Source: Terriglobia bacterium (GTDB taxonomy: Bacteria > Acidobacteriota > Terriglobia > UBA7540). Taken from it: DNA of 64,000 bases. The notes under the pieces are model-generated. The model did not search any database, was not told where the DNA came from, and worked only from the letters and a program-made list of their open reading frames with translations. Shown piece by piece: positions 1-64,000 of the stretch. Every line of letters starts with the position of its first letter. The first letter of the stretch is position 1. The stretch covers positions 62,001-126,000 of the forward strand of contig DASTAW010000008.1 in the NCBI GenBank assembly GCA_035712365.1. Direction: 5' to 3'. The position numbers were made by a program, and so were the translations under genes.

Positions 1-2
1 AC

Positions 3-215
3 GTCTTCCTCAAGACCGGGTCGCACTTCTTAAGCCATGCGGACTGGGGTTGCATGGATGGCGAACACAAAGCCTGGATTATCGCTGACGCCGCCGACAA
101 GGAGGAAGCGTGCGGCATTGTCCCGCCGCAGTTTCGATCGCAGGCCAGGGTGACGAGACTCAACAAATTCAGCATCGAGGAGGTCGAGGAGGTCCTGCAA
201 AAGCATCGCGCTTGA
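3..215 (+). CDS. C-terminal part of a small conserved hypothetical protein (5' end outside window)
   Basis: The frame starting at base 3 is open from the window edge to TGA at 213-215 and gives the last 70 residues of a protein. It reads like the small soluble conserved proteins with an HxLxxADWGCxDGxHxAW core followed by a VPPxFRxxA segment; here these are seen as HFLSHADWGCMDGEHKAW and VPPQFRSQARV. Charged C-terminus with a Glu/Val-rich helix (EEVEEVLQKH). No function is known to me for this family. It is a true coding end rather than a shadow because codon use is even and no competing frame exists. Confidence 0.6.
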   Translation, partial: VFLKTGSHFLSHADWGCMDGEHKAWIIADAADKEEACGIVPPQFRSQARVTRLNKFSIEEVEEVLQKHRA

Positions 216-550
216 TGTTGTGAGGCCGCCGGACCGGGTCCCGGTGGATCAGCACGCTCCGGAAATGGACTTGAATTAAAAGGCCATCAGGTGCAACCTG
301 TATGGGAGCGTAAGACGAAGTTCGAACTTGTCACACGCTCATCAACTTACAATCGGAACTTGGAAACATCCATAAGTTACTATTGATGCTCAGACCTCTT
401 TTAGCTGGGGCGTTGGATGGCGGGGAGGATTGACGCAGCCGACGGTGCATTTCGTACATCGCCGTATATGCGATATTTCTTCCAGCAAATCAGCCCTTGG
501 ACACCCGGCCGGCGGACTCATAGTCTCAACTGCTCATGAAGGAGAAATCG
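216..550. other. Intergenic region, no gene seen
   Basis: About 335 bases between the partial gene and the FAD oxidase. A short GC-rich hairpin (CCGGACCGGGTCCCGG) lies near 228-246 just after the upstream stop but has no T-run, so it is not a convincing intrinsic terminator. A TTGACG at 430-435 could be a -35 but no good -10 follows at 16-18 bases. The ribosome binding site AAGGAG at 539-544 decides the start of the next gene. Confidence 0.5.
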
Positions 551-1927
551 ATGCGTTCAGAAACCGTCGCAAAGCTTCAGCAAGGATTTCGTGGTGAAGT
601 CATCCAACCCGGAGATGCCGCGTATGACACGGCGCGCGGAGTGTACAACGGGATGATCGACAAACACCCGGCAGTCATCGCCCGGTGCGCCGACATTGCC
701 GACATTCTGTCTGCCGTGAGGTTCGGCCGCGAACACGATCTGCTGACGTCCATTCGAGGCGGAGGGCACAACGCCGGCGGTTTGGGCGTCTGTGACGACG
801 GCCTGGCGATTGACCTGTCGCGCATGAAGAACGTCCACGTGGACCCCAGAGCGAAGACCGCCCGCGTGGCGCCGGGGTGCTTGTGGGGCGATGTCGATCA
901 TGCAACCCATGCCTTTGGAATGGCCACGCCGAGCGGCTTTATCTCCACCACAGGCGTGGCGGGATTGACGCTGGGAGGCGGGGTCGGATACCTCAGCCGA
1001 AGATACGGCCTGACCATTGACAACCTGCTTTCCGCCGACATGGTGCTCGCAGACGGAAGCTTTGTCACCGTCAGCGCAGATGAAAACGCCGATCTTTTCT
1101 GGGCGATCCGTGGCGGAGGCGGCAACTTCGGCGTTGTGACATCTTTCCTTTTCCGGCTTCATCCGGTTGATACGGTATACGCTGGTCCCACCTTCTGGTC
1201 ATTGGACCAAACCGAAGAGGTGATGAAAGCTTATCGTGAGTTTATTCTGAAGGCGCCGGAATTCGTCTATGGTTTTTTCGCCTTCCTGACGATTCCGCCG
1301 GCTCCCATGTTTCCCGCGCAACTCCACAATCAGAAAGTGTGCGGGGTCATGTGGTGCTGCACCGGCGCTCCGGATGAAGCCGAGAAAGCTACGCGGCCAT
1401 TGAGATCAGTGGGGAAGCCCGTTCTGGACCACGTGGGCCCCGTGCCATTTCCGGCGGTCCAAAGCCTGTTCGATCCGCTTTACCCGGCCGGGCTCCAATG
1501 GTACTGGCGCGCCGATTTCTTTAAGGAAATCAGTGATGCATCCATCGCCAAACACGCGGAACACGGCGCAAAGCTTCCGACAATGCACTCCACGATGCAC
1601 CTGTATCCCATTGATGGCGCCGCCCACCGTGTCGGGGCTAAAGAGACAGCGTTCAGTTACCGGGACGCAAATTGGGCGGGAGTGATTGTGGGCGTCGATC
1701 CCAGTCCGGCGAACCGCGACAAAATTACGAATTGGACCAGGGATTACTTCGACGCCTTGCACCCTTATTCGTCCGGCGGCGCTTATGTGAACTTTATGAT
1801 GGAAGAGGGCCAGGAGCGCGTCAAGGCATCCTTCCGCGAAAACTACAACCGGCTGGCGACGATCAAGAAAAAGTATGACCCGGAGAATTTTTTCCGCGTG
1901 AACCAGAACATCGTCCCGGCCGCATGA
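551..1927 (+). CDS. FAD-linked oxidase, PCMH/VAO type with berberine-bridge C-terminal domain
   Basis: A 458-residue oxidase. The N-terminal PCMH domain carries RGGGHNAGG, whose His73 is the usual covalent 8-alpha-histidyl FAD attachment site, then GVAGLTLGGGVGYLSRRYG and DLFWAIRGGGGNFGVVTSF, which contact the pyrophosphate. The C-terminal BBE motif YDPENFFRVNQNI closes the protein. Bi-covalent berberine-bridge enzymes also have a Cys just before the GGG loop; here that stretch reads SGFISTTGVAG with no Cys, so a single covalent link is expected. ATG at 551 is chosen over the in-frame ATG at 536 because AAGGAG (539-544) lies between them at ideal distance from 551. Cytoplasmic, no signal peptide. 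The substrate (sugar, alcohol or secondary metabolite) cannot be told from sequence. Confidence 0.88.
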   Translation: MRSETVAKLQQGFRGEVIQPGDAAYDTARGVYNGMIDKHPAVIARCADIADILSAVRFGREHDLLTSIRGGGHNAGGLGVCDDGLAIDLSRMKNVHVDPRAKTARVAPGCLWGDVDHATHAFGMATPSGFISTTGVAGLTLGGGVGYLSRRYGLTIDNLLSADMVLADGSFVTVSADENADLFWAIRGGGGNFGVVTSFLFRLHPVDTVYAGPTFWSLDQTEEVMKAYREFILKAPEFVYGFFAFLTIPPAPMFPAQLHNQKVCGVMWCCTGAPDEAEKATRPLRSVGKPVLDHVGPVPFPAVQSLFDPLYPAGLQWYWRADFFKEISDASIAKHAEHGAKLPTMHSTMHLYPIDGAAHRVGAKETAFSYRDANWAGVIVGVDPSPANRDKITNWTRDYFDALHPYSSGGAYVNFMMEEGQERVKASFRENYNRLATIKKKYDPENFFRVNQNIVPAA

Positions 1928-1995
1928 GTGCCGTGATGCGATGCGCCGCTATGGCAGAGGTTGGGAATCGCAAAAGGCTATGCGCCCTGCCCTGG

Positions 1996-2844
1996 TTAGC
2001 GGAACTTTGTAACGCGCGCCGACACTTCCTGCGAGAAGCGGTCAATGAAGCTGGTGATGTACCGGACGGGGTCAAGTTGGTCGTCTTTGACCAGGGGCGT
2101 CAAATCGATTCCGAAGATCACTGATTCGGCCACGTCGGTCGCGTGTGAAGCAAAGTAGGTGGCGTTCGCTCTGCGACGCCCTGCGGTCGCCAGGTCATAG
2201 CGTTTGCCGCCGCAAATCTGCGAGTCAAAGACGCCTACCAGCGACATCGCCAGGTTCTCATGCGCGCTCACGTCGAATAGCACCTTGTCATCGTCATTCA
2301 GCCAATCAAGGCCGCGCCAGACCTCGCAGCCATAGAGCTTCTCCGGGCGTGTGTTGGCAGGCAGGCTGCGGATGGCCTGAATGACTCGAAGCGCGACGCC
2401 AACGTGCGTGTCGTGCTTGTCGGCCAGGTTGTGCGTGTAAACGACTTTGGCCTGCGCAGCATTCAACAGTTGCTTCAGGTCAGCGACCACATCAGGATTG
2501 TTCTTGTCCTTGACCGCGCCGCTGGTATAGTCAAGAAACACCTGCGCTGAATACTCTCCAATGTAGGCGGCCTTGCGCTGTTCAACGCGGCGGACCTGTT
2601 GCATGTCTTCATCGCTGTAACTGGCATAAAGATCGTCGCGCGGGCTGCCGGCGCCGTTGGTTACCGTCACTCCGGTAAAGTGCTTGTCCTGCCTGCCAAA
2701 GCACTCCAGGATTCCTTGATAGGCCATGATTTCGAGATCATCCTGATGCGCGCCAATGGCAAAGTGGGTCGTTCGGGCCACCGCCGGCTCAGCCGGGCTG
2801 CCGTCCGGCACATAGATTTCTGATCCTGCGTTATGAAACTTCAT
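1996..2844 (-). CDS. PIG-L family deacetylase
   Basis: A 282-residue LmbE/PIG-L zinc deacetylase. The first metal motif is AHQDDLE near residue 34, where most family members have AHPDD; the third ligand motif HNLADKHDTHVG is present near the middle. The family removes acetyl groups from N-acetylglucosaminyl or related substrates. It lies 15 bases downstream of the ROK-type gene on the same strand, so the two are probably one operon for handling an N-acetylated sugar or glycoside. ATG at 2844 is preferred to the GTG at 2847 because AGGAGG (complement of 2850-2855) is 5 bases from the ATG but only 2 from the GTG. No signal peptide. Confidence 0.85.
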   Translation of the reverse strand: MKFHNAGSEIYVPDGSPAEPAVARTTHFAIGAHQDDLEIMAYQGILECFGRQDKHFTGVTVTNGAGSPRDDLYASYSDEDMQQVRRVEQRKAAYIGEYSAQVFLDYTSGAVKDKNNPDVVADLKQLLNAAQAKVVYTHNLADKHDTHVGVALRVIQAIRSLPANTRPEKLYGCEVWRGLDWLNDDDKVLFDVSAHENLAMSLVGVFDSQICGGKRYDLATAGRRRANATYFASHATDVAESVIFGIDLTPLVKDDQLDPVRYITSFIDRFSQEVSARVTKFR

Positions 2845-2859
2845 CACTTCCTCCTGAGT

Positions 2860-4260
2860 TTAATGAGTGGCAGGCAGGCTTGCGGCCGCCACGGCCTGGC
2901 CCACACGACGCGTTTTTTCATCCGGCAAGTGCAATTCGACCTGGTCCACCAGTTCTGGAAATTCCGCCCGCAACACTTCCTGTGCCTTTTCGAGGACGAT
3001 GTTTCCGCCGTCGCCTGATGTCACGCGGCCCAGGATCAGCACATGGCGCAATTCGTAGAAATCGGCGTAATGGGCCACTCCATAGCCTGTATAAACGCCA
3101 ATCGTTTCGAAGACTTTACGCGCGCGGTCATCGCCCTTGCTTAAGAGGCTCTGGACGGACTTTAACTGGTCTGCCGGGCCAAGCTTTTCATCAAGCTGGA
3201 TTCCTGCCACGGGCGCCAGGCGAAAGACCGCCTGCTGGGAAAAATACTGAGCGCCCACGCCGGGATCGCCTGACCACTCGTCCGCGGGAGCCTGCGGATC
3301 GTAATCCACCGGCACAAAAGCCAGCTCATCAAGCCACGTGCTAATGCCTCCCGTCGGCGTTACGTAGCCGCCAGCCTGGCTGGAACCCAGCGCAATCCCC
3401 AGCACAGCGTTGTCATTCAATGACATTGACCCGGCCAGCGCCGTGACTTCGCCATCGTTTACCACCGCAAACGGGATGCCGCCCCATGCCTCCTGCAAAT
3501 CGAGGAAAAGGCGCGTTGTCTTTTTTTCAAAAAGGTCCTTGGGGATTCCCCGGAAAAGCGACCCAACTCTCGGCCGGTTATTGATGTAAACCCCGGCGGA
3601 ACTCCCTCCAATGGCGTCCACCCGGGGCATGCGGCTTGCCGCGGACTTTAGCCCGGCCATAATCTCATTGAAGTGGTAGCCGGGGTCGGAGGAGTTTCGC
3701 GGGTCCCAAACGATTTCTTCGCTGAACACTGACTGGCCGTCAATCACCGCTGCCACCTTGCGGTCCGTCGCCCCCAGATCGAACCCGATGCGGCAGCCAT
3801 CCAGGTGCCGGCCGATTTCAAGCGAGCCTTCGGAAGCGTCGGGCGCCTTGTCGGCGGAGGTAATGTCAACCGTGAACGGGCGCTCATAAACCCCGCCCAT
3901 AAAGTCGGAATCGAACGCGCGCGCTCCGGCGGAAGAATAGACCTGCCGAAGATGCTCGCCGATGCTCCTGGGGCCGCCCACGATCACGCGCCACCCGCCT
4001 CGCTGCCAGAGGAGCATCTTGAGGGTCCGTTCCGCATAGCGAAGGTTCAGCGAAGCCAATGGGTGTCCCTCGCCGAACGCCTGTGTCCGGTAAACCGAGA
4101 CCGAACCGTCGTCTCGCTCCAGGCCAATCACCAGTGGGACCGCTTTTCCCGACTCCTTCGCCATCTCCAAATACGCGTGGTCGGCAAGAACGGCGGGCGC
4201 GAACTGCGGGTGCAAGGAAGGCTTGATGCGGGCCGTGGCGAGTTCATGAAGTCCGGTCAT
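2860..4260 (-). CDS. ROK-like ASKHA protein with a long N-terminal extension
   Basis: A 466-residue protein. The ROK/ASKHA phosphate-1 motif GFDLGATDRKVAAVIDG starts at residue 159; AIGGSSAGVYINN, VVNDGEVTALAG and LGIALGSSQAGGYV follow as the sugar and phosphate-2 regions, and a late LILGRVTSGDGG supports the adenosine site. The first 157 residues are not a recognisable helix-turn-helix, so this is not a standard NagC/XylR regulator, and no CxCGxxGC zinc loop typical of ROK kinases is visible. It may be a sugar kinase or sugar sensor. The ribosome site AAGGAA precedes ATG at 4260. Upstream lies a nested inverted repeat and tRNA-Pro; downstream is the PIG-L deacetylase, which suggests work on an N-acetyl sugar. 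Confidence 0.75.
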   Translation of the reverse strand: MTGLHELATARIKPSLHPQFAPAVLADHAYLEMAKESGKAVPLVIGLERDDGSVSVYRTQAFGEGHPLASLNLRYAERTLKMLLWQRGGWRVIVGGPRSIGEHLRQVYSSAGARAFDSDFMGGVYERPFTVDITSADKAPDASEGSLEIGRHLDGCRIGFDLGATDRKVAAVIDGQSVFSEEIVWDPRNSSDPGYHFNEIMAGLKSAASRMPRVDAIGGSSAGVYINNRPRVGSLFRGIPKDLFEKKTTRLFLDLQEAWGGIPFAVVNDGEVTALAGSMSLNDNAVLGIALGSSQAGGYVTPTGGISTWLDELAFVPVDYDPQAPADEWSGDPGVGAQYFSQQAVFRLAPVAGIQLDEKLGPADQLKSVQSLLSKGDDRARKVFETIGVYTGYGVAHYADFYELRHVLILGRVTSGDGGNIVLEKAQEVLRAEFPELVDQVELHLPDEKTRRVGQAVAAASLPATH

Positions 4261-4370
4261 CCTCGAATTCCTTTCCGGATCATCCTGCTGATTGGGTCCT
4301 GCGGGAACACTGAAAGCTCTTCATCATAAGAGGATGGGCGAAGCAGGTCAAGGCAGAAGGCGGGCCGGTA

Positions 4371-4495
4371 GTGACTCAGTTTGATCTGTGGCACGGGCGT
4401 CCTCGCCCGTGCTGCGTTCAAAAGACACGGCCAGGCCCGCCCTGAGCGAAGCGAACGGGATGGCCGTGCCACAAAATAAAACCAAACTGAGTCAC
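4371..4495. repeat. Nested inverted repeat: 87-bp palindromic element inside a 13-bp inverted repeat
   Basis: Outer arms GTGACTCAGTTTG (4371-4383) and CAAACTGAGTCAC (4483-4495) are perfect complements. Inside them, 4387-4473 begins TGTGGCACGG and ends CCGTGCCACA, also complementary, and contains CCCTGAGCGAAGCGAACG. The inner unit recurs at 62430-62507, so it is a dispersed MITE- or REP-like element. It lies between tRNA-Pro and the ROK gene and could affect the transcript leader. No coding potential. Confidence 0.8.
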
Positions 4496-4580
4496 CATCG
4501 GCGGGCCCAAACCCCATGGCAAATTCATACGCCGTGCGATCCCATGAGGTGTTGCTTCAAAGATTTTGACGGAAAGAGCT

Positions 4581-4657
4581 TGGTCGGGGCGCGCGGATTC
4601 GAACCGCGGACCTCTTGCGCCCAAGGCAAGCGCGCTACCAGGCTGCGCCACGCCCCG
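4581..4657 (-). tRNA. tRNA-Pro (anticodon TGG)
   Basis: Read on the minus strand, 77 bases fold as a tRNA. The acceptor arm CGGGGCG pairs with CGCCCCG, followed by discriminator A and an encoded CCA. The D arm contains GCGCAGCCTGGTAGCGC, the anticodon stem CTTGC/GCAAG encloses loop CTTGGGC with anticodon TGG, and the T arm is CGCGG-TTCGAAT-CCGCG. TGG reads CCA and other proline codons. There is no intron. Confidence 0.97.
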
Positions 4658-4894
4658 ACAGGGCTGAATGGACTGCGCGAAGCCGTTGATGCTCACTGCG
4701 AACTTCGCGCCACAGACCGAATTCTATTCTGCCAAGCTTCGCCAATGCCGTCCAGATGATTCTCGAAAAGCCGGGACAAAGGCGGCGGAAGCTGGTTGCG
4801 ACGGAGCCTGCACACTGAACCGGTTGAGGATCCGCTCGCATAACGCTCTGCCGAGGCAGCTTCGGCGGGGTCGCGCCTGCCTGCGCTGAACGCT

Positions 4895-4924
4895 CTGGCA
4901 GTCACAACCAGCAAGTGATAGAAT
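4895..4924 (+). promoter_or_regulatory. Candidate sigma-70 promoter for the membrane protein at 5017
   Basis: CTGGCA at 4895-4900 and TAGAAT at 4919-4924 are separated by 18 bases; the -10 is preceded by TG (4916-4917), making an extended -10. The predicted start site is near 4931, giving a leader of about 85 bases. The rest of 4658-5016 holds nothing else recognisable. Motif match only. Confidence 0.4.
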
Positions 4925-5016
4925 CCGGGAAATACAGCGATCATAACGGCGGTTTCAACACACAGGGTCACGCCAATCGGCATTTCCGCACCTGAGGTGC
5001 ACAGGAGGAGATTTCC

Positions 5017-5700
5017 ATGGCTAATGACAATCGGGTTTCAATGACGCGTCTGATTGCGATTCCGGCGCTGATTACGCTGCTGGTCACTTTTCTGCGCCTC
5101 GAAGGCGAGCTGAACCACTGGGGCGCGCCGTGGTTCAACAGCACAGCCGGCGGAGGCGCAGCAATTGTGGGCATTAGCTGGCTGCCCATTATCTTTGGGC
5201 CCTGGTTTGCCCTCAGGCTGATCAAGACGGGAAACGGCTTTATGAGCGCGTCGAGGGCGTGGGGATATCTGGGACTAGGGTTCATCATTCTGGTCGCGAG
5301 CGGTGTCATCGTCGGCCTGGGGATATCGAAGCAAATAACGATGCTGGCTGTCCTCGGCTTTCTGGGCATGATCCTGGCGGCGCTCCTGCCCATCCGAGCC
5401 TGGGGATCGCTTGCCCGGACGCTGATCGCCTACGCCTTTTCCGCCCGCCTGCCCGTCCTTATTGTGATGTTCTTCGCCATGCGCGGCAACGACGGGGCAG
5501 GTTGGGGAACCCACTATGACGCTGCCGACGCGAGTATGGCGCACCTCCCGTTCGCACAGAAATTTCTACTCCTGGCATTTCTCCCCCAGATGACTCTGTG
5601 GATTGCCTGGACGGTGATTGTTGGATTGCTGGCGGGCCTGATTGCGGTCGCTCTGGCCCGGCGCGGCAAACCCGCGGCTGAAGTTGCGGCGAAAGCATGA
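5017..5700 (+). CDS. Multi-pass membrane protein, unknown function
   Basis: A 227-residue integral membrane protein with about six hydrophobic segments (roughly residues 10-26, 45-66, 82-100, 107-125, 137-155 and 185-214). A polar loop RGNDGAGWGTHYDAADAS lies near 155-172 and a basic tail follows the last helix. AGGAGGAG about 6 bases before ATG makes the start firm. I do not recognise a defined family; similar-looking proteins occur in acidobacterial genomes, but no function is known to me. It stands alone between the tRNA and the acyl-CoA operon, which has its own promoter candidate at 5811. Confidence 0.7.
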   Translation: MANDNRVSMTRLIAIPALITLLVTFLRLEGELNHWGAPWFNSTAGGGAAIVGISWLPIIFGPWFALRLIKTGNGFMSASRAWGYLGLGFIILVASGVIVGLGISKQITMLAVLGFLGMILAALLPIRAWGSLARTLIAYAFSARLPVLIVMFFAMRGNDGAGWGTHYDAADASMAHLPFAQKFLLLAFLPQMTLWIAWTVIVGLLAGLIAVALARRGKPAAEVAAKA

Positions 5701-5810
5701 AAGTCCCCGGGAAACGGCCGCGACGCGGGGCGATGAATTGCTACGGAATTGCCGTCAGGGATGCCATCTCGCCCACTGTTCGCGCCAGGCCGCCACTCGA
5801 GCGCGCCGGT

Positions 5811-5840
5811 TTGACTTCGGATTCACCGCCAGAATAAGAT
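5811..5840 (+). promoter_or_regulatory. Candidate promoter of the acyl-CoA mutase operon
   Basis: TTGACT at 5811-5816 and TAAGAT at 5835-5840 are 18 bases apart. A start site near 5847 would leave a leader of about 20 bases before the mutase ATG at 5867. It is the best sigma-70-like match in the 166-base gap and would drive the genes from 5867 to 13272. Confidence 0.45.
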
Positions 5841-5866
5841 AGGGCCAGAAACCGGGACCAGCGGCA

Positions 5867-7504
5867 ATGGCAAAAACCACCAATCCGGGCGCGCCAAAGG
5901 CCGGCGCGATAAAGGAACGTCAAGAGAAATTCACCACCCTTTCGGGCGTTCCCGTTGATCCGGTTTATACCGAGGACGATCTCAAGGATTTCAGTTATTC
6001 ACGCGATCTGGGCGACCCCGGCCAGTACCCTTACACCCGCGGGATTCACCGCACCATGTACCGCGGCAAGCTGTGGACCATGCGGCAGTTTTCCGGCTTC
6101 GGCAGCCCGGAAGACACCAACCAGCGCCTTCACTATCTTCTGAAGCAAGGCCAGACCGGGCTTTCCATCGCATTTGATTTGCCTACGCTGATGGGCTACG
6201 ACTCGAACCATCCGCTGGCCGAAGGCGAGGTGGGCAAGTGCGGCGTCTCGGTCTCGTCTCTCGAAGATATGGAGACCATGCTCGCGGGGCTTCCTCTTGA
6301 GCGCGTCTCGACGTCGATGACCATCAATTCCCCGGCCGCCATGATCTGGGCCATGTACCTGGTGGCGGCGGAAAAGAGCGGAGCTGACTGGAAACGCATC
6401 TCGGGCACGCTCCAGAATGACATCCTGAAGGAATACATCGCTCAGAAGGAGTACATCTTCCCTCCTCAACCGTCCATGCGCCTGGTGGTGGATTCCATCG
6501 TCTTCAGCGCCAGGGAGACGCCGCGCTGGAACCCGATCTCCATCAGCGGCTACCACATTCGCGAGGCAGGTTCGACGGCGGTGCAGGAACTGGCCTTTAC
6601 CCTGCGCGACGGAATTGAATACGTTGACTGGGTAAAGCGCGCGGGCCTCGATGTGGATGAATTTGCGCCACGGCTGAGCTTCTTCTTCAATTCCCACAAT
6701 GACCTTTTCGAGGAGATTGCCAAGTTCCGCGCGGCGCGCAAGGTCTGGGCCACGGTGATGCGCGAACGCTACGGCGCGAAGGACCCTCGCTCGTGGCTCT
6801 GCCGGTTCCACACACAGACGGCAGGATGCTCCCTGACGGCCCAGCAGCCTTACAACAACGTGGTGAGAACAGCCATTCAGGCGCTGGCGGGCGTGCTGGG
6901 AGGGCCCCAGTCGCTCCACACGAATTCATTGGACGAAGCCTGGGCGCTGCCCACCGAGCACGCGGCAACGCTGGCCCTGCGCACCCAGCAGGTGATCGCG
7001 CATGAAAGCGGCGTGGCGGATGTGGCCGATCCATTCGGCGGCTCATATTTCCTAGAAAAGCTGACGCTTGATACAGAGCGCGCCTGCTACGAATATTTTG
7101 ACAAAATCGACGCCATGGGCGGCATGGTGGCCGCCATCGAAAAAGGTTTTCCGCAAAAGGAGATCCACGAGGCGGCTTACTCCTATCAACGGGCCGTCGA
7201 GCAGAAAGAAAAGATCATTGTGGGCGTCAACGATTTTGTCACTGAAGAGGAACGGCCGGTTGACATTCTCGTGATCGACGAAACGATTGCGAAGCGGCAG
7301 CGGGAAAAACTGGCGGCGCTGAAGGAGAATCGTGATAACGCCCGCGTCCAGCAAACGCTTGAGGCGCTGGGCGCCGCCGCCGCGACCGACAGCAACCTGA
7401 TGCCCTGCATCCTGGAATGCGTGCGGGCCTATGCCACGCTCGGCGAGATGTGCGACGTGCTGCGCAAAGTGTTCGGAACTTATGAGGAACCGGCATTCCG
7501 GTAG
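5867..7504 (+). CDS. B12-dependent acyl-CoA mutase, large (catalytic) subunit, isobutyryl-CoA-mutase-like
   Basis: A 545-residue TIM-barrel subunit of the methylmalonyl-CoA mutase superfamily without the C-terminal cobalamin domain, which is a separate gene at 8020. Barrel motifs [40 protein letters not shown] and [11 protein letters not shown] are clear. By alignment with the Propionibacterium methylmalonyl-CoA mutase, Tyr89 is Phe75 here and Arg207 is Gln193, with the same spacing of 118 residues. Those two changes define isobutyryl-CoA mutase (Phe80/Gln198 in Streptomyces IcmA). Ala102 replaces the Asp117 of 2-hydroxyisobutyryl-CoA mutase. So carbon-skeleton rearrangement of isobutyryl/n-butyryl-CoA or a similar non-dicarboxylic acyl-CoA is more likely than methylmalonyl-CoA. 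No MeaB-type chaperone gene is in the window. Confidence 0.9.
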
Positions 7505-7507
7505 CTT

Positions 7508-7536
7508 CTCCGCTCTCTCTGCGCCTCTTCGGTGAA
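7508..7536 (+). repeat. GxxExxY-associated repeat, first left copy
   Basis: A 29-base unit beginning CTCCGC and ending TCGGTGAA. It is nearly identical to 7558-7586, so the left end of the cassette carries two tandem-oriented copies 21 bases apart. It starts 4 bases after the mutase stop codon. Confidence 0.75.
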
Positions 7537-7557
7537 TAATGAAGTACGACTACGAAA

Positions 7558-7586
7558 CTCCGCGCTCTCTGCGCCTCTGCGGTGAA
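7558..7586 (+). repeat. Left terminal inverted repeat of GxxExxY cassette 1
   Basis: A 29-base unit, CTCCGCGC then TCTGCGCCTCTGCGGTGAA, ending 2 bases before the ATG of the GxxExxY gene. It is the reverse complement of 7980-8008 at 24 of 29 positions, counted by eye. Confidence 0.8.
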
Positions 7587-7588
7587 CA

Positions 7589-8047
7589 ATGACCGACCCG
7601 GAACTCACGCACGCAATCATCGGAGCCGCTATTGAGGTTCATCGTCAGCTCGAGCCGGGCCTTCTGGAATCCGCCTATGAGGAATGCATGGCCAGGGAAC
7701 TCGCGCTCCGGTCCATACCTTTCGATCGTCAGAAGCCCTTGCCTGTCGTTTACAAAGGCGTCAGACTGGAATGCGGTTATCGGCTGGACTTGCTCGTGGA
7801 CGGACGTGTCGTCGTCGAGCTCAAGCCTGTTGAGGCTCTCGCCCCAATTCATGGTGCAATTCTCCTGACTTATCTGAAGCTTTCCGGATGCAAAATCGGA
7901 CTCCTGATAAACTTTAACTGCGCAGTACTCAAAGGCGGTATTCGCAGGCGCGCCTTGCGCTACGATCGTGAGCCAGCAACTCACCGCAGAGGCCCAGAGG
8001 ACCCGGAGGAAAAGCTGAAATGCCCGACCGCAGAATTCGAGTCTTAG
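7589..8047 (+). CDS. GxxExxY protein 1 (PD-(D/E)XK-like, unknown function)
   Basis: A 152-residue protein. The namesake motif is seen as GLLESAYEE near residue 29, after [16 protein letters not shown] nuclease-like D-x(n)-ExK core follows: [19 protein letters not shown]. The family is small, uncharacterised and has a restriction-endonuclease-like fold. Residues up to about 131 match the family; the remaining basic tail is read through the right terminal repeat (7980-8008), and the stop lies inside the next gene, overlapping it by 28 bases. The gene sits between the two subunits of one enzyme, where no function in catalysis is expected. With its flanking repeats it looks like an inserted cassette. 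Confidence 0.8.
7980..8008 (-). repeat. Right terminal inverted repeat of GxxExxY cassette 1
   Basis: CTCACCGCAGAGG through ACCCGGAG is the inverted partner of 7558-7586 (24 of 29 matches). It lies inside the 3' coding part of the GxxExxY gene and ends 11 bases before the B12-subunit ATG. Its last bases overlap the GGAGG ribosome site of that gene. Confidence 0.8.
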
Positions 8048-8424
8048 TTGCCAAGCCCGGCCTCGACGGGCACGACCGGGGCGCCAAGATTGTGGCCCGC
8101 GCTTTGCGTGACGCCGGCATGGAAGTGATCTACACCGGCCTGCGCCAGACGCCGGAGCAGATCGCCAGCGCCGCTGTGCAGGAAGACGTAGACGCCGTCG
8201 GCATCTCGATCTTGTCGGGCGCGCACAACACCATCGTTCCGCGCATCTGCCAGTTGCTGCGCGAAGCTGGCATGGCGGACGTGCTGGTGATTGTCGGCGG
8301 CATCGTTCCGGACGAAGATATCCCCAGCTTGAAGGAGTCCGGAGTGGCGGCGGTGTTCCAGCCCGGGGCCGCCACGCAGGAGATAGTAGATTTCATCCGC
8401 AGCCACGTAAAGCAAGTGGCATAG
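8020..8424 (+). CDS. B12-dependent acyl-CoA mutase, small (cobalamin-binding) subunit
   Basis: A 134-residue Rossmann-like cobalamin domain. The base-off/His-on motif DxHxxG is seen as D16-G-H18-D-R-G21, followed by the [13 protein letters not shown] segment and the VGGIVPDED loop typical of the family. It supplies adenosylcobalamin to the large subunit at 5867; the split arrangement is usual for isobutyryl-CoA and hydroxyisobutyryl-CoA mutases and for archaeal methylmalonyl-CoA mutases. GGAGG sits 8 bases before the ATG. The gene is separated from its partner by the GxxExxY cassette, whose reading frame overlaps its first 28 bases. Confidence 0.93.
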
Positions 8425-8458
8425 TGTCAGCGCTCGGACCCGGCGGGGAGGACCATCA

Positions 8459-9007
8459 ATGGCACATGAATTCACGACGTCTCATCTGAAAGATTCCATC
8501 GACCTGCTCCGCCATTACAAACAACTTGCAGAACGCGCCATGGCACAGATTCCCGACGAGGCCTTCGCCCATTCGCTCGACGCAGAATCGAATTCAATTG
8601 CCACCATCGTGAAACACCTGGCCGGCAATATGCGCTCGCGTTTCACCGACTTCCTGTCCTCGGACGGAGAAAAGCCAGAGCGCAATCGCGACATGGAATT
8701 TGAAGCCCCGCCGAAAACCCGGACTGAAGTGGTGCAGTTGTGGGAGGCCGGCTGGGAATGCGTTTTTAGCGCGCTGGCGCCACTCAGCGACGCTGATCTA
8801 ACCCGCACCGTTTTGATTCGCACGGAGCCGCACTCCGTGATGCAGGCCATTAACCGCCAAATCGCCCATTACTGCTCGCACATCGGCCAGATTATCTTTC
8901 TGGCAAAACATTTCGCCGGCGATCAATGGAAAGCCGTGACCGTGCCTCGCGGGAAATCAGCAGAATTCGCTGCCAGGGTAGCGAAAGGCGAGCTTTCACA
9001 GCGATAA
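8459..9007 (+). CDS. DinB-like (DUF1572) four-helix protein
   Basis: A 182-residue protein of the DinB/YfiT-like helical bundle superfamily, closest to the DUF1572 group. Three His residues in the usual metal-site places are visible: His in IVKHLAGN and two in HYCSHIGQI. Family members include putative metal-dependent thiol transferases, but most are uncharacterised. GGGGAGGA precedes ATG at good spacing. It lies in the acyl-CoA operon, 34 bases after the B12 subunit, so co-transcription is likely, although a metabolic role is not evident. Confidence 0.82.
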   Translation: MAHEFTTSHLKDSIDLLRHYKQLAERAMAQIPDEAFAHSLDAESNSIATIVKHLAGNMRSRFTDFLSSDGEKPERNRDMEFEAPPKTRTEVVQLWEAGWECVFSALAPLSDADLTRTVLIRTEPHSVMQAINRQIAHYCSHIGQIIFLAKHFAGDQWKAVTVPRGKSAEFAARVAKGELSQR

Positions 9008-9082
9008 TCACAAGCGTACCAGCCGCAATCAATCCTGTGGTCAGTTTAGTCGCGCTGGCGCTGACATAAGGGGCGAACCACG

Positions 9083-10759
9083 TTGCCAGAATCCGTCCTG
9101 AAGAGCCAGATTGACCCCAAATCCAGGGAGTTTGAATCAAACACCCACCGAATGAAAGAGCTGATGGGCGAGCTCCTGAACCAGGAAGAAATCATCCGCG
9201 AGGGCGGCGGCGAAGCGGCTGTCGCATACCAGCACAAAAAAGGACGATTGACGGCGCGAGAGCGCATAGCCCTTTTGATCGATGCCGGCAGCGAATTTTT
9301 CGAGTTGGGCATTTATGCCGCCTTCGAAATGTATGAAGAGTGGGGCGGCGCGCCGGCTGCTGGCGTCGTCACAGGGCTTGGGCGGGTCCACGGACGACTG
9401 GTGATGGTTGTAGCGAACGACGCGACCGTGAAAGCCGGGGCGTTCTTTCCCATGACCGCCAAGAAGGTCCTCCGCGCGCAACAGATTGCCATCGACAACC
9501 ATCTTCCAACCCTTTACCTGGTGGATTCGGCGGGGATCTTTCTGCCCTTGCAGGAAGACGTTTTCCCCGACACCGACGATTTTGGCCGGGTCTTCCGTAA
9601 TAACGCCGTGATGAGCGCCATGGGCATCCCGCAGATTACGGCCATTATGGGCATGTGCGTGGCGGGCGGCGCTTACCTGCCGGTGATGTGCGACCACATT
9701 CTGATGACCGATAGCAGCGGTCTGTTCCTGGCCGGCCCGGCCCTGGTGCAGGCTGCCATTGGGCAGAAACCTTCCGCAGAAGAACTCGGCGGCGCCAGGA
9801 TGCACATGGAGATCAGCGGCACCATCGATTTCCGCGAGCGGAACGACGAGCGATGCTTATCAAAAGTTCGGGAATTGGTTGATAAATTCGGCAGTAAACG
9901 ACTGGCTGCATTCGACAAGCGGGACGCAAAGCCGCCGGTTTATCCATCAGATGAGATCTACGGAATTTTTGCGTCCGGGCCAACGGCCCAGTACGACATG
10001 CGCGAGGTTCTCGCGCGAATTATCGATGAAGGCGCCTTCACGGAGTACCGTTCAGAGTACGGACAAACGGTGCTGTGCGGCTACGCGCGGATCGGCGGCT
10101 GGGCCGTGGGTATTGTAGCCAATCAGAAGAAAACCGTCCCTGCGGTTTCCCGCGAGAGCGGCGAAAAGCGAATCCATTTTGGCGGTGTCATCTATACCGA
10201 GGCGGCGGACAAGGCGGCGCGCTTCATCATGAACTGCAACCAGAACCGGGTGCCGCTCATCTTCTTCCACGATGTGAACGGCTTCATGGTGGGAAAGGAA
10301 GCCGAATGGAGCGGCATCATCCGCGCCGGAGCCAAGATGGTGAATGCGGTCTCAAACAGCGTGGTGCCCAAAATCACCGTGATCTGCGGCGGAAGCTTTG
10401 GCGCGGGCCATTACGCGATGTGCGGAAAGGCATACGATCCGCGGTTCATCTTTGCCTGGCCAACCGCGCGCTACGCAGTGATGAGCGGGGATGCCGCTGC
10501 CGAGACGCTGGTGGAAATCAAGGTGAAACAACTGGAGCGCAGCGGGAAAGCGTTGAGCGAAGAGGAAAAAGGCGAAATGCTCGAATCGATCCAGAAAACT
10601 TACGAGCACCAGACGGACCCACGGTACGGCGCAGCCCGCTTGTGGGTGGACGCCATCATCGACCCGGCCCAGACCCGCGAAGCGCTGACCTGGGCGCTCG
10701 AGGCAGCAGCATTGAATCCCGAGATAAAAGAATTTAAGACTGGCGTGCTGCAGACGTAA
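9083..10759 (+). CDS. Acyl-CoA carboxylase carboxyltransferase subunit, methylcrotonyl-CoA carboxylase beta-like
   Basis: A 558-residue two-domain carboxyltransferase. The N-terminal crotonase-like half has VTGLGRVHGR, SAGIFLPLQEDVFPDTDDFGR and MGMCVAGGAYLPVMCD. The C-terminal half has FGGVIYTEAADKAARFI, DVNGFMVGKEAE and CGGSFGAGHYAMCGKAYDPRF. The LPLQEDVFPD and NGFMVGKEAE segments resemble methylcrotonyl-CoA or geranyl-CoA carboxylases more than propionyl-CoA carboxylase. It uses carboxybiotin made by a biotin carboxylase/BCCP subunit that is not in the window. The start is a TTG at 9083 with AAGGGG upstream; the next in-frame ATG (9152) has no ribosome site. Followed by an HMG-CoA lyase and a crotonase, this fits a leucine-type degradation branch. 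Confidence 0.9.
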   Translation: MPESVLKSQIDPKSREFESNTHRMKELMGELLNQEEIIREGGGEAAVAYQHKKGRLTARERIALLIDAGSEFFELGIYAAFEMYEEWGGAPAAGVVTGLGRVHGRLVMVVANDATVKAGAFFPMTAKKVLRAQQIAIDNHLPTLYLVDSAGIFLPLQEDVFPDTDDFGRVFRNNAVMSAMGIPQITAIMGMCVAGGAYLPVMCDHILMTDSSGLFLAGPALVQAAIGQKPSAEELGGARMHMEISGTIDFRERNDERCLSKVRELVDKFGSKRLAAFDKRDAKPPVYPSDEIYGIFASGPTAQYDMREVLARIIDEGAFTEYRSEYGQTVLCGYARIGGWAVGIVANQKKTVPAVSRESGEKRIHFGGVIYTEAADKAARFIMNCNQNRVPLIFFHDVNGFMVGKEAEWSGIIRAGAKMVNAVSNSVVPKITVICGGSFGAGHYAMCGKAYDPRFIFAWPTARYAVMSGDAAAETLVEIKVKQLERSGKALSEEEKGEMLESIQKTYEHQTDPRYGAARLWVDAIIDPAQTREALTWALEAAALNPEIKEFKTGVLQT

Positions 10760-10766
10760 AAGCACC

Positions 10767-10952
10767 CTCACGCAAAGGCGCGGCGACGCAAAGGAAAGCC
10801 AGAAATATCGAAGCAAAATCGCAATACTTGAAACCGCATCAGGCGCGCCACGCAAAGCTTATGCCTGCGATAGCTTTGCGCCTCAGCGCCTTTGCGAGCT
10901 GAAGCTATTCGCGTCACTGTGATAGCTTTGTGCCTTGGCCCCTTTGCGTGAG
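10767..10952 (+). repeat. 186-bp GxxExxY-flanking repeat, copy A
   Basis: Begins CTCACGCAAAGG and ends CCTTTGCGTGAG, a perfect 12-base terminal inverted repeat. The whole 186 bases match copy B (11356-11541) with about 10 substitutions and no gaps, counted by eye. The copies are in direct orientation and bracket the second GxxExxY gene. It contains further internal inversions around GCGATAGCTTTGCGCC. It starts 7 bases after the carboxyltransferase stop. Confidence 0.9.
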
Positions 10953-10964
10953 ATAGCTTTTCTT

Positions 10965-11348
10965 ATGACTGAAAACGAAATCGCCACTCAGGTTGTCGAC
11001 GCAGCCTATAAAATTCACACGACGCTTGGCCCCGGGCTGCTTGAATCGGTTTACGAGGCCGTCATGGCGGAAGAGTTAGCTCGACGGAGTTTACTGGTGG
11101 TTCGCCAGCAGGCGATTCCGGTGATTTATCAGAACGTTCACCTGGAGGTTGGTTTCCGTGCAGATCTGATCGTCGGAGGAAAAGTGATTATCGAAATCAA
11201 ATCCATTGAGCGAATCGCCCCGGTTCATAAGAAGCAGTTGCTGACGTATCTCAGGTTGACGGATAAGCGGCTCGGAATCCTGATTAACTTTGATGTGGAA
11301 CTGATTAAAGACGGAATAACTCGAGTTGTCAATCGCCTGAATGAGTAA
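10965..11348 (+). CDS. GxxExxY protein 2 (PD-(D/E)XK-like, unknown function)
   Basis: A 127-residue protein of the same family as the gene at 7589, with GPGLLESVYEAVMAEELARR and the nuclease-like core FRADLIVGGKVIIEIKSIE (Asp, then Glu-x-Lys). ATG at 10965 is used because the upstream part of the open frame is inside repeat copy A. The gene lies between two 186-base direct repeats, 12 bases after the left one and 7 bases before the right one. It has a clean C-terminus, unlike protein 1, whose tail runs through a repeat. The two proteins are clearly homologous but diverged, so they are not a recent duplication. Confidence 0.85.
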   Translation: MTENEIATQVVDAAYKIHTTLGPGLLESVYEAVMAEELARRSLLVVRQQAIPVIYQNVHLEVGFRADLIVGGKVIIEIKSIERIAPVHKKQLLTYLRLTDKRLGILINFDVELIKDGITRVVNRLNE

Positions 11349-11355
11349 GAGCATG

Positions 11356-11541
11356 CTCACGCAAAGGCGCAGAGACGCAAAGGAAAGCCAGAAATATCGA
11401 AGCAAAATCGCAACACTTGAAACCGCATCGGGCGCGCCACGCAAAGCTTATGCCTGCGATAGCTTTGCGCCTCAGCGCCTTTGCGAGCTGAAGCTTTTTG
11501 GGCCGCTGTGATAGCTTTGTGCCTTGGCTCCTTTGCGTGAG
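11356..11541 (+). repeat. 186-bp GxxExxY-flanking repeat, copy B
   Basis: A direct repeat of 10767-10952 at about 95 percent identity by eye, with the same CTCACGCAAAGG / CCTTTGCGTGAG ends. It begins just after the stop codon of GxxExxY protein 2 and ends 45 bases before the HMG-CoA lyase ATG. A diverged, inverted and shortened relative is at 13310-13445. Confidence 0.9.
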
Positions 11542-11586
11542 ACGCCTTTTGAAAGGTTAAAGTCCAAAGATCGGGAAAGTAGGACA

Positions 11587-12471
11587 ATGGATCAGGTTAA
11601 GATTGTCGAGTGTCCCCGGGACGCATGGCAAGGGCTGGTAAAGAATATCCCAACCGAGGTAAAGGCAGAATACCTTGGGAAGCTGCTGCGGGCGGGGTTC
11701 AGGCATCTCGACGCGGTCAGCTTTGTGTCGCCCAAACTGGTCCCGCAGATGGCGGACAGCGAGGAGGTGATGGCGCGCCTGGCAGAGAGATTGCAGGCAG
11801 CCACCAACGGCACCATGCCGGAAATCATCGGGATTATCGTCAACGAAAAGGGACTGGAGCGCGCCCTCGCCACCCCGCAGGTCACAACGCTCGGATATCC
11901 CTACTCGATCTCGGCAAATTTCCGGCGACAGAACGCCAATATGTCTCTGCGTGAATCGCGAGATCTGGTGGAGACAATCCAGCGCGAATCTCAGAAGTCC
12001 GGTCGCGACCTGGTGGTCTATATCTCGATGGCGTTCGGCAATCCTTTTGGCGAGCCGTGGGGCCCGGAGATTGTAGTGGATGCGCTGGAATGGCTCAAGG
12101 GGCTGGGCGTAAAAACCATTTCGCTGGCGGATACGGTCGGCGTGTCGACAGCTAAAGAAACAGGTGAGCTTTTCCGGCACCTGAAACCGTTCACAACCGA
12201 AATGGAACTGGGCGTCCATCTGCACGCCCGCGCCGAGGTAGCCGCGGAGAAGGTCCTGGCAGCCTACGAAGCAGGGTGCCGCCGCTTTGACTCAGCGCTG
12301 ACGGGCCTGGGCGGCTGTCCTTTTGCGGGCGATGAACTGGTAGGCAACATTCCGACTGAGATCGTGGTTTCCACTCTCGCCGAGCAAGGCGCCCAGGCCG
12401 GCATCGAGCCATGGGCGCTGCTTTCCGCCCTCGACGCAACCAACGAGCTTCGCAAGCTGTACGCAGAGTAG
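11587..12471 (+). CDS. HMG-CoA-lyase family protein
   Basis: A 294-residue DRE-TIM metallolyase. The N-terminal motif reads VECPRDAWQG where the family usually has EVGPRDGLQN, keeping the catalytic Arg and metal-binding Asp. The signature GLGGCPFA near residue 239, with the catalytic Cys, and the metal-ligand HLHAR are intact. HMG-CoA lyase cleaves 3-hydroxy-3-methylglutaryl-CoA to acetyl-CoA and acetoacetate, the last step of leucine breakdown. With the methylcrotonyl-type carboxyltransferase upstream and the crotonase downstream this role fits, but a related acyl-CoA lyase remains possible. ATG at 11587 is chosen because the upstream extension lies in repeat copy B. Confidence 0.87.
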   Translation: MDQVKIVECPRDAWQGLVKNIPTEVKAEYLGKLLRAGFRHLDAVSFVSPKLVPQMADSEEVMARLAERLQAATNGTMPEIIGIIVNEKGLERALATPQVTTLGYPYSISANFRRQNANMSLRESRDLVETIQRESQKSGRDLVVYISMAFGNPFGEPWGPEIVVDALEWLKGLGVKTISLADTVGVSTAKETGELFRHLKPFTTEMELGVHLHARAEVAAEKVLAAYEAGCRRFDSALTGLGGCPFAGDELVGNIPTEIVVSTLAEQGAQAGIEPWALLSALDATNELRKLYAE

Positions 12472-12489
12472 CTGGGTGAAGGGAAGAGG

Positions 12490-13272
12490 ATGGCTTACCA
12501 AAGCATAAAACTGGAAATCGACAATGCCGTTGGTGTGCTTACGCTCAACCGGCCTGAAAAGCGCAACGCAATCTCCCATTCGATGATAGCGGAAATGCTT
12601 CAAGCGTTGACTGAAGTTGAAGCCAGCGCGGCGCGAGCACTGATCCTCACCGGAGCGGCCAACGCCTTCTGTGCCGGGATGGATTTGCAGGCGCTCAAGG
12701 ATTTCCGCGCACAATCCGACGCGGAGATTGTTGCTGACTCCCGGCGGATCGCCACCCTGTTCCGGCGGTTATACGGGTTCCCCAGGCCAACCATCGCGGC
12801 AGTGAACGGCCCCGCCATCGCCGGGGGCTGCGGACTGGCAACGCTCTGCGACTTTACGCTGGCCGTGCCTGAGGCGAAATTCGGGTACACGGAAGTGCGT
12901 GTCGGATTTATTCCAGCACTCGTGTCCGCTTACGTCGTGCGGCAAGTGGGAGAGAAGCGGGCGCGCGACCTGTTGCTCTCCGGCCGCATCTTCAGCGCTG
13001 CTGAAGCGCACGCCATGGGCATGGTTAATGAATTACTTGAACCCCAAAAGCTGCTGCCGCGGGCGCGCGAACTGGCGCGGCAACTCGCTGAAATGAGCCC
13101 CATGGCCTTGAGCCACACCAAGCGTCTCCTGGTGCAGTTTTCCGAAGAAGAGCTCGACCGCGAAACCGAACTGGCCGTTGAGGCGAGCGCCCGCGTCCGC
13201 AAAACCGCAGACTTCCATGAGGGCCTGACGGCCTTTCTCGAAAAGCGCAAGCCGCAGTGGACAGGACAATGA
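12490..13272 (+). CDS. Enoyl-CoA hydratase/isomerase (crotonase) family protein
   Basis: A 260-residue crotonase. NRPEKRNAIS at the N-terminus, oxyanion-hole segments AFCAGMDLQAL and NGPAIAGGCGLATLCDF, and YTEVRVGFIPALVSAYV with a Glu in the catalytic region are visible. In the context of a methylcrotonyl-type carboxylase and an HMG-CoA lyase it is a good candidate for 3-methylglutaconyl-CoA hydratase, though a general enoyl-CoA hydratase cannot be excluded. It is 18 bases downstream of the lyase and is the last gene of the operon; an orphan repeat copy follows. Confidence 0.9.
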   Translation: MAYQSIKLEIDNAVGVLTLNRPEKRNAISHSMIAEMLQALTEVEASAARALILTGAANAFCAGMDLQALKDFRAQSDAEIVADSRRIATLFRRLYGFPRPTIAAVNGPAIAGGCGLATLCDFTLAVPEAKFGYTEVRVGFIPALVSAYVVRQVGEKRARDLLLSGRIFSAAEAHAMGMVNELLEPQKLLPRARELARQLAEMSPMALSHTKRLLVQFSEEELDRETELAVEASARVRKTADFHEGLTAFLEKRKPQWTGQ

Positions 13273-13309
13273 TGTTGTGTGGCACTCAGCAACGCACAAA
13301 AGCTCATTT

Positions 13310-13445
13310 CGCGCCAAGGCGCCAAGGCGCTGAGCTATCACATCCATTCCAGTTTTCTGTGGCGTGCCCGATCGATTTCAAGTAGCGCGACTTCTTTCTT
13401 TAGCTATTTCTGGTTGCTCTTTGCGCCTCTGCGCCTTTGCGTGAG
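13310..13445 (-). repeat. Diverged, inverted orphan copy of the GxxExxY-flanking repeat
   Basis: Read on the minus strand it starts CTCACGCAAAGGCGCAGAGG and keeps recognisable blocks of copy B (CCAGAAAT, ACTTGAAA, CGGGC-CGCCAC) but is shorter and has many substitutions. The five bases before its start in that reading (GCATG) also match those before copy B. No GxxExxY gene is attached. The rest of 13273-13525 has no gene. Confidence 0.75.
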
Positions 13446-13525
13446 CATGCTGTTATTCGGGGAGCATGTTGGCAACACGGAGCACGCCGACTCACAGACC
13501 GCCACGGAGAACCCTCTACAATGAC

Positions 13526-14626
13526 TCAACTCCGCCACCTCAAGGCCGTAGGTCCCTCGATCGGGTGTTCCATAGGCTGGCCGGTTTGTTTGGACTTGAT
13601 ATAGGCAGCTTTCAATGCAAAGTACCATTTGGCCGGCCGGTCGGCGTCGTCGATGAGCATCAGCGGCGGATTATATTTCAAACCCTCCGCCTGCTTCACC
13701 ATGGTTTGGCGGTCCTGCTCGACAAACATATTGCCAAAAAAGCGAATAATCGCTGCCATGAAGGGCACATGGCGGAATGCGTTCCACGCCGCGCAGACAT
13801 CAATTCGGCAGCGCGACACGGTTATGGGAGTGACAGTGGTGCGGCTTGAAAACCAGTACTTGCCGCAGTGAATTTCTTCAAACCTCATGTTGGGCAGCAC
13901 GAACTGGATGGTGGTGGTGATAGGTTCGCCGTAGACGCCCAGCAGCTTGTAGGCTGCGCTGTTGGCCGACGGCGAGTGGCTCTTGATCCGAAAGCCGTTC
14001 GGGATGGGCTCAAAGATTTTTTCCTTTTCATGAATGCTGCCGCGCTTGCGCCACCACCAGGCCTGATGCACAAAGGGGCCGTGCGCAGGATCCATGAGGC
14101 CAATGATGCCGTGATCGACGTGGCATGGCAGTTCCGCCTCCAGATGCTCCAGGCGATAGTCGTCGCTGAACGTTGGCAACCTTGGAGACGGGGGCGCCAC
14201 TTCGTTGCGGCACTCGGGATCGGGAACGAAGACCCAGAAATAACCGTCCTGCTCTTCGCAAGGGAAGCTGGTGGCGAACACACGATCCACTTTCAGCTTG
14301 TCGCGCGCCGTCAGAGACGGAATGGTCTGGCACTGGCCGGTCTTGCCCTCAAAAACCCAGCCGTGATAAGAGCACTCGACGGCATTGCCGTCGAACCGGC
14401 CCTCGGAGAGTGGCATGCCGCGATGCGGGCAGGCGTCGCGCAAAGCGAAGCTTTCCCCCTTGGAATTGCGCCCAAGCACCAGCGGAATTCCCAGCAGCAT
14501 TGCCGTGCGCAGTTCCCTGCCCCGGACACAATTGCTTCGGGCGGCGGGATACCAGAAGCCACGCATCAGGCCATCATTATCGCTGTTTGAGCTGTTTGCA
14601 GATTCTATGGCGGAACTCTCAGTCAT
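13526..14626 (-). CDS. Rieske-type ring-hydroxylating oxygenase, pheophorbide a oxygenase/vanillate demethylase-like
   Basis: A 366-residue oxygenase. The [2Fe-2S] Rieske motif is CPHRG then CSYHGW, 19 residues apart in the middle, the normal C-x-H...C-x2-H pattern. Downstream DHGIIGLMDPAHGPFVH supplies plausible His and Asp ligands for the mononuclear iron. These enzymes take electrons from a separate reductase, none of which is nearby. ATG at 14626 is chosen because AAGG lies 5 bases upstream; the extra 43 residues of the longer open frame are Arg-rich and unlike a protein start. It is divergent from the SCP2-like gene. The substrate is unknown. Confidence 0.87.
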   Translation of the reverse strand: MTESSAIESANSSNSDNDGLMRGFWYPAARSNCVRGRELRTAMLLGIPLVLGRNSKGESFALRDACPHRGMPLSEGRFDGNAVECSYHGWVFEGKTGQCQTIPSLTARDKLKVDRVFATSFPCEEQDGYFWVFVPDPECRNEVAPPSPRLPTFSDDYRLEHLEAELPCHVDHGIIGLMDPAHGPFVHQAWWWRKRGSIHEKEKIFEPIPNGFRIKSHSPSANSAAYKLLGVYGEPITTTIQFVLPNMRFEEIHCGKYWFSSRTTVTPITVSRCRIDVCAAWNAFRHVPFMAAIIRFFGNMFVEQDRQTMVKQAEGLKYNPPLMLIDDADRPAKWYFALKAAYIKSKQTGQPMEHPIEGPTALRWRS

Positions 14627-14769
14627 CACCTTGGCTAATATAGCAGATGTTGAATGGGCGCAGAAGGCCACAAGCTTGCTGGGCCGCGAGCGCATCTCTA
14701 ATCGAACAGCCACAACTCTTCGGCGCACGCGGAAACGCAAGCGGAGACTCCGCATTTGCTGCCAGGTTC

Positions 14770-14778
14770 TGGTATAGT
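14770..14778 (+). promoter_or_regulatory. Extended -10 promoter candidate
   Basis: TGG followed by TATAGT forms an extended -10. A start site near 14785 leaves only a few bases before GTG 14792, so the TTG at 14756, which also opens the frame, would be upstream of the transcript. Confidence 0.4.
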
Positions 14779-14791
14779 CTCTAATTTAAAC

Positions 14792-15199
14792 GTGCCTGAT
14801 CGACCGTCCATTTCAAAGCGCGCCGCGCGCCGGCTCATCCAGCAGGCGTTTGTCCTCACAGGCCGCGACCGCAACGTGCGGCAGCACATTCGTGAAGCGC
14901 GCCTGGAAACGCTCTGGGTGCTGGAAGACTGGAATTTTGAATGGACTATCATCCTGGACCGTGGCAGGCTCCGGTTTGAACGGCGGCCATCCCGAATGCC
15001 GGATATCGTCCTGAAGTGGCCGGACGCGGCGGATTTCTTTGGGAGCATCCAGGAAGTCCGTGCGCCCGACGGCCCCATGAGTATGGAAGGCGACCTGGGA
15101 CTGAGGAAATACGTTGAGCCGGTCTTCAGAAGTTTTTGCCGATCACTCGAACAGGTCATAAAATACCCCGTTGACGATGCCGGGAATCCACTGATGTAA
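14792..15199 (+). CDS. Hypothetical protein, SCP2-like fold suggested
   Basis: A 135-residue protein from GTG 14792. The order of strands and turns, WTIILDRGRLRFERR, then MPDIVLKWPDAADFFGSI, then MSMEGDLGLRK, resembles sterol-carrier-protein-2-like lipid-binding domains. No catalytic motif. The start is uncertain: a TTG at 14756 is also in frame, but the extended -10 at 14770-14778 lies inside that extension. No clear ribosome site, so translation may be near-leaderless. It is followed 107 bases later by a thioesterase, which fits a lipid or acyl-CoA context. The call is tentative. Confidence 0.5.
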   Translation: MPDRPSISKRAARRLIQQAFVLTGRDRNVRQHIREARLETLWVLEDWNFEWTIILDRGRLRFERRPSRMPDIVLKWPDAADFFGSIQEVRAPDGPMSMEGDLGLRKYVEPVFRSFCRSLEQVIKYPVDDAGNPLM

Positions 15200-15306
15200 C
15201 ACTTGACGTAGTAATCCTATACGACTGATATTACGTGAGTAGAAGGTTAGGAAAAGTTGTAGCTAGTGGCGGCTTGAAAGCGTCCCACGCAGGGCAAGGG
15301 TACTCA

Positions 15307-15747
15307 ATGACAAGGGAACTTCCCGCAGAATGGGTTTCGACAAGCTTCCGGGTCCGGTACGCTGAGACCGATCAGATGGGTGTGGTGTATTACGCCAATT
15401 ATCTGGTGTGGTTTGAAATCGGCAGAAGCGAATTCTGCCGGAAGCACGGGTTCGAATACCGCGACATGGAGCGCGACGACGGCCTCTATATCATCGTGGC
15501 GGAAGCCAGTTGCCGATATAAAGCCTCCGCGCGCTATGACGACGAAGTTGTTGTCAGGACCTGCCTGCGTGCGGCCCGCCGCCGCGTGTTGACTTTTGGA
15601 TACGAAGTCTTCCGGCAACCGGATAGCGTGCTGCTGGCCGAGGGCGAAACCACGCACGTGATCGTGAATCGCGAGGGTCGCCCCTGTGCCCTGCCCGACA
15701 AATACCGTGAAATGTTTGAGACCGGGATTAAGGTCCGCGACGGGTAA
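15307..15747 (+). CDS. Acyl-CoA thioesterase, 4-hydroxybenzoyl-CoA thioesterase/YbgC type
   Basis: A 146-residue hotdog-fold thioesterase. The catalytic segment RYAETDQMGVVYYANYLVWFE with its Asp is the family hallmark; KASARYDDEVVVRT and THVIVNREGRPCALP follow in the expected order. ATG 15307 is used with AAGGG 6 bases upstream; the longer open frame from 15235 starts in an AT-richer gap containing ACGTA...TACGT half-sites. YbgC-like enzymes hydrolyse short acyl-CoA or acyl-ACP esters in the cytoplasm. There is no tol-pal context here. Confidence 0.85.
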   Translation: MTRELPAEWVSTSFRVRYAETDQMGVVYYANYLVWFEIGRSEFCRKHGFEYRDMERDDGLYIIVAEASCRYKASARYDDEVVVRTCLRAARRRVLTFGYEVFRQPDSVLLAEGETTHVIVNREGRPCALPDKYREMFETGIKVRDG

Positions 15748-15913
15748 GAAGCGGCTCGCGGGGATCCCGAAGAAGGCCGGGGTGGGGGCGCCCATTTGGT
15801 CGTCTCCGGCTGGTTGTTCAGTCCCCGATGGACCAAAATCACTGCCGGAGACGATCAACGGTGTAAAATCGGATCCAAGCGCGACTCGCACAGAGCCAGT
15901 CTGACGCCTTGCC

Positions 15914-16675
15914 ATGCTGCCCATTTCCGCAACCATTATCACGCGCAATGAAGCCGCGAACATCGCCCGCGCCATCCGGTCACTCGATTGCGCCGACGAA
16001 ATTCTGGTGGTCGATTCCGGCTCGACGGACGAAACCGTGAACATCGCGGCTGAACTTGGCGCGCGAACGATCACTCATCCATGGGAAGGTTTTGCCGGGC
16101 AAAAGAACTTTGCCGTGCGCGAAGCCAGCCATGATTGGATTCTCAGCCTGGACGCCGACGAGGAGCTGAACGACGAAGCTCGCGCCGCCCTCCGCGAATG
16201 GAAGCAATCGGCGCCGCGGGCTGGCGCATACCGTTTTGCCCGGCGCGCCCAGTATCTCGGGCGATGGATACTTCATTCGGGCTGGTATCCGGACTGGAAA
16301 ATACGTCTTTTTCACCGCGACCAGGCCCGTTGGACAGGCGTATACGTGCACGAGTCCGTCGTTGCCGATGGCCCTGTGGAGACCCTCAGCGGCGAAATTC
16401 TCCACTATACGTGCGACTCGCTGGCCGACCATCGCAAGCGAATCGAGCTTTACACCGGCCTGGCCGCGCAGGAAATGTTCGAGCGCGGTGAGCGTGCTGG
16501 GCTCGCGCGACGGATGCTGGCGCCGCCCTGGATCTTTTTGCACACTTACTTCTTCAGGCTGGGCGTGCTGGACGGCATGCCTGGCTTGATGATTGCCTGG
16601 ATGGCGGCCCGCTATGTCCGTCGCAAATACGCCAGGCTTGCGGAGCTCGAGACCGGCAACAAAGGCAGGCATTGA
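15914..16675 (+). CDS. Glycosyltransferase family 2 (WaaE/KdtX-like)
   Basis: A 253-residue GT-A enzyme. ISATIITRNEAANIARAI at the start, EILVVDSGSTDET for nucleotide binding and the DxD-like LSLDADEEL are all present. YFIRAG-type spacing is replaced by HSGWYPDWKIRLFHR, the pattern of WaaE-like lipopolysaccharide core glucosyltransferases. A hydrophobic C-terminal stretch (about residues 205-235) suggests membrane contact. The next gene starts on the stop codon of this one, so the two are translationally coupled. Probable role: envelope glycan or LPS core assembly. Confidence 0.86.
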   Translation: MLPISATIITRNEAANIARAIRSLDCADEILVVDSGSTDETVNIAAELGARTITHPWEGFAGQKNFAVREASHDWILSLDADEELNDEARAALREWKQSAPRAGAYRFARRAQYLGRWILHSGWYPDWKIRLFHRDQARWTGVYVHESVVADGPVETLSGEILHYTCDSLADHRKRIELYTGLAAQEMFERGERAGLARRMLAPPWIFLHTYFFRLGVLDGMPGLMIAWMAARYVRRKYARLAELETGNKGRH

Positions 16676-17826
16676 GCCCAGACACTCCATTCAGCATCGC
16701 GCACATCGACACGGGCCTTGAGCTTCGTGGCGGCCAGCGGCAATTGCTGCTGCTGGCCCACGGCCTCCGCAAGCGCGGCCACTCGCAGCTTATCGTGTGC
16801 GCGGAAGCAGGCGAACTTTGCGATCGCGCAAAAGCTGATGGGTTTCCGGTGCTCGCTCTGCCGCAGGATGACTTCAAACACATCCAAGGCATCCGGCGAC
16901 TGCGGCGGCGGATTAGGCGGGACGCGCTGATGCTCTTGCACGCGCACGACGGAGTGGGCCAGACGGTCTCCTGGCTCGCATCCTGTGGGACGGCAGCGCG
17001 ACGTATTGCCACCAGGCGAGTTACCTACCTTCCCAAACGCCGCATCGACTATCGGCTAAAATACAGTTACACCTGCCACGCTGTGATTGCGGTGTCGCAG
17101 TTCATTGGCCGCGTGCTGGGAGAGGCGGGCATCCCTCAAGCGATGATTCATGTCATTCCAGACGGGATCGAGATCCCGGAGCGCGTCCCCGACGGCGCAT
17201 CGCGTCAGACGGCGCGCGCTCGCTGGCGCCTTACCGAAAACGAATTCCTCATTGGAAACCTCAGCGGCATCAGTCCGGAGAAGGGGCAGGACCTGGCGCT
17301 CGAAGCGCTCGAAATCCTTGCCGGTCGCATGCCCAACGCAAAGCTGGCGCTGGGCGGCAAAATCGCTGCCGCGGACCTTGCTACGTCAAACCTTGCCGCG
17401 GCAGCGGCGCGCGGTCAGGTCGTATTGGCGGGCTATCGGGATAATCTTTTCGAGTTTTTCTCCGCACTCGATGTTTATATCATGCCGTCGCGCTCGGAAG
17501 GGCTTGGCTCTGCCGCTTTGATGGCCATGGCCCATGCCCTGCCCGTAATCGCCACGCGCGTTGGCGGCCTTCCGGAAATCGTGGAAGATGGCATAACCGG
17601 CTGGCTGGTTGCGCCGGAATCGCCCGACTCCCTGGCGCAGGCGATTGCCGTCGCGGCCGCGAATCCAACCAGGTTAAAGGAACTGGGAAACAAAGCGCGA
17701 CTGCGCTCAAAGGAGTTTTCAGCCGATATTATGGTTGAGCGGACGGAAGCGCTCTACCGGAGGCTGATGGGTTCCGGGCAGCCGCAGGACGCGATAACCT
17801 CGAAGGAATTGCGAGCGAACGGATGA
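16672..17826 (+). CDS. Glycosyltransferase family 4 (GT-B)
   Basis: A 384-residue GT-B glycosyltransferase. The N-terminal acceptor domain opens with IAHIDTGLELRGGQRQLLLLA. The donor domain has GNLSGISPEKGQDLALEAL and the E-x7-E region PSRSEGLGSAALMAMAHALPVIAT followed by VGGLPEIVEDGITGWLV. The start is TTG at 16672, overlapping the previous gene's stop (TTGA), with AGGCAGG upstream. It ends in ATGA with the prepilin peptidase. It acts in the cytoplasm on an envelope or LPS glycan, together with the family 2 enzyme. Confidence 0.88.
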   Translation: MSPDTPFSIAHIDTGLELRGGQRQLLLLAHGLRKRGHSQLIVCAEAGELCDRAKADGFPVLALPQDDFKHIQGIRRLRRRIRRDALMLLHAHDGVGQTVSWLASCGTAARRIATRRVTYLPKRRIDYRLKYSYTCHAVIAVSQFIGRVLGEAGIPQAMIHVIPDGIEIPERVPDGASRQTARARWRLTENEFLIGNLSGISPEKGQDLALEALEILAGRMPNAKLALGGKIAAADLATSNLAAAAARGQVVLAGYRDNLFEFFSALDVYIMPSRSEGLGSAALMAMAHALPVIATRVGGLPEIVEDGITGWLVAPESPDSLAQAIAVAAANPTRLKELGNKARLRSKEFSADIMVERTEALYRRLMGSGQPQDAITSKELRANG

Positions 17827-18650
17827 TCCAAACGGTGGTGGCCGTGTTCGGATTTATCTTCGGCAGTTTCCTGAACGTGTGCATCGTGCGGGTGCCGCGG
17901 CGCGAATCAATCGCTGTTCCCGGATCGCACTGCCCTGCCTGCGGCCGGAGCATTCGCTGGTACGACAACGTTCCGGTGCTCAGCTACGCTCTCCTGCGCG
18001 GGCGTTGCCGCGATTGCGGCAAACGGATTTCATTGCTCTATCCCGTAGTGGAAATTCTGACTGCCATCGTCTTCCTGCTGGAGTATTGGCGCTACGGCCT
18101 CACCATCGAATTCGCAAAGGGCCTGGTCTTCGCCATGCTCATGATCATTCTGATCTTCACCGACTTGCGTGAGCGCCGCATTCCGCACAGGATCAGCATT
18201 CCCGGCATCGCGCTGGGCCTGGCGTTCAGCTTGCTGACGCCGGTGGACAGTCGTCCGTTCGGCTGGCTTCTGGCGCGCTGGGACATCTTCCCTTCAGCGC
18301 TAGTTCTCTCGCTGATCGGAGCGCTGGCAGGCGCGTTGATCGGCGGCGGCCTCTTCTTCGTGGTGGGCGAGATTTTCTACCGGCTTCGCCACAAGGAAGG
18401 CCTGGGATTCGGCGACGTCATGCTGATGCTGGTGGTGGGAACCTTCCTCGGTCCGCCGCTCACCCTGATGACCATTCTTCTGGGATCGCTGCTGGGATGC
18501 CTTGTCGCGATTCCTCTCACCGCCATCACGTCGAAGTTTCGCGACTACCAATGGCCCTACGGAACTTTTCTGGGACTCGCCGCGATTTACGCCAGCATCG
18601 GCGGCGACGCGCTACTCCGCGCCTACTTGCAATGGGGCGGGTTTCGGTAA
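17823..18650 (+). CDS. pilD: Prepilin peptidase (type IV leader peptidase, GxGD aspartyl protease)
   Basis: A 275-residue membrane peptidase. The N-terminal cytoplasmic domain has the four-Cys zinc motif CPAC...CRDC. The two catalytic aspartates are in FTDLRERRIP and in GLGFGDVMLM. Seven to eight hydrophobic segments match the family. It cleaves and N-methylates type IV prepilins and pseudopilins at the inner membrane. It is coupled to the upstream glycosyltransferase by an ATGA overlap; no pilin gene is in the window, so its substrates are encoded elsewhere. Confidence 0.93.
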   Translation: MIQTVVAVFGFIFGSFLNVCIVRVPRRESIAVPGSHCPACGRSIRWYDNVPVLSYALLRGRCRDCGKRISLLYPVVEILTAIVFLLEYWRYGLTIEFAKGLVFAMLMIILIFTDLRERRIPHRISIPGIALGLAFSLLTPVDSRPFGWLLARWDIFPSALVLSLIGALAGALIGGGLFFVVGEIFYRLRHKEGLGFGDVMLMLVVGTFLGPPLTLMTILLGSLLGCLVAIPLTAITSKFRDYQWPYGTFLGLAAIYASIGGDALLRAYLQWGGFR

Positions 18651-18680
18651 GAAATAGATTTTTGGTTCTGCCACTCGAGT

Positions 18681-18758
18681 GAAAGGGCACGAGTTGACTC
18701 GTGACGCAGACGTGAATGGTACAGTGCGGCTGCCGCACGATTGAAGTCGTGCCCTTTC
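18681..18758. repeat. Palindromic repeat, GAAAGGGCACGA family, full copy
   Basis: The ends GAAAGGGCACGA (18681-18692) and TCGTGCCCTTTC (18747-18758) are perfect 12-base inverted repeats. Inside is GAGTTGACTCGTG. Related copies are at 18809-18832 (half) and 21071-21229 (longer), so this is a local dispersed family bracketing the sigma-factor operon. Confidence 0.75.
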
Positions 18759-18808
18759 GCAAAGGCTTCGCGCCCTTCGCAAGACGATTTCACGACCGAT
18801 CAATGAGC

Positions 18809-18832
18809 AAGGGCACGAGTTGACTCGTGCCG
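18809..18832 (+). repeat. Palindromic repeat, GAAAGGGCACGA family, partial copy
   Basis: AAGGGCACGAGTTGACTCGTGC repeats the left half of 18681-18758. ACGAGT...ACTCGT is itself palindromic. Confidence 0.7.
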
Positions 18833-18877
18833 GACAGGGCGCGAGGCGCCGGCTCCTTCCATCACGCCAGCAGATTG

Positions 18878-19015
18878 TTAATAGCGCTTCGCCTGGCTGT
18901 AAGTCGGATGGTCCTGCAGCGCAACGAACTTCTCCAGAGCTTCACGGATGGCGGCAAGCTGCGCTAAAATCTGGGCGAGCTGGCTTGAAATCTGCAACGC
19001 GTAAGCGTCCTGCAT
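18878..19015 (-). CDS. Small ORF, 45 residues, unknown function
   Basis: On the minus strand ATG at 19015 opens a 45-codon frame ending TAA at 18880-18878. A strong ribosome site AAGGAG lies about 6 bases upstream. The product begins MQDAYALQISSQLAQ and ends SQAKRY; residues 5-35 are rich in Ala, Leu, Gln and Ile in a heptad-like order and probably form one amphipathic helix. No signal peptide and no Cys. It lies alone and antiparallel in the 630-base gap between prepilin peptidase and the sigma factor. I do not recognise the family. The good ribosome site and helix-like composition support it; its length is the main doubt. Confidence 0.5.
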   Translation of the reverse strand: MQDAYALQISSQLAQILAQLAAIREALEKFVALQDHPTYSQAKRY

Positions 19016-19283
19016 ATTGGTCTCCTTCGGCTACCATCCATTCTACGCCCTTTGCAAGCCATTGTCGTAAACAGGCTGGTGATGCTGGAATCGCGCTGAG
19101 CCAAAAGGGGCTTCGGCGCCTTCCGTGCCGCTTCTTCACGTCGTGGCGCGTACCTTTTGCAGGCTTCGTCCACAAAAAGTCGGACCGTTTTCAATTGAAC
19201 CACCAATCAACCATCGCTCGAAATGTATCCTGCCAGCGGGGTCTTTTTCGCCGGGTTCCCCGTATATCAAGGCAGAGGGTAGA

Positions 19284-19883
19284 ATGGACAACGCGATTCA
19301 TCTCTTTGCACTTGCGATGGAACCCGAAACCAAAGCTCTGGCGCGCGGCTTGCGGCAGCGCGATCCGGACCTGCTTGCGGCCCTGATTGCGCAATACGAA
19401 TACCGCCTCTTCCGTTACCTGCTCTACCTGACCGGAAGCGAAGATGCCGCTCGCGACATGTTCCAGGAAACCTGGCTGCGAGTGCTGGCGCGCGGGCATC
19501 AGTACGACGGGGTCTCGCGCTTCGATTCCTGGCTCTTTTCAATTGCGCGCCACCTGGTGATCGATTCGAGCCGCCGCAGAAAGATGGACAGCCTGGACGA
19601 AAAGCTCGATTCGGCCCAGGATGGCGCGGCGCAGGAATCGTGGCCTTCAGATGGAGTTTCGCCGCTCGCTGAATACGAGAACACAGAGCTCGCAGCCCGG
19701 ATCAGCTCGATCCTGGCACGGCTGCCTGCCGTTTACCGGGAAGTTCTGCTTCTGCGCTTTCAGGAGGATTTGTCGCTTAAAGAGATTGCGGGCATCATAC
19801 GGGCGCCTCTGGCTACTGTGAAATCGCGGCTTTACCGAGGCTTGAGCGCGGCCCGCGAATTGCTGGAGGAACAGGAACAATGA
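19284..19883 (+). CDS. RNA polymerase sigma factor, ECF subfamily
   Basis: A 199-residue ECF sigma factor. Region 2 covers about residues 24-92 (YRLFRYLLYLTGSEDAARDMFQETWLRVL, then FDSWLFSIARHLVIDSSRRRK). Region 4 is about 130-185, with LPAVYREVLLLRFQEDLSLKEIAGI and PLATVKSRLYRGL as the DNA-binding helix-turn-helix. ATG 19284 with AGAGGG upstream is chosen over the much longer open frame from 19125. The stop overlaps the start of the zinc-finger gene, the usual pairing of an ECF sigma factor with its membrane anti-sigma factor. Confidence 0.93.
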   Translation: MDNAIHLFALAMEPETKALARGLRQRDPDLLAALIAQYEYRLFRYLLYLTGSEDAARDMFQETWLRVLARGHQYDGVSRFDSWLFSIARHLVIDSSRRRKMDSLDEKLDSAQDGAAQESWPSDGVSPLAEYENTELAARISSILARLPAVYREVLLLRFQEDLSLKEIAGIIRAPLATVKSRLYRGLSAARELLEEQEQ

Positions 19884-20404
19884 AGAGTCCGAATGCAAGT
19901 TACGACCTGCACGAACGAGCGCGGCAACTGATGGATCGGGAACTCGTCGAGGGTCTCGAACTCGAAGAGCGCCGCTGGCTCGAGGACCACCTTGGCGCAT
20001 GTGAGGCCTGTGCCGCGCGGCGGGCATCGACTGACGCGGCGTTGATGGCGCTGAAATCGATCTCCGTCCCGGTTCCACGCGGACTGGCGGCCTCGACAAG
20101 CGTGTGCGTGCGCGAAAACGCAGAGCGACTGAAAAACAGGCGCGCCAGAACCATTGCTCTGATCGCCGGCTGCGCCGTTTCATGGGCGGCGGGGGTTGCC
20201 AGCGCGCCGCTGGTGTGGAGGGTGTGCGAGTGGGCCGGGACAACGCTTTCCCTGCCGCGAATCGTTTGGGAAACGGGCTTCTTCTGCTGGTGGCTGGTGC
20301 CTGCCGCGGCGGCCGGACTCGTGATTCTGTGGGTGAGCGCGAGGGCGGAGCGCGAAGAAATGAACGGACGACTGTGGACGGGTCCCCGGTCAAACGGCTG
20401 GTAA
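19880..20404 (+). CDS. Putative anti-sigma factor, zinc-finger (zf-HC2) membrane protein
   Basis: A 174-residue protein coupled to the sigma factor by an ATGA overlap. The N-terminal cytoplasmic part has the H-x3-C-x2-C zinc motif in LEDHLGACEACAARR near residues 37-51. Two transmembrane segments follow (about 93-115 and 132-153), with a short charged C-terminus. This is the architecture of ZAS-type anti-sigma factors that hold an ECF sigma at the membrane. The signal sensed is unknown; there is no large periplasmic domain. Confidence 0.8.
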   Translation: MKSPNASYDLHERARQLMDRELVEGLELEERRWLEDHLGACEACAARRASTDAALMALKSISVPVPRGLAASTSVCVRENAERLKNRRARTIALIAGCAVSWAAGVASAPLVWRVCEWAGTTLSLPRIVWETGFFCWWLVPAAAAGLVILWVSARAEREEMNGRLWTGPRSNGW

Positions 20405-20450
20405 CCAGCGGATGCGGAGGCCGGGTGAGAGATGTGCAGGAAGCGAGGGT

Positions 20451-21056
20451 ATGAAGATGTCGAACCAGGGTAATGTTCTGGGACGAATTCAAGACAACTG
20501 GCGGCAGCGGGCCGGCGAATGCACGACGTTCCGGGCCGAACTGCGGGTGATTCCACGATGGCCAGTCAGAGTTCTGGTATCACTGTACATTCTGGCCATG
20601 GCTGTTATAGCCTGCACGACGTTATACGTCCCCCGCGCAGTGCCTGATGACCTCGTTGGAAAACCGGTTGCGATCAAGCTGCTGGCGATGTTCGGCATTG
20701 TGACGGGAATCGCAGTTGTGATAAGTATCGTCGTTCTGGTTCTTAGTTACGTTTGGGCGGATGCGAAGCGGCGTGGCATGAGCCCGGTCCTTTGGTTGCT
20801 GGTGGCGCTTCTGATACCCTACGGGATTGGCACCATCCTCTACTTCGTCGTGCGAGAGCCACTGAGCCGCAATTGTCCGCAGTGCGGCCATTCCGTGAAC
20901 CCTCATTTCAACTTCTGCCCGGCCTGCCAGTTCAACCTGCTTCCCAACTGCCCTCAATGCCGGCGCGCAGTCCGTGCGGGAGACCACTTCTGCCCCTACT
21001 GCGGCGCCACCGTGCAGGCGGACGTTGCAGCTCCGGTTAGCACCCAGAAGGCATAG
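20451..21056 (+). CDS. Membrane protein with C-terminal double zinc ribbon
   Basis: A 201-residue protein. Three hydrophobic segments (about residues 38-58, 75-100 and 110-130) resemble a PLDc_N-type membrane hairpin, followed by two or three CxxC pairs: CPQCGHSVNPHFNFCPAC, CPQCRRA and CPYCG, a zinc-ribbon array. It is the third gene of the sigma/anti-sigma operon, 46 bases after the anti-sigma factor. It could be part of the sensory complex or the operon's target. ATG 20451 is used; 20457 is also possible. Confidence 0.72.
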   Translation: MKMSNQGNVLGRIQDNWRQRAGECTTFRAELRVIPRWPVRVLVSLYILAMAVIACTTLYVPRAVPDDLVGKPVAIKLLAMFGIVTGIAVVISIVVLVLSYVWADAKRRGMSPVLWLLVALLIPYGIGTILYFVVREPLSRNCPQCGHSVNPHFNFCPACQFNLLPNCPQCRRAVRAGDHFCPYCGATVQADVAAPVSTQKA

Positions 21057-21070
21057 CGGTAAGTTCATGG

Positions 21071-21229
21071 GAAAGGGCGCGAGTTTACTCGTGCCGTTAA
21101 CGCGGCAAATAAATACGCGGCTTCAGCCGCTGCCCACCCGCGCAACGACACGAGTCGCGTCTCAACGGCTAAAGCCCCCGGCAATGGCAGATTGCGTCCG
21201 GCCAGCACGACTGCGGCCGGACCCTTTCG
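21071..21229. repeat. Palindromic repeat, GAAAGGGC family, long copy
   Basis: Starts GAAAGGGCGCGAGTTTACTC and ends CCGGACCCTTTCGC, matching the ends of 18681-18758. The interior is longer and carries GGCTTCAGCCGCTG and CGGCCAGCACG...GCGGCCGG. It fills the gap between the zinc-ribbon gene and the convergent purQ, where it may act as a bidirectional transcription barrier. Confidence 0.6.
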
Positions 21230-21240
21230 CAAATATAGAA

Positions 21241-21972
21241 TTATCCTTTGAGCCAGCGGATGAGATTTTCGAACAGGCGCAAGCCGTCCTGGGAATAATG
21301 GGCTGGCAGCGAGGCTCGTTCGGGGTGCGGCATCAGGCCCAGGACGAGTCCGCTATCATCAGTGACGCCTGCAATCGCTTCGGGGGAGCCATTGGGGTTG
21401 TCAGGATATTCCGTGGCGGGTTTTCCTTGGGCGTCGGTGTAACGGAAGACGATGCGCGGGCGCGTAATTGCGCTCTCCGAAATCATGGCGCGACCTTCGG
21501 CGTGAGCGCATGGCATATCGAGCACCTTGCCCGCCAGGCCTTCAGTCCACATCGATTTTCCGCCTGAAACCAGCAGCCGCACTTTGCGGTCTTCAAAATG
21601 TGAGGACTGATTTTCGAGCATCGCCATGCCGCGGACACCCGGGCAGCGCGCGGGAAGAATGCCCGCCTCGGTCAGTACCTGGAAGCCATTGCAGATGCCA
21701 AGCACCGGCCTCTGCGCTCCAAGAAAAGCTGTCAGTTGATCGCGCAGGCGAGCCACCATCAGCGTGGCAAAGATTCGCCCTGCGACAAGATGGTCGCCGT
21801 AGGAAAAGCCGCCGGGAAAAACTGCTGCTCCGTAATTCTCGAGATTGTCATGGCCAACCAGCAACTCGTGCAGGTGGACCAAAGCCGTCTTGCCGCCGGC
21901 GCGCTCCACGGCGGCTGCCGTCTCTTCGTAGCAATTGGTGCCGGGTGAGTAAAGGATGGCGATCCGCGACAC
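21241..21972 (-). CDS. purQ: Phosphoribosylformylglycinamidine synthase, glutaminase subunit (PurQ)
   Basis: A 243-residue class I glutamine amidotransferase. The nucleophile elbow GICNGFQVL holds the catalytic Cys, and the His/Glu pair is in LMPHPERA near residue 222. It releases ammonia from glutamine for PurL in purine synthesis step four. The GTG start lies 2 bases after the purL stop, so the two are coupled. It is somewhat longer than the roughly 225 residues usual for PurQ. Cytoplasmic. Confidence 0.95.
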   Translation of the reverse strand: MSRIAILYSPGTNCYEETAAAVERAGGKTALVHLHELLVGHDNLENYGAAVFPGGFSYGDHLVAGRIFATLMVARLRDQLTAFLGAQRPVLGICNGFQVLTEAGILPARCPGVRGMAMLENQSSHFEDRKVRLLVSGGKSMWTEGLAGKVLDMPCAHAEGRAMISESAITRPRIVFRYTDAQGKPATEYPDNPNGSPEAIAGVTDDSGLVLGLMPHPERASLPAHYSQDGLRLFENLIRWLKG

Positions 21973-21974
21973 AG

Positions 21975-24779
21975 CTATTCCACCGCCTCACGAAAAGGTT
22001 TGCTCCACACAGTTTCCAACTCGGCCATGTTCTGCTGCCAGACCGTGTCGCCGCCTCGGGCGAGGACCAGTCGCGGCTCCGGGAGTACTTCCCCAATCGT
22101 CTGATGCGGGACCTCCAGATCTGAAAGCCCTATCTCAACCTCAGGCGAAACTTCCAGCAGCACGGCGCCAATGAATTCTCCAAAGAGCAGCTCGTCGCCG
22201 CGCGCCACCTTCTGCGAGTCCAAGTCAATGCGCGCGCCCAGCCCTGAGCCGAACGCTGCTTCAAAAAGGCGCAGCAGCAAACCGCCTTCGGCAATGGCCG
22301 AGCCGGAAACGTACTGCCCTTCACTATGCAGGGCGAGCACAGAGTCCCACACGGCGAGGACAGCGGCCGCATTGCCCGGATCAAACAGCCGGTCTCCGCG
22401 CTGGCCTTGCGTGTCGGCATAAACGCTGCCGCCCAGCCCACCGCCGCTGCACGGGCCAATGAGAACCAGTCTGTTCCCCGCCCGCTTGAACTCCTTGGTC
22501 ACAATCTTTTTCACGTCAGGCACGCGCCCCATCAGCATCACAGCCAGAGTCATGGGAACGTCAATCTTTCGTCCTGCGGATTCAAAAGTTCCGGAGCTCG
22601 AATCCTTGCCGGAGATGAATGGGATTCCCAGTTCCACGGAAAGGTCGGCGATGGCATCCACCATGTGCGAGAGCTCCCAGGCGGTTTGGGGATTGATGCG
22701 CGGCGTGTAAACATTATCGCAGAGGACCGCTTCCTTGTAGCTGGCTCCGGCCACAACAGCTTTGGTGACTGCTTCGATCATCATCAGGCGCGCCATGGCG
22801 GCGGGATCAACGTCGCCGTAAAAAGGATTGAAAGCCAGCGTTGAAATCATGCCGTACGGCTTGCCGCGCAAGGGCGCTGAGACGTACAGTTGGGTGGGCA
22901 TGCGGTGATTGCGGCCGCCGTAAGGACCGATCACCGTTCGGCCCTGCACGGTGGTGTCAAAGCGGACGCCAGCGGCGCTCTGGTCGCAGCAGTGGTAATG
23001 GGAGATGACGCTTTCCACCGCCCGTTGCCATTCGGCCTGCGTGCGCGGCTCGGGAATCGAGAGCGCTTTCAATGCCCGCTCGTGTTCACTCACGGCGGTG
23101 GGTTCAATGGGGCAGCCCTTCCAGAGAAATTTCATGTCGAGATCGACGACGCGCTCGCCGTGCCAGGTGGCCTGCAGCCGCCGCGAATCGGTAAAGCGGC
23201 CGAACTCGGCGTGCGCAACTTCGTAGCGGTCGAGAATTTCGCGCGTTTCGTCGAGCTTTTCGAGAGGGACCACCACCAGCATCCGCTCCTGCGATTCAGA
23301 AAGAAGAATTTCCCACGCGGTGAGGCTGGCGTCTTTCAGGCGCACGCGGTCGAGATCAAGTTCCACTCCGGTGTCTGCGCCGATTTCACCGGCTGCGGAA
23401 GAGATGCCGCCCGCGCCAAGATCCGTGATGGCGCGAATGCACCCTGCATCGCGCAGGACGGGAATGGCGGAGGTGAATCGCCGCTCGGTGATGGGATGCC
23501 CAATCTGGACGGCGGCAAACTCCTTCTCGAGCGTGGCGCCGGTCATGCCGGTGGAGCTGGCGGTTGCGCCGTGAATGCCGTCGCGTCCCGTTTCGCCGCC
23601 AATCAGCAGCGCGATATCGCCGGGCTGCGGCTCGTCTTTCAGAGCGTGCAGGGCAGGAATCAGACCGATGGAGTGTCCGAGCGCAAGGCACTTGGCGTAG
23701 CCCGGATGGATGCGATACACAGGGTGCATCATGGGGATGCCCATCGGATTCACGTAGTATGAGGTTGCGCGAATCGATTCCGTCACGATCAACTGCGGAT
23801 GCAATGCGCCCTCGGGCACTTCGTCATCGGGCATGCGGGGATCCATGGTGCCCATCACCGTGGTGCCGCCAATCGGGTACGCGCCTTTGCCAAAGCCCAG
23901 CGTGTCACGAATCACGCCGCCGTGCTTGGTGGCGATGCCGCCAAAGGGCGCGATGGAGCTGGGGAAATTGTGCGTTTCGCCTTTAATCGTGATCACCCAG
24001 CCATCGTAGAACTCCATTCCGCCGGCATTGTCCTTAAAGGACGAGACAACCAGCGGGTGATTGATCTGGGCCGTGGCATGGCTCAAGTGCTTCAGCAGTC
24101 CCAGGCTTTTCCACGTGGTGTGGTAGCAATGGTCGCTCCAGCTTTGCGCCAGGATTTCGATTTCGGCGTCCGTGTGCGGCTTGCCGCGCTCGAGCTCGTG
24201 CGCCTGGATAGCCTTCATCTGCGCGAGCGGCGCGTACCAGGAACGCTCGGCAGAAAGGGCCTGGAGTTGCTGATCGCTGAGGCGGCGCAAAGAAATTTCT
24301 GTGACGGGATCGGGCCGGCCGGCGGGCAGAAGCGTCTCAACCACTTCTCCCGGCTCGCGGACGCGCTCAACGATCTTGTTGTAAAGGAAGCGCGCGGCAA
24401 GTTTGCGCGCCTCAGATTCTTCCAGACCGGTGAACTGGTAACGGCGGCTGAGTCGCGCAAACTGCAAACCCGTTTCCCCGAGCGCGTGCGCGCCTTCCAG
24501 AATGGAAGGCGTCTCAGGATCAGTGACGGCGGGGCGATAGGCGATCTCCACCACCGGGCCCTGCGCCGGGTCGAGTTGCGAACGCTCGGAGCCCACCTGA
24601 TAGAGCGGATTGATCAGAAGCGGATGCAGCTTGTTGACGTTAATGTCGCCCTGCAGCCAGAAAACGCGCTCGATGGTGACTCGGCTAAGTTGCGCGCAGC
24701 CGTGGCGGTGAAAAAACGCGACCCAGTTGCGCGCTTCCGGATCATCTTTGGAAAGCGTATAAACCGTATGAATAGCCAT
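21975..24779 (-). CDS. purL: Phosphoribosylformylglycinamidine synthase with fused PurS-like N-terminus (PurS-PurL)
   Basis: A 934-residue synthetase subunit. Small-type PurL is about 740 residues with a separate PurS of about 80. Here roughly the first 170 residues precede the linker and the ATP-binding segment (SWSDHCYHTTWKS near 210, then GETHNFPSSIAPFGG). Motifs DLGAGGISSAAGEIG and FISGKDSSSGTF complete the two PurM-like halves. The glutaminase domain is separate (purQ). So this is an intermediate between the bacillar three-subunit and the enterobacterial single-chain enzyme. A perfect TATAAT lies 29-34 bases upstream. The ribosome site is weak. Confidence 0.95.
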   Translation of the reverse strand: MAIHTVYTLSKDDPEARNWVAFFHRHGCAQLSRVTIERVFWLQGDINVNKLHPLLINPLYQVGSERSQLDPAQGPVVEIAYRPAVTDPETPSILEGAHALGETGLQFARLSRRYQFTGLEESEARKLAARFLYNKIVERVREPGEVVETLLPAGRPDPVTEISLRRLSDQQLQALSAERSWYAPLAQMKAIQAHELERGKPHTDAEIEILAQSWSDHCYHTTWKSLGLLKHLSHATAQINHPLVVSSFKDNAGGMEFYDGWVITIKGETHNFPSSIAPFGGIATKHGGVIRDTLGFGKGAYPIGGTTVMGTMDPRMPDDEVPEGALHPQLIVTESIRATSYYVNPMGIPMMHPVYRIHPGYAKCLALGHSIGLIPALHALKDEPQPGDIALLIGGETGRDGIHGATASSTGMTGATLEKEFAAVQIGHPITERRFTSAIPVLRDAGCIRAITDLGAGGISSAAGEIGADTGVELDLDRVRLKDASLTAWEILLSESQERMLVVVPLEKLDETREILDRYEVAHAEFGRFTDSRRLQATWHGERVVDLDMKFLWKGCPIEPTAVSEHERALKALSIPEPRTQAEWQRAVESVISHYHCCDQSAAGVRFDTTVQGRTVIGPYGGRNHRMPTQLYVSAPLRGKPYGMISTLAFNPFYGDVDPAAMARLMMIEAVTKAVVAGASYKEAVLCDNVYTPRINPQTAWELSHMVDAIADLSVELGIPFISGKDSSSGTFESAGRKIDVPMTLAVMLMGRVPDVKKIVTKEFKRAGNRLVLIGPCSGGGLGGSVYADTQGQRGDRLFDPGNAAAVLAVWDSVLALHSEGQYVSGSAIAEGGLLLRLFEAAFGSGLGARIDLDSQKVARGDELLFGEFIGAVLLEVSPEVEIGLSDLEVPHQTIGEVLPEPRLVLARGGDTVWQQNMAELETVWSKPFREAVE

Positions 24780-24807
24780 GGAAAGTTCAGTCGCGGTGCT
24801 GACCCAT

Positions 24808-24813
24808 TATTAT
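24808..24813 (-). promoter_or_regulatory. -10 element (TATAAT) upstream of purL
   Basis: On the minus strand a perfect TATAAT lies about 30 bases before the purL ATG. No good -35 is at the usual distance, so this may depend on an activator or be chance. No purine riboswitch-like fold was recognised in the short leader. Confidence 0.35.
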
Positions 24814-24920
24814 AAGCGAGTTGGCAAAAAAGGACGAACCTCGGGCGAGGCGGGTATGCGCCCTCACGTGGCGCGGTAAACGCGCCGCTACCTAAATGAT
24901 CCGGCGCCAGTCGCTGGTCG

Positions 24921-26348
24921 CTACTGTTCGCGCGGGGCCATCGGCCAGAGGCGCTTCTTATACGCCAGGATAAAGTAGCCGCAGATGCCGGCGCAGATGG
25001 TGGTGAAGGCGTAGACCATGAATTTCCATCCGCCCGGCTGGAAGGCGGAGCTCCCAAAGATGTAGAGCCAACCGACCAGCGCCAGAATGGCTGGAAACGG
25101 ATAGAGCCACATTCTGAAGGGCAACCTGACACGGGGCTTTCTACCCCTCAGTACAAACAAGCCAATGGTGTGCCCCACAAACTGGACGAGGATGCGAGCC
25201 ACCATCAGACCGGTGATGATCTCGCCCAGGCTGAACATGCTGGCGATTGCCGCCAGGACTCCCACAAGAATCAGCGACCGGTTGGGGAACTCTCCCGTGG
25301 GATGCAGTTTCCCGAACCCGCCGAAAAACAAGCCGTCGCGGGCCGCCGCATAGGGAATCCTGGAGTAACCCAGCATCAGAGCGAAAACCGATGCGAAGGC
25401 CGTAAACAGGATCATGGCCGTCAGCAGAATTGCCGCCCAGTGGCCGTAAATTTTCTCCATAAACACCGAGGCCACCGCGAGGTTTGCCAGCGAACCGGGC
25501 TTGACCATGTCGCGCCAGGGGACAACCGAAACGAAGCTGTAGGAGAGAAGGAAATCGATGACCGTGACGGCCAGGATGGAAATGATCACCGCATAAGGGA
25601 TGGTGCGCTCCGGCCGCTTGACCTCATCCCCGAGGTAGCAGACCTGATAGTAGCCGAGGTAATTGTAAATCACCACGATGGTGCCGTTGCCGAGGCCGAT
25701 GAGGAACGCCCAGTTCAGGTTGAAGGCGCCCGGCGGGAAATCCAGCGCCATGTGGTAATTCATGTGGATGAGCCCGGTGACGATGACCCACCCGGTGGTG
25801 ACCAGCGTGGTGATCCAGAGGACCAGCATCAATCTGGCCACGTCGCCAATCTTCCGGTAGAGGAAGATCATCACGACGATGGCGATGCCGGCAGCGACGA
25901 ACTTCATTCTCCATGCGTGGCCCGCCAAGCCAGGCCATAGGAAGGTCATATACTGCGTCATGCCGACCGTGCCGGAGGCGATCTCGAGCGGCCCGAAGAA
26001 GAGAAATTCCCAGGCGAAGAGCCACGCCATCAGCTTGCCCCAGGTCGCGCGATTGTAGCTGTCACGCAGAAAAACGTAAGTGCCGCCCGAACCGGGCAGC
26101 GCGGCGCCCAACTCTGAAATCACCAGCCCGTCGGCAATCGCCAGAACGGCCCCTGCAAACCACGCCAGCAGCGCCTGCGGCCCGCCCATTGTGGACAAAA
26201 TGATTGGCACGGTGATGAAGGGGCCGATGCCAATCATGTTCGACATGTTGATGGAAGTGGCGTTCAGGATTCCGAGCCTGCGCCGGAGTTGCGGTTGCTC
26301 TGCCATATCTTTCGCGGCCTGGGCATTGCTGTTTTCGTGTGTGCTCAT
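24921..26348 (-). CDS. Amino acid permease, APC superfamily
   Basis: A 475-residue transporter with about 12 hydrophobic segments. The first helix has the APC signature MSNMIGIGPFITVPIILSTMGG; ADGLVISELGAALPGSGGTYVFLRD follows, the conserved second and third helix region. GHWAAILLTAMILFTAFASVFALMLGYSR supports the later core helices. It imports an amino acid or amine by proton symport or exchange; the substrate cannot be read from sequence. ATG 26348 is chosen because GAGG precedes it, whereas the upstream GTG at 26360 overlaps that site. It is separate from the purine genes by 140 bases. Confidence 0.9.
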   Translation of the reverse strand: MSTHENSNAQAAKDMAEQPQLRRRLGILNATSINMSNMIGIGPFITVPIILSTMGGPQALLAWFAGAVLAIADGLVISELGAALPGSGGTYVFLRDSYNRATWGKLMAWLFAWEFLFFGPLEIASGTVGMTQYMTFLWPGLAGHAWRMKFVAAGIAIVVMIFLYRKIGDVARLMLVLWITTLVTTGWVIVTGLIHMNYHMALDFPPGAFNLNWAFLIGLGNGTIVVIYNYLGYYQVCYLGDEVKRPERTIPYAVIISILAVTVIDFLLSYSFVSVVPWRDMVKPGSLANLAVASVFMEKIYGHWAAILLTAMILFTAFASVFALMLGYSRIPYAAARDGLFFGGFGKLHPTGEFPNRSLILVGVLAAIASMFSLGEIITGLMVARILVQFVGHTIGLFVLRGRKPRVRLPFRMWLYPFPAILALVGWLYIFGSSAFQPGGWKFMVYAFTTICAGICGYFILAYKKRLWPMAPREQ

Positions 26349-26525
26349 CAACCTCACCACCTGAATTGTTCGCTTTGCTGCGTTGCGCGTCCGGGGACGT
26401 AAAGGCGCGATCTGCGGGCCTTCAGGAATGCTAAACCACTATGTGATGGAATGGAACAGAATTTGACTCCGACCGAGGACACCCTGGTGATTTCGGCTTG
26501 GTGCTCCGCACGCTTTCGGTCTTTG

Positions 26526-29030
26526 CTATTTGCTTTGTGGCCGCCCCACGTAACGCCGGTTCTCATCCAGATGGAAAGCGGTCGGCACCGCGCCGCGCAC
26601 AGCAACCGTGGTCTGCTCCTCAGCCGGAAGCCCATCCACGCCGTCAACGGCCAACTTCACGTTGTAGTCGGAAGCTCTGGTGAACGTGTGACTGACCTCC
26701 GGCCCCGTGGCCGAAGTTCCATCGCCGAAATCCCAATGATACGAGAGCGCCGGAACGCCATCGGCGGCAGCAATCGCCTGGAGCTTGACGGCTTGGCCGG
26801 TGCCGGCGGAAGCTGGCGCGTTCAGCGTGACGGAAGGCGCAGCGGCCGGAATCGACGAATTGATGATCTTAATCAACCGCACCGAATGCGGCGGCTGCTG
26901 GCTGATGCTGATGCTGCCGGACTCGATGGCAACCGGCGCATCATCGTGGAGCGCGTTAAGGGCTTGGTATGAACCACCCTCTGCCAGACCGAGGTCTGTG
27001 AGCTTAATGACGTGCGAGCGCGGCCCGTCCGTCCAGTTGAAGACCGCCAGCATCGACTGCCGTGCGTCCTCCTTCAGAAAATATTCGCTGGGCATCTCGT
27101 CTTGAGCGGAAAAGCTCATCAGGTCGAGCGGCGTGGCTGCGCGGCGCAGCTCCACCATGCTCAGCAGATCCTTGTTTTCCACCAGCGCCAATCGATCAGG
27201 CGCGGAAGCCAGCGTCGGGAGATCGTCACCGACGTCGTACATTCCTCCGGCAACCGCCGCAATCACGGCTTGCACATCAGCCTCTTCCAGACTCAGAGGC
27301 TGTCTTCGGTTATGCCATGTCTGTTGCGGCTCCACTTCGGTTGAAACGCTGAAGGCGTCGGGGTCGCTGATATAGAAATTCCGGTTCATGTAATATCGCG
27401 CGGCGATGTTGGGATCGGCATCCTTGCTGGCCCTGAAAGAATGGCCCGTGTCCGGGGCGATGCGTCCTTCATCCACCAGCCCAACGGGAACCAACATGGC
27501 GCTGCCATCCTTGTCGAGCAGTACGCCGTCGCCCACAGCGTCGCGGATGATTTTCAGTCCGATCCGTTCCGCTTCAAGAGCGGTGGTGTGCGGGCGATAG
27601 AAGTAGCCTTCAATCGCCGAAGAATCCATGAAGTCGAGTTTGATATAACGCACACCCCACTGGCGCGTCAGCACACGATAGGTCTCGCGGAGATACTTCT
27701 GCGCTCCGGGATTGGTGGTGTCCAGGGAGTAGAGCGGATCAGCGCCACGGTGCACGGAACCGATCTGGATCGGCTGCCCCTTCGCGTCATGCACCAGCCA
27801 ATCCTTGTGATGCTGGTAAACCCAGGCGCGCTCCGACACTTCAAACGGCGCGGTCCAGACGCCCAGGTGCAAACCCATCTGGGTGATTTTGTAACCGAGA
27901 CTGCGCATGCCGTCGGGAAATTGCGTCGCGTTGGCGGTCATGAATTCGCCGCGGGCGTAGTCGTAGCCTTCGTCGATGTGGCAGAAATTGAAGCCGAGAG
28001 ACTCGAGATGTTTCGCAAGCCAGTCGGCGTTCGTCAGGACCTCGCCTTGAGTAATGCCGCCGTAAAACGCCGTCCAACTCCACCAACCCATGGGCGGCTG
28101 GCTTGAAACTCGCGCGTGGTGCAAGCGCTGCACGGCCGCTCCGTAGGCTTCCAGTTGCGCGTGATAGTCGGCGCCCGCGGCAAACATCACGGTTTCTGAA
28201 CTCAACTGTTTGCCAGGTGCAACGGGAAGGCTCAATTCCACGCGCTGGGCGGGCGCGATGTGGTCCCTCAGAAGGACGGCCTCGGTTGTGCCCGTGGAGT
28301 CCACGGTAAACGAGCCGATGCTTGAAGACCCCATGGGAGGTTTTTGCACTTTCAGATGGAGCGCCGTCATGAAGCGGTCTTCCGTGAGCGCGGCCACCAG
28401 AAGACTCTGCTTGCTCTGCAGGTTGTAGATCAGAGCGTCGCGCACTCCGAAATATGTTCCGTTGGGCGCCTGGTCAAGGCCGCCGATAGGGATGGTGGGA
28501 TCTTCCGTGAAACTTTCAAACATAAAACGGTCCGTGGCTTCCGTGCTCCCCAGGTTGATTCGCGGGTTGCCGATGGCATCGACGTCGCGGATGGATTCGA
28601 CGGACACAGTTTTCGTCATGTGGTTCAAGACTTCAACCTGCACCGTTCCGTAAGGAAGATCGCGGTACAGGCGCAGAATACAGACGAGATCGGGGGAAGA
28701 GCTGAGACCGCTGAAGGTAATCGTGGCCTGCTCTCCCGAGCCCAGGCCATCCTCGAAAGTGTTTTGGGCCGTCTGATGGTGCGGATAGTCGCTCGAACGT
28801 ACCCAGCGATGATTGATCTCTGCGCCAACACTTGCTTCAAGTACGGGGGCCTGCAAATGGTTGGCGCTGATTGCATATGATCCGTTAGCCGGGTTGATGA
28901 TGATGGTCAACTGCGAATTGTGGAGCGAAACCGCTGCGGATGCTGAGCCTGGCATTGCAAATACGACCACGAAGAATAAAAACAGAGCGAGACAACCGAA
29001 AAGGTGAAGCTTCGCTGCCGGATTTTTCAT
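26526..29030 (-). CDS. Secreted alpha-galactosidase-like glycoside hydrolase (clan GH-D) with PKD domain
   Basis: An 834-residue exported protein. A Sec signal peptide covers about residues 1-33 (hydrophobic core ending ASAAV). An N-terminal beta-sandwich precedes a TIM barrel that begins PPMGWWSWTAFYGG; FCHIDEGYDYARG and the nucleophile segment YIKLDFMD are present, matching melibiase-type retaining enzymes (GH27/GH36). A beta domain follows. The last 90 residues are a PKD domain with YHWDFGDGTSATGPEVSHTF, probably for polysaccharide binding. The likely job is release of alpha-linked galactose or a similar sugar outside the cytoplasm. It may be the last gene of the minus-strand sugar locus. 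Confidence 0.83.
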   Translation of the reverse strand: MKNPAAKLHLFGCLALFLFFVVVFAMPGSASAAVSLHNSQLTIIINPANGSYAISANHLQAPVLEASVGAEINHRWVRSSDYPHHQTAQNTFEDGLGSGEQATITFSGLSSSPDLVCILRLYRDLPYGTVQVEVLNHMTKTVSVESIRDVDAIGNPRINLGSTEATDRFMFESFTEDPTIPIGGLDQAPNGTYFGVRDALIYNLQSKQSLLVAALTEDRFMTALHLKVQKPPMGSSSIGSFTVDSTGTTEAVLLRDHIAPAQRVELSLPVAPGKQLSSETVMFAAGADYHAQLEAYGAAVQRLHHARVSSQPPMGWWSWTAFYGGITQGEVLTNADWLAKHLESLGFNFCHIDEGYDYARGEFMTANATQFPDGMRSLGYKITQMGLHLGVWTAPFEVSERAWVYQHHKDWLVHDAKGQPIQIGSVHRGADPLYSLDTTNPGAQKYLRETYRVLTRQWGVRYIKLDFMDSSAIEGYFYRPHTTALEAERIGLKIIRDAVGDGVLLDKDGSAMLVPVGLVDEGRIAPDTGHSFRASKDADPNIAARYYMNRNFYISDPDAFSVSTEVEPQQTWHNRRQPLSLEEADVQAVIAAVAGGMYDVGDDLPTLASAPDRLALVENKDLLSMVELRRAATPLDLMSFSAQDEMPSEYFLKEDARQSMLAVFNWTDGPRSHVIKLTDLGLAEGGSYQALNALHDDAPVAIESGSISISQQPPHSVRLIKIINSSIPAAAPSVTLNAPASAGTGQAVKLQAIAAADGVPALSYHWDFGDGTSATGPEVSHTFTRASDYNVKLAVDGVDGLPAEEQTTVAVRGAVPTAFHLDENRRYVGRPQSK

Positions 29031-29153
29031 GTGGCACCCTGCCCTGAATTGGGATTATGACTGCGCAGATCGCCCGCCTCAGCCCGAGTTGAGAGGAATA
29101 CAAGAGAATAGGCTGACAGTGTGGACAATCACCGGTGGCAATGAACCGTGGAA

Positions 29154-29798
29154 TCAGGACTGATGTTCCGGATGGGTGCACGCCCCCGGGAACGACGTGT
29201 TGTAAGTATCTCCCTGGTACTGCAATTCCTGGTCGAGGCCGATTTTTGACGAGTAGTATCCGAAGATCGTCAATCCTTTAATAAAGCTGAAAGCTTCCAC
29301 ACCGGCCGCATCTTCCGGTTGCGCTTTCGAAGGGTCGGCAAGGGGCTTCAGCAATTCAGTCTGTTCGGCTTCAGTGAGGCTGATAAACGGCTTGTTGTGG
29401 AGCGCCAGGCTGCGGCCATCGAACCATGCCAGCGCCTGAATAATTTCCTGCTGATTTTTCGAACTCTCTTCGTTGTATCTCAAGTCCAAGTAGCGATTCA
29501 CCAGCGCCGCTTTGGCCCCGGGCGTATCCGTCGTCGGGATAATCAGATCGCTCAGGGCGATCAGCGTTTCGTTCTGGTGGGCGTCAAAGAACTGCGGCTT
29601 CCAGTTTGCGCCGGTCTGTGCGATAGCGTCCACGTCATCCGGTGACATATCCATCCCGGGCATGCCGGACATGGCGGTGCGAGCCGGCTGCGCCTGCCCG
29701 AGAATCGGCAGCGTCGTCAGGCCTCCGGCGCCCATCACCAGAGTTTTCAGCACGCCGCGACGTCCCTGATTGGTTTCCTCTTTGTTTTGCTTTGTCAT
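29154..29798 (-). CDS. Gluconate 2-dehydrogenase subunit 3-type protein (Tat-exported)
   Basis: A 214-residue protein. The N-terminus has a twin-arginine signal (GRRGVLKTLVMGAGGLTTLP). The mature part fits gluconate dehydrogenase subunit 3, with LIALSDLIIPTTDTPGAKAA and a Leu/Glu-rich helical region. In the known family this small subunit carries the flavoprotein across the membrane by the Tat route. It lies 38 bases downstream of the GMC flavoprotein, its expected partner. GAGGAG precedes ATG. A short Met-rich stretch (MSGMPGMDMS) follows the signal and could bind copper; that is inference. Confidence 0.85.
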   Translation of the reverse strand: MTKQNKEETNQGRRGVLKTLVMGAGGLTTLPILGQAQPARTAMSGMPGMDMSPDDVDAIAQTGANWKPQFFDAHQNETLIALSDLIIPTTDTPGAKAALVNRYLDLRYNEESSKNQQEIIQALAWFDGRSLALHNKPFISLTEAEQTELLKPLADPSKAQPEDAAGVEAFSFIKGLTIFGYYSSKIGLDQELQYQGDTYNTSFPGACTHPEHQS

Positions 29799-29836
29799 GA
29801 CGGTGCTCCTCGTTTTCCTGGATTAACCCGGCGCCC

Positions 29837-31507
29837 CTAGCTGAGGTCTCCGGTGCGCATCTTTTCGGCAATGTAGTCGGCGGTCCGCAGGGAGAGCGCG
29901 AGAATGGTGAGCGTCGGATTCTTCTCCGTGGAATTCACAAAGCACGAAGCGTCCGCCACAAAAAGGTTCTTGATGTCATGCGACTGGTTGAATTTGGTCA
30001 GGTACGATGTTTTCGGATCGTCTCCCATTCTTGCCGTTCCGGCCGAATGGATGCTCCATCCTGGCGGCAGAGGCGTGGTCCTCTCACCGATGATCTCAAT
30101 CCCCGCCTTTTCAAACATCTCCCGCTGCGCGTCATTAGCATCACGACCCATGGCCAGTTCGTTCGGCCCCCACTCCACTTCGAACTTCAGGACGGGAATG
30201 CCCCAGGCGTCACGCACGGCGGGATCAATCTCCACGTGGTTTTCGGCCCTTGGCACCACTTCACCGAACGAGCCGATGCTGATTACCGTCGCGTAATATT
30301 TTTTCACTTCTTCTTTGAACTCGGCGCCGAAACCAGGAATTTTGTTGGCAAAGCCGGGAAACTCGCTGCTTCCACCGCCGCCCTCATACCCGTACCCGCG
30401 CACAAAGTCCTTTGACTTCTCTTTCAGGTTGCGGAAGCGCGGGATGTAAATGCCTCCGCCTTCCGGGTGTGCGTCGCCACCGCGGTTGGTGTTCCCTTTC
30501 AACCTCGGAATGATTCCAGAGATGCTGCCGGCCATGATCTGTTCGCAGAAATATTTGCCCAGCACGCCGCTGGAATTGCCCAGGCCGTCCGGATGATCGT
30601 CGTTCCTGGAGTTCAGCAGGATGCGCGTGCTGTCGAGTGTTCCCGCGCCCAGCACGATCACCTTGCCGTAAACCTCTTCCACCTGGCGCGTGATGCGGTC
30701 GATAAAAACTACGCTCTTGGCGCGATTCTCGCTGTCGGTTGTCACCCTCCAGACCACGGCGTTGGTGCGCGTGGTCAGGTTGCCTGTCTTTTCGGCAATC
30801 GGCAGCAGCACGCCCGCCGAACTGAACGAGGCAGCGACGTTGCAAACCCGCCCGCAGTGCCCGCACCAATGGCACGGAACGCGACCGTGGAAGCCCGGCT
30901 TGGTCACCGTGGCCGAGCGGCCCTGAATCACCGGGCGGCCCGCAAACTTGCTCTCAATCTGCCCCCTGAAAATGTTTTCCGCGCAGGTCAGGGGAATGGG
31001 GGGAAGAAAATGGCTGTCGGGATTGTTCTCCAGATGGTCCGTATGGCCGCAAACCCCGATCCAGTCCTCCACCTTGCTGTAGTAGGGTTCAACGTCTTCG
31101 TAGGAGATGGGCCAGTCCGAGCCGGCGCCGTCGTGGCTGGCGGCCTTGAAGTCCTGCGGGCTGAAGCGCAGCGAAACGAGCCCCCAGTGGAGGGTCTTGC
31201 CGCCGACGGCTTGAGCCCGCACCCACACAAACTTCTTACCCGTATAGGGGTTTTCAAGCTCATTTACAAAGTGCTTTTTGTTCCACTCGTCGGCCGTGTA
31301 GTTATACATCGCCCGCTCTGACGGCCGGACGCGGCCCCGGAAGGGAAAGTTATAGGGCTTGCGGTGATGCTCGAAATCGGTCGCAATATTGAACTTCGGC
31401 CCGCGCTCCAGCATGAGGACCTTCAGCCCCTTCAGGCACAATTCGGTGGCCGCCATGCCGCCGGCAGCGCCGGATCCCACAACTACAACGTCGTAAACTT
31501 TGGCCAT
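29837..31507 (-). CDS. GMC-family flavoprotein dehydrogenase (gluconate/sugar dehydrogenase large subunit type)
   Basis: A 556-residue GMC oxidoreductase. The FAD-binding VVVGSGAAGGMAATELCLKG opens the protein; LTTRTNAVVWRV and VIVLGAGTLDSTRILLNS lie in the middle. The C-terminal catalytic region has HSAGTARMGDDPK and the NPTLTILALSLRTADYI end. A Cys cluster CHWCGHCGRVC (about residues 215-225) resembles the iron-sulfur site of periplasmic gluconate and FAD-glucose dehydrogenases. It has no signal of its own and is expected to ride with the Tat subunit encoded just downstream. No cytochrome c subunit gene is in the window. AGGGAGG precedes ATG. Confidence 0.88.
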   Translation of the reverse strand: MAKVYDVVVVGSGAAGGMAATELCLKGLKVLMLERGPKFNIATDFEHHRKPYNFPFRGRVRPSERAMYNYTADEWNKKHFVNELENPYTGKKFVWVRAQAVGGKTLHWGLVSLRFSPQDFKAASHDGAGSDWPISYEDVEPYYSKVEDWIGVCGHTDHLENNPDSHFLPPIPLTCAENIFRGQIESKFAGRPVIQGRSATVTKPGFHGRVPCHWCGHCGRVCNVAASFSSAGVLLPIAEKTGNLTTRTNAVVWRVTTDSENRAKSVVFIDRITRQVEEVYGKVIVLGAGTLDSTRILLNSRNDDHPDGLGNSSGVLGKYFCEQIMAGSISGIIPRLKGNTNRGGDAHPEGGGIYIPRFRNLKEKSKDFVRGYGYEGGGGSSEFPGFANKIPGFGAEFKEEVKKYYATVISIGSFGEVVPRAENHVEIDPAVRDAWGIPVLKFEVEWGPNELAMGRDANDAQREMFEKAGIEIIGERTTPLPPGWSIHSAGTARMGDDPKTSYLTKFNQSHDIKNLFVADASCFVNSTEKNPTLTILALSLRTADYIAEKMRTGDLS

Positions 31508-31699
31508 TCAGGCCTCCCTGTAAGGATGAGTCTATTAACTGCTGATCAAAGCCTTTTATCAGCGCTCTAGCTGCGCCGCTCTGATTGTCAATGCATCACA
31601 GTCTGCCAGGCCATGCCTGTGATTGAGGCAGCGGTCAGACAAACCATCATTTGATTTACGCGCCCGCCAGCCTTTCGCGAAACGACGCCGCAACGCTGC

Positions 31700-32398
31700 T
31701 CAACAGGAAGAGCAGAACGCGCCCAGCAAACCCACGGCCTCTCTGTCAGCAGAGAGCAGATGCGGTCCCAACGGCGAACCCAGAAAGACCAGCGTTCCTT
31801 TCCCGATCCGGCGTTGGACGGCAACCGGTAATTTCTGGAACCGGGCAATCGTCTCACCGTAGCCGTCGCGGACGGGAACAACCCGGCTGAAATCACGAAC
31901 CTTTGTTACAACGGGCCAGTGGTAATCAACGTAGGGTGCTTGTTTGAACGAGTCTGCGGAATCCCATAACCGGACGGGATCATGAAGGCCCACTCCGAAC
32001 ACTGACCTTATAACACGCTTATGAATCTCAAATTCTTCCGGCTCCAGGAATGCCGCCCCGGTTTCATACACGACGACCGACCCGCTCTCGAGATAATTTT
32101 TCAGCTTGCTTATGGCCGCCGATTCTGTAGAAACAGCGGCTGGCACGAACATCATGTGCGCAGGCGCGAGCGCGTCAATGAAACTCTGGCGCCAGGAAAT
32201 GCTCAATCCGGAGAGCGCTGCTGCATAACCTGCAGGCGACTCACGCAACGGACAGGCCGGCCCAGGATCAACCACAACGCACCGGGAGGGCCGTCGCGCA
32301 CCCTCAGAGAGAAGGCTACCCAGCCCCGCAGCGCCGGCCACTCCAGCCGCGGAAGCGCCCGCCGCAAGTCCCAGAAATTCGCGTCGCGAAATGGGCAT
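31700..32398 (-). CDS. Tat-signal protein, unknown function
   Basis: A 232-residue protein with a clear twin-arginine signal MPISRREFLGLAAGASAAGV. The mature domain contains VVVDPGPACPLRES, VVYETGAAFLEPEEF and GKGTLVFLGSPLGPHLL, suggesting a Rossmann-like or glutamine-amidotransferase-like (ThuA/BPL-type) fold with no evident catalytic triad. ATG 32398 is 1 base after the stop of the sugar isomerase, so translation is coupled. I do not recognise the family; export together with the sugar genes hints at periplasmic carbohydrate work. Confidence 0.6.
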   Translation of the reverse strand: MPISRREFLGLAAGASAAGVAGAAGLGSLLSEGARRPSRCVVVDPGPACPLRESPAGYAAALSGLSISWRQSFIDALAPAHMMFVPAAVSTESAAISKLKNYLESGSVVVYETGAAFLEPEEFEIHKRVIRSVFGVGLHDPVRLWDSADSFKQAPYVDYHWPVVTKVRDFSRVVPVRDGYGETIARFQKLPVAVQRRIGKGTLVFLGSPLGPHLLSADREAVGLLGAFCSSC

Positions 32399-32399
32399 T

Positions 32400-33239
32400 C
32401 TAAACCCTGTTGGCAATCAGGCGGTCAATGGCCGCTGCGGTGTCATAAAACTGCTGGTCTTCCGCGTAGTGGTATCGCCGTTCCATTTCTGCCACCAGCC
32501 ACCCATCGTACCCCACCTTGTTGATGGCGGCGCGGATGGCCTTCCAGTTGTTGTCGCCAAGGAAAATGTTGGTGTAAACGCTGTCGTGGCCGCAACGGCC
32601 GCGCTGTTTCATGACGTCTTTTAGATGGATCCGCGTGATGCGCGGCCCCATCATTTCAATCCACTGCTCCGCAAAGCCATCGTCATGAATGTTGCCTACG
32701 TCCAGATGGATGCCTACCGAAGGCTCGTTGATGTCCTTGAGAAACAGGAGAAACTCGCGTGGGCCCATCAGGAAGCGCTGCTCGGAGTTGCAATTCTCGC
32801 AGCCGATTTTGACGTTGGCGCGGGCCGCATCTGGCGCAACCGTCTTAATGGCCTCGACCGACCGGTTGTAGACTTCATCGTAGGGAATCTCTTCCGTCAC
32901 CAGTCCCGCCACCACCAGGATGGCATCCGTGCCGAGGATCTGCGACGTCTCGATCTGGCGCCTCACAATTCGAATACCTTCTTCGCGCAGCTTCGTGTCG
33001 CGCGCAGAGAGCGAGTATTTCCAGTGGAGGCCGGTTGAAACGTTGGAAACCACCAGTCCGGCGTTTTCAACCTTGCGCCGAAGCTCGCGCACTTCAGCGT
33101 CGGTGGTGCTCATCTGGAACCACGGAACATCGCCGAGCCAAAGCTCGATCCCGTCGTATCCGGCCTTCTTGACTAACTCCAGCCCCTGCTCGAAACTCCA
33201 GCCCTTTGGAATTTCGTTGTCGCCTATAGATTTTTTCAA
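32400..33239 (-). CDS. Sugar phosphate isomerase/epimerase (xylose-isomerase-like TIM barrel)
   Basis: A 279-residue TIM-barrel protein of the AP endonuclease 2/IolE-like family. FEQGLELVKKAGYDGIELWL starts the barrel. Metal-ligand candidates are Glu in GCENCN, Asp in VGIHLDVGN, His in ITRIHLKDV and Glu near the end in WLVAEMERRY. Such enzymes isomerise or epimerise keto-sugars, inositol derivatives or hydroxypyruvate. The start is a TTG at 33239 with weak ribosome signal; a stop codon 10 codons upstream limits any longer choice. It is coupled to the Tat protein downstream and 130 bases after YjbQ. Confidence 0.82.
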   Translation of the reverse strand: MKKSIGDNEIPKGWSFEQGLELVKKAGYDGIELWLGDVPWFQMSTTDAEVRELRRKVENAGLVVSNVSTGLHWKYSLSARDTKLREEGIRIVRRQIETSQILGTDAILVVAGLVTEEIPYDEVYNRSVEAIKTVAPDAARANVKIGCENCNSEQRFLMGPREFLLFLKDINEPSVGIHLDVGNIHDDGFAEQWIEMMGPRITRIHLKDVMKQRGRCGHDSVYTNIFLGDNNWKAIRAAINKVGYDGWLVAEMERRYHYAEDQQFYDTAAAIDRLIANRV

Positions 33240-33368
33240 TTCGCCGCAGACCCCGGTTTCGTTAAATTACGAATGATTTCGACCGACCCATGAATGAGTA
33301 TCACAATCCGCAAGCAACATCAATCCTTTCCTCCGGTCCCTGGCCGTTGGCGTCGTCCATGTCAAGCA

Positions 33369-33800
33369 TCACTCGCCCAACACCTGGACCATGTATGTGC
33401 GAAGCAAAGGCCCGTCGTATTCCATGAAATAGATGGTTTGGCGCGAGCCGCGCACCATCCTGCCATCCTCGATGGGAAACGAACAACTGATGCCTCCCAG
33501 AATGCTCTTCAGGTGGGTTTCGGCGTTAAAGCCCAGGCGCCCATCGTAGTCGAGATAACGGCGGTGATGGTAGTTCTCATCCTCAGGAAAGAGCCGGCTG
33601 AAGTGCGTCAGGATGTCTTCTTCCAGGCACGGAATGCCTTCCGTCACCAGCAGTCCTGAAGAAGTATGCGAGGTCATCACATTCACCAGCCCCTGCTTCA
33701 CGCCGCTCTGCTGGACGACTTCTTCCACCTTTGGCGTGATGTTGATGGCCTCTTCGGACTTGCGCGACTGCACCTTAATCTTTTCAAGCTTGATAATCAT
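33369..33800 (-). CDS. YjbQ/UPF0047 family protein
   Basis: A 143-residue protein. The family hallmarks are present: HTSSGLLVTEG (usually HTTxxL), HRRYLDYDGRLGFNAETHLKSILGG, and the C-terminal GRMVRGSRQTIYFMEYDGP. Members can show thiamin-phosphate-synthase-like activity in vitro, but the physiological role is uncertain and they often occur in unrelated operons. It lies 27 bases after the amidohydrolase in the sugar operon. Cytoplasmic. AAGGCGGG precedes ATG. Confidence 0.9.
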   Translation of the reverse strand: MIIKLEKIKVQSRKSEEAINITPKVEEVVQQSGVKQGLVNVMTSHTSSGLLVTEGIPCLEEDILTHFSRLFPEDENYHHRRYLDYDGRLGFNAETHLKSILGGISCSFPIEDGRMVRGSRQTIYFMEYDGPLLRTYMVQVLGE

Positions 33801-33827
33801 GGGCTTTACCCGCCTTATTTCCCGTCC

Positions 33828-34673
33828 TCAGTTGAGACCCAGCAACCGGCCGGGGTTCTCCTCAAAAACTTTTTTCAGACAGCCCTCCGTCAGCGCCAGC
33901 GTCCCGAACGCGTGTACCATATTCTTGATTTCAACCCGCGGGTAATTCGAGCCAAACACCATCCGGTTGCGCAGGCTGCGCTCCAGCACCGTGGTCGGGA
34001 TCTGCTTTGAGAAAACAAACTGGTAGAACTCTTTTGGCCCGTCGTAGTAGAGACACGATGTGTCCAGATAAACGTTGGGATACTTCAACGCCAAGGCGGT
34101 GGCTTCCCACACCCACGGCCAGCCCCAGTGCGCCAGCACAAAATTGAGCATTTTGAAGCGCACAATGGCCTCCTCCAACAGCATGGGATGGCCGCGCTCA
34201 ATCAGCGTGGCGGGCGCCCAACTCATACCGGTGTGTACCAGCACGGGAATATTTAATCCCGCCGCCACTTCGTAAAGCTCGTAAACCTTGCTGTCACGGA
34301 GTTCAAAATCTTGAAGAGCCGCGTCGAGTTTCAGGCCCTTCATGCCCAACTGTTTGACCGCGTGTTCCAGTTCCTTTGCCGCGCCCGTCTTCAGCGGGTC
34401 CACGCTGGCAAAACCGATAAAGCGGTCGCTCGTGGAACACAGTTCCGCCACCTGCTCGTTGGAGCTGACCGCGTCGCCCCGCGCCCGGGCACAATCGATC
34501 GGCAGCAACACCGCGCGGTCAATGCCGGCCACGTCCATCTGCAAGTAGAAGGTCTCGAGCGGTTGGAAATTGTTGCCGATCTGGAAAATGTCCCGGGCCA
34601 TCCGGGTATAATTGGGGTACTTGTCCGCCATCTCCTGAATCAGTACCGGGTGCGTGTGGAAATCGATTCTCAT
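33828..34673 (-). CDS. Amidohydrolase-2 (COG2159-type) family protein with catalytic Asp replaced by Asn
   Basis: A 281-residue TIM-barrel protein. The metal-site residues HxH (His6, His8 in DFHTHP), His147 in LVHTG and His182 in LAHWG are present. The usual catalytic and metal-binding Asp in GSDYP is Asn243 here (FGSNYP, codon AAT at 33947-33945), a change that should weaken or alter hydrolysis or decarboxylation. ATG 34673 overlaps the kinase stop (ATGA) and has GAGG upstream; the longer open frame is not used. The family includes ACMSD-type decarboxylases and lactonases such as L-fucono- or rhamnono-lactonase. A lactonase or lyase role in the sugar operon is possible. Confidence 0.82.
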   Translation of the reverse strand: MRIDFHTHPVLIQEMADKYPNYTRMARDIFQIGNNFQPLETFYLQMDVAGIDRAVLLPIDCARARGDAVSSNEQVAELCSTSDRFIGFASVDPLKTGAAKELEHAVKQLGMKGLKLDAALQDFELRDSKVYELYEVAAGLNIPVLVHTGMSWAPATLIERGHPMLLEEAIVRFKMLNFVLAHWGWPWVWEATALALKYPNVYLDTSCLYYDGPKEFYQFVFSKQIPTTVLERSLRNRMVFGSNYPRVEIKNMVHAFGTLALTEGCLKKVFEENPGRLLGLN

Positions 34674-35614
34674 GCTGCCGCCTCGTTCCTGTGCTCTTCT
34701 AGAAATTGCCGCCATGTCGCCGGTTCGCGGAATGCCTCCGTGCCGCCCGGCTGCGTGGTTGAAAATGCGCCCGCAAGATTGCCGCCGGCCAGGCAAGCCT
34801 GCAGCTCGGCGCCGCGAACGTACTGGTCCAGGAAACCCGCATCAAAACTGTCGCCAGCGCCCACAGGGTCAACGGCGTTTACGGAATACCCGGGGTGCGT
34901 CCATTCCTCCCCGCCGCGCCGCACCCGTGCGCCTTGTGCCCCCCGCTTGATGGCAACCACCTGCACCTGGCCGGCCAGTCTCTCCACCGCTGCTCTCAGG
35001 TTCTCTTGGCCTGTAATCCTCCCGGCCTCGCGTTCATTCACAAACAAAACGTCCACGTGTGGCAAAACTTCATCGAGACCGTCCCAGCGGTCGTCGGGGT
35101 CGTCGTTTGTATCGAGCGAGGTACTGAGCCCAGAACGCTTCATCTGTTCAAACAATTCCGGGATGCGCGGGCGCAGCGCCCGGTGAAGGTAAAACGAAGA
35201 AAGATGGAAATGTTTTCCGGAACGCAGGTAATCAAGGTCAAGGTCGTCGTATCCCATCTCAAACATTGCGCCGGGATACGTCAGAATTCGCCGGCTGCAT
35301 GAACCCGTGACGATGACGGTCAGCCCTGTCTTGGTTGCTCCGGCCACACTTCGCACCCGGCTCACATCCACGCCGCCGGAGGCAAGCCGCTCCAGAGCGA
35401 TTTTGCCCAGCGGGTCAGTCCCGATGCGCGAAATAAAACCGACCCTGTTGCCGATCACCGCCAGGTTATGGGCAAAGATAGCCGACGAACTTCCCAAGGT
35501 CAGGGCCAGATTGTCCGCCAGAAGTTCCTTTTCCGGCTCCAGTTCGTCCGGCAAACCATAAAGAATCAGGTCGAGGTTCAGCTCCCCGACAACCGTCACG
35601 TCGAATTGCGCCAT
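34670..35614 (-). CDS. PfkB-family carbohydrate kinase 1
   Basis: A 314-residue ribokinase-fold kinase. VVGELNLDLILYGLP opens the protein, GSSSAIFAHNLAVIGNRVGFISRIGTD is the first family signature region, and DPVGAGDSFDAGFLDQYV contains the GAGD anion hole and catalytic Asp near residue 250. It phosphorylates a sugar, sugar acid or nucleoside with ATP. It lies 8 bases after the SIS gene and overlaps the amidohydrolase by 4 bases, so all three are tightly coupled. The pairing with a SIS protein resembles amino-sugar or inositol-type catabolic operons, but the substrate is unknown. Confidence 0.9.
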   Translation of the reverse strand: MAQFDVTVVGELNLDLILYGLPDELEPEKELLADNLALTLGSSSAIFAHNLAVIGNRVGFISRIGTDPLGKIALERLASGGVDVSRVRSVAGATKTGLTVIVTGSCSRRILTYPGAMFEMGYDDLDLDYLRSGKHFHLSSFYLHRALRPRIPELFEQMKRSGLSTSLDTNDDPDDRWDGLDEVLPHVDVLFVNEREAGRITGQENLRAAVERLAGQVQVVAIKRGAQGARVRRGGEEWTHPGYSVNAVDPVGAGDSFDAGFLDQYVRGAELQACLAGGNLAGAFSTTQPGGTEAFREPATWRQFLEEHRNEAAA

Positions 35615-35622
35615 CCTGAGTC

Positions 35623-36705
35623 CTATTCGGCCTTCCCCTTCAGTACGACCACGCGGCTCAAATGCCTTGGCTCGTCAGGATCAAAGCCTCGCTTCAGCCC
35701 CAGGTACAGCCCCATCAACTGAGCGGGCAGAATATGCGGGGCCAGGCGCGCTACTTCAGGGACGTCCAGTTCCAGTTCGATCAGCACGTCCGCTGCCCGG
35801 CGAACCTTGTCATTCGCACGGTTCGTAATGACGAGCGTGCTGCCACCCAATTCCTTCATCTCTTCCAGCACTTCCTGCTCGGAAGCTCCCGTGCTTTCCG
35901 CCAGGAAAAACGTCAGCAGAGTTTGCGGGCTCACAATCGACTTCGGGCCGTGGCGGAATTCCAGGGTATGAAAAACTTGCGCGTAAGAGCAGGACATCTC
36001 TGTCACCTTCAACTGCCCCTCCGATGCGATCCCGAAGAACGGCCCCTGTCCCATAAAAACGTAATCCGCAAATTCGTTGGAGCTGGCAAACTTTTCAATG
36101 CACGGCTGCAATCGCTTCAGTGCCCGTTGCGCCTGCCCCGGCATCTGCTTGAGCGCCTCCAGAAAATCATTGTCACGGCCGACCCAGCCCGCCAGCGCCT
36201 GCAGGCCCAGCAGCATGGTGCTGAACGAACGGGTCATCACCGTGCTCCGTTCATCCGCCGCAGGAAGCAGCAAAGCAGAGGTCACCCGCTTTTCAAGTTC
36301 CTTCCCCGTCGCACAGCTGACTGCCAGGGTCCGGATGTCGCGTTCGTTCTCGAGGGAATCGGCCGCCATCAGCATCTCGGTAGTGTGTCCCGAGCGTGAT
36401 ATCAGGACGGGCTGACACTTGCCACTTCCCAGAACCTGGTCGGGATAGAGCAGAAGTTCAGAAGCCGGCACGGCCTTTGACCGCTGGCCTGTAATGGCGG
36501 TCCAGCTCCAGGCGGCCGCTTGCGCCACATAGTAACTCGACCCGCAGCCGACAAAAACCCACTCATCAGCCTTCTTCAGCGGCTTCAGGGCTTCCTCATA
36601 TCGGCCGTGCTCTTCAAGTTCCTGCAAAGTGGCAGCCCAGACACTGGGCTCTGACATGATCTCTGCGTAACTCCGATGCCCTCGGCCCTCTAAAATTTCA
36701 CTCAC
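35623..36705 (-). CDS. SIS-domain sugar isomerase/deaminase (AgaS/FrlB/GlmS-C-like)
   Basis: A 360-residue protein with two SIS domains. The first has VFVGCGSSYYVAQAAAW and SRSGHTTEMLMAADSL; the second has EFRHGPKSIV, the Glu-x-x-His-Gly-Pro motif of the GlmS isomerase half. There is no N-terminal glutaminase domain. Family members deaminate or isomerise amino-sugar phosphates or cleave fructoselysine phosphates. GTG 36705 is the start because GAAGGAGG sits 7 bases before it; the longer frame to 36780 would place this ribosome site inside coding. It is first in a tight minus-strand operon and is preceded by a promoter and palindrome. Confidence 0.87.
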   Translation of the reverse strand: MSEILEGRGHRSYAEIMSEPSVWAATLQELEEHGRYEEALKPLKKADEWVFVGCGSSYYVAQAAAWSWTAITGQRSKAVPASELLLYPDQVLGSGKCQPVLISRSGHTTEMLMAADSLENERDIRTLAVSCATGKELEKRVTSALLLPAADERSTVMTRSFSTMLLGLQALAGWVGRDNDFLEALKQMPGQAQRALKRLQPCIEKFASSNEFADYVFMGQGPFFGIASEGQLKVTEMSCSYAQVFHTLEFRHGPKSIVSPQTLLTFFLAESTGASEQEVLEEMKELGGSTLVITNRANDKVRRAADVLIELELDVPEVARLAPHILPAQLMGLYLGLKRGFDPDEPRHLSRVVVLKGKAE

Positions 36706-36796
36706 TCCACTGCCTCCTTCAAGCCTGATAACGACATACAATTCGAACGGAATACGTTTGGTTTGGGAGCTATGCAGCAACTAGCCGACTGCAAGT

Positions 36797-36812
36797 TACC
36801 CGTATTACGGTA
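36797..36812. promoter_or_regulatory. Palindromic operator candidate before the SIS operon
   Basis: CCGTATTACGG (36800-36810) is a perfect 11-base palindrome; the flanking TAC and GTA extend it to 16 bases with a single unmatched C. It lies where the transcription start of the promoter at 36819-36848 would fall, a position typical of a repressor site. The regulator is not identified; the XRE gene at 40218 is the nearest in this locus. Confidence 0.4.
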
Positions 36813-36818
36813 GGTTTC

Positions 36819-36848
36819 TTTTTACTACGTTTTGCTTTCGACTGTCAA
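36819..36848 (-). promoter_or_regulatory. Candidate promoter of the SIS/PfkB operon
   Basis: On the minus strand a perfect TTGACA (36848-36843) is followed after 18 bases by TAAAAA (36824-36819). The GTG start at 36705 is about 105 bases downstream. This is the best -35 match in the 270-base gap. Confidence 0.45.
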
Positions 36849-36975
36849 AAGCGTTTTGCGCTTTGCACACTATCCCCACACTCCCTGGTTCCGCGCGCGG
36901 CGTTAGCGCACTGCCATCGCTGCAATGAGAGAATCTGATTTCAGGCCGTGCTCGCGACCCGGCTCCGGAGCCGTT

Positions 36976-38067
36976 TCAGCGTTCCCGGTTAAGCCATGGG
37001 GTTACAGGCACCTGACCAGGATTTTTTGGCTTATAAGGCCAGGTGATGCGCTTGCCGGTGGCTGCCGATTCGTATGCAGCATAGATAATCTCCAGCGTCG
37101 CGCGACCGTCCTCGCCGGTTTCCATCGGTTTCTCTTCACCCAGCACAGCGCGTGTGAAGTGCCGCATCTCGTGCGGAAAGCCGTAAAGGAAGGCTTCCTC
37201 AAACACGGTGAAAGTCCAGCCTTTGGTTTCGCCGGCCTTTTCCACTGCATAGCCGTAGCCGCGCTTGCTATAGGTCTCCATGGAACTCCCACGGAGCAGG
37301 TCGCAATGGACAACGCCCTCGGTCCCGTAAAGGTCGGCACGGTCATCCATGCCCCCCTGGCGCGCCCAGCTATCTTCGACCACGGAGATGCCGCCGTTTT
37401 CGAATTCAACGATCACGATGGAATTGTCATCGCCTTTCGTTCTTCCTTTGTGATAAACGAGCTGGCAGTGGGCGGTAACGCTTTTGACCTTTGGCTTGCC
37501 ATAAACCCAGCGGGTCCATTCGATGCCGTGGCATCCCATGTCCATCAGCGCCCCGCCGCCTGACCGCTCGACATCATAAAACCAGTCGGAGTGCGGCCCG
37601 GAGTGCTTTTCACTTTGCTTGGCCATGTAAAGCTCGCCGATGGCCTTCTCATCCACCAGGTGCTTGGCGCGAACATACTTGGGCGAAAAGCAGATGGTTT
37701 CTGCATACATGAGCTTGACCTTGTGCTTCTTGCAGGCGGCAATCATGGCGTCGGCATCTTCCAGAGTGTGGGCGATTGGCTTCTCCAGGATGACGTCCTT
37801 GCCGGCTTCCGCGGCAGCAACAACGATTCTCCGGTGCAAATCGTTGGGAACCCCTACCACCACCACGTCCACGTCTTTCCGCTCCACAAGCTTTCGGTAA
37901 TCCGTCATTGCCACCGGTATCTTCCACTTGCTGGCAAACTCCTCAACGCGTTTCTTGTTGGAAGAGCACGCAGCGACAAGCTGGGCCTCCTTCACCTCCT
38001 GGAAAGCTTCTGCATGAAGGTTTGAAACGAAAGCCGACCCGATAATCCCCACCCTCACCTTGTCCAT
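36976..38067 (-). CDS. Gfo/Idh/MocA family oxidoreductase
   Basis: A 363-residue NAD(P)-dependent sugar dehydrogenase. The nucleotide-binding KVRVGIIGSAFVSNLHAEAF is at the N-terminus; VVVGVPNDLHRRIVVAAAEAGKDVILEKPIA has the conserved Glu-Lys-Pro; DMGCHGIEWTRWV holds the usual catalytic-region His. ATG 38067 with GGAGGAGCG upstream is chosen over the longer open frame that runs through a tandem repeat. Members oxidise or reduce sugars, inositols and their derivatives. It is on the same strand as the SIS operon but 270 bases upstream, with its own divergent gap to the second PfkB kinase. Confidence 0.9.
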   Translation of the reverse strand: MDKVRVGIIGSAFVSNLHAEAFQEVKEAQLVAACSSNKKRVEEFASKWKIPVAMTDYRKLVERKDVDVVVVGVPNDLHRRIVVAAAEAGKDVILEKPIAHTLEDADAMIAACKKHKVKLMYAETICFSPKYVRAKHLVDEKAIGELYMAKQSEKHSGPHSDWFYDVERSGGGALMDMGCHGIEWTRWVYGKPKVKSVTAHCQLVYHKGRTKGDDNSIVIVEFENGGISVVEDSWARQGGMDDRADLYGTEGVVHCDLLRGSSMETYSKRGYGYAVEKAGETKGWTFTVFEEAFLYGFPHEMRHFTRAVLGEEKPMETGEDGRATLEIIYAAYESAATGKRITWPYKPKNPGQVPVTPWLNRER

Positions 38068-38124
38068 GATCGCTCCTCCGACAAATTCCGTTTTTTCGCC
38101 CGCCTTGCTACCCTGCGTGGGACG

Positions 38125-38157
38125 CCGGCCACTTCCCGGCCACTTCCCGGCCACTGC
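38125..38157. repeat. Short tandem repeat, three 11-bp units
   Basis: CCGGCCACTTC twice and CCGGCCACTGC once, head to tail, followed by CCGGCAA. It lies in the 282-base divergent gap between the Gfo/Idh/MocA gene and PfkB kinase 2, where it could be a repeated binding site or a slippage tract. Confidence 0.7.
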
Positions 38158-38349
38158 CGGCAACCTTCCAAGATACCACAAGCCCGGGTGAACTCGAATT
38201 CCTAATCGGCCTGGGACGGCCCCCGCATCGAGGTCCGAAAGGAACGGAACTCCTCTTAGCCCCGCCACGGACCCTTCGGCAAAATTTTATTGCAAGGGTG
38301 CGACCATCGGCGATAGCATCCAAGGCTCTCGTCTTCGGGGAGAAACCAG

Positions 38350-39372
38350 ATGCCGCCAAAAGCAACGGACGTTGTGGGTCTCGGCCTGAATGCCACGGAC
38401 ACGGTCCTGATGGTCCGGGAATTTCCGCCGCTGGGTGGAAAAGAACGCGTTGTCTCTCTGTCACGACAGGCGGGAGGCCAGGTGGCCACCGCGCTCGTCA
38501 CTTGCCAGCGACTGGGCCTGCAAGCCCGGTACATCGGAAAGGTTGGCGACGACGAGGCCGGCCGCTTCCAACTGCAAAGCCTGCGGGACGAAGGCCTGGA
38601 TGTCCAGTATACGGAGGTCACACCCGGCGCGGACACCCAATTCGGGCTAATCATCGTTGACCAAGCGACTGGCGAACGGACAGTTTTCTGGGACCGCGAC
38701 AAGCGCCTGGCCATTGCGCCGCGCGAATTGAAGCCGGAGTCAATCACCACGGCCAAAATCCTGCACATTGACGGATGCGACTCCGCTGCCTGCACCCAGG
38801 CGGCCAGATGGGCGCGCAAGGCGGGGTTGCCTGTCGTCGCAGACCTCGATACGGTTTACAAAGATGTGGAGCAGATTTTTCCCCTTATCGACTACCTGAT
38901 TGCCTCCGCTAATTTTCTGCCTGCCGTGACCGGGCGGAACGACCCGTTTCTGGTGCTGGAGTACATGGCACGGGAATACAAGATCCGGGCCCCGGGAATG
39001 ACGCTGGGCCGCGATGGCGCGCTGGTGTACAGCCACAACAAGTTCCATTATTCGCCGGGCTTTGTCGTGGAGACCGTGGACACCACGGGAGCGGGGGACA
39101 TTTTTCACGGGGCTTTTGCCTACGGGTTGCTCGAAGGTTGGGACATCGAGCGGACCCTGGACTTTTCGAACGCCATGGCCGGATTGAACTGCACGCGGGT
39201 TGGAGCGCGCGGCGGCATTGCAACCCGGGCCGAGGCCGAAAAGCTGATGGCCGCCGGCGCTCGCCACCGCAACCCGGATTATGTCAGCCTGCCGCGGGCC
39301 GGCGGCAAAAGGCCAGCCCCAGCACGGGACAAGAAACGTGCAGCGCGCTTAAGGAGCCATGGCGACCGTTAG
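38350..39372 (+). CDS. PfkB-family carbohydrate kinase 2
   Basis: A 340-residue ribokinase-fold kinase. GGQVATALVTCQRLGLQARYIGKVGDDEAG is the first signature region, and VDTTGAGDIFHGAFAYGLLEGW holds the GAGD motif and catalytic Asp near residue 251. The C-terminal 30 residues are rich in Lys and Arg and overlap the next gene by 14 bases. GGGGAG lies 8 bases before ATG. Closest in look to sulfofructose, ketohexose or ribokinase-type members. It is divergent from the Gfo/Idh/MocA gene and likely shares substrate chemistry with the sugar locus. Confidence 0.9.
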   Translation: MPPKATDVVGLGLNATDTVLMVREFPPLGGKERVVSLSRQAGGQVATALVTCQRLGLQARYIGKVGDDEAGRFQLQSLRDEGLDVQYTEVTPGADTQFGLIIVDQATGERTVFWDRDKRLAIAPRELKPESITTAKILHIDGCDSAACTQAARWARKAGLPVVADLDTVYKDVEQIFPLIDYLIASANFLPAVTGRNDPFLVLEYMAREYKIRAPGMTLGRDGALVYSHNKFHYSPGFVVETVDTTGAGDIFHGAFAYGLLEGWDIERTLDFSNAMAGLNCTRVGARGGIATRAEAEKLMAAGARHRNPDYVSLPRAGGKRPAPARDKKRAARLRSHGDR

Positions 39373-40156
39373 TTATGCACTCATTACCGGGGCCTCCAGC
39401 GGCATTGGAGAATGCTTTGCCCGCGCATTGGCCGGGCGCGGTCACAACCTGGTACTCACCGCACGCTCGGAAGGCAAGCTGAGCCAATTGGCCGCCGACC
39501 TGGTTCGCCAGCGCTCGATTCAGGCCGAGGTCATTCCGGCAGACCTCAGTTCGCGTGATGCGGCTCCGCAGCTTATCTCGATCCTCAAGGAAAAAAATCT
39601 TGACGTCGACCTGCTGGTGAACAACGCAGCATTCGGAGCGCGAGGAGAGTTCTGGAAGCTGCCGCTCGACCGGCAAATAGCGATGGTGCGGCTGAATGTC
39701 AATGCGCTCGCCGAGCTCACCTACCTGCTGCTGCCGGCCATGGTTGCGCGCGGCGAAGGGGCAATCATCAACGTGTCTTCGACGATAAGCTTCCAGGCTG
39801 CGGCCTACACCACCACATACGCCGCCACCAAGGCTTTCGTGACAAGTTTCTCGATGGGGCTTGCTGAAGAGGTGCGCGCGCACGGCGTCCGGGTGGTGAC
39901 GCTTTGCCCCGGCAGCACTCGAACCAATTTTTTTGAAGCCGGCAATTACGGAGTCCGCGATATGCCCGGCGGCATGCAGGACCCGGCAGAAGTGGTTGAC
40001 GAAGCGCTCCGGGCGCTCGACCGTGGCGGCGGGCTGGTGGTCCCGCGCCTCCTGAACAAGTCCATGCTTTTCGTCCAGCGTTTCTGCCCGCGCGAAACTG
40101 TGGCGAAATTTGCCGCCAGGATCTTTCGTCCCCGGGACCTCGGCAACCATCTCTGA
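39359..40156 (+). CDS. Short-chain dehydrogenase/reductase
   Basis: A 265-residue classical SDR. Cofactor motif TGASSGIG at residues 10-17, NNAAFG, catalytic Ser in NVSSTIS and the YxxxK pair in YAATK are all present; Thr/Arg-rich residues after the first strand suggest NADP preference. AAGGAG is only 2 bases before ATG, and the gene overlaps the kinase by 14 bases, so it is translationally coupled. The substrate is unknown; SDRs of the DltE/YqjQ type look similar. Confidence 0.9.
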   Translation: MATVSYALITGASSGIGECFARALAGRGHNLVLTARSEGKLSQLAADLVRQRSIQAEVIPADLSSRDAAPQLISILKEKNLDVDLLVNNAAFGARGEFWKLPLDRQIAMVRLNVNALAELTYLLLPAMVARGEGAIINVSSTISFQAAAYTTTYAATKAFVTSFSMGLAEEVRAHGVRVVTLCPGSTRTNFFEAGNYGVRDMPGGMQDPAEVVDEALRALDRGGGLVVPRLLNKSMLFVQRFCPRETVAKFAARIFRPRDLGNHL

Positions 40157-40217
40157 TTCATCGCGCGGAACTGGATAACTTTGTCAAGTATTTTTATAAA
40201 GGGGGTCGATCAAGAGC

Positions 40218-40673
40218 ATGAAAAGACAGCCATTATCCCGACGCCGGCCTGTATCTGGAGACGACTTGAAGGGCGCTATTCGACAGGTGCGGGTCTACCA
40301 TGGCCTTTCCCAAACCGATTTCGCTATTCGGCTTGGAGTGAAGCAGTCCACCATCTTCCGTTGGGAGTCGGGACGCACCAAGCCACAGCCGTCCTTGCTC
40401 CGGGAGCTGATTATCATGTCGCCGCCGAATGTCCGGCACGTATTCGAGCAGGAGGGATCGACCACCATCGCCCAGGTGTCGCTGGACCGCTCAAAGGAGG
40501 CTGCCGTGGTTCAGCAGCAGTGGGAGAATGACTGGCTCCGCGATCCGGTGGGTCACTTAGACGACATCCATGCTGCGGTCCAGGAACGGTTAAAGTTTCT
40601 CTATCTCAGGGGAAAGAACGGGAATGTGCAGGATGCTAAGAAGCTTGTCGGAATCCTGAAACATATTATCTGA
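40218..40673 (+). CDS. XRE-family helix-turn-helix protein
   Basis: A 151-residue protein. Residues 15-60 form an XRE DNA-binding domain, with HGLSQTDFAIRLGVKQSTIFRWESGRTKP showing the recognition helix. The C-terminal 85 residues have no recognised domain; a Gln-rich helix (VVQQQWENDWL) may serve oligomerisation. It lies between the SDR and the cyclase-family gene, 14 bases before the latter, and may regulate the surrounding locus. Its target may be the palindrome at 36797, but that is inference. Confidence 0.82.
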   Translation: MKRQPLSRRRPVSGDDLKGAIRQVRVYHGLSQTDFAIRLGVKQSTIFRWESGRTKPQPSLLRELIIMSPPNVRHVFEQEGSTTIAQVSLDRSKEAAVVQQQWENDWLRDPVGHLDDIHAAVQERLKFLYLRGKNGNVQDAKKLVGILKHII

Positions 40674-40686
40674 AAGGATTCCGTTT

Positions 40687-41400
40687 ATGGAATTGTCAAC
40701 CTTAATCTCCAGCCTGCGCCGCGCCCGCCTGGTTGACCTGAGCCAGACACTCGAAGAGCGTATGCCGAACTTCCCCACCCACTCAAAGTTCTTTCACAAC
40801 CTGTGGGGATCTTACCAGCTTGGAGGGCGGTCGCTCAGCTACCAGGTGCTGATGCATGAGCATAACGGGACGCACGTTGACGCCCCGGTGCATTTTGTGG
40901 CTGATAAAAATGCTGAAGGGCACAAAACCATCGACCAGATTGGGCCTGGCCATCTCATTGGGCGTGGCGTGCGCCTCGACTGCCGCGGCTTGAAGGAAGG
41001 CGATTACGTCTCAGCACAGTCCATTCAACATTGGGAAGCGGAACACGGGGCCATCGAGGCCGGCGACATTGTCGTGTTCAATTTTGGATGGTCAGAACAC
41101 TGGGGACTGGCGCCGGACCATCGGCGATATCTGAATGATTGGCCGGGCGTCAGCATGGAAGCAGCGGACTACCTCGTCAGCAAATCCGTGGCGGCGGTAG
41201 GTGTCGATTCCCTTTCGCCGGATCCGCCGGCGGCGCTTGACCATCATCCTGTCCATCCCGTGCTGCTCGAAAAGGACGTTCTGATCATCGAGAACCTGAC
41301 GCGCCTTGACGAGCTTCCCGATTTCTTTCTGTTTCTGGCGCTGCCGCTGAAAATCCGGCAGGGGTCCGGCTCGCCCATCCGGGCCGTGGCGCTGGTTTAG
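40687..41400 (+). CDS. Cyclase family protein (kynurenine-formamidase-like metal hydrolase)
   Basis: A 237-residue protein of the PF04199 cyclase family. The metal motif HxGTHxDxPxHF is seen as HNGTHVDAPVHF near residue 60. LVDLSQTLEERMPNFPTH at the start and DIVVFNFGWSEHWG in the middle are characteristic. Family members hydrolyse formamides such as N-formylkynurenine or small lactams and lactones. AAGGA precedes ATG. Co-directional with the XRE gene. The substrate is not known; no kynurenine genes are near. Confidence 0.9.
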   Translation: MELSTLISSLRRARLVDLSQTLEERMPNFPTHSKFFHNLWGSYQLGGRSLSYQVLMHEHNGTHVDAPVHFVADKNAEGHKTIDQIGPGHLIGRGVRLDCRGLKEGDYVSAQSIQHWEAEHGAIEAGDIVVFNFGWSEHWGLAPDHRRYLNDWPGVSMEAADYLVSKSVAAVGVDSLSPDPPAALDHHPVHPVLLEKDVLIIENLTRLDELPDFFLFLALPLKIRQGSGSPIRAVALV

Positions 41401-41424
41401 AACGCCGCAAAGTTTCCTTGTGCG

Positions 41425-41985
41425 CTAATGTTCAGCGGCGTTCAAGTAGCCGTCCACCACGGCCTTCCACCTGCCCTGCGCCTCCAGGATGATCTCGATG
41501 GTCTCTCGGATAGCCCCCAGCCCACCCGGAGCTTTCGTCACGTAATGGACGTGCCGGCGAAGCAGCGAGTGGCCGTCCTGGACGCACACCGCAAACCCCA
41601 CGCGCTTCAAGATGGGAAGGTCAACCAGGTCGTCCCCCACATAGCAGACTTCATCATCATTCACTCCAGCAGCCTTCAGAATCCGCTCATAAGGCGGGAT
41701 CTTCTCGAGAACATTTTCTTCCACAAAATCCAGCTTCAGCTCTGCCGCGCGGTAACGCACGGTCTCCGAGCCGCGGCCGCTGATGATGCCGATCTTGAGT
41801 CCGGCTTCACGCGCGTATCGGATGCCGATGCCGTCGCGGGAATGGAACGTCTTGGTTTCAAACATTCCGCCTGCGGGCCGCGGCACGTAGTAGATGCGGC
41901 CGTCGGTCATAACGCCGTCAACGTCGAGCAGCAATAGCTTGATCTTGCGCGCGCGCTGACGGACCTGCTGATTGGATAGCGGCAT
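41425..41985 (-). CDS. kdsC: 3-deoxy-D-manno-octulosonate 8-phosphate phosphatase (KdsC-type HAD)
   Basis: A 186-residue C0-type HAD phosphatase. Motif I is LLLDVDGVMTDGRIYY (nucleophile Asp), motif II GIISGRGSETV, motif III around AGVNDDEVCYVGDDLVDLPIL. KdsC removes phosphate from Kdo-8-phosphate before activation by CMP. It follows kdsD by 42 bases on the same strand, and kdsA and pyrG are 4 kb upstream, so the assignment is well supported. GAGGAGGG lies just before ATG. Cytoplasmic, homotetrameric in the family. Confidence 0.92.
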   Translation of the reverse strand: MPLSNQQVRQRARKIKLLLLDVDGVMTDGRIYYVPRPAGGMFETKTFHSRDGIGIRYAREAGLKIGIISGRGSETVRYRAAELKLDFVEENVLEKIPPYERILKAAGVNDDEVCYVGDDLVDLPILKRVGFAVCVQDGHSLLRRHVHYVTKAPGGLGAIRETIEIILEAQGRWKAVVDGYLNAAEH

Positions 41986-42027
41986 ATCCCTCCTCGACGT
42001 ATTCCCAAACTTGACTGGGGAGCGTGT

Positions 42028-42987
42028 TCAAAACATTTCGGTCCGCCAGAGGTCGTGAATATGGACCACACCCTCGAGGCGGCCTTCTGCGCCAACCACC
42101 ATCAGCGAAGTGATGCGGCGGCTTTCCATCAGGTTCAAGGCGCGGGTGGCCAGCTCCTTGCGCCCGATCGTCACCGGCGTTCGAGTCATCACGTCCGAGG
42201 CCGAACACTCGAGCGCGCGGCCTCCCTCGCGCTGGAAGAAGCGCCGCAGGTCTCCGTCAGAAATCACGCCAGCCAGCCGCCCTTTATCGTCCACCACGAC
42301 CGTGTGGCCAAGTTTCTTCTTGCTGATCTCGTAAATCACGTCTGGCAGTGCGGTCTCCGGCTGCACGCGCGGAATTTCTTCGCCCGTGTGCATCACGCTC
42401 TCGACGCGCCGCAGCCGCACTCCCAGGCCCCCGCCCGGGTGGAGCGCCGCGTAATCCTCTTCCTTAAAACCGCGCTTTTCCAGCAACGCCATGGCCAGCG
42501 CGTCGCCAACTGCCAGCATGGCCGTCGTCGAGGCAGTGGGAGCGAGTCCCAGCGGGCAGGCTTCTTCGCTGATACTCACGTCGATCACTACGTCGCTTGA
42601 CTGAGCGAGCGTGGAACTCGGCTTGCCGGTCAGTACAATCAGCGGAATTGCCAGCCGCTTGACGGTATCGAGCAGGCGCAGCAGTTCTTCCGTCTCGCCG
42701 CTGTAAGAGAGCGCCATGAGCACGTCGTTCGGGACCAGGCGGCCCAGATCGCCGTGGAGCGCTTCGGCAGGGTGCAGGAAAAATGAAGGCGTTCCGGTGC
42801 TCGAAAAGGTGGCGGAAATCTTCTGTCCGATCAGGCCGGATTTGCCCATGCCCGCCACCACCAGGCGCCCGCGGCAGGCCAGGATGGTTTCCACCGCGCG
42901 CTCGAACTGCTGGTCCAGCCGCCCGATCAGTTCAGCGATGGCGCGCGCCTCGATTTCGAGCACTCTCCTGCCGGTTTCAAGGCTCAT
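42028..42987 (-). CDS. kdsD: Arabinose-5-phosphate isomerase (KdsD)
   Basis: A 319-residue protein with an N-terminal SIS domain (GMGKSGLIGQKISATFSSTGTPSFFLHPAEALHGDLG, residues about 46-82, split here only for position) and two C-terminal CBS domains (about 205-319). It interconverts ribulose-5-phosphate and arabinose-5-phosphate, the first committed Kdo step. Paired with kdsC. Length and order match E. coli KdsD. No ligand for the CBS pair can be read. Confidence 0.94.
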   Translation of the reverse strand: MSLETGRRVLEIEARAIAELIGRLDQQFERAVETILACRGRLVVAGMGKSGLIGQKISATFSSTGTPSFFLHPAEALHGDLGRLVPNDVLMALSYSGETEELLRLLDTVKRLAIPLIVLTGKPSSTLAQSSDVVIDVSISEEACPLGLAPTASTTAMLAVGDALAMALLEKRGFKEEDYAALHPGGGLGVRLRRVESVMHTGEEIPRVQPETALPDVIYEISKKKLGHTVVVDDKGRLAGVISDGDLRRFFQREGGRALECSASDVMTRTPVTIGRKELATRALNLMESRRITSLMVVGAEGRLEGVVHIHDLWRTEMF

Positions 42988-43141
42988 ACCTGGTGTCCGC
43001 TTAAATCAGGGATGATATCACAGGTGGGATGGGCACCTGCCTAGCGCCCGGACCGCCGGCCCTTGACAATCCCGCACACGGAATGCAAATCTGCGGCCTG
43101 TACCAAACCTGAAACCCAGGCGCCAAGGAGCGGCCACGACC

Positions 43142-43558
43142 ATGCCAGAATTTGAAACGAAACAACTTCCGGATGACCCTGATGTGATAGCTCCGGATGG
43201 GTCTGATGTGAGGATCCTGCTGGGGCTGAAGGGCGGCGGGATGGCGCACTTTGAGCTTGGTCCAGGCCAGACCGCGCGCGCCGTTACGCACCGCACTGTA
43301 GAAGAAATCTGGTTCTTCATCGCCGGCCAGGGCGAAATGTGGCGGGAAAAGGACGGCGTGGCCGAGACCGTGGACGTCTATCCCGGCGTGTGCCTGACAC
43401 TTCCGCTCGGAACACGGTTCCAGTTCCGCTGCACCGGCCAGGACGCGATCGAGGCCATCGGCGTCACCATGCCTCCCTGGCCCGGTAACGGTGAGGCTGT
43501 CCTGGTGGAAGGGCCGTGGCAGCCAACTGTCGGCAGCGGCGAGGAAAGGGGCGTGTGA
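43142..43558 (+). CDS. Cupin-domain protein
   Basis: A 138-residue single cupin. The first cupin motif contains the segment GQTARAVTHRTVEEIWFFIAG with His and Glu residues; the second is PGVCLTLPLGTRFQFRC, lacking the usual last His, so the metal site is incomplete. AAGGAG is 11 bases before ATG. It is convergent with the diguanylate cyclase and divergent from kdsD. It is the only gene in this block on the plus strand and has no clear link to Kdo synthesis. Confidence 0.8.
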   Translation: MPEFETKQLPDDPDVIAPDGSDVRILLGLKGGGMAHFELGPGQTARAVTHRTVEEIWFFIAGQGEMWREKDGVAETVDVYPGVCLTLPLGTRFQFRCTGQDAIEAIGVTMPPWPGNGEAVLVEGPWQPTVGSGEERGV

Positions 43559-43662
43559 CCCGCTTGCCGGACGCATCCGGGCAAAACGCCTGACCTCCCA
43601 GCCGGGAATATTGTCACTGCCTGTCAGGCCACCTTGATTTCGCAAAAGCCAGGGCGATTGGC

Positions 43663-45465
43663 TCAAGGAACAGGCTCTCCGCGTTTTTCAATCTCGGCAA
43701 CATAGAGTGTGGCGCGATTGCGGCCAGCGCGTTTGGATTCATAGAGGGCCCGATCGCTGGCCTGCAACATCTCTTCCAGCGTGGCGCCGTGTTCCGGGTA
43801 GACGGCGATGCCGAGGCTGACGGTGATATTGGGCAGCGGTTTTTCATTCACCTGAGGCATGTTCATGTGGGCGACCGCGTTCCGGATGCGTTCGGCCACC
43901 ACCTGGCAAGCTTTGGCGCCCGTGTCGGGAAGAACCACGACAAACTCCTCCCCGCCCAGGCGCGCCGTCAGATTGGTTTCCCTCATTGACTGGGTAATCG
44001 TCTTGGCAAACTGCTTCAGGATGCGGTCACCCACTTCGTGTCCGTATATGTCGTTAATGTTCTTGAAGTGGTCGAGGTCAAGAATGACGAAGCCCAGAGG
44101 AGTGTCCTTGCGCCGGGCCATGGCCATCAGCTTGCCCGCGTAATCTTTGCAGAAGCGCCGATTGTAAAGCCCTGTGAGGGGATCGATATTGGCCTGCTCG
44201 CGCATCGTCTGGAGCAGTTGGAGGTTGGAAAGTACCGAAGCGGTGGTGCTGAGATAGCTTTCCAGAAGGCTTTCCCGTTCCGGCGTCCAGAATCCTTTTA
44301 TCCCTTGCAGGCGAACAGCGCCGATGATAATGCCGCCGGCGATCAGCGGACCGCAATAATAGCTGCCCTCGTCGGGCAACACGAATTTGCCGGGGCAGAG
44401 CGGTTCCACGGTGACGTCGTTCACGCGGAAGGGGCGTCCCATCCGGACCGCCTTGCAGCTATTTTTGCCTTCAATCACGGGCCAGTCGTGCACGTCCTTC
44501 GGCAAAGGATGCAATGAGGCTACGACTTCCAGGAAGTCCTCCTCCGGGCGAAGTTTGAAGATGATCGCCTGGGTGGGATGGAAGCGGTCGCGAAGCGCGT
44601 GGAGGATGTGGTCATAGACTTCGCTTTCTGACGTACACTCGGTGACAGCTTCCGAGAAACGCTTGAGGGCGGCGAGTTCCTCGCGGTCGCGGCGCAGGGC
44701 CTGGGACATCTGCAGAAAGCTGCGGGTGAGGACGCCAAATTCATTGTCCGTTTCTGGCGGCAAGGTGAGATCGAAATCGCCCTGGCGGAGCTGATCTGAG
44801 GCCTGGGTGAGCTGAATGACCGGGCTCGAAATATTGTGGCTGATCGCGTGGACCAGCACAGCCAACAGCAACACAAATGCCCCCAGCAGCACAGCGCCTG
44901 AAACCAGTCCCGAATGAACGATCCGCTTGCCCTGATTTCTGCGGTCTGAGGCAGCCGCCTGGTTGTCGCTCTGAAATTGCTTGAGGTCGGTCTCGATGCG
45001 CGCGAATTCGTCGCTGCCCTGGAGGACGGCAACCGCGGCCTCGGAGGAGCGCCCGGCCTTCGCCTTTTCGATCAGCGGATCCGCCCACGTCTTCTTCCAA
45101 CGTTCGACACGCTTCCGTATATTCTCAGAACGGGAAACCATTGGCGGGACGCCTGCCTCGAGATCCCGGAGCACCGCAAGGTCCTGGAAAACAGATGCTG
45201 AGGCGGAGTTATAATCGTCCAGAAATGATTGCCGGCCGGTCAGGACATAACCCCGCGCCCCTTCCGACATTTGGCTCGTGCCCTGCAACACCGAATTAGC
45301 CCTGCTCGCGGCCAATTCGCTGTTTTGGGCTGAAATCATAACCCGGCCAAGCTGCCGGTAGTTGTAAAAAAACAGCGCAACGATCCCGAGCAATGCGAGC
45401 AGCAAGGGCAGAACCAGAATAAGCATCTGGCCCCGAATCTTCAATCGTCGGATTGAGATAGCCAT
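43663..45465 (-). CDS. Membrane diguanylate cyclase: CHASE3, HAMP, GAF and GGDEF domains
   Basis: A 600-residue inner-membrane protein. The first TM segment is about residues 14-34, then a CHASE3-like helical sensor (ANSVLQGTSQMSEGARGYVLTG...), a second TM about 188-210, HAMP about 210-262, GAF about 280-420 and GGDEF about 430-590. The active site is GGEEF at 504-508, so c-di-GMP synthesis is expected. The allosteric I-site, normally RxxD five residues before, reads R-E-T-N at 495-498, so product inhibition may be lost. It lies between kdsA and the cupin on the kds strand. Confidence 0.9.
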   Translation of the reverse strand: MAISIRRLKIRGQMLILVLPLLLALLGIVALFFYNYRQLGRVMISAQNSELAASRANSVLQGTSQMSEGARGYVLTGRQSFLDDYNSASASVFQDLAVLRDLEAGVPPMVSRSENIRKRVERWKKTWADPLIEKAKAGRSSEAAVAVLQGSDEFARIETDLKQFQSDNQAAASDRRNQGKRIVHSGLVSGAVLLGAFVLLLAVLVHAISHNISSPVIQLTQASDQLRQGDFDLTLPPETDNEFGVLTRSFLQMSQALRRDREELAALKRFSEAVTECTSESEVYDHILHALRDRFHPTQAIIFKLRPEEDFLEVVASLHPLPKDVHDWPVIEGKNSCKAVRMGRPFRVNDVTVEPLCPGKFVLPDEGSYYCGPLIAGGIIIGAVRLQGIKGFWTPERESLLESYLSTTASVLSNLQLLQTMREQANIDPLTGLYNRRFCKDYAGKLMAMARRKDTPLGFVILDLDHFKNINDIYGHEVGDRILKQFAKTITQSMRETNLTARLGGEEFVVVLPDTGAKACQVVAERIRNAVAHMNMPQVNEKPLPNITVSLGIAVYPEHGATLEEMLQASDRALYESKRAGRNRATLYVAEIEKRGEPVP

Positions 45466-45643
45466 TGATTATTTCAGCTTCTGGCGGTTGTCCCGGGGCC
45501 CCGCCGCCCGGACCGGACCTGGCCTCTGATCAATCAGGGTGCAGCATCTCGATAACCTACGGCGCGAGGGCGCAGCAAACTGGATTGTTCGCTTCAGGCG
45601 TTGCAAAGTCGTCCCCAATCTGTGCCGTCCCCCTCGAAAGTCC

Positions 45644-46471
45644 TCAGCGCAAACGGCGCACAAATTTTCCAAGCTCCCGAAGCCTTCTGGCAAGCGGCGC
45701 AAAACTCTGGAGTTTCAACGCCGAGGGCCCGTCCGACAGTGCCTTGTCAGGGCGATCGTGTACCTCCATAAAGATGCCGTCGGCCCCCGCTGCCACGCCT
45801 GCTCTTGCCAGAGTCTCTATAAATTGCGGCTGCCCTCCGCTCTGCCGCCCCTCGCCTCCGGGCAGTTGCAGCGCATGCGTGCAATCGAGCACCACCGGAT
45901 AGCCCCACTCGCGCATCACGGCCAAGGCGCGCATGTCAACCACCAGATTGTTATAACCGAAAGTCGTCCCGCGTTCGGTGATTACAATTCTGTGATTTCC
46001 GGTGCGCTCGATTTTCTCAACGGCGTTGCGCATTTCCCACGGTGAAACGAACTGGCCCTTCTTGATGTTGATGGCTGCTCCCGAGCGTCCTGCGGCCTCC
46101 AGAAGGTCGGTCTGGCGGCACAGGAAGGCGGGAATCTGCAGCACGTCGCAGACCTCGGCCGTCGCCGCCACCTGGCTTACATCATGAACGTCGGTGAGGA
46201 CGGGAACGTCAATTTTCTTCCGGATGGCTGCCAGGATCTCAAGCCCGCGGACGAGACCCGGCCCGCGGTAAGACGATGCGGAAGTCCGGTTGGCCTTATC
46301 GAAGGACGCTTTGAAAATATACGGAATGCCCAGCCGCCGGGCGGTGGCGCTGAGGCGCCGGGCCATCATCAAAGCGTGCGATTCGCTTTCAATCACGCAG
46401 GGGCCGGCGATCAGGAAAAGGGGACGTGCCTGCCCGAGTGAAAGCCTGCCGATGCGAACCGCGCGTCTCAT
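45644..46471 (-). CDS. kdsA: 3-deoxy-8-phosphooctulonate synthase (KdsA)
   Basis: A 275-residue TIM-barrel aldolase. LFLIAGPCVIESESHALM, FKASFDKANRTS, GLVRGLEILAAIR, LTDVHDVSQ, IPAFLCRQTDLL and the C-terminal MEVHDRPDKALSDGP match KdsA throughout. It condenses arabinose-5-phosphate with phosphoenolpyruvate. ATG 46471 aligns with the start of E. coli KdsA; a longer frame from a TTG at 46510 is possible but lacks a ribosome site. It is 43 bases downstream of pyrG and probably co-transcribed. Confidence 0.95.
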   Translation of the reverse strand: MRRAVRIGRLSLGQARPLFLIAGPCVIESESHALMMARRLSATARRLGIPYIFKASFDKANRTSASSYRGPGLVRGLEILAAIRKKIDVPVLTDVHDVSQVAATAEVCDVLQIPAFLCRQTDLLEAAGRSGAAINIKKGQFVSPWEMRNAVEKIERTGNHRIVITERGTTFGYNNLVVDMRALAVMREWGYPVVLDCTHALQLPGGEGRQSGGQPQFIETLARAGVAAGADGIFMEVHDRPDKALSDGPSALKLQSFAPLARRLRELGKFVRRLR

Positions 46472-46514
46472 AAGAGGTCTGACCCTGGGCCGGTGGAAGG
46501 CCGCTGACAAACAC

Positions 46515-48251
<1,737 letters not shown>

Positions 48252-48407
48252 TTAATTCAGTTCCTACGTATTCTCGCTGCATGGCAGGACAGTGTACTGC
48301 CCATTATCAGTTCAGCGCGACAACGTTGTCAACGGCAAATCGGGGTGGCTGCCGCCGCATGGACTGAGGGTATCCCGAGGGTGCTGGTGATTGCGTCCGC
48401 AGGGGTG

Positions 48408-48416
48408 TGCTAGAAT
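48408..48416 (+). promoter_or_regulatory. Extended -10 promoter candidate for the VWFA genes
   Basis: TGC followed by TAGAAT (48411-48416), then an A-run. The leader would be about 70 bases. No good -35 is seen, as is common with an extended -10. The rest of the 307-base gap 48189-48495 shows no gene. Confidence 0.5.
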
Positions 48417-48495
48417 AAAAACAGGTCATGCCGAGTCTGCAGAGGAGCAACCGGAGGGGCTGAGCCGGCTGCGCCAAAAGAAGGAAGGAGCCTGG

Positions 48496-49515
48496 ATGCC
48501 GACACACGTCAGCACGCGCGCATTCCGGGTTGGTTTAGTTCTCTTTCTGGCCTGTTGGGGGCTTGCTGGGGTAGCGCCACCCTGCTTTGCCTCCGGCAAC
48601 AAATCAGCAGACCATCCCGACACCAAGGACGAGGCCCCGGATGTGGAAGTTCGGCATCCTCCGATCAACACCACGCCCATCCAGATGAATGTTGACAGGG
48701 TGGTTGTTCCGGTAACCGTCACGGACCCTTTCGATCGAATTGTTACGGGCCTTGGCCAGGGTAATTTTGAAATCTACGATGACAAGGTGGAGCAGAAGAT
48801 TTTGACGTTTGCCACGGAAGATGCGCCCATCTCGGTCGGGATGGTGTTTGATACCAGCGGTTCGATGTCGGACAAAATCCAGAAATCCAAAGAGGCAGCC
48901 CTGGAGTTCTTCAAGACATCTAACCCCGAAGACGTGTTTATGCTGATCAGCTTCAGCAACCGTCCGTACATGGTATCGTCGTTTACCGACAATTATGAAA
49001 ATATTCTCGACAGAATGCTTTTTGTGAAGGCCGGCGGACGGACTTCCCTGCTCGATGCGATCTACCTTGGCCTGAGCCGCATGAAAAAAACGGATACCAG
49101 CCGGAAGGCGCTGCTGGTAATTTCTGATGGCGGAGACAATCACAGCAGATATACTGAAAGAGACATTAAGCGCGCCGTCAAGGAGGCGGATGTCCAGATT
49201 TACGCTATTGGGATTTTTGAGCCATTGGCTGACCGCGATCGAAGCCCGGAGGAGGCTGCGGGGCCGTCTCTCCTTTCCGAATTGGCCAACGTCTCGGGCG
49301 GTAGGATGTTTTCAGTTGAAGACCCCAGTGAGCTGCCGGACATCGCAGAAAAAATCTCAATCCAATTACGGAACCAATATGTCATCGGATACAAACCCTC
49401 AAATCTCGTGCGGGACGGGCATTGGCGCCGGATCAAGGTTAAGCTTAATCCGCCGCGCGGGCTTCCCCCTCTCCAGGTTTATGCCCGCACTGGTTACTAT
49501 GCCCCAACCCAGTAG
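48496..49515 (+). CDS. Secreted VWFA-related acidobacterial-type protein 1
   Basis: A 339-residue exported protein. A Sec signal covers about residues 9-31 (VGLVLFLACWGLAGVAPPC). The mature part has a short beta region (VDRVVVPVTVTDPFDR) and a von Willebrand A domain with MIDAS DTSGSMSDK near residue 118 and VISDGGDNHSRY later. It ends in the strand pair YVIGYKP and YARTGYYAP, seen in the VWFA-related acidobacterial family. ATG 48496 has GGAAGGAG 6 bases upstream. Function unknown; probably periplasmic or surface adhesion. It overlaps the next gene by 17 bases. Confidence 0.88.
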   Translation: MPTHVSTRAFRVGLVLFLACWGLAGVAPPCFASGNKSADHPDTKDEAPDVEVRHPPINTTPIQMNVDRVVVPVTVTDPFDRIVTGLGQGNFEIYDDKVEQKILTFATEDAPISVGMVFDTSGSMSDKIQKSKEAALEFFKTSNPEDVFMLISFSNRPYMVSSFTDNYENILDRMLFVKAGGRTSLLDAIYLGLSRMKKTDTSRKALLVISDGGDNHSRYTERDIKRAVKEADVQIYAIGIFEPLADRDRSPEEAAGPSLLSELANVSGGRMFSVEDPSELPDIAEKISIQLRNQYVIGYKPSNLVRDGHWRRIKVKLNPPRGLPPLQVYARTGYYAPTQ

Positions 49516-50551
49516 GAGATCAGCCTCGCTTTTGCAACCTGCCAGACAGATTTTCCTTAGCGTCCTTGCCGCCGCGCTTTTCTGCGCAACCTTGACCGCG
49601 CAGGACCTGACGGCCCCCGAATCGACTGCACCCGAATCCCAGAAGAAGAGTGACCAGTACAAGATCAATGTGAATGTGAACCTGGTGGTCCTTCATGCCA
49701 CGGTGGTTGACAAACAGGGACGGATGGTCAACGACCTCGCCGAAAATGATTTTCGGGTGCTTGAGGATGGCGTCCAGCAGAAGCTGTCGGTTTTCAGCCA
49801 CGCCGACATCCCCGTGACTGTGGGAATTGACATCGATGACAGCGGCAGCATGCGCGACAAGCGGCCAGCGGTCAATGAAGCGGCGGTGACTTTTGTGAAA
49901 ACCTCCAATCCCGATGACCAGGTGTTCGTGGTGAATTTCAACGATGAATATTACCTGGACACGCCCGGCAATTTTGCCAGCAACATGGGAGAGCTGCAAG
50001 CGGCACTGGCCAAGATCGATTCGCGTGGCGGCACAGCCCTTTATGATGCCGTTTCTGCGTCGATTGACCATCTGAAGCTTGGCAATCGCGACAAGAAGGC
50101 CATTCTGGTCATCTCCGACGGCGAAGATAACGCCAGTCGTTATTCTTTCCCGGACCTGCTGAGGCAGGCCCAGCAGTCAAATGCGGTGATCTACTGCATC
50201 GGGTTGCTGGGCGAGGAACGCGCCGGGGGGCTGTTTAAGGTCCACGGCAGCGGCGACAAGAGGGCCGAGAAGGTGTTGAAAGAACTTGCAGAGGCCACTG
50301 GCGGAAAAGCATACTTCCCCAAGTCCCTCGATCAGGTTCAGCCCATCTGCGTCAGCATCGCGCGCGATATCCGCAACCAGTACACCCTGGGATACTACCC
50401 GACGAATGCCAAAAAAGACGGCAGCTTCCGCAGGGTGCAGATCGAACTCACCGACCATCACGACAGCAAACATTACACCGTCAGAACACGCCCCGGCTAC
50501 TACGCCCCCAAAGGCGAAGGCTCGGAGGCCGTTTCAGCCAGCCGTCATTAA
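49499..50551 (+). CDS. Secreted VWFA-related acidobacterial-type protein 2
   Basis: A 350-residue paralogue of the previous gene. The signal segment (IFLSVLAAALFCATLTAQ) is at about residues 19-36. The MIDAS is DDSGSMRDK, VISDGEDNASRY is present, and the C-terminus has YTLGYYP and VRTRPGYYAPKG. It carries an insert IGLLGEERAGGLFKVHGSGDKR absent from protein 1. The ATG at 49499 lies within the end of the upstream gene; TTG codons after AGGAG at 49516 are an alternative start. The two genes are tandem diverged duplicates. Confidence 0.85.
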   Translation: MPQPSRRSASLLQPARQIFLSVLAAALFCATLTAQDLTAPESTAPESQKKSDQYKINVNVNLVVLHATVVDKQGRMVNDLAENDFRVLEDGVQQKLSVFSHADIPVTVGIDIDDSGSMRDKRPAVNEAAVTFVKTSNPDDQVFVVNFNDEYYLDTPGNFASNMGELQAALAKIDSRGGTALYDAVSASIDHLKLGNRDKKAILVISDGEDNASRYSFPDLLRQAQQSNAVIYCIGLLGEERAGGLFKVHGSGDKRAEKVLKELAEATGGKAYFPKSLDQVQPICVSIARDIRNQYTLGYYPTNAKKDGSFRRVQIELTDHHDSKHYTVRTRPGYYAPKGEGSEAVSASRH

Positions 50552-50757
50552 TGACGGCCGTGGTTGCGGCTTTTGCTCCCAGAGGGGCTCCGGAATGCAC
50601 TATTCCTGCCACCAGACCGGGCCGTTGCAACCAGCTTGGGTGAGCAACAATCAGGCGGGTTTTGGAAAAGTCAGAACGGTTAGCCTTGGCGCCGCATGCT
50701 CGGCGGTGTCGTCGGGATGGCGGCGCCACAGCCGCTTGGAAAATGCAGGACATCAGC

Positions 50758-51279
50758 CTACTTGGCTTGAAAGTGTGTTGCCAGCATCAGGTCCCCCCAC
50801 TGAACGGAAAAGTGACCGCCCTCGCCCATCTGGCTCAGTTTGATGGTGACCATTTCAGCCGAGTTATCCGCTTTGGACTCTTCGAGCGGCACCTTCACGA
50901 AATCCTGTTTTGGATCGTGGTCGGTTCCCCACTGGCCGTGTTGTTTGTTAAACACCAGGTCCCATTTGTTGCCTTGCGTTTTCTCGGCCCACAGGCTGTA
51001 GGTGCCTGCCGGAACAGTCTCGTTGCCGAATGCAAGGTCCGCGCCGGTTTCAAAAGTCGTGGAAGAGTCTGCGCCCAGACGCCAGAACTGCCCCGGCTGC
51101 AGTTTGGACAGCATGTCCCCAACCGTCCTGCCGTGAAGCGAAGGACGCCCGTAGTCAATGGAAACCGCCTTTCCGTTTAACTGAATCTCAGTTTTGTCCC
51201 TCCCATTCGCCGCGCATGAAGGCAGCGCAAGTGCCAGCGCCACAGCCAACCCGAAGGTCGTCGTCACTAACCGTTTCAT
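50758..51279 (-). CDS. DUF2911-domain exported protein
   Basis: A 173-residue protein. A signal peptide with a possible lipobox-like end (LALALPSCAAN) covers residues 1-24. The body has SIDYGRPSLHGRTVG, FWRLGADSSTTFET and VPAGTYSLWAEKT, the DUF2911 pattern. Function unknown. The second of two adjacent Met codons is chosen because GAGGAGG is 5 bases before it. If the Cys is lipidated it would be an outer-membrane or periplasmic lipoprotein; that is uncertain. Confidence 0.85.
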   Translation of the reverse strand: MKRLVTTTFGLAVALALALPSCAANGRDKTEIQLNGKAVSIDYGRPSLHGRTVGDMLSKLQPGQFWRLGADSSTTFETGADLAFGNETVPAGTYSLWAEKTQGNKWDLVFNKQHGQWGTDHDPKQDFVKVPLEESKADNSAEMVTIKLSQMGEGGHFSVQWGDLMLATHFQAK

Positions 51280-51385
51280 CATTTCCTCCTCGATGTCGTG
51301 TACCCATTGCCCAGGAACTTTAGATTTCCTTATCCTACCGCGCTTTCAGCAGGGTGAGAATAAATATCGTTGCAGACTCTTGAGG

Positions 51386-52354
51386 TCAACGGTCCTGCTG
51401 CTCCAGAATGTCGAGAAAGGCAGCCAGCCTGGGCGGCAGCGGCGAGGCAAAGCGCATCGGCACGCCGGTTCGGGGATGCACAAACTCGATTTGCGCCGCA
51501 TGCAGGAAGTTCCTGTCCAGCGTGGGCCGGTCCTGCGACCCGACGCGGGCCTTGGCCGGCGCCCCGTACATGCGATCGCCGACCACCGGGTGATGAATAT
51601 AAGCGAAGTGGACGCGGATTTGATGGGTCCTGCCGGTGCGTGGTTCAGCATCCACCAGCGTGAAGTGATGGAAGCGCCGCGCCACGCGGTAGAGCGTGAG
51701 GGCGTCCCGCGCCGCGATGCCGTCCACCTTCATTCGCGCCCGTTTGGCGGGATCTCGTCCGATGAGCGCCTCGATTTTCCCCTGCTCCGCCTCCACGCGC
51801 CCGTGCACCAGCGTCTGGTAGCGCTTATGCACGGTCCGCGCTCGGAACTGGTCTGCCAGCGCGCGATGCGCGGCGTCATTCTTTGCCACCACGATCAGGC
51901 CGGAGGTCATCTTGTCGAGGCGATGAACAATCCCCGGCCGCATCTCACCGGCAACGCTCGATAGACCGTTGCCCAGATGGAAAAGTAGAGCGTTCACCAG
52001 GGTGCCGGACCGGGTCCCCACGCCAATGTGGACCGCCATGCCCGCAGCCTTATCCACCACCGCAAGGTCTTCATCTTCGTGCCGAATCGTCAGGGGCAAT
52101 TCTTCAGCAAAGGCCTCGATCGGTTCATGCTTTGCCAGAATGCTGATGCGCCCGCCGGCTTCCACTTTTTCACCCGCTTTTGAGGCGGGCTGTCCATCAA
52201 TCTTCACCAGGCCTGACCGGATCAATTGCTGCAACTGGCTGCGGCTCCAGTCCGCCATGCGTTCAGCAAGGAAAACATCCAGTCTGCGCCCGGCGTCTTC
52301 ATCCGCCGCCACAAACTCCCGCAACTCCTCGCCTGGAGGCCCGTTACATGGCAT
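51386..52354 (-). CDS. RluA-family pseudouridine synthase with S4 domain
   Basis: A 322-residue enzyme. The N-terminal S4 domain (about residues 20-75, RRLDVFLAERMADWSRSQLQQLIRSG in position) binds RNA. The catalytic motif HRLDKMTSGLIVVAK has the active Asp, and RTGRTHQIRVHFAYIHHPVVGD is the second RluA motif. Length and domain order suggest RluD (23S rRNA positions 1911, 1915, 1917), but RluC cannot be excluded. It lies 6 bases after lspA in the conserved ileS-lspA-rlu order. Confidence 0.92.
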   Translation of the reverse strand: MPCNGPPGEELREFVAADEDAGRRLDVFLAERMADWSRSQLQQLIRSGLVKIDGQPASKAGEKVEAGGRISILAKHEPIEAFAEELPLTIRHEDEDLAVVDKAAGMAVHIGVGTRSGTLVNALLFHLGNGLSSVAGEMRPGIVHRLDKMTSGLIVVAKNDAAHRALADQFRARTVHKRYQTLVHGRVEAEQGKIEALIGRDPAKRARMKVDGIAARDALTLYRVARRFHHFTLVDAEPRTGRTHQIRVHFAYIHHPVVGDRMYGAPAKARVGSQDRPTLDRNFLHAAQIEFVHPRTGVPMRFASPLPPRLAAFLDILEQQDR

Positions 52355-52360
52355 CAGTTT

Positions 52361-52900
52361 TTACTTTGAAAGCAGGATCTCTAGAAGCAGGAGCCCCGCC
52401 CCTGCCACGATGGCGCTGTCCGCGAGGTTAAAGGTGGCCCAGTGGTAGCTCCGGTGATAGAAGTCGAGAAAATCAAGCACCTGGCCAAAGCGGATCCGGT
52501 CCAGCAGGTTCGAGCACGCGCCGCCCACCACAAGCGCCAGACCCACGCCGGTTCCCCAGTTCATTTCCTTGCTCTTCAGAGCAACAATCACGACGGCGAC
52601 CAGCAGCGCAATCGAGACCCCGATCATCAGGACCATCTTCCAGGAATCGGGAGCGCCAGCAAACAGGCTGAAGGCGATGCCGCTGTTTTCCGTATGAATC
52701 AGATCGAAAAATCCAGGGATTACCGGGACCGCCACGCCGTGGGGAATGGTACGCTCCACGAAGCTTTTTGTCATCTGGTCGGCTGCAAAAATCAGGAAAA
52801 CGATCAGCAAGTAGAGGACTCGCCGGATCGACTGCGCGCGTCTGGCCAGCCATCCGGGCATCGCGGGGGCATCCACGGCATGGGAGGATTCATCCGCCAT
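52361..52900 (-). CDS. lspA: Signal peptidase II (lipoprotein signal peptidase)
   Basis: A 179-residue inner-membrane aspartyl peptidase with four TM segments. ENSGIAFSLFAG and GGACSNLLDRIRFGQVLDFLDF include the two catalytic Asp residues. It cleaves prolipoprotein signal peptides. ATG 52900 gives a length near the family's 160-180; a longer frame to 52966 is possible. It sits between ileS and the pseudouridine synthase. Confidence 0.94.
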   Translation of the reverse strand: MADESSHAVDAPAMPGWLARRAQSIRRVLYLLIVFLIFAADQMTKSFVERTIPHGVAVPVIPGFFDLIHTENSGIAFSLFAGAPDSWKMVLMIGVSIALLVAVVIVALKSKEMNWGTGVGLALVVGGACSNLLDRIRFGQVLDFLDFYHRSYHWATFNLADSAIVAGAGLLLLEILLSK

Positions 52901-53002
52901 AACTACTAGTTTATCCGAGATTACATTGGGACGCATAAGTGCTCTGGTCCCTTGGGCAAGGGCCAAAAAGGCCGCAGCATCAAATTTCTACCGTTTCCGG
53001 GG

Positions 53003-55840
53003 CTAATCTGCTTCGGATTCAATTTCGTGCAAGGCGGCCAGGCAACGCTCGCAGACCTCGGGATATACGTCGTCCTTCCCAACCTGCTCCGAGTAGTTCC
53101 AGCAACGGGCGCATTTGCCTCCGGAGGCGCGCTCGATTCTGATCTTCAGTCCCGGCACAGAGCTTTCAGCAGCGCTTGATGTATATGGCTCAAGCTGCAC
53201 CTGGGAGACGATCAGGAGCGTGGGCAACTCTGAACGATATTGTTCAAGCAGAGGACCGAAATTCTCGTCGCCGCTCAGGATGAGCCTGGCCTCAAGCGGG
53301 CTGTGGATTACATCTTCGCGCCGTGCCGATTCCAGCGCCTTCAGCGCAACATCACGCACCTCAATCAACCGCGGCCAGTTGTCAAGTTTTTGCTGGCAAG
53401 GCGCCGGAACCTCATCGCGCAGGCTGGACGTTGGAGTAAATTGCGCGAGGTGAACGCTGGGCTCGCGCGATGAGTCTGGCGGCAGGTGCGCCCAGACCTC
53501 TTCAGCGGTAAAGCACATCAGCGGAGCCACTGCCCGGACAAGCGCGTCGGCAATGCGGTAGAGGGTGGTCTGCGCGGCCCGCCGCCGCACCGACTGCGCC
53601 GGGGCCGTGTAGAGCCGGTCCTTCAGAATATCGAAATAGAAAGAGCTCAGCTCGATGGTCGCAAAATCGTAGATGGCCCGATAAACCTTGTGGAAAGCGT
53701 CCTCGTTATAGGCTGCGTAAACCCTTTCCAGCAGGTTTGCGGTCTCGACGTGTGCCCAGCAGTCGATCTCTCCAAGCTGGTCCCCGCGCACGCTGTTGCC
53801 GGCGGGGTCGAAGTCATAAAGATTCGAAAGGCAGTAGCGGAAGGTGTTGCGAAGTTTGCGATAAGCTTCCGACAGCCGCGTCAGGATCTCCGAAGAGATC
53901 ACCACATCCTCGCGGAAGTCGATGGAAGCCACCCAGAGCCGCAGGATTTCCGCCCCGTGCGTCTTGATGACTTCGTTTGGATCGATGACATTGCCCAGCG
54001 ACTTTGACATGGCGCGGCCCTGCGCGTCGAGCGCCCAGCCGTTGGTGAGCACCACGCGATAAGGCGCGCCGCCCTTCGTCACCATGCCCACCAGCAACGA
54101 ACTGTGGAACCATCCGCGATACTGGTCGCCGCCTTCAAGGTAAACATCCGCAGGCCAGGGCAAGTCTGGCCGGTGGCCCAGCACGGCGGTGTGGCTGGAG
54201 CCGGAATCAAACCAGACATCAAGAATGTCGGTCTCCTTGCGCAGGTTGCCGCCGCCGCAACCAGGGCACGTGGCACCCGGCGGAAGCAGGTCCGTGACAT
54301 CATGCGTATACCAGGCGTCCGCGCTTTCCTTCTTGAACAGCTCGATCGCCCTGCGGGCAAGGCTGGCGTCGAGCAAGGGTTTGTTGCAATCAATGCAGTG
54401 AAAAATCGTGATGGGCACTCCCCACGCCCGCTGCCGGGAAATACACCAGTCTGGCCGCGTGGCAATCATGTTGGAAATACGCTCTTCACCCCAGTCCGGC
54501 GACCAGCGAACTTTCCTGATTTCTTCCAGCGAGCGTTCGCGCAGCCGCTCATGGTCAATGCTCACAAACCACTGCTCGTTGGCCCGGAAGATGATGGGAT
54601 TGTGGCAGCGCCAGCAATGCGGATAAGAGTGCGTCAGGCGGCCCGCCGGCCCCATCAAATTGCCGCGGGATTTTACCAGGTTGATGATGCTTTCATTGGC
54701 TTCAAATACCTTTTTCCCCTTGTATTCGGGCAAGCCTTCGGTGAACTCGCCCGCGTCGCCCACGGGAGAATAGATTTCGAGGCCGTATCGCATGCCTGTG
54801 TCGTAATCTTCACGGCCGTGCCCCGGCGCCGTATGGACCAGGCCCGTGCCATCTTCCGCCGTAACGTAATCCGCCAGCACACCCAGAAGCTTGCGTTCCA
54901 GGAACGGATGCTGTATCTCGATTCGGTCGAGTTTCTTGCCCGGAAAGCGCGCCAGCACCTCAGGCGCATTCAAGCCGGTCTCCGCCATCGCCGGTCCATG
55001 CCGCCGCGCTTCCAGGATGTAAACGGGGCCGTCTTTGCCGCCGTCGCTGGCCGCCACGTATTCGAAATCGGGGTGGAACGCCACCGCCATGCTGGCCGGA
55101 AGCGTCCATGGTGTGGTGGTCCAGATGATGACGTACGCCTCGCGCCCCTTCAGTTGCGGTGCAATGGCGCTCAAATCCGAAATCACCCGGTAGCGCACAT
55201 AAATCGACGGGCTGGTGTGCTCTTCATATTCAACCTCCGCCTCGGCCAGCGCAGTTTTGTCGTGTATGCACCAGTACACAGGCTTCAATCCGCGATAAAC
55301 GTAGCCCTTTTCGAGAAACGTCAGAAAGTTTTCCGCAATCAGCGCCTGGTAGGAGGGGTCCATGGTGAGGTAGGGTCTCGACCACTCGCCAAAAACTCCC
55401 AGCCGCTTGAAATCTTCCCGCTGAAGGTCGATATACTTTTCGGCGTAACGGCGGCACGCCCGGCGGATTTCAACTGTGCTCATCTGCCGCTTCTTCGCGC
55501 CGAGTTCCTTGTCAACGTTGATCTCGATGGGCAATCCGTGGCAGTCCCAACCCGGAACGTAAGGAGCGTTGAATCCCGCCAGCGTTCTCCACTTGATGAT
55601 GAAGTCTTTGAGGATTTTGTTCAGCGCGGTGCCCAGGTGAATGCGGCCGTTGGCGTAGGGCGGGCCGTCGTGCAGCGTAAAGAGCGGCGAATCCTTCCGC
55701 GCCTCCCGAATCTGGCTGTACAGGTCTTCTTCGGCCCAGCGGGCAAGCCACCGAGGCTCGTTCTGCGGCAGGTTCGCCTTCATCGAGAACTTGGTTTGCG
55801 GAAGATTCAGCGTTTGTTTGAGGTCGAGCGCCTTTCGCAT
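53003..55840 (-). CDS. ileS: Isoleucyl-tRNA synthetase
   Basis: A 945-residue class I synthetase. The HIGH element is PPYANGRIHLGT near residue 60; the KMSKS element reads AMSKS in GRAMSKSLGN, with the first Lys missing. The editing domain lies between, with TTPWTLPASMAVAFHP. The C-terminal zinc site is CARCWNYSEQ plus CERCLA. ATG 55840 is chosen because AAGGGGG lies just upstream and the protein then matches the E. coli length of 938. The longer frame reaches into a dispersed repeat at 55925 and is not real. Confidence 0.96.
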   Translation of the reverse strand: MRKALDLKQTLNLPQTKFSMKANLPQNEPRWLARWAEEDLYSQIREARKDSPLFTLHDGPPYANGRIHLGTALNKILKDFIIKWRTLAGFNAPYVPGWDCHGLPIEINVDKELGAKKRQMSTVEIRRACRRYAEKYIDLQREDFKRLGVFGEWSRPYLTMDPSYQALIAENFLTFLEKGYVYRGLKPVYWCIHDKTALAEAEVEYEEHTSPSIYVRYRVISDLSAIAPQLKGREAYVIIWTTTPWTLPASMAVAFHPDFEYVAASDGGKDGPVYILEARRHGPAMAETGLNAPEVLARFPGKKLDRIEIQHPFLERKLLGVLADYVTAEDGTGLVHTAPGHGREDYDTGMRYGLEIYSPVGDAGEFTEGLPEYKGKKVFEANESIINLVKSRGNLMGPAGRLTHSYPHCWRCHNPIIFRANEQWFVSIDHERLRERSLEEIRKVRWSPDWGEERISNMIATRPDWCISRQRAWGVPITIFHCIDCNKPLLDASLARRAIELFKKESADAWYTHDVTDLLPPGATCPGCGGGNLRKETDILDVWFDSGSSHTAVLGHRPDLPWPADVYLEGGDQYRGWFHSSLLVGMVTKGGAPYRVVLTNGWALDAQGRAMSKSLGNVIDPNEVIKTHGAEILRLWVASIDFREDVVISSEILTRLSEAYRKLRNTFRYCLSNLYDFDPAGNSVRGDQLGEIDCWAHVETANLLERVYAAYNEDAFHKVYRAIYDFATIELSSFYFDILKDRLYTAPAQSVRRRAAQTTLYRIADALVRAVAPLMCFTAEEVWAHLPPDSSREPSVHLAQFTPTSSLRDEVPAPCQQKLDNWPRLIEVRDVALKALESARREDVIHSPLEARLILSGDENFGPLLEQYRSELPTLLIVSQVQLEPYTSSAAESSVPGLKIRIERASGGKCARCWNYSEQVGKDDVYPEVCERCLAALHEIESEAD

Positions 55841-55924
55841 CACTCCCCCTTGTTGGGATAAATTGTTGATTATAGAAAAGGTCTTCATCCGGTGTCCAGC
55901 CACACGGCTTCTGGTGCTGTCCTT

Positions 55925-56004
55925 GCTTGACCGTAGCGGCGGCTTTACGCCGCCAAATGGCGATCCCGCCACGGCGGGATCGCCGCTACGATTCGAATCA
56001 GGAC
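55925..56004. repeat. Dispersed palindromic repeat, copy 1
   Basis: GTAGCGGCGG...CGCCGCTAC forms the outer stem, with inner hairpins GGCGGCTTTACGCCGCC and CGATCCCGCC-ACGG-CGGGATCG. Copy 2 is at 61342-61425 with the same order and only a few changes. It lies in the gap between ileS and the TonB-dependent receptor. Confidence 0.85.
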
Positions 56005-56049
56005 ACCACCGCTTCTCGAGCTTGCCCGGATGTGAATAATCGGGTTCGC

Positions 56050-58398
56050 TTAGAAGCTTGCCTGGAGGCGCAGGCCGTAACTGCGCGGCGTGGCGATGGC
56101 AGTCCCGGAAAACAGGCTGGCAAAATTGATCACATTCAGGTGGTTAGTGAGGTTCGAAGCCTGGAGTTGCAGGCTGACGGTCCTGCCTTCCTCATGGTAA
56201 AGGTCGAAACCCGCGCCCGCATCAACCGAGTATGACGGACGGACCCTTCCCCGCGCGAAGTCCACACGACTCAAAATCTCGGGGCCGTATTGGGCCAGCA
56301 GGAAGTTGTAATCGCTGCTTCCGGTATCGAGCTCAACCGGAAGGCCGCTGCCATAGGAAGTTTCAGTTGCCAGCCAGAACCGGCTGGCGGCCTGGTAACG
56401 CAAATTTCCTGAGGCAGAGTTGCGCTGGTCCTGAGAGACACGAAAGCGGCTGTTGTCTGCCAAGTCAGCGATGGCCTCTGCCCCGATGAAGAGCCCGCCG
56501 GTAATCGGTCCCTGGCCTGTCGCCACTTGGTTTGAATAACTGATGGAGCCCGAAAAGCGGCCCCAGTGCGGAAACGCCAGCTTGCCCTCGATGCCCTCCA
56601 CGGTGGCATGAGCGACGGCGATGGGAAAACTGACGCCGGTATTCAGTAGCGTGTCGTCGTCGGCAAAATTGCGGAAGGTCCGGCGAAACACATTCACATC
56701 CAGCCGCACCCGCCCCTGGATGCCCTTGGTCACGCCGACCTCGTAATAATTCGCACGTGCCGGTTCCACCGGCAATCGAACCACCAGCGGATTGATCTGG
56801 TCAATCGCGGGAGAACTTGCAAGCAGCAGGTTTTCCATGGCCGGCGTCTGAAACACTCGGTCATAGTCGGCGTGGACCAGCAAACCGAGCCCGGCAAAAT
56901 ATCGAGAGACGGCAACGCGGGGGCTCCATGCTGACTGGTGTACTACAAAACCGTAATGGTCAAAGCGCATACCGAGACTGACGTTCCAGTTCTTCAATCG
57001 CAGCGTATCCTCTGCAAATGCTGCCGGCTCGATGTCGGTCTGCCGGTCGGCGAACACAAAGCTCTGCGCCGTATCCGGATCAAACAACGAGGGGTTCGTA
57101 ATGGCGTATTGCAGGTTTTCGCGCACAGGATTGAAAATCGTATCCACGCCAATTTTCCAATTGTGGATTCCCTGCGAGCCCGCCAGGGTAGCCCGGCCGT
57201 AACCCTGCCGGAACCCGCGCTGCTGGCTGATGGCGACAGGAGTGGAGAGGTTGTTCGACCATAATTGGAATGATTCGTCCCTGAGGCTTCCCTCAGCGCC
57301 GAACAAGAGGGTAGGCGATAGCACACGGCTGTAGTCCGCCTGGAAATTGGTTTCGCTGTCGGCGGTGTCCTGACGCTGGCCGTCCTCCTGCTGGACAAGC
57401 TCGTTGGGGACGGTGTACCGGGTCTCCGCGTGGCGGATTGAGATTCGCAGATGGTCTCTCTGCGTCAGGTCACGCGACCACGTAGCGCCGGCCGCCCCGT
57501 TCGACCCGCGGTTGGTGTAGTTGGCAAGCACAGGCGGGTCAAGATAGCGGTCCGTGACACCCGCGTCGCCGGAAACCAGGAACTGGTTGGCGCCCTCGGC
57601 GAACCCCATTTCGACCCCGCCAGCCGCCGTGGCGAAACTGCCGCCGTCGGCCTCGGCCCTCATGTGGAAGCCGGGCGGGAGGTCCTTGACCGTCGTCACC
57701 TCCACCACTCCACCCAGTTTGCGGCCATACTCGGCCGGGAAGCCCGCGGTCATCACCCGCATCGACTCAACATCATCCTGGGTAAGGGGAGGCGCAAAGG
57801 CCGGAGAGCGGTTTTCCGTCAGCGGCAGTCCATTCACCACAAATTGCACATCGTATTCTGAGCCGCGGGGATGCAGGACTCCATTCGCTTCATACAGCCA
57901 GCCCGGCTGAGAATTCACCACGTCCGATAAGCCGCGGCCGAGCTGCGCGGGGAGCTGCTGGTTCAGCGCTTGGGGCCCAGCCGAGTAAACAGTCCGGGGG
58001 CTTTCGGGATCAATCAGCGTGCCCGATCCCGTCACGTTGATGCTGCTTCTTACCGGCGCCAGGCCTAAGGTTACGGAAACCGTGACCGGCACTTCAGATT
58101 GCACCGTAACGAGCTTGTTGAAAGGAACAAATCCGGGGTAGGTAACTTCGAGGCGATAGAGGCCGTATGGAAGTTCCCGCGCGATGTAATTTCCCGCGTT
58201 GCTGGTCAGGAAAGTGCGGTCAACATGGTTCGCCTCACTCGCCAGCTCCACCGAGGCGGCCAGCGGTCCTCCTTTCTGGTCCTGGACCTTCAGGCGGATT
58301 TCTCCCTGCTCGTGCTGCGCCTGAGCAGGGGCAACCCCGAGCGCCGCCAGCGCCAGGCAGCAGACCATTTGTGCGAGGAATATGTGCGCTTTGACCAA
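56050..58398 (-). CDS. TonB-dependent receptor with carboxypeptidase-regulatory-like domain, 1
   Basis: A 782-residue outer-membrane protein. A signal peptide of about 27 residues ends in APAQA. The N-terminal domain (about 30-115) is a carboxypeptidase-regulatory-like fold, LKVQDQKGGPLAASVELASEA to VTVSVTLGLAPV. A plug follows (RGLSDVVNSQPGWLYEANG) and then a C-terminal beta-barrel ending in LRLQASF with terminal Phe. The start is a TTG at 58398; ATG 58368 inside the signal is an alternative. A TATAAT on the minus strand (58409-58404) lies very close, so the transcript may be leaderless. The substrate is unknown. Confidence 0.85.
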   Translation of the reverse strand: MVKAHIFLAQMVCCLALAALGVAPAQAQHEQGEIRLKVQDQKGGPLAASVELASEANHVDRTFLTSNAGNYIARELPYGLYRLEVTYPGFVPFNKLVTVQSEVPVTVSVTLGLAPVRSSINVTGSGTLIDPESPRTVYSAGPQALNQQLPAQLGRGLSDVVNSQPGWLYEANGVLHPRGSEYDVQFVVNGLPLTENRSPAFAPPLTQDDVESMRVMTAGFPAEYGRKLGGVVEVTTVKDLPPGFHMRAEADGGSFATAAGGVEMGFAEGANQFLVSGDAGVTDRYLDPPVLANYTNRGSNGAAGATWSRDLTQRDHLRISIRHAETRYTVPNELVQQEDGQRQDTADSETNFQADYSRVLSPTLLFGAEGSLRDESFQLWSNNLSTPVAISQQRGFRQGYGRATLAGSQGIHNWKIGVDTIFNPVRENLQYAITNPSLFDPDTAQSFVFADRQTDIEPAAFAEDTLRLKNWNVSLGMRFDHYGFVVHQSAWSPRVAVSRYFAGLGLLVHADYDRVFQTPAMENLLLASSPAIDQINPLVVRLPVEPARANYYEVGVTKGIQGRVRLDVNVFRRTFRNFADDDTLLNTGVSFPIAVAHATVEGIEGKLAFPHWGRFSGSISYSNQVATGQGPITGGLFIGAEAIADLADNSRFRVSQDQRNSASGNLRYQAASRFWLATETSYGSGLPVELDTGSSDYNFLLAQYGPEILSRVDFARGRVRPSYSVDAGAGFDLYHEEGRTVSLQLQASNLTNHLNVINFASLFSGTAIATPRSYGLRLQASF

Positions 58399-58529
58399 AG
58401 TTGATTATAACTCCGGTACCGGGGTGGACGATTCTCCGTATCCAGGCAGTCCGGCTACCCCGCCAGCTTGCGTAACGCGTCAGAAAACTTGCCAACGCGG
58501 CGCCCACCTTCAACTGCGCAGATGTTGCC

Positions 58530-58563
58530 TAGCGCCGACCCGGCCCTGGCGGGGTCGGCGCTA
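58530..58563. repeat. Perfect 12-bp hairpin between the receptors
   Basis: TAGCGCCGACCC (58530-58541) and GGGTCGGCGCTA (58552-58563) are perfect inverted arms with a 10-base loop. No T-run follows. The ends (TAGCG.../...CGCTA) resemble those of the dispersed repeats at 55925 and 61342. Confidence 0.75.
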
Positions 58564-58655
58564 CACGGGGCCGAGCAGGGCCACCTCCAGGCAGAGCGGA
58601 TTTGTTAAAATTCCGCCATTTCGAGCGAACTGAGCGACAATGGAGTTCACAATCG

Positions 58656-61280
58656 ATGCGACCGCATTTTTCTCAACGCTCGAATCGCCTGAAAGCGTTT
58701 ACTGCCCGCCGCGCAGCAGGACCGCTTGTTCTGGGGCTTTTCGCCAGCCTTGCCGGCCTCCATGCGCTTGCCGCGCGCCCGCAGGCAACAGGACCGCCTC
58801 CCGCAACCGGGCAGCAGGTCCGCGCAGCCGGCCCGCAATCGCAGGCCCAGCAGCAAACATCGTCTCCCACAGGGCAGAACCAGGCCGGCGGCGCCCTGAA
58901 CCCGACGGATTCGTTGCTCGTCATCGTCAATGATGAGACCGGCCTGGCCGTGCCGCTCGCCCATGTTTACCTGGCGGACCCAAATGGCAACACGATCCAG
59001 AAGGGGGAAACGAATTACGCAGGGAGGTATGCCTTCAGGGACCTTTCGCCCGGCAATTACCGGCTGACCGTGGAGAAAGAGGGATTCTACGCTGTCCGCT
59101 CCGGGAACATCGCGATTGGCACGTTGGAGAGCACGGAAGTCATTCTGAATCGCGTGCGTGAAGTTCACCAGCGCATCAACGTGGCGGCATCGCCCGCGGC
59201 CATTGATCCGGCCAAAACCTCATCGACCCACAGCCTGACGGATACAGAAATTATGAACCTTCCCTACAGTGTTCCCCGCGACATCCGTTACGCTCTGCCG
59301 CTGCTTCCCGGCGTTGTGCAGGACGCCACCGGCCAGATCCACATCAATGGCGCTCCCACGCGGCAGGTCCTCGACCAGCTCGATGAATTTAACATCACGG
59401 ACCCTGCCAGCGGCTTTTTTAACGCTCGCCTGGCCGTGGACGCGCTGCGCTCCGTTACGGTCTACGATACCCGCTACCCGGTCCAGTACGGCAAAGCGTC
59501 GGGCGGCGTCCTCGATCTGGAATCGGGCATGGGCGACGACCGCTACAGGTTTTCCGGCACCGACCTGGTTCCCTCGCTTAACACCCATAAAGGTCTTCAT
59601 CTGGACGGCTGGACCCCGCATGGCAGCTTCTCCGGGCCTATCAGGAAGGGCAAAGCCTGGTTTCTGCTGGCTCCTGAAAGCGAGTATGACCTCGAGATCA
59701 TCAACGAACTCCCCGCCGGCGCCGACTCCGGCACCCGCTGGCGGTGGGGCGGCCTGGCAAAATCGCAGATCAACCTGACGCACTCAAACATTCTGACCAC
59801 CGATTTTCTGTTCAACGAATTTCGCAGCGACCACACGGGCCTTTCGCGCTTTAATCCGGTGGAGACCACAACCAGACGAAACCAGTCCATCTACCATCTC
59901 TCGGTGATTGACCAGTTCACGCTTTCGAACGGAATGCTGATGGAATACGGCGTTGGATTCAGCCGTTTTCACGTTGCCGAGCTGCCGCTGGGAAACGCCA
60001 CCTACTTGCTGACGCCGGAAGGCTCCGGGGGGAATTTCTTCCAGCAGTCCGAAGGGCGCTCCCAGCGCCTGCAATTCATTTCCAACCTCATCGCGCCTAG
60101 CTTCTCCAAATGGGGAACGCACGAATGGAGGACTGGCGTTGATTTTGATCGCGTGTCGGACCTGCAATCGTTCAATCGGCATGGTATCTCGATCGTGCGG
60201 CAGGACGGGACGCTATCGCGCGCAGTCATGTTTCCCGTCAACCCGTCATTCGAACAGGCAAATTTCGAGTCCGGCGTCTACGCTGAAGACCACTGGTCGC
60301 TCTCACCCCGTCTGGTTGTGGACCCCGGCCTCCGGCTCGAGTGGGACCGCATTGCCCGTGGCGCGAGGGTGTCGCCGCGCCTGGCGTTCAGCTACGCTCC
60401 GTCGGCGGAAGACAATACCAAGCTCGTGGCAGGCGCCGGCATCTACTACGACCAATCGAATATCGATCTGTACACAGAGCCGCTTGCCGGAACACGGATC
60501 GACACTTTTTACGATGCCACGGGTACCACGTTAATCCGGCCGCCCGTGGAAAGCATTTTTCTGATCAACCATGACAAGCTGGATAAACCCTGGGTTTTGA
60601 ACTGGAGCGCCGGCATCGAGCGCAAGCTTCCGGCCGAGTTCTTTTTGCGGACAGAGTACATCCAGAAGCGCGGCCATAGCGGCTGGACTTACGTAAACCC
60701 CTGCGCAGGTCCGCAAGGCTGCTTTTCAGGGCGGTTCCTGCTGGAGAGCGCGCAACGTGACCGCTACGACGCCGTGGACATTGCGCTGCGGCGGCGCTTC
60801 AGGAGCGGGCACGTCATCTACGCCGCCTATACGCACTCGAATTCGCGCTCCAACGCGGTGCTCGATTTCAACCTTCTCAATCCCTACTTCAGCCCGCAGG
60901 GTCCCGGACCGCTCCCATGGGACACCCCCAACAGGATTGTCTCCTGGGGCATCCTGCCGCTCATCAAGCAGTTCGATCTTGCCTACACGCTCGACTGGCG
61001 CCAGGGCTTTCCTTTCAGCGTGGTGAATGAAGACCAGGAACTGGTTGGCCGTCCCGATAGTGTGCGTTTTCCCGCCTCTTTTACCCTTAACATGGCGCTT
61101 GAACGGCGGGTTTCTCTGTTTGGATTTCGCTGGCAGTTGCGCGCTGGCTTTGACGACATCACGGACCGTCATAATCCCTACGCCGTCGATAACAATATCG
61201 ATTCGCCTAATTACCTGACCTTCAGCACCAGCGGGGGCCGCTCTCTCACCGGCCAGGTGCGGCTGCTGGGACGGAATTAA
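58656..61280 (+). CDS. TonB-dependent receptor-like protein with carboxypeptidase-regulatory-like domain, 2
   Basis: An 874-residue outer-membrane protein. A signal peptide of about 40 residues is followed by a Pro/Gln/Ala-rich linker, then a carboxypeptidase-regulatory-like domain (VNDETGLAVPLAHVYLADPNG to YRLTVEKEGFYAV). The plug has DQLDEFNITDPASG and VTVYDTRYPVQYGKASGGVL, and the rest is a barrel ending in VRLLGRN, without the terminal Phe of receptor 1. ATG 58656 is used; the ribosome site is weak (GGAG 11 bases away) and the open frame extends further. Divergent from receptor 1; together they probably import glycans or peptides. Confidence 0.82.
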   Translation: MRPHFSQRSNRLKAFTARRAAGPLVLGLFASLAGLHALAARPQATGPPPATGQQVRAAGPQSQAQQQTSSPTGQNQAGGALNPTDSLLVIVNDETGLAVPLAHVYLADPNGNTIQKGETNYAGRYAFRDLSPGNYRLTVEKEGFYAVRSGNIAIGTLESTEVILNRVREVHQRINVAASPAAIDPAKTSSTHSLTDTEIMNLPYSVPRDIRYALPLLPGVVQDATGQIHINGAPTRQVLDQLDEFNITDPASGFFNARLAVDALRSVTVYDTRYPVQYGKASGGVLDLESGMGDDRYRFSGTDLVPSLNTHKGLHLDGWTPHGSFSGPIRKGKAWFLLAPESEYDLEIINELPAGADSGTRWRWGGLAKSQINLTHSNILTTDFLFNEFRSDHTGLSRFNPVETTTRRNQSIYHLSVIDQFTLSNGMLMEYGVGFSRFHVAELPLGNATYLLTPEGSGGNFFQQSEGRSQRLQFISNLIAPSFSKWGTHEWRTGVDFDRVSDLQSFNRHGISIVRQDGTLSRAVMFPVNPSFEQANFESGVYAEDHWSLSPRLVVDPGLRLEWDRIARGARVSPRLAFSYAPSAEDNTKLVAGAGIYYDQSNIDLYTEPLAGTRIDTFYDATGTTLIRPPVESIFLINHDKLDKPWVLNWSAGIERKLPAEFFLRTEYIQKRGHSGWTYVNPCAGPQGCFSGRFLLESAQRDRYDAVDIALRRRFRSGHVIYAAYTHSNSRSNAVLDFNLLNPYFSPQGPGPLPWDTPNRIVSWGILPLIKQFDLAYTLDWRQGFPFSVVNEDQELVGRPDSVRFPASFTLNMALERRVSLFGFRWQLRAGFDDITDRHNPYAVDNNIDSPNYLTFSTSGGRSLTGQVRLLGRN

Positions 61281-61341
61281 CAGCGGGGGAATTTTTCCGC
61301 CGTCTGCCGCATCCCGCAACGAACACCGGGGTTTGGTGCTT

Positions 61342-61425
61342 TCCTGGCTTGAGCGTAGCGGCGGCTTCACGCCGCCAAATCGCGATCCCGCCACGGCGGG
61401 ATCGCCGCTACGATTCCAAAACAGG
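61342..61425. repeat. Dispersed palindromic repeat, copy 2
   Basis: Same organisation as 55925-56004, including GCTTGA at the left, GTAGCGGCGGCTT, the CGATCCCGCCACGGCGGGATCG hairpin and CGCCGCTACGATTC. It lies between receptor 2 and the BadF-type kinase. Confidence 0.85.
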
Positions 61426-61490
61426 AGGGTGCCCAGGCTCTTCCGCTCTTGACTGCGACCCTTCCCCAAGCCATCATGGCTTACTCTGCC

Positions 61491-62426
61491 ATGGGATATT
61501 TTCTTGGCATCGACGGCGGCGGCACTCACACCACAGCCTGGCTGGCCGACAAGGACCTTTCCGTCGTGGCGCGCGTCCAGGCCGGCCCCTCGAACCCCAT
61601 CAAGGTTGGACTCTCGAGCGCCCAGCGGGAGCTCGCGCGCGCTTACCGCAGAGCGTGGCGCGAGGCCCGCGTCCCGCCTGCCACGCTCGCTGGCGTCTGC
61701 GCGGGGCTCGCCGGTGGCGACGGCGCTCCCGTTCAGCGGAGCATGCTTCGCTGGATGCGCAAAGCTATTCCCGCGCGCGCCCACCTGATGACCACCGACG
61801 CCGCCATCACGCTTGCCGCGGCCCTTGGTGAATCGCCGGGCATTATCGTCATTGCCGGGACTGGCTCCATCGCCTTCGGCCGCGACCGCCGGGGCCGAAT
61901 TCTGCGGGTGGGAGGATGGGGCAATCAGTTTGACGACGCCGGCTCCGGATATGACGTGGGACGAAAAGCCATCGCCGCGGCCCTGCGCGCGCATGACGGC
62001 AGGGGCAAGCGCACCAGTCTGGCGCCGGCGATCTGCCGCAAGCTGGGTCTCAGAAAAATCACCGAAGCTGTGCCCCTACAACTGACCCCGCAGAACATTG
62101 CAGCGCTTTTTCCCGCCGTGCAGCAGGAGGCGGAGGCAGGAGACGCCACGGCCCGGCGACTGTGCCGTGAGGCGGCGGAAGATCTTGCCGAGCTGGCCGC
62201 AACCATCATTCGCCGCCTTCGCTGGAAGAATCGCGCCGTTCCCGTAGTGTGCTCCGGGGGCGTGTTCCGCTCCAGTGATCTCATTCGGCAAGCCTTTGCC
62301 CGCCGCATCCATCGCGTCGCTCCCCGCGCCCGCGTTTCGCTGCTCGAGCGCGAGCCTGTCGAGGGAGCATTGTTCCTCGCCCGACGATTGCTCTCGCCCC
62401 GCGACACCAACCACCCGAAAGCGTGA
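61491..62426 (+). CDS. BadF/BadG/BcrA/BcrD-type ATPase, N-acetylglucosamine kinase-like
   Basis: A 311-residue ASKHA-fold protein. FLGIDGGGTHTTAWLAD is the phosphate-1 loop, LMTTDAAITLAAALGE and IIVIAGTGSIAFGRD the phosphate-2 region, and GWGNQFDDAGSGYDVGRKAI and VVCSGGVFRSSDLI complete the fold. Eukaryotic and bacterial N-acetylglucosamine kinases belong here. ATG 61491 directly precedes the fold; 61476 and 61449 are in-frame alternatives, none with a good ribosome site. It probably phosphorylates a sugar released outside and brought in through the neighbouring receptors; that link is inference. A terminator follows. Confidence 0.83.
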   Translation: MGYFLGIDGGGTHTTAWLADKDLSVVARVQAGPSNPIKVGLSSAQRELARAYRRAWREARVPPATLAGVCAGLAGGDGAPVQRSMLRWMRKAIPARAHLMTTDAAITLAAALGESPGIIVIAGTGSIAFGRDRRGRILRVGGWGNQFDDAGSGYDVGRKAIAAALRAHDGRGKRTSLAPAICRKLGLRKITEAVPLQLTPQNIAALFPAVQQEAEAGDATARRLCREAAEDLAELAATIIRRLRWKNRAVPVVCSGGVFRSSDLIRQAFARRIHRVAPRARVSLLEREPVEGALFLARRLLSPRDTNHPKA

Positions 62427-62429
62427 TGC

Positions 62430-62507
62430 TGTGGCACGGGCGTCCCGCCCGTGTCGGACCACGGCCACGCCCGCCCTGAGCGAAGCGAACGAGATGGCCG
62501 TGCCACA
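62430..62507. repeat. Palindromic element, second copy of the 4387-4473 unit
   Basis: TGTGGCACGGGCG at the left and GGCCGTGCCACA at the right, with the same CCCTGAGCGAAGCGAACG core. It starts 3 bases after the kinase stop and lacks the outer 13-base arms present around the first copy. Confidence 0.85.
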
Positions 62508-62532
62508 GGGGACCTTGTAACAGAAGCTGGTA

Positions 62533-62572
62533 GCGCGGTCCCCCGATTTTGGGGTCCGCGGCTCTTTTTTTT
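62533..62572 (+). terminator. Rho-independent terminator
   Basis: CGCGGTCCCC and GGGGTCCGCG (10-base arms, one mismatch) enclose a 7-base loop and are followed by GCTC and eight T. It lies about 110 bases after the kinase stop, beyond the palindromic element, and should end transcription from the receptor/kinase block. Confidence 0.8.
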
Positions 62573-62777
62573 GGAAGCCAGCCCTCCACCCGTCACTCCG
62601 ATCCCTGCTCCGCCTCCGTCACTCCGAGCCCCTGCCCGTGATCCCGAGTGTCGCGAGGAACCTGCTGTTACCGTTCCTAAGGAGGCCGGAGCTTCAGCTA
62701 CGACATTTATCCGCCTCCCGCCAGCCAGCCTCAGCCGCTGAAGCAATCGTCAGGAAATTCTGCAGCATTGGCCCGCC

Positions 62778-62806
62778 GCATACATTCCAGACTGCGGAAT
62801 GTATGC
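62778..62806. repeat. Perfect 11-bp stem-loop in the intergenic region
   Basis: GCATACATTCC (62778-62788), loop AGACTGC, then GGAATGTATGC (62796-62806). No T-run. The stretch 62573-62918 otherwise has only short repeats of CGTCACTCCGA and no gene. Confidence 0.7.
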
Positions 62807-62918
62807 CCGACCCGCCAAATCCTTTGTCGCCTGTGGCCCCTCAGGTAAGAGGCTGCCGGGCCTTTCACAGACGGTCAAAACGAGCGGGTCCAGTTGGACA
62901 AGATGTTCGTCATTTCAA

Positions 62919-62947
62919 TTGCGGGGGACGATAGTTTGTTGTATAAC
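62919..62947 (+). promoter_or_regulatory. Candidate promoter for the HdeD-like gene
   Basis: TTGCGG at 62919-62924 and TATAAC at 62942-62947, 17 bases apart. The leader would be about 25 bases and contains the AAGGAGG ribosome site. A second TATAAA lies at 62952-62957. Confidence 0.4.
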
Positions 62948-62977
62948 CAGCTATAAATACAAAAGGAGGATTCGGTC

Positions 62978-63559
62978 ATGGCCCAAGACCCTGACACACC
63001 TCTCGGTATTTTCGCTACCGCTGGTGAGGAGTTGCGCCGGAATTGGGGATGGCTTCTCGCCCTGGGTATTCTCCTGGTCATTCTGGGCATCATTGCCCTG
63101 GTGGACTCGGTTTCGGTTACAGTGATTTCGATGTTGTTTTTTGGCTGGGTGCTGTTGGTCGCCGGCATCATCGAGGCGGTGCAAGCGTTCAGACACCGCA
63201 AAGCCGGCCATTTCTTCCTGCACGCGCTCAATGCGGTGCTCTCGATCATCGTGGGCCTCATGCTGGTCCGCCACCCCCTGGCGGGCGCCCTGGCGTTTAC
63301 GTTGCTTCTGGCCGCGTACTTCACTGTAGCGGGTATTTTCCGTATTGTCGCCGCGCTGTCCGTGCGGGTTCGGGGCTGGGGATGGGCGCTCGCGGACGGC
63401 ATTATTACCCTGGTCCTCGGGATCCTGGTCTGGACGCAGTGGCCGGTCTCGGGATTGTGGATCATAGGTTTATTCATCGGCATCGATTTAATCGTCGTCG
63501 GGTGGTCTGAAGTCATGTTGGCCCTGGCTGCGCGATCTCTTCGATCGGAAACCGCTTAA
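62978..63559 (+). CDS. HdeD-family (DUF308) membrane protein
   Basis: A 193-residue protein with six hydrophobic segments arranged as three repeats of the DUF308 unit: GILLVILGIIALVDSV, ALNAVLSIIVGLMLVRHP and DGIITLVLGILVWTQWP show the repeated G-x-L-x-x-x-x-G-I pattern. HdeD is linked to acid resistance in E. coli; in other bacteria it is only a general stress-type membrane protein. AAGGAGG lies 11-12 bases before ATG. It is next to an IS110 fragment and a probable Dps gene, both to the right. Confidence 0.9.
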   Translation: MAQDPDTPLGIFATAGEELRRNWGWLLALGILLVILGIIALVDSVSVTVISMLFFGWVLLVAGIIEAVQAFRHRKAGHFFLHALNAVLSIIVGLMLVRHPLAGALAFTLLLAAYFTVAGIFRIVAALSVRVRGWGWALADGIITLVLGILVWTQWPVSGLWIIGLFIGIDLIVVGWSEVMLALAARSLRSETA

Positions 63560-63670
63560 TGGCGCCGGCAGCGCATCGATAGGGTTGCCGGTTTCGTCAA
63601 GCAAAAATCTGCTTTTCGGTGCTGGTTTTTGGTTCGCCTTGGGACGGTGGCCCGGTTCCAACACACGTCT

Positions 63671-63832
63671 CTATTCGATCCCCTCTCTCAACATGATGTA
63701 GAGACGAATGGCCAGCTTGCCCGCCATGGTGACTTTGGCAAACGCCGCGCCCTTGCGAAACGCCAGGCGGCGATAGACGCGGCGGAATCGCTCGTCGTAA
63801 AGGTTTGCGGTGCCGATCAGGTTGGCATAGAA
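63671..63832 (-). pseudogene. IS110-like transposase remnant (C-terminal 53 residues)
   Basis: On the minus strand an open frame after TAA at 63835-63833 gives a 53-residue C-terminal piece ending at TAG 63673-63671. FRRVYRRLAFRKGAAFAKV and MAGKLAIRLYIMLREG resemble the C-terminus of IS110-family transposases (RYRRL..RKG...AKVAxARKLAVRLYWMLR pattern). There is no start and the upstream part is missing, so the copy is dead. The bases 63560-63670 show nothing else. Confidence 0.6.
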
Positions 63833-63880
63833 TTACTTCATAGATAAAGAGCTTCACTTCATTACCGGGAGGCGAATATC

Positions 63881-64000
63881 ATGAAAAGCCATACCATGAA
63901 AATGAATGCGTCGAGTGCGCGGGTGAGCGCCCAGCCCCACTTCCATCAAATAGCTCCGGAAATTCAGACCTATGGAACGGTCAAGCTGCTGCCCATTGAG
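63881..64000 (+). CDS. N-terminal part of a probable Dps/ferritin-like protein (3' end outside window)
   Basis: ATG 63881 with GGGAGG 8 bases upstream opens a frame to the window edge (40 residues). The stretch APEIQTYGTVKLLPIE resembles the N-terminal segment that precedes the first helix in Dps-like DNA-protection proteins (FGT/YGT then LPIAL). Only the tail before the ferroxidase helices is present, so the call is tentative. A stress-protein role would fit next to HdeD. Confidence 0.5.
   Translation, partial: MKSHTMKMNASSARVSAQPHFHQIAPEIQTYGTVKLLPIE

Follow-up and report, generated by a model that had tools for sequence, protein, structure and literature searches.

The DNA analysed here, called the window, is a stretch of 64,000 nucleotides from a Terriglobia bacterium (G000:C8:62001-126000, in an assembly of 4.67 Mb). 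It contains a run of genes on the minus strand, one of which encodes an Amidohydro_2 protein with Asn at position 243; this protein, encoded at 33828-34673, is labelled AMH below. The features are as follows:

32400-33239, minus strand: xylose-isomerase-like TIM barrel (PF01261, 148 bits)
33369-33800, minus strand: UPF0047/YjbQ protein of 143 aa, of the AMH-linked subtype (GSRQ and the inserted RYLDYDGRLGFNA; PF01894, TIGR00149, fold of 1vph)
33828-34673, minus strand: AMH, Amidohydro_2 protein of 281 aa (PF04909, AF2 model, PDB fold match)
33945-33947, minus strand: Asn243 codon AAT in the GSNYP motif, the position being counted from the ATG at 34673
34670-35614, minus strand: PfkB-family sugar kinase (PF00294, 167 bits)
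35623-36780, minus strand: SIS-domain protein, nearest to GlmD/GlmS/AgaS (PF01380, 73.7 bits)
36976-38268, minus strand: GFO/IDH/MocA oxidoreductase upstream of the SIS gene (profile match; the true start is probably within the ORF)

AMH matches PF04909 with 143.4 bits against a gathering cut-off of 26.4, over profile positions 1-289 of 289, and is thus a member of the family. No NCBIfam model, that of NagA included, matches it at E <= 0.001. The AF2 model has a pLDDT of 95.3 and displays the TIM-barrel fold of the solved members (2dvt, Z 23.7); its best PDB fold match is 3irs, with Z 28.9, rmsd 2.4 and 258 aligned residues. A longer version of the ORF, of 322 aa, begins at an upstream TTG; the ATG start is supported because orthologues begin at the same IDFHTHP. 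Translation from this ATG gives D4, H6, H8, H147, H182 and N243, the last within FGSNYP. The earlier note had reported all four His ligands (6, 8, 147 and 182) and a change of GSDYP to GSNYP at Asn243, codon AAT, and the translation agrees on both. The closest named relatives of the gene come from Acidobacteriota/Terriglobia metagenome genomes.

The ATG of AMH (34673-34671) and the PfkB stop share an overlap of 4 nt, and 8 nt lie between the end of the SIS gene and the start of PfkB, so the tight coupling to a kinase and an SIS gene described in the earlier note is real. The YjbQ gene starts 27 nt downstream of AMH. Against NCBIfam, the SIS protein scores 129 bits for GlmD, 128 for GlmS and 109 for AgaS, each below the cut-off, and the PfkB protein attains the cut-off of no model. 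NagA is absent among the ten window proteins around AMH that were scanned with Pfam and NCBIfam. A promoter scan of the window found none where 2.1 were expected, and its terminators are at chance level. The outer genes show weaker linkage across the 53 loci of a contig scan: homologues of the xylose-isomerase-like gene occur in three (L052, L081 and L089; tblastn, E 1e-6), and GFO homologues on the AMH strand also in only three (L055, L061 and L091). The GFO/IDH/MocA gene holds the same place in L055, where AMH shares 90% identity with that of the window. Further out on the minus strand, the operon ends with a 238-aa protein of no Pfam or NCBIfam family (31700-32416), whose start looks twin-arginine-like by eye. 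On the same strand, downstream of the operon, lie a GMC oxidoreductase with an adjoining gluconate 2-dehydrogenase subunit 3-type protein (29154-31507) and a large protein that appears GH27-like by eye alone (26526-29030); relatives of the latter are found near AMH and YjbQ in L046, L053 and L055 (59-78% identity).

A search independent of the motif recovered AMH orthologues from 20 of 39 genomes of the same family. All 20 carry Asn and read FGSNYPRV, the 19 besides the window's own being 54-93% identical to it, and residues F240 to I249 are invariant in the first alignment (19 rows). In the 53 contig-scan loci, the Asn codons followed by Tyr are AAC in 27 cases and AAT in 23; as both are in use, what has been conserved is the amino acid, not the DNA. 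The contig scan yields 51 Asn to 2 Asp, a ratio that leans towards Asn, since FGSNYPRV was one of the two peptide patterns used. Draws free of this bias comprised 39, 396, 400 and 250 genomes, partly shared with each other and with the contig scan. The 396-genome draw holds two orthologues above 430 bits, the window's own with Asn and that of G142 with Asp; the 400 genomes from the phylum of L079 hold two above 300 bits, both with Asn; and the 250 genomes from the order of L069 hold 12 AMH proteins, of which 10 have Asn and 2 have Asp. Named members of the subfamily belong to Acidobacteriota, Chloroflexota, Thermomicrobiota, Actinomycetota, Ignavibacteriota, a spirochaete, 'delta proteobacteria' and Njordarchaeota.

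The Asp-bearing members L069, L072 and L093 (GSDNP) form a single clade, with support of 96/98, nested within Asn rows of an 82-row tree, which is rooted at the midpoint, omits L090 for its length and carries a program warning of long branches. The alignment A2 left out eight contig-scan loci with longer AMH proteins as well as the fragments L087, L090 and L091; the AMH of L090 is in pieces with its middle missing, and that of L091 is broken by frameshifts. Because the tree nests the Asp rows inside the Asn rows, the GSDNP members look like reversals. Judged from this tree, Asn is the ancestral state of the AMH subfamily and Asp a later change, and by its distribution the Asn replacement is old and fixed, not a peculiarity of the window genome. 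The Asp clade carries Asn at the place of Tyr244, and the motif of L126 is GSNNP.

The earlier note had suggested that Asn should be looked for in orthologues of the same context, and that close orthologues with Asp there would point to a point mutation or sequencing error. Asn is indeed conserved at the family level. Asp orthologues in a PfkB/YjbQ context do exist (L069 and L072 at 52-53% identity, and L093 likewise), which formally matches the second expectation; however, the tree places them inside the Asn rows, so they do not count as evidence of an error in the window. Its view that the gene is unlikely to be decaying holds as well. A point mutation, a sequencing error or decay in the window has a negligible chance of being the explanation: the frame is open, the operon genes overlap, F240 to I249 do not vary, and the 20 Asn orthologues together with the tree rule out mutation and decay. 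Two outlying loci deserve mention. An archaeal protein (Thermoprotei, L088:6230-7081), 33% identical, has Asn243 but Ile246, with no YjbQ nearby; judging from it, Asn may be older than the association with YjbQ. On a deltaproteobacterial contig (L090:8001-8437), AMH is split over two frames without the part containing His147 and His182, and looks like a remnant.

The four His residues (H6, H8, H147 and H182) are kept in 45/45 subfamily rows, which thus all have the HxH (or ExH) motif and two further His. Three other positions separate the subfamily from 40 Asp-type rows, a comparison that left out rows L107-L121 and one row that was too short. Residue 246 is Arg in 44/45 subfamily rows, against Phe in 25, Val in 8, Leu in 3 and Gly in 3 of the Asp-type rows. 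Residue 167 is Glu in all 45 against Asp in 39/40, and residue 14 is Glu in 43/45 (the exceptions are Ala14 in L126 and Gly14 in L085) against Trp in 18, Phe in 6 and Glu in 6, with 7 gaps. In these alignments, Arg246, Glu167 and Glu14 are marks of the AMH subfamily. The nearest proteins outside it are Asp-type relatives (L094-L106 and L127-L154; 27-36% identity in 28 rows) from the window's phylum and that of L079. Their motifs are GSDYP, GTDAP, GSDWP and the like, and no YjbQ lies within about 1.5 kb of any of them. Other proteins from the window's phylum also depart from Asp: L109, L112 and L116 have Asn in GSNFP or GTNFP and Gln at the place of His147, L107 and L108 have Phe in GSFFP, and L115 has Gly in GTGAF. 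Six such non-Asp rows fall on the AMH side of the tree (90/75; 95/82 for L107/L108), on long branches and with weak to moderate support. There may have been independent losses of Asp or one old loss predating the AMH subfamily; the rows fit either. A second, larger PF04909 protein occurs near AMH and YjbQ in 15/53 loci by blast clustering, and Pfam confirms it in L039:11850-13037, L051:9183-10412, L074:13050-14270 and L086:9358-10488.

YjbQ is the most constant neighbour of AMH. Neighbour counts for the 53 loci rest on stretches that reach at most 8 kb per side and are often shorter. In 47/53 loci YjbQ lies no more than 200 bp downstream of AMH, on its strand, and in two (L057 and L060) it lies further off. 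It is missing from L042, L050, L088 and L090; L050 ends just past AMH, and L042 extends 1.1 kb downstream of AMH without a YjbQ. The total of 49/53 compares with 36/53 each for SIS and PfkB, and these two were rejected as defining partners. The context named in the earlier note was right as far as it went, but it missed the more closely tied gene just downstream. With flanks of about 1.5 kb, YjbQ accompanies AMH in 22 of 23 distinct subfamily loci, the sole miss (L021) being at a contig end, and is found near none of 73 other related loci from the same searches, L107-L121 included. Of the 39 family genomes, the 20 with AMH and no others have a match of more than 200 bits to a profile of the YjbQ subtype, the best other match reaching 109 bits; in G017, AMH and YjbQ sit at the ends of two contigs. 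The two also co-occur in the same 2 of 400 genomes from the phylum of L079 (Anaerolinea, Chloroflexota), and all 12 AMH loci from the order of L069, whether Asn or Asp, hold an Arg-type YjbQ. Such co-occurrence is in part a product of tight linkage. Since the three Asp members carry the same YjbQ subtype, the pairing does not strictly depend on Asn itself. Our literature search found nothing joining YjbQ with an amidohydrolase, and nothing on an amidohydrolase with an SIS domain and PfkB.

The window YjbQ is a clear UPF0047 member, scoring 104 bits for PF01894 (cut-off 27) and 110.5 for TIGR00149 (cut-off 67.75), with a fold match to 1vph at Z 20.9, rmsd 2.9 and 136 aligned residues. Foldseek matches of its model above Z 5.2 are UPF0047 entries only. 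Among the solved structures matched, the family has nine distinct sequences. It reads GSRQ in place of GxWQ, which is usual in the family but is not a curated defining feature. At position 120, 51/52 linked rows have Arg, whereas the 12 unlinked rows have Trp (10) or Ser (2); a second set gives Arg in 13/14 linked rows against Trp in 26, Tyr in 1 and Phe in 1 of 28 unlinked ones. The exceptions among linked proteins are L126, with Ala (GEAQ), and L085, which reads GSRM. The linked proteins also have an inserted conserved stretch, and by these sequence features they are a separate subtype of UPF0047. The monomer model has a mean pLDDT of 81.7, with residues 78-90, part of the inserted stretch and containing invariant residues, below 50; this segment may become ordered on contact with a partner, a further subunit or a substrate. 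Two more UPF0047 genes of the ordinary GxWQ type occur in the same genome (G000:C27:74606-74941 and G000:C40:128170-128514), and the family is present in 10/14 control genomes of bacteria and archaea. Php is a member of the amidohydrolase superfamily. A 2021 review (PMC7954711) lists UPF0047/YjbQ under 'unknown function' and describes how an E. coli pdxB mutant is relieved of its vitamin B6 requirement by extra yjbQ, and also by 'php'. This rescue is a hint, no more, that YjbQ might handle small phosphorylated or hydroxy-acid compounds.

The remaining neighbours of AMH point to the breakdown of phosphorylated sugars, including amino sugars. A cluster of DeoR-type regulators, two members of which are named by Pfam, is represented in 22/53 loci. 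L085 (Breznakiella homolactica, a strain with a complete genome, AMH 36% identical) has NagA and NagB, each above one curated cut-off, together with parts of an ABC transporter and a regulator of the GntR type; L077 has NagA above one curated cut-off and PTS parts; and L057 has an aldolase of the LacD (tagatose-bisphosphate) type, L058 a phosphofructokinase and L081 an ABC solute-binding protein. SIS and PfkB are missing from some well-covered loci (L059, L073 and L075); the sugar context is therefore not shared by all loci, and the AMH-YjbQ pair may also serve elsewhere.

We put at about even the chance that AMH is a working metal enzyme of an old Amidohydro_2 subfamily, partner of a modified YjbQ in acting on a phosphorylated (amino-)sugar intermediate. 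An ancestor of AMH would have exchanged the metal-binding, proton-carrying Asp for Asn. PMC8187880 describes iso-orotate decarboxylase Asp323Asn (PDB 4LAM) with metal and substrate bound, so a natural Asn form can keep its metal without residue 243 as the proton carrier. By analogy, the metal would most likely be held by His6, His8 and His147 together with the side-chain oxygen of Asn243, while His182 and the Glu residues would serve as acid and base, and Arg246 would hold the substrate by its phosphate or carboxylate. AMH and YjbQ, as all but obligatory partners, would catalyse consecutive steps or form a complex. Their substrate would be a phosphorylated intermediate of (amino-)sugar breakdown, with SIS probably performing a flanking deamination or isomerisation and PfkB a phosphorylation, in an order that is likewise conjectural. 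More tentatively, AMH and the Arg-type YjbQ could be a two-protein enzyme that carries out a new reaction, its substrate being a phosphorylated (amino-)sugar derivative. The rebuilt AMH site (Asn243, Arg246, Glu14 and Glu167) would bind and polarise this substrate but lack its own proton shuttle at 243, and YjbQ would supply the missing step.

The main rival to a working enzyme, which we regard as rather improbable, is that AMH is a pseudoenzyme. It would have lost catalysis and would bind YjbQ or act as its scaffold, leaving the chemistry to that protein. The lost residue is the proton donor in LigW and in the gamma-resorcylate, 2,3-dihydroxybenzoate and iso-orotate decarboxylases, as set out in PMC8187880, and relatives with this Asp changed are among the ligand-bound structures, both the Asp323Asn form and, by the titles of the PDB entries, 2-pyrone-4,6-dicarboxylate (PDC) hydrolase D248A. 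The nearest fold, 3irs, has lost even more of the site, and segment 78-90 of YjbQ, conserved yet poorly predicted alone, behaves as a partner-dependent loop might. Against a scaffold stands the (near-)invariance of four His and several charged residues across very distant phyla, where a scaffold would be expected to lose its His site. If Asn simply does the work of Asp, AMH could be an ordinary hydrolase such as a lactonase: its fold matches include the 2-pyrone-4,6-dicarboxylate hydrolases, which are lactonases, and COG3618 members, and the GFO and PfkB genes of the window could make or act on sugar acids. This we consider unlikely, as AMH matches no NCBIfam family and so few loci have a GFO homologue on its strand; the sugar lactones that the earlier note proposed as test substrates thus get no backing from family models.

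A deacetylase of N-acetylated amino-sugar phosphates, standing in for NagA or AgaA beside an SIS deaminase-like enzyme, seems to us just as doubtful. The adjoining SIS protein is of the right affinity and none of the ten scanned window proteins is NagA, but L077 and L085 carry NagA above the TIGR00221 cut-off beside AMH, and the fixed link to YjbQ would be left unexplained. As the sole deacetylase in those two loci, AMH was rejected. Very unlikely is a conversion of Asn to Asp after translation, which would restore a canonical mature site: the GSDNP clade does show that Asp is tolerated in AMH, but a single-base substitution would produce Asp outright and has seldom been retained, and the use of both AAT and AAC tells against it too.

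A UPF0047 branch that goes with a single amidohydrolase subfamily, frequently within sugar operons, provides a defined two-gene unit for tests of function, and a two-protein enzyme, if real, would give that branch a physiological role. The subfamily also shows that the usual Asp of the superfamily can vanish for good while the four His stay.

Among known proteins, the best PDB sequence match of AMH is the uncharacterized BB4693 of Bordetella bronchiseptica (PDB 3irs and 3k4w), with E 2.1e-16 and 24% identity. BB4693 also lacks the Asp, having Ala there (GTAYP) where AMH has Asn, and it has Met at the place of His147. Since BB4693 and other non-Asp rows lie near AMH, relatives with a degenerate site exist and the loss of Asp may predate the subfamily, which counts against the working-enzyme reading. 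ACMSD, LigW and the gamma-resorcylate and iso-orotate decarboxylases share the fold of AMH (Z about 20-24), and ACMSD has its His residues at the same positions. The same holds for iso-orotate and gamma-resorcylate decarboxylases, by the account in PMC8187880, which also describes the Asp as both metal ligand and proton donor in these two and in LigW, and as proton donor in 2,3-dihydroxybenzoate decarboxylase. More generally, the Asp of well-characterized relatives is a metal ligand and passes a proton to the substrate (PMC8187880, PMC6305744). AMH differs from the decarboxylases in having Asn243 for this Asp, and in Arg246, Glu14 and Glu167; our literature search found no natural Asp-to-Asn variants. 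The linked YjbQ shares the fold common to UPF0047/YjbQ proteins (1vph, 1vmj and others), which have His45, His79 and His96 in all 42 database rows and Glu or Asp at 127, and it departs from the usual members by Arg for Trp in GxWQ and by the inserted conserved stretch.
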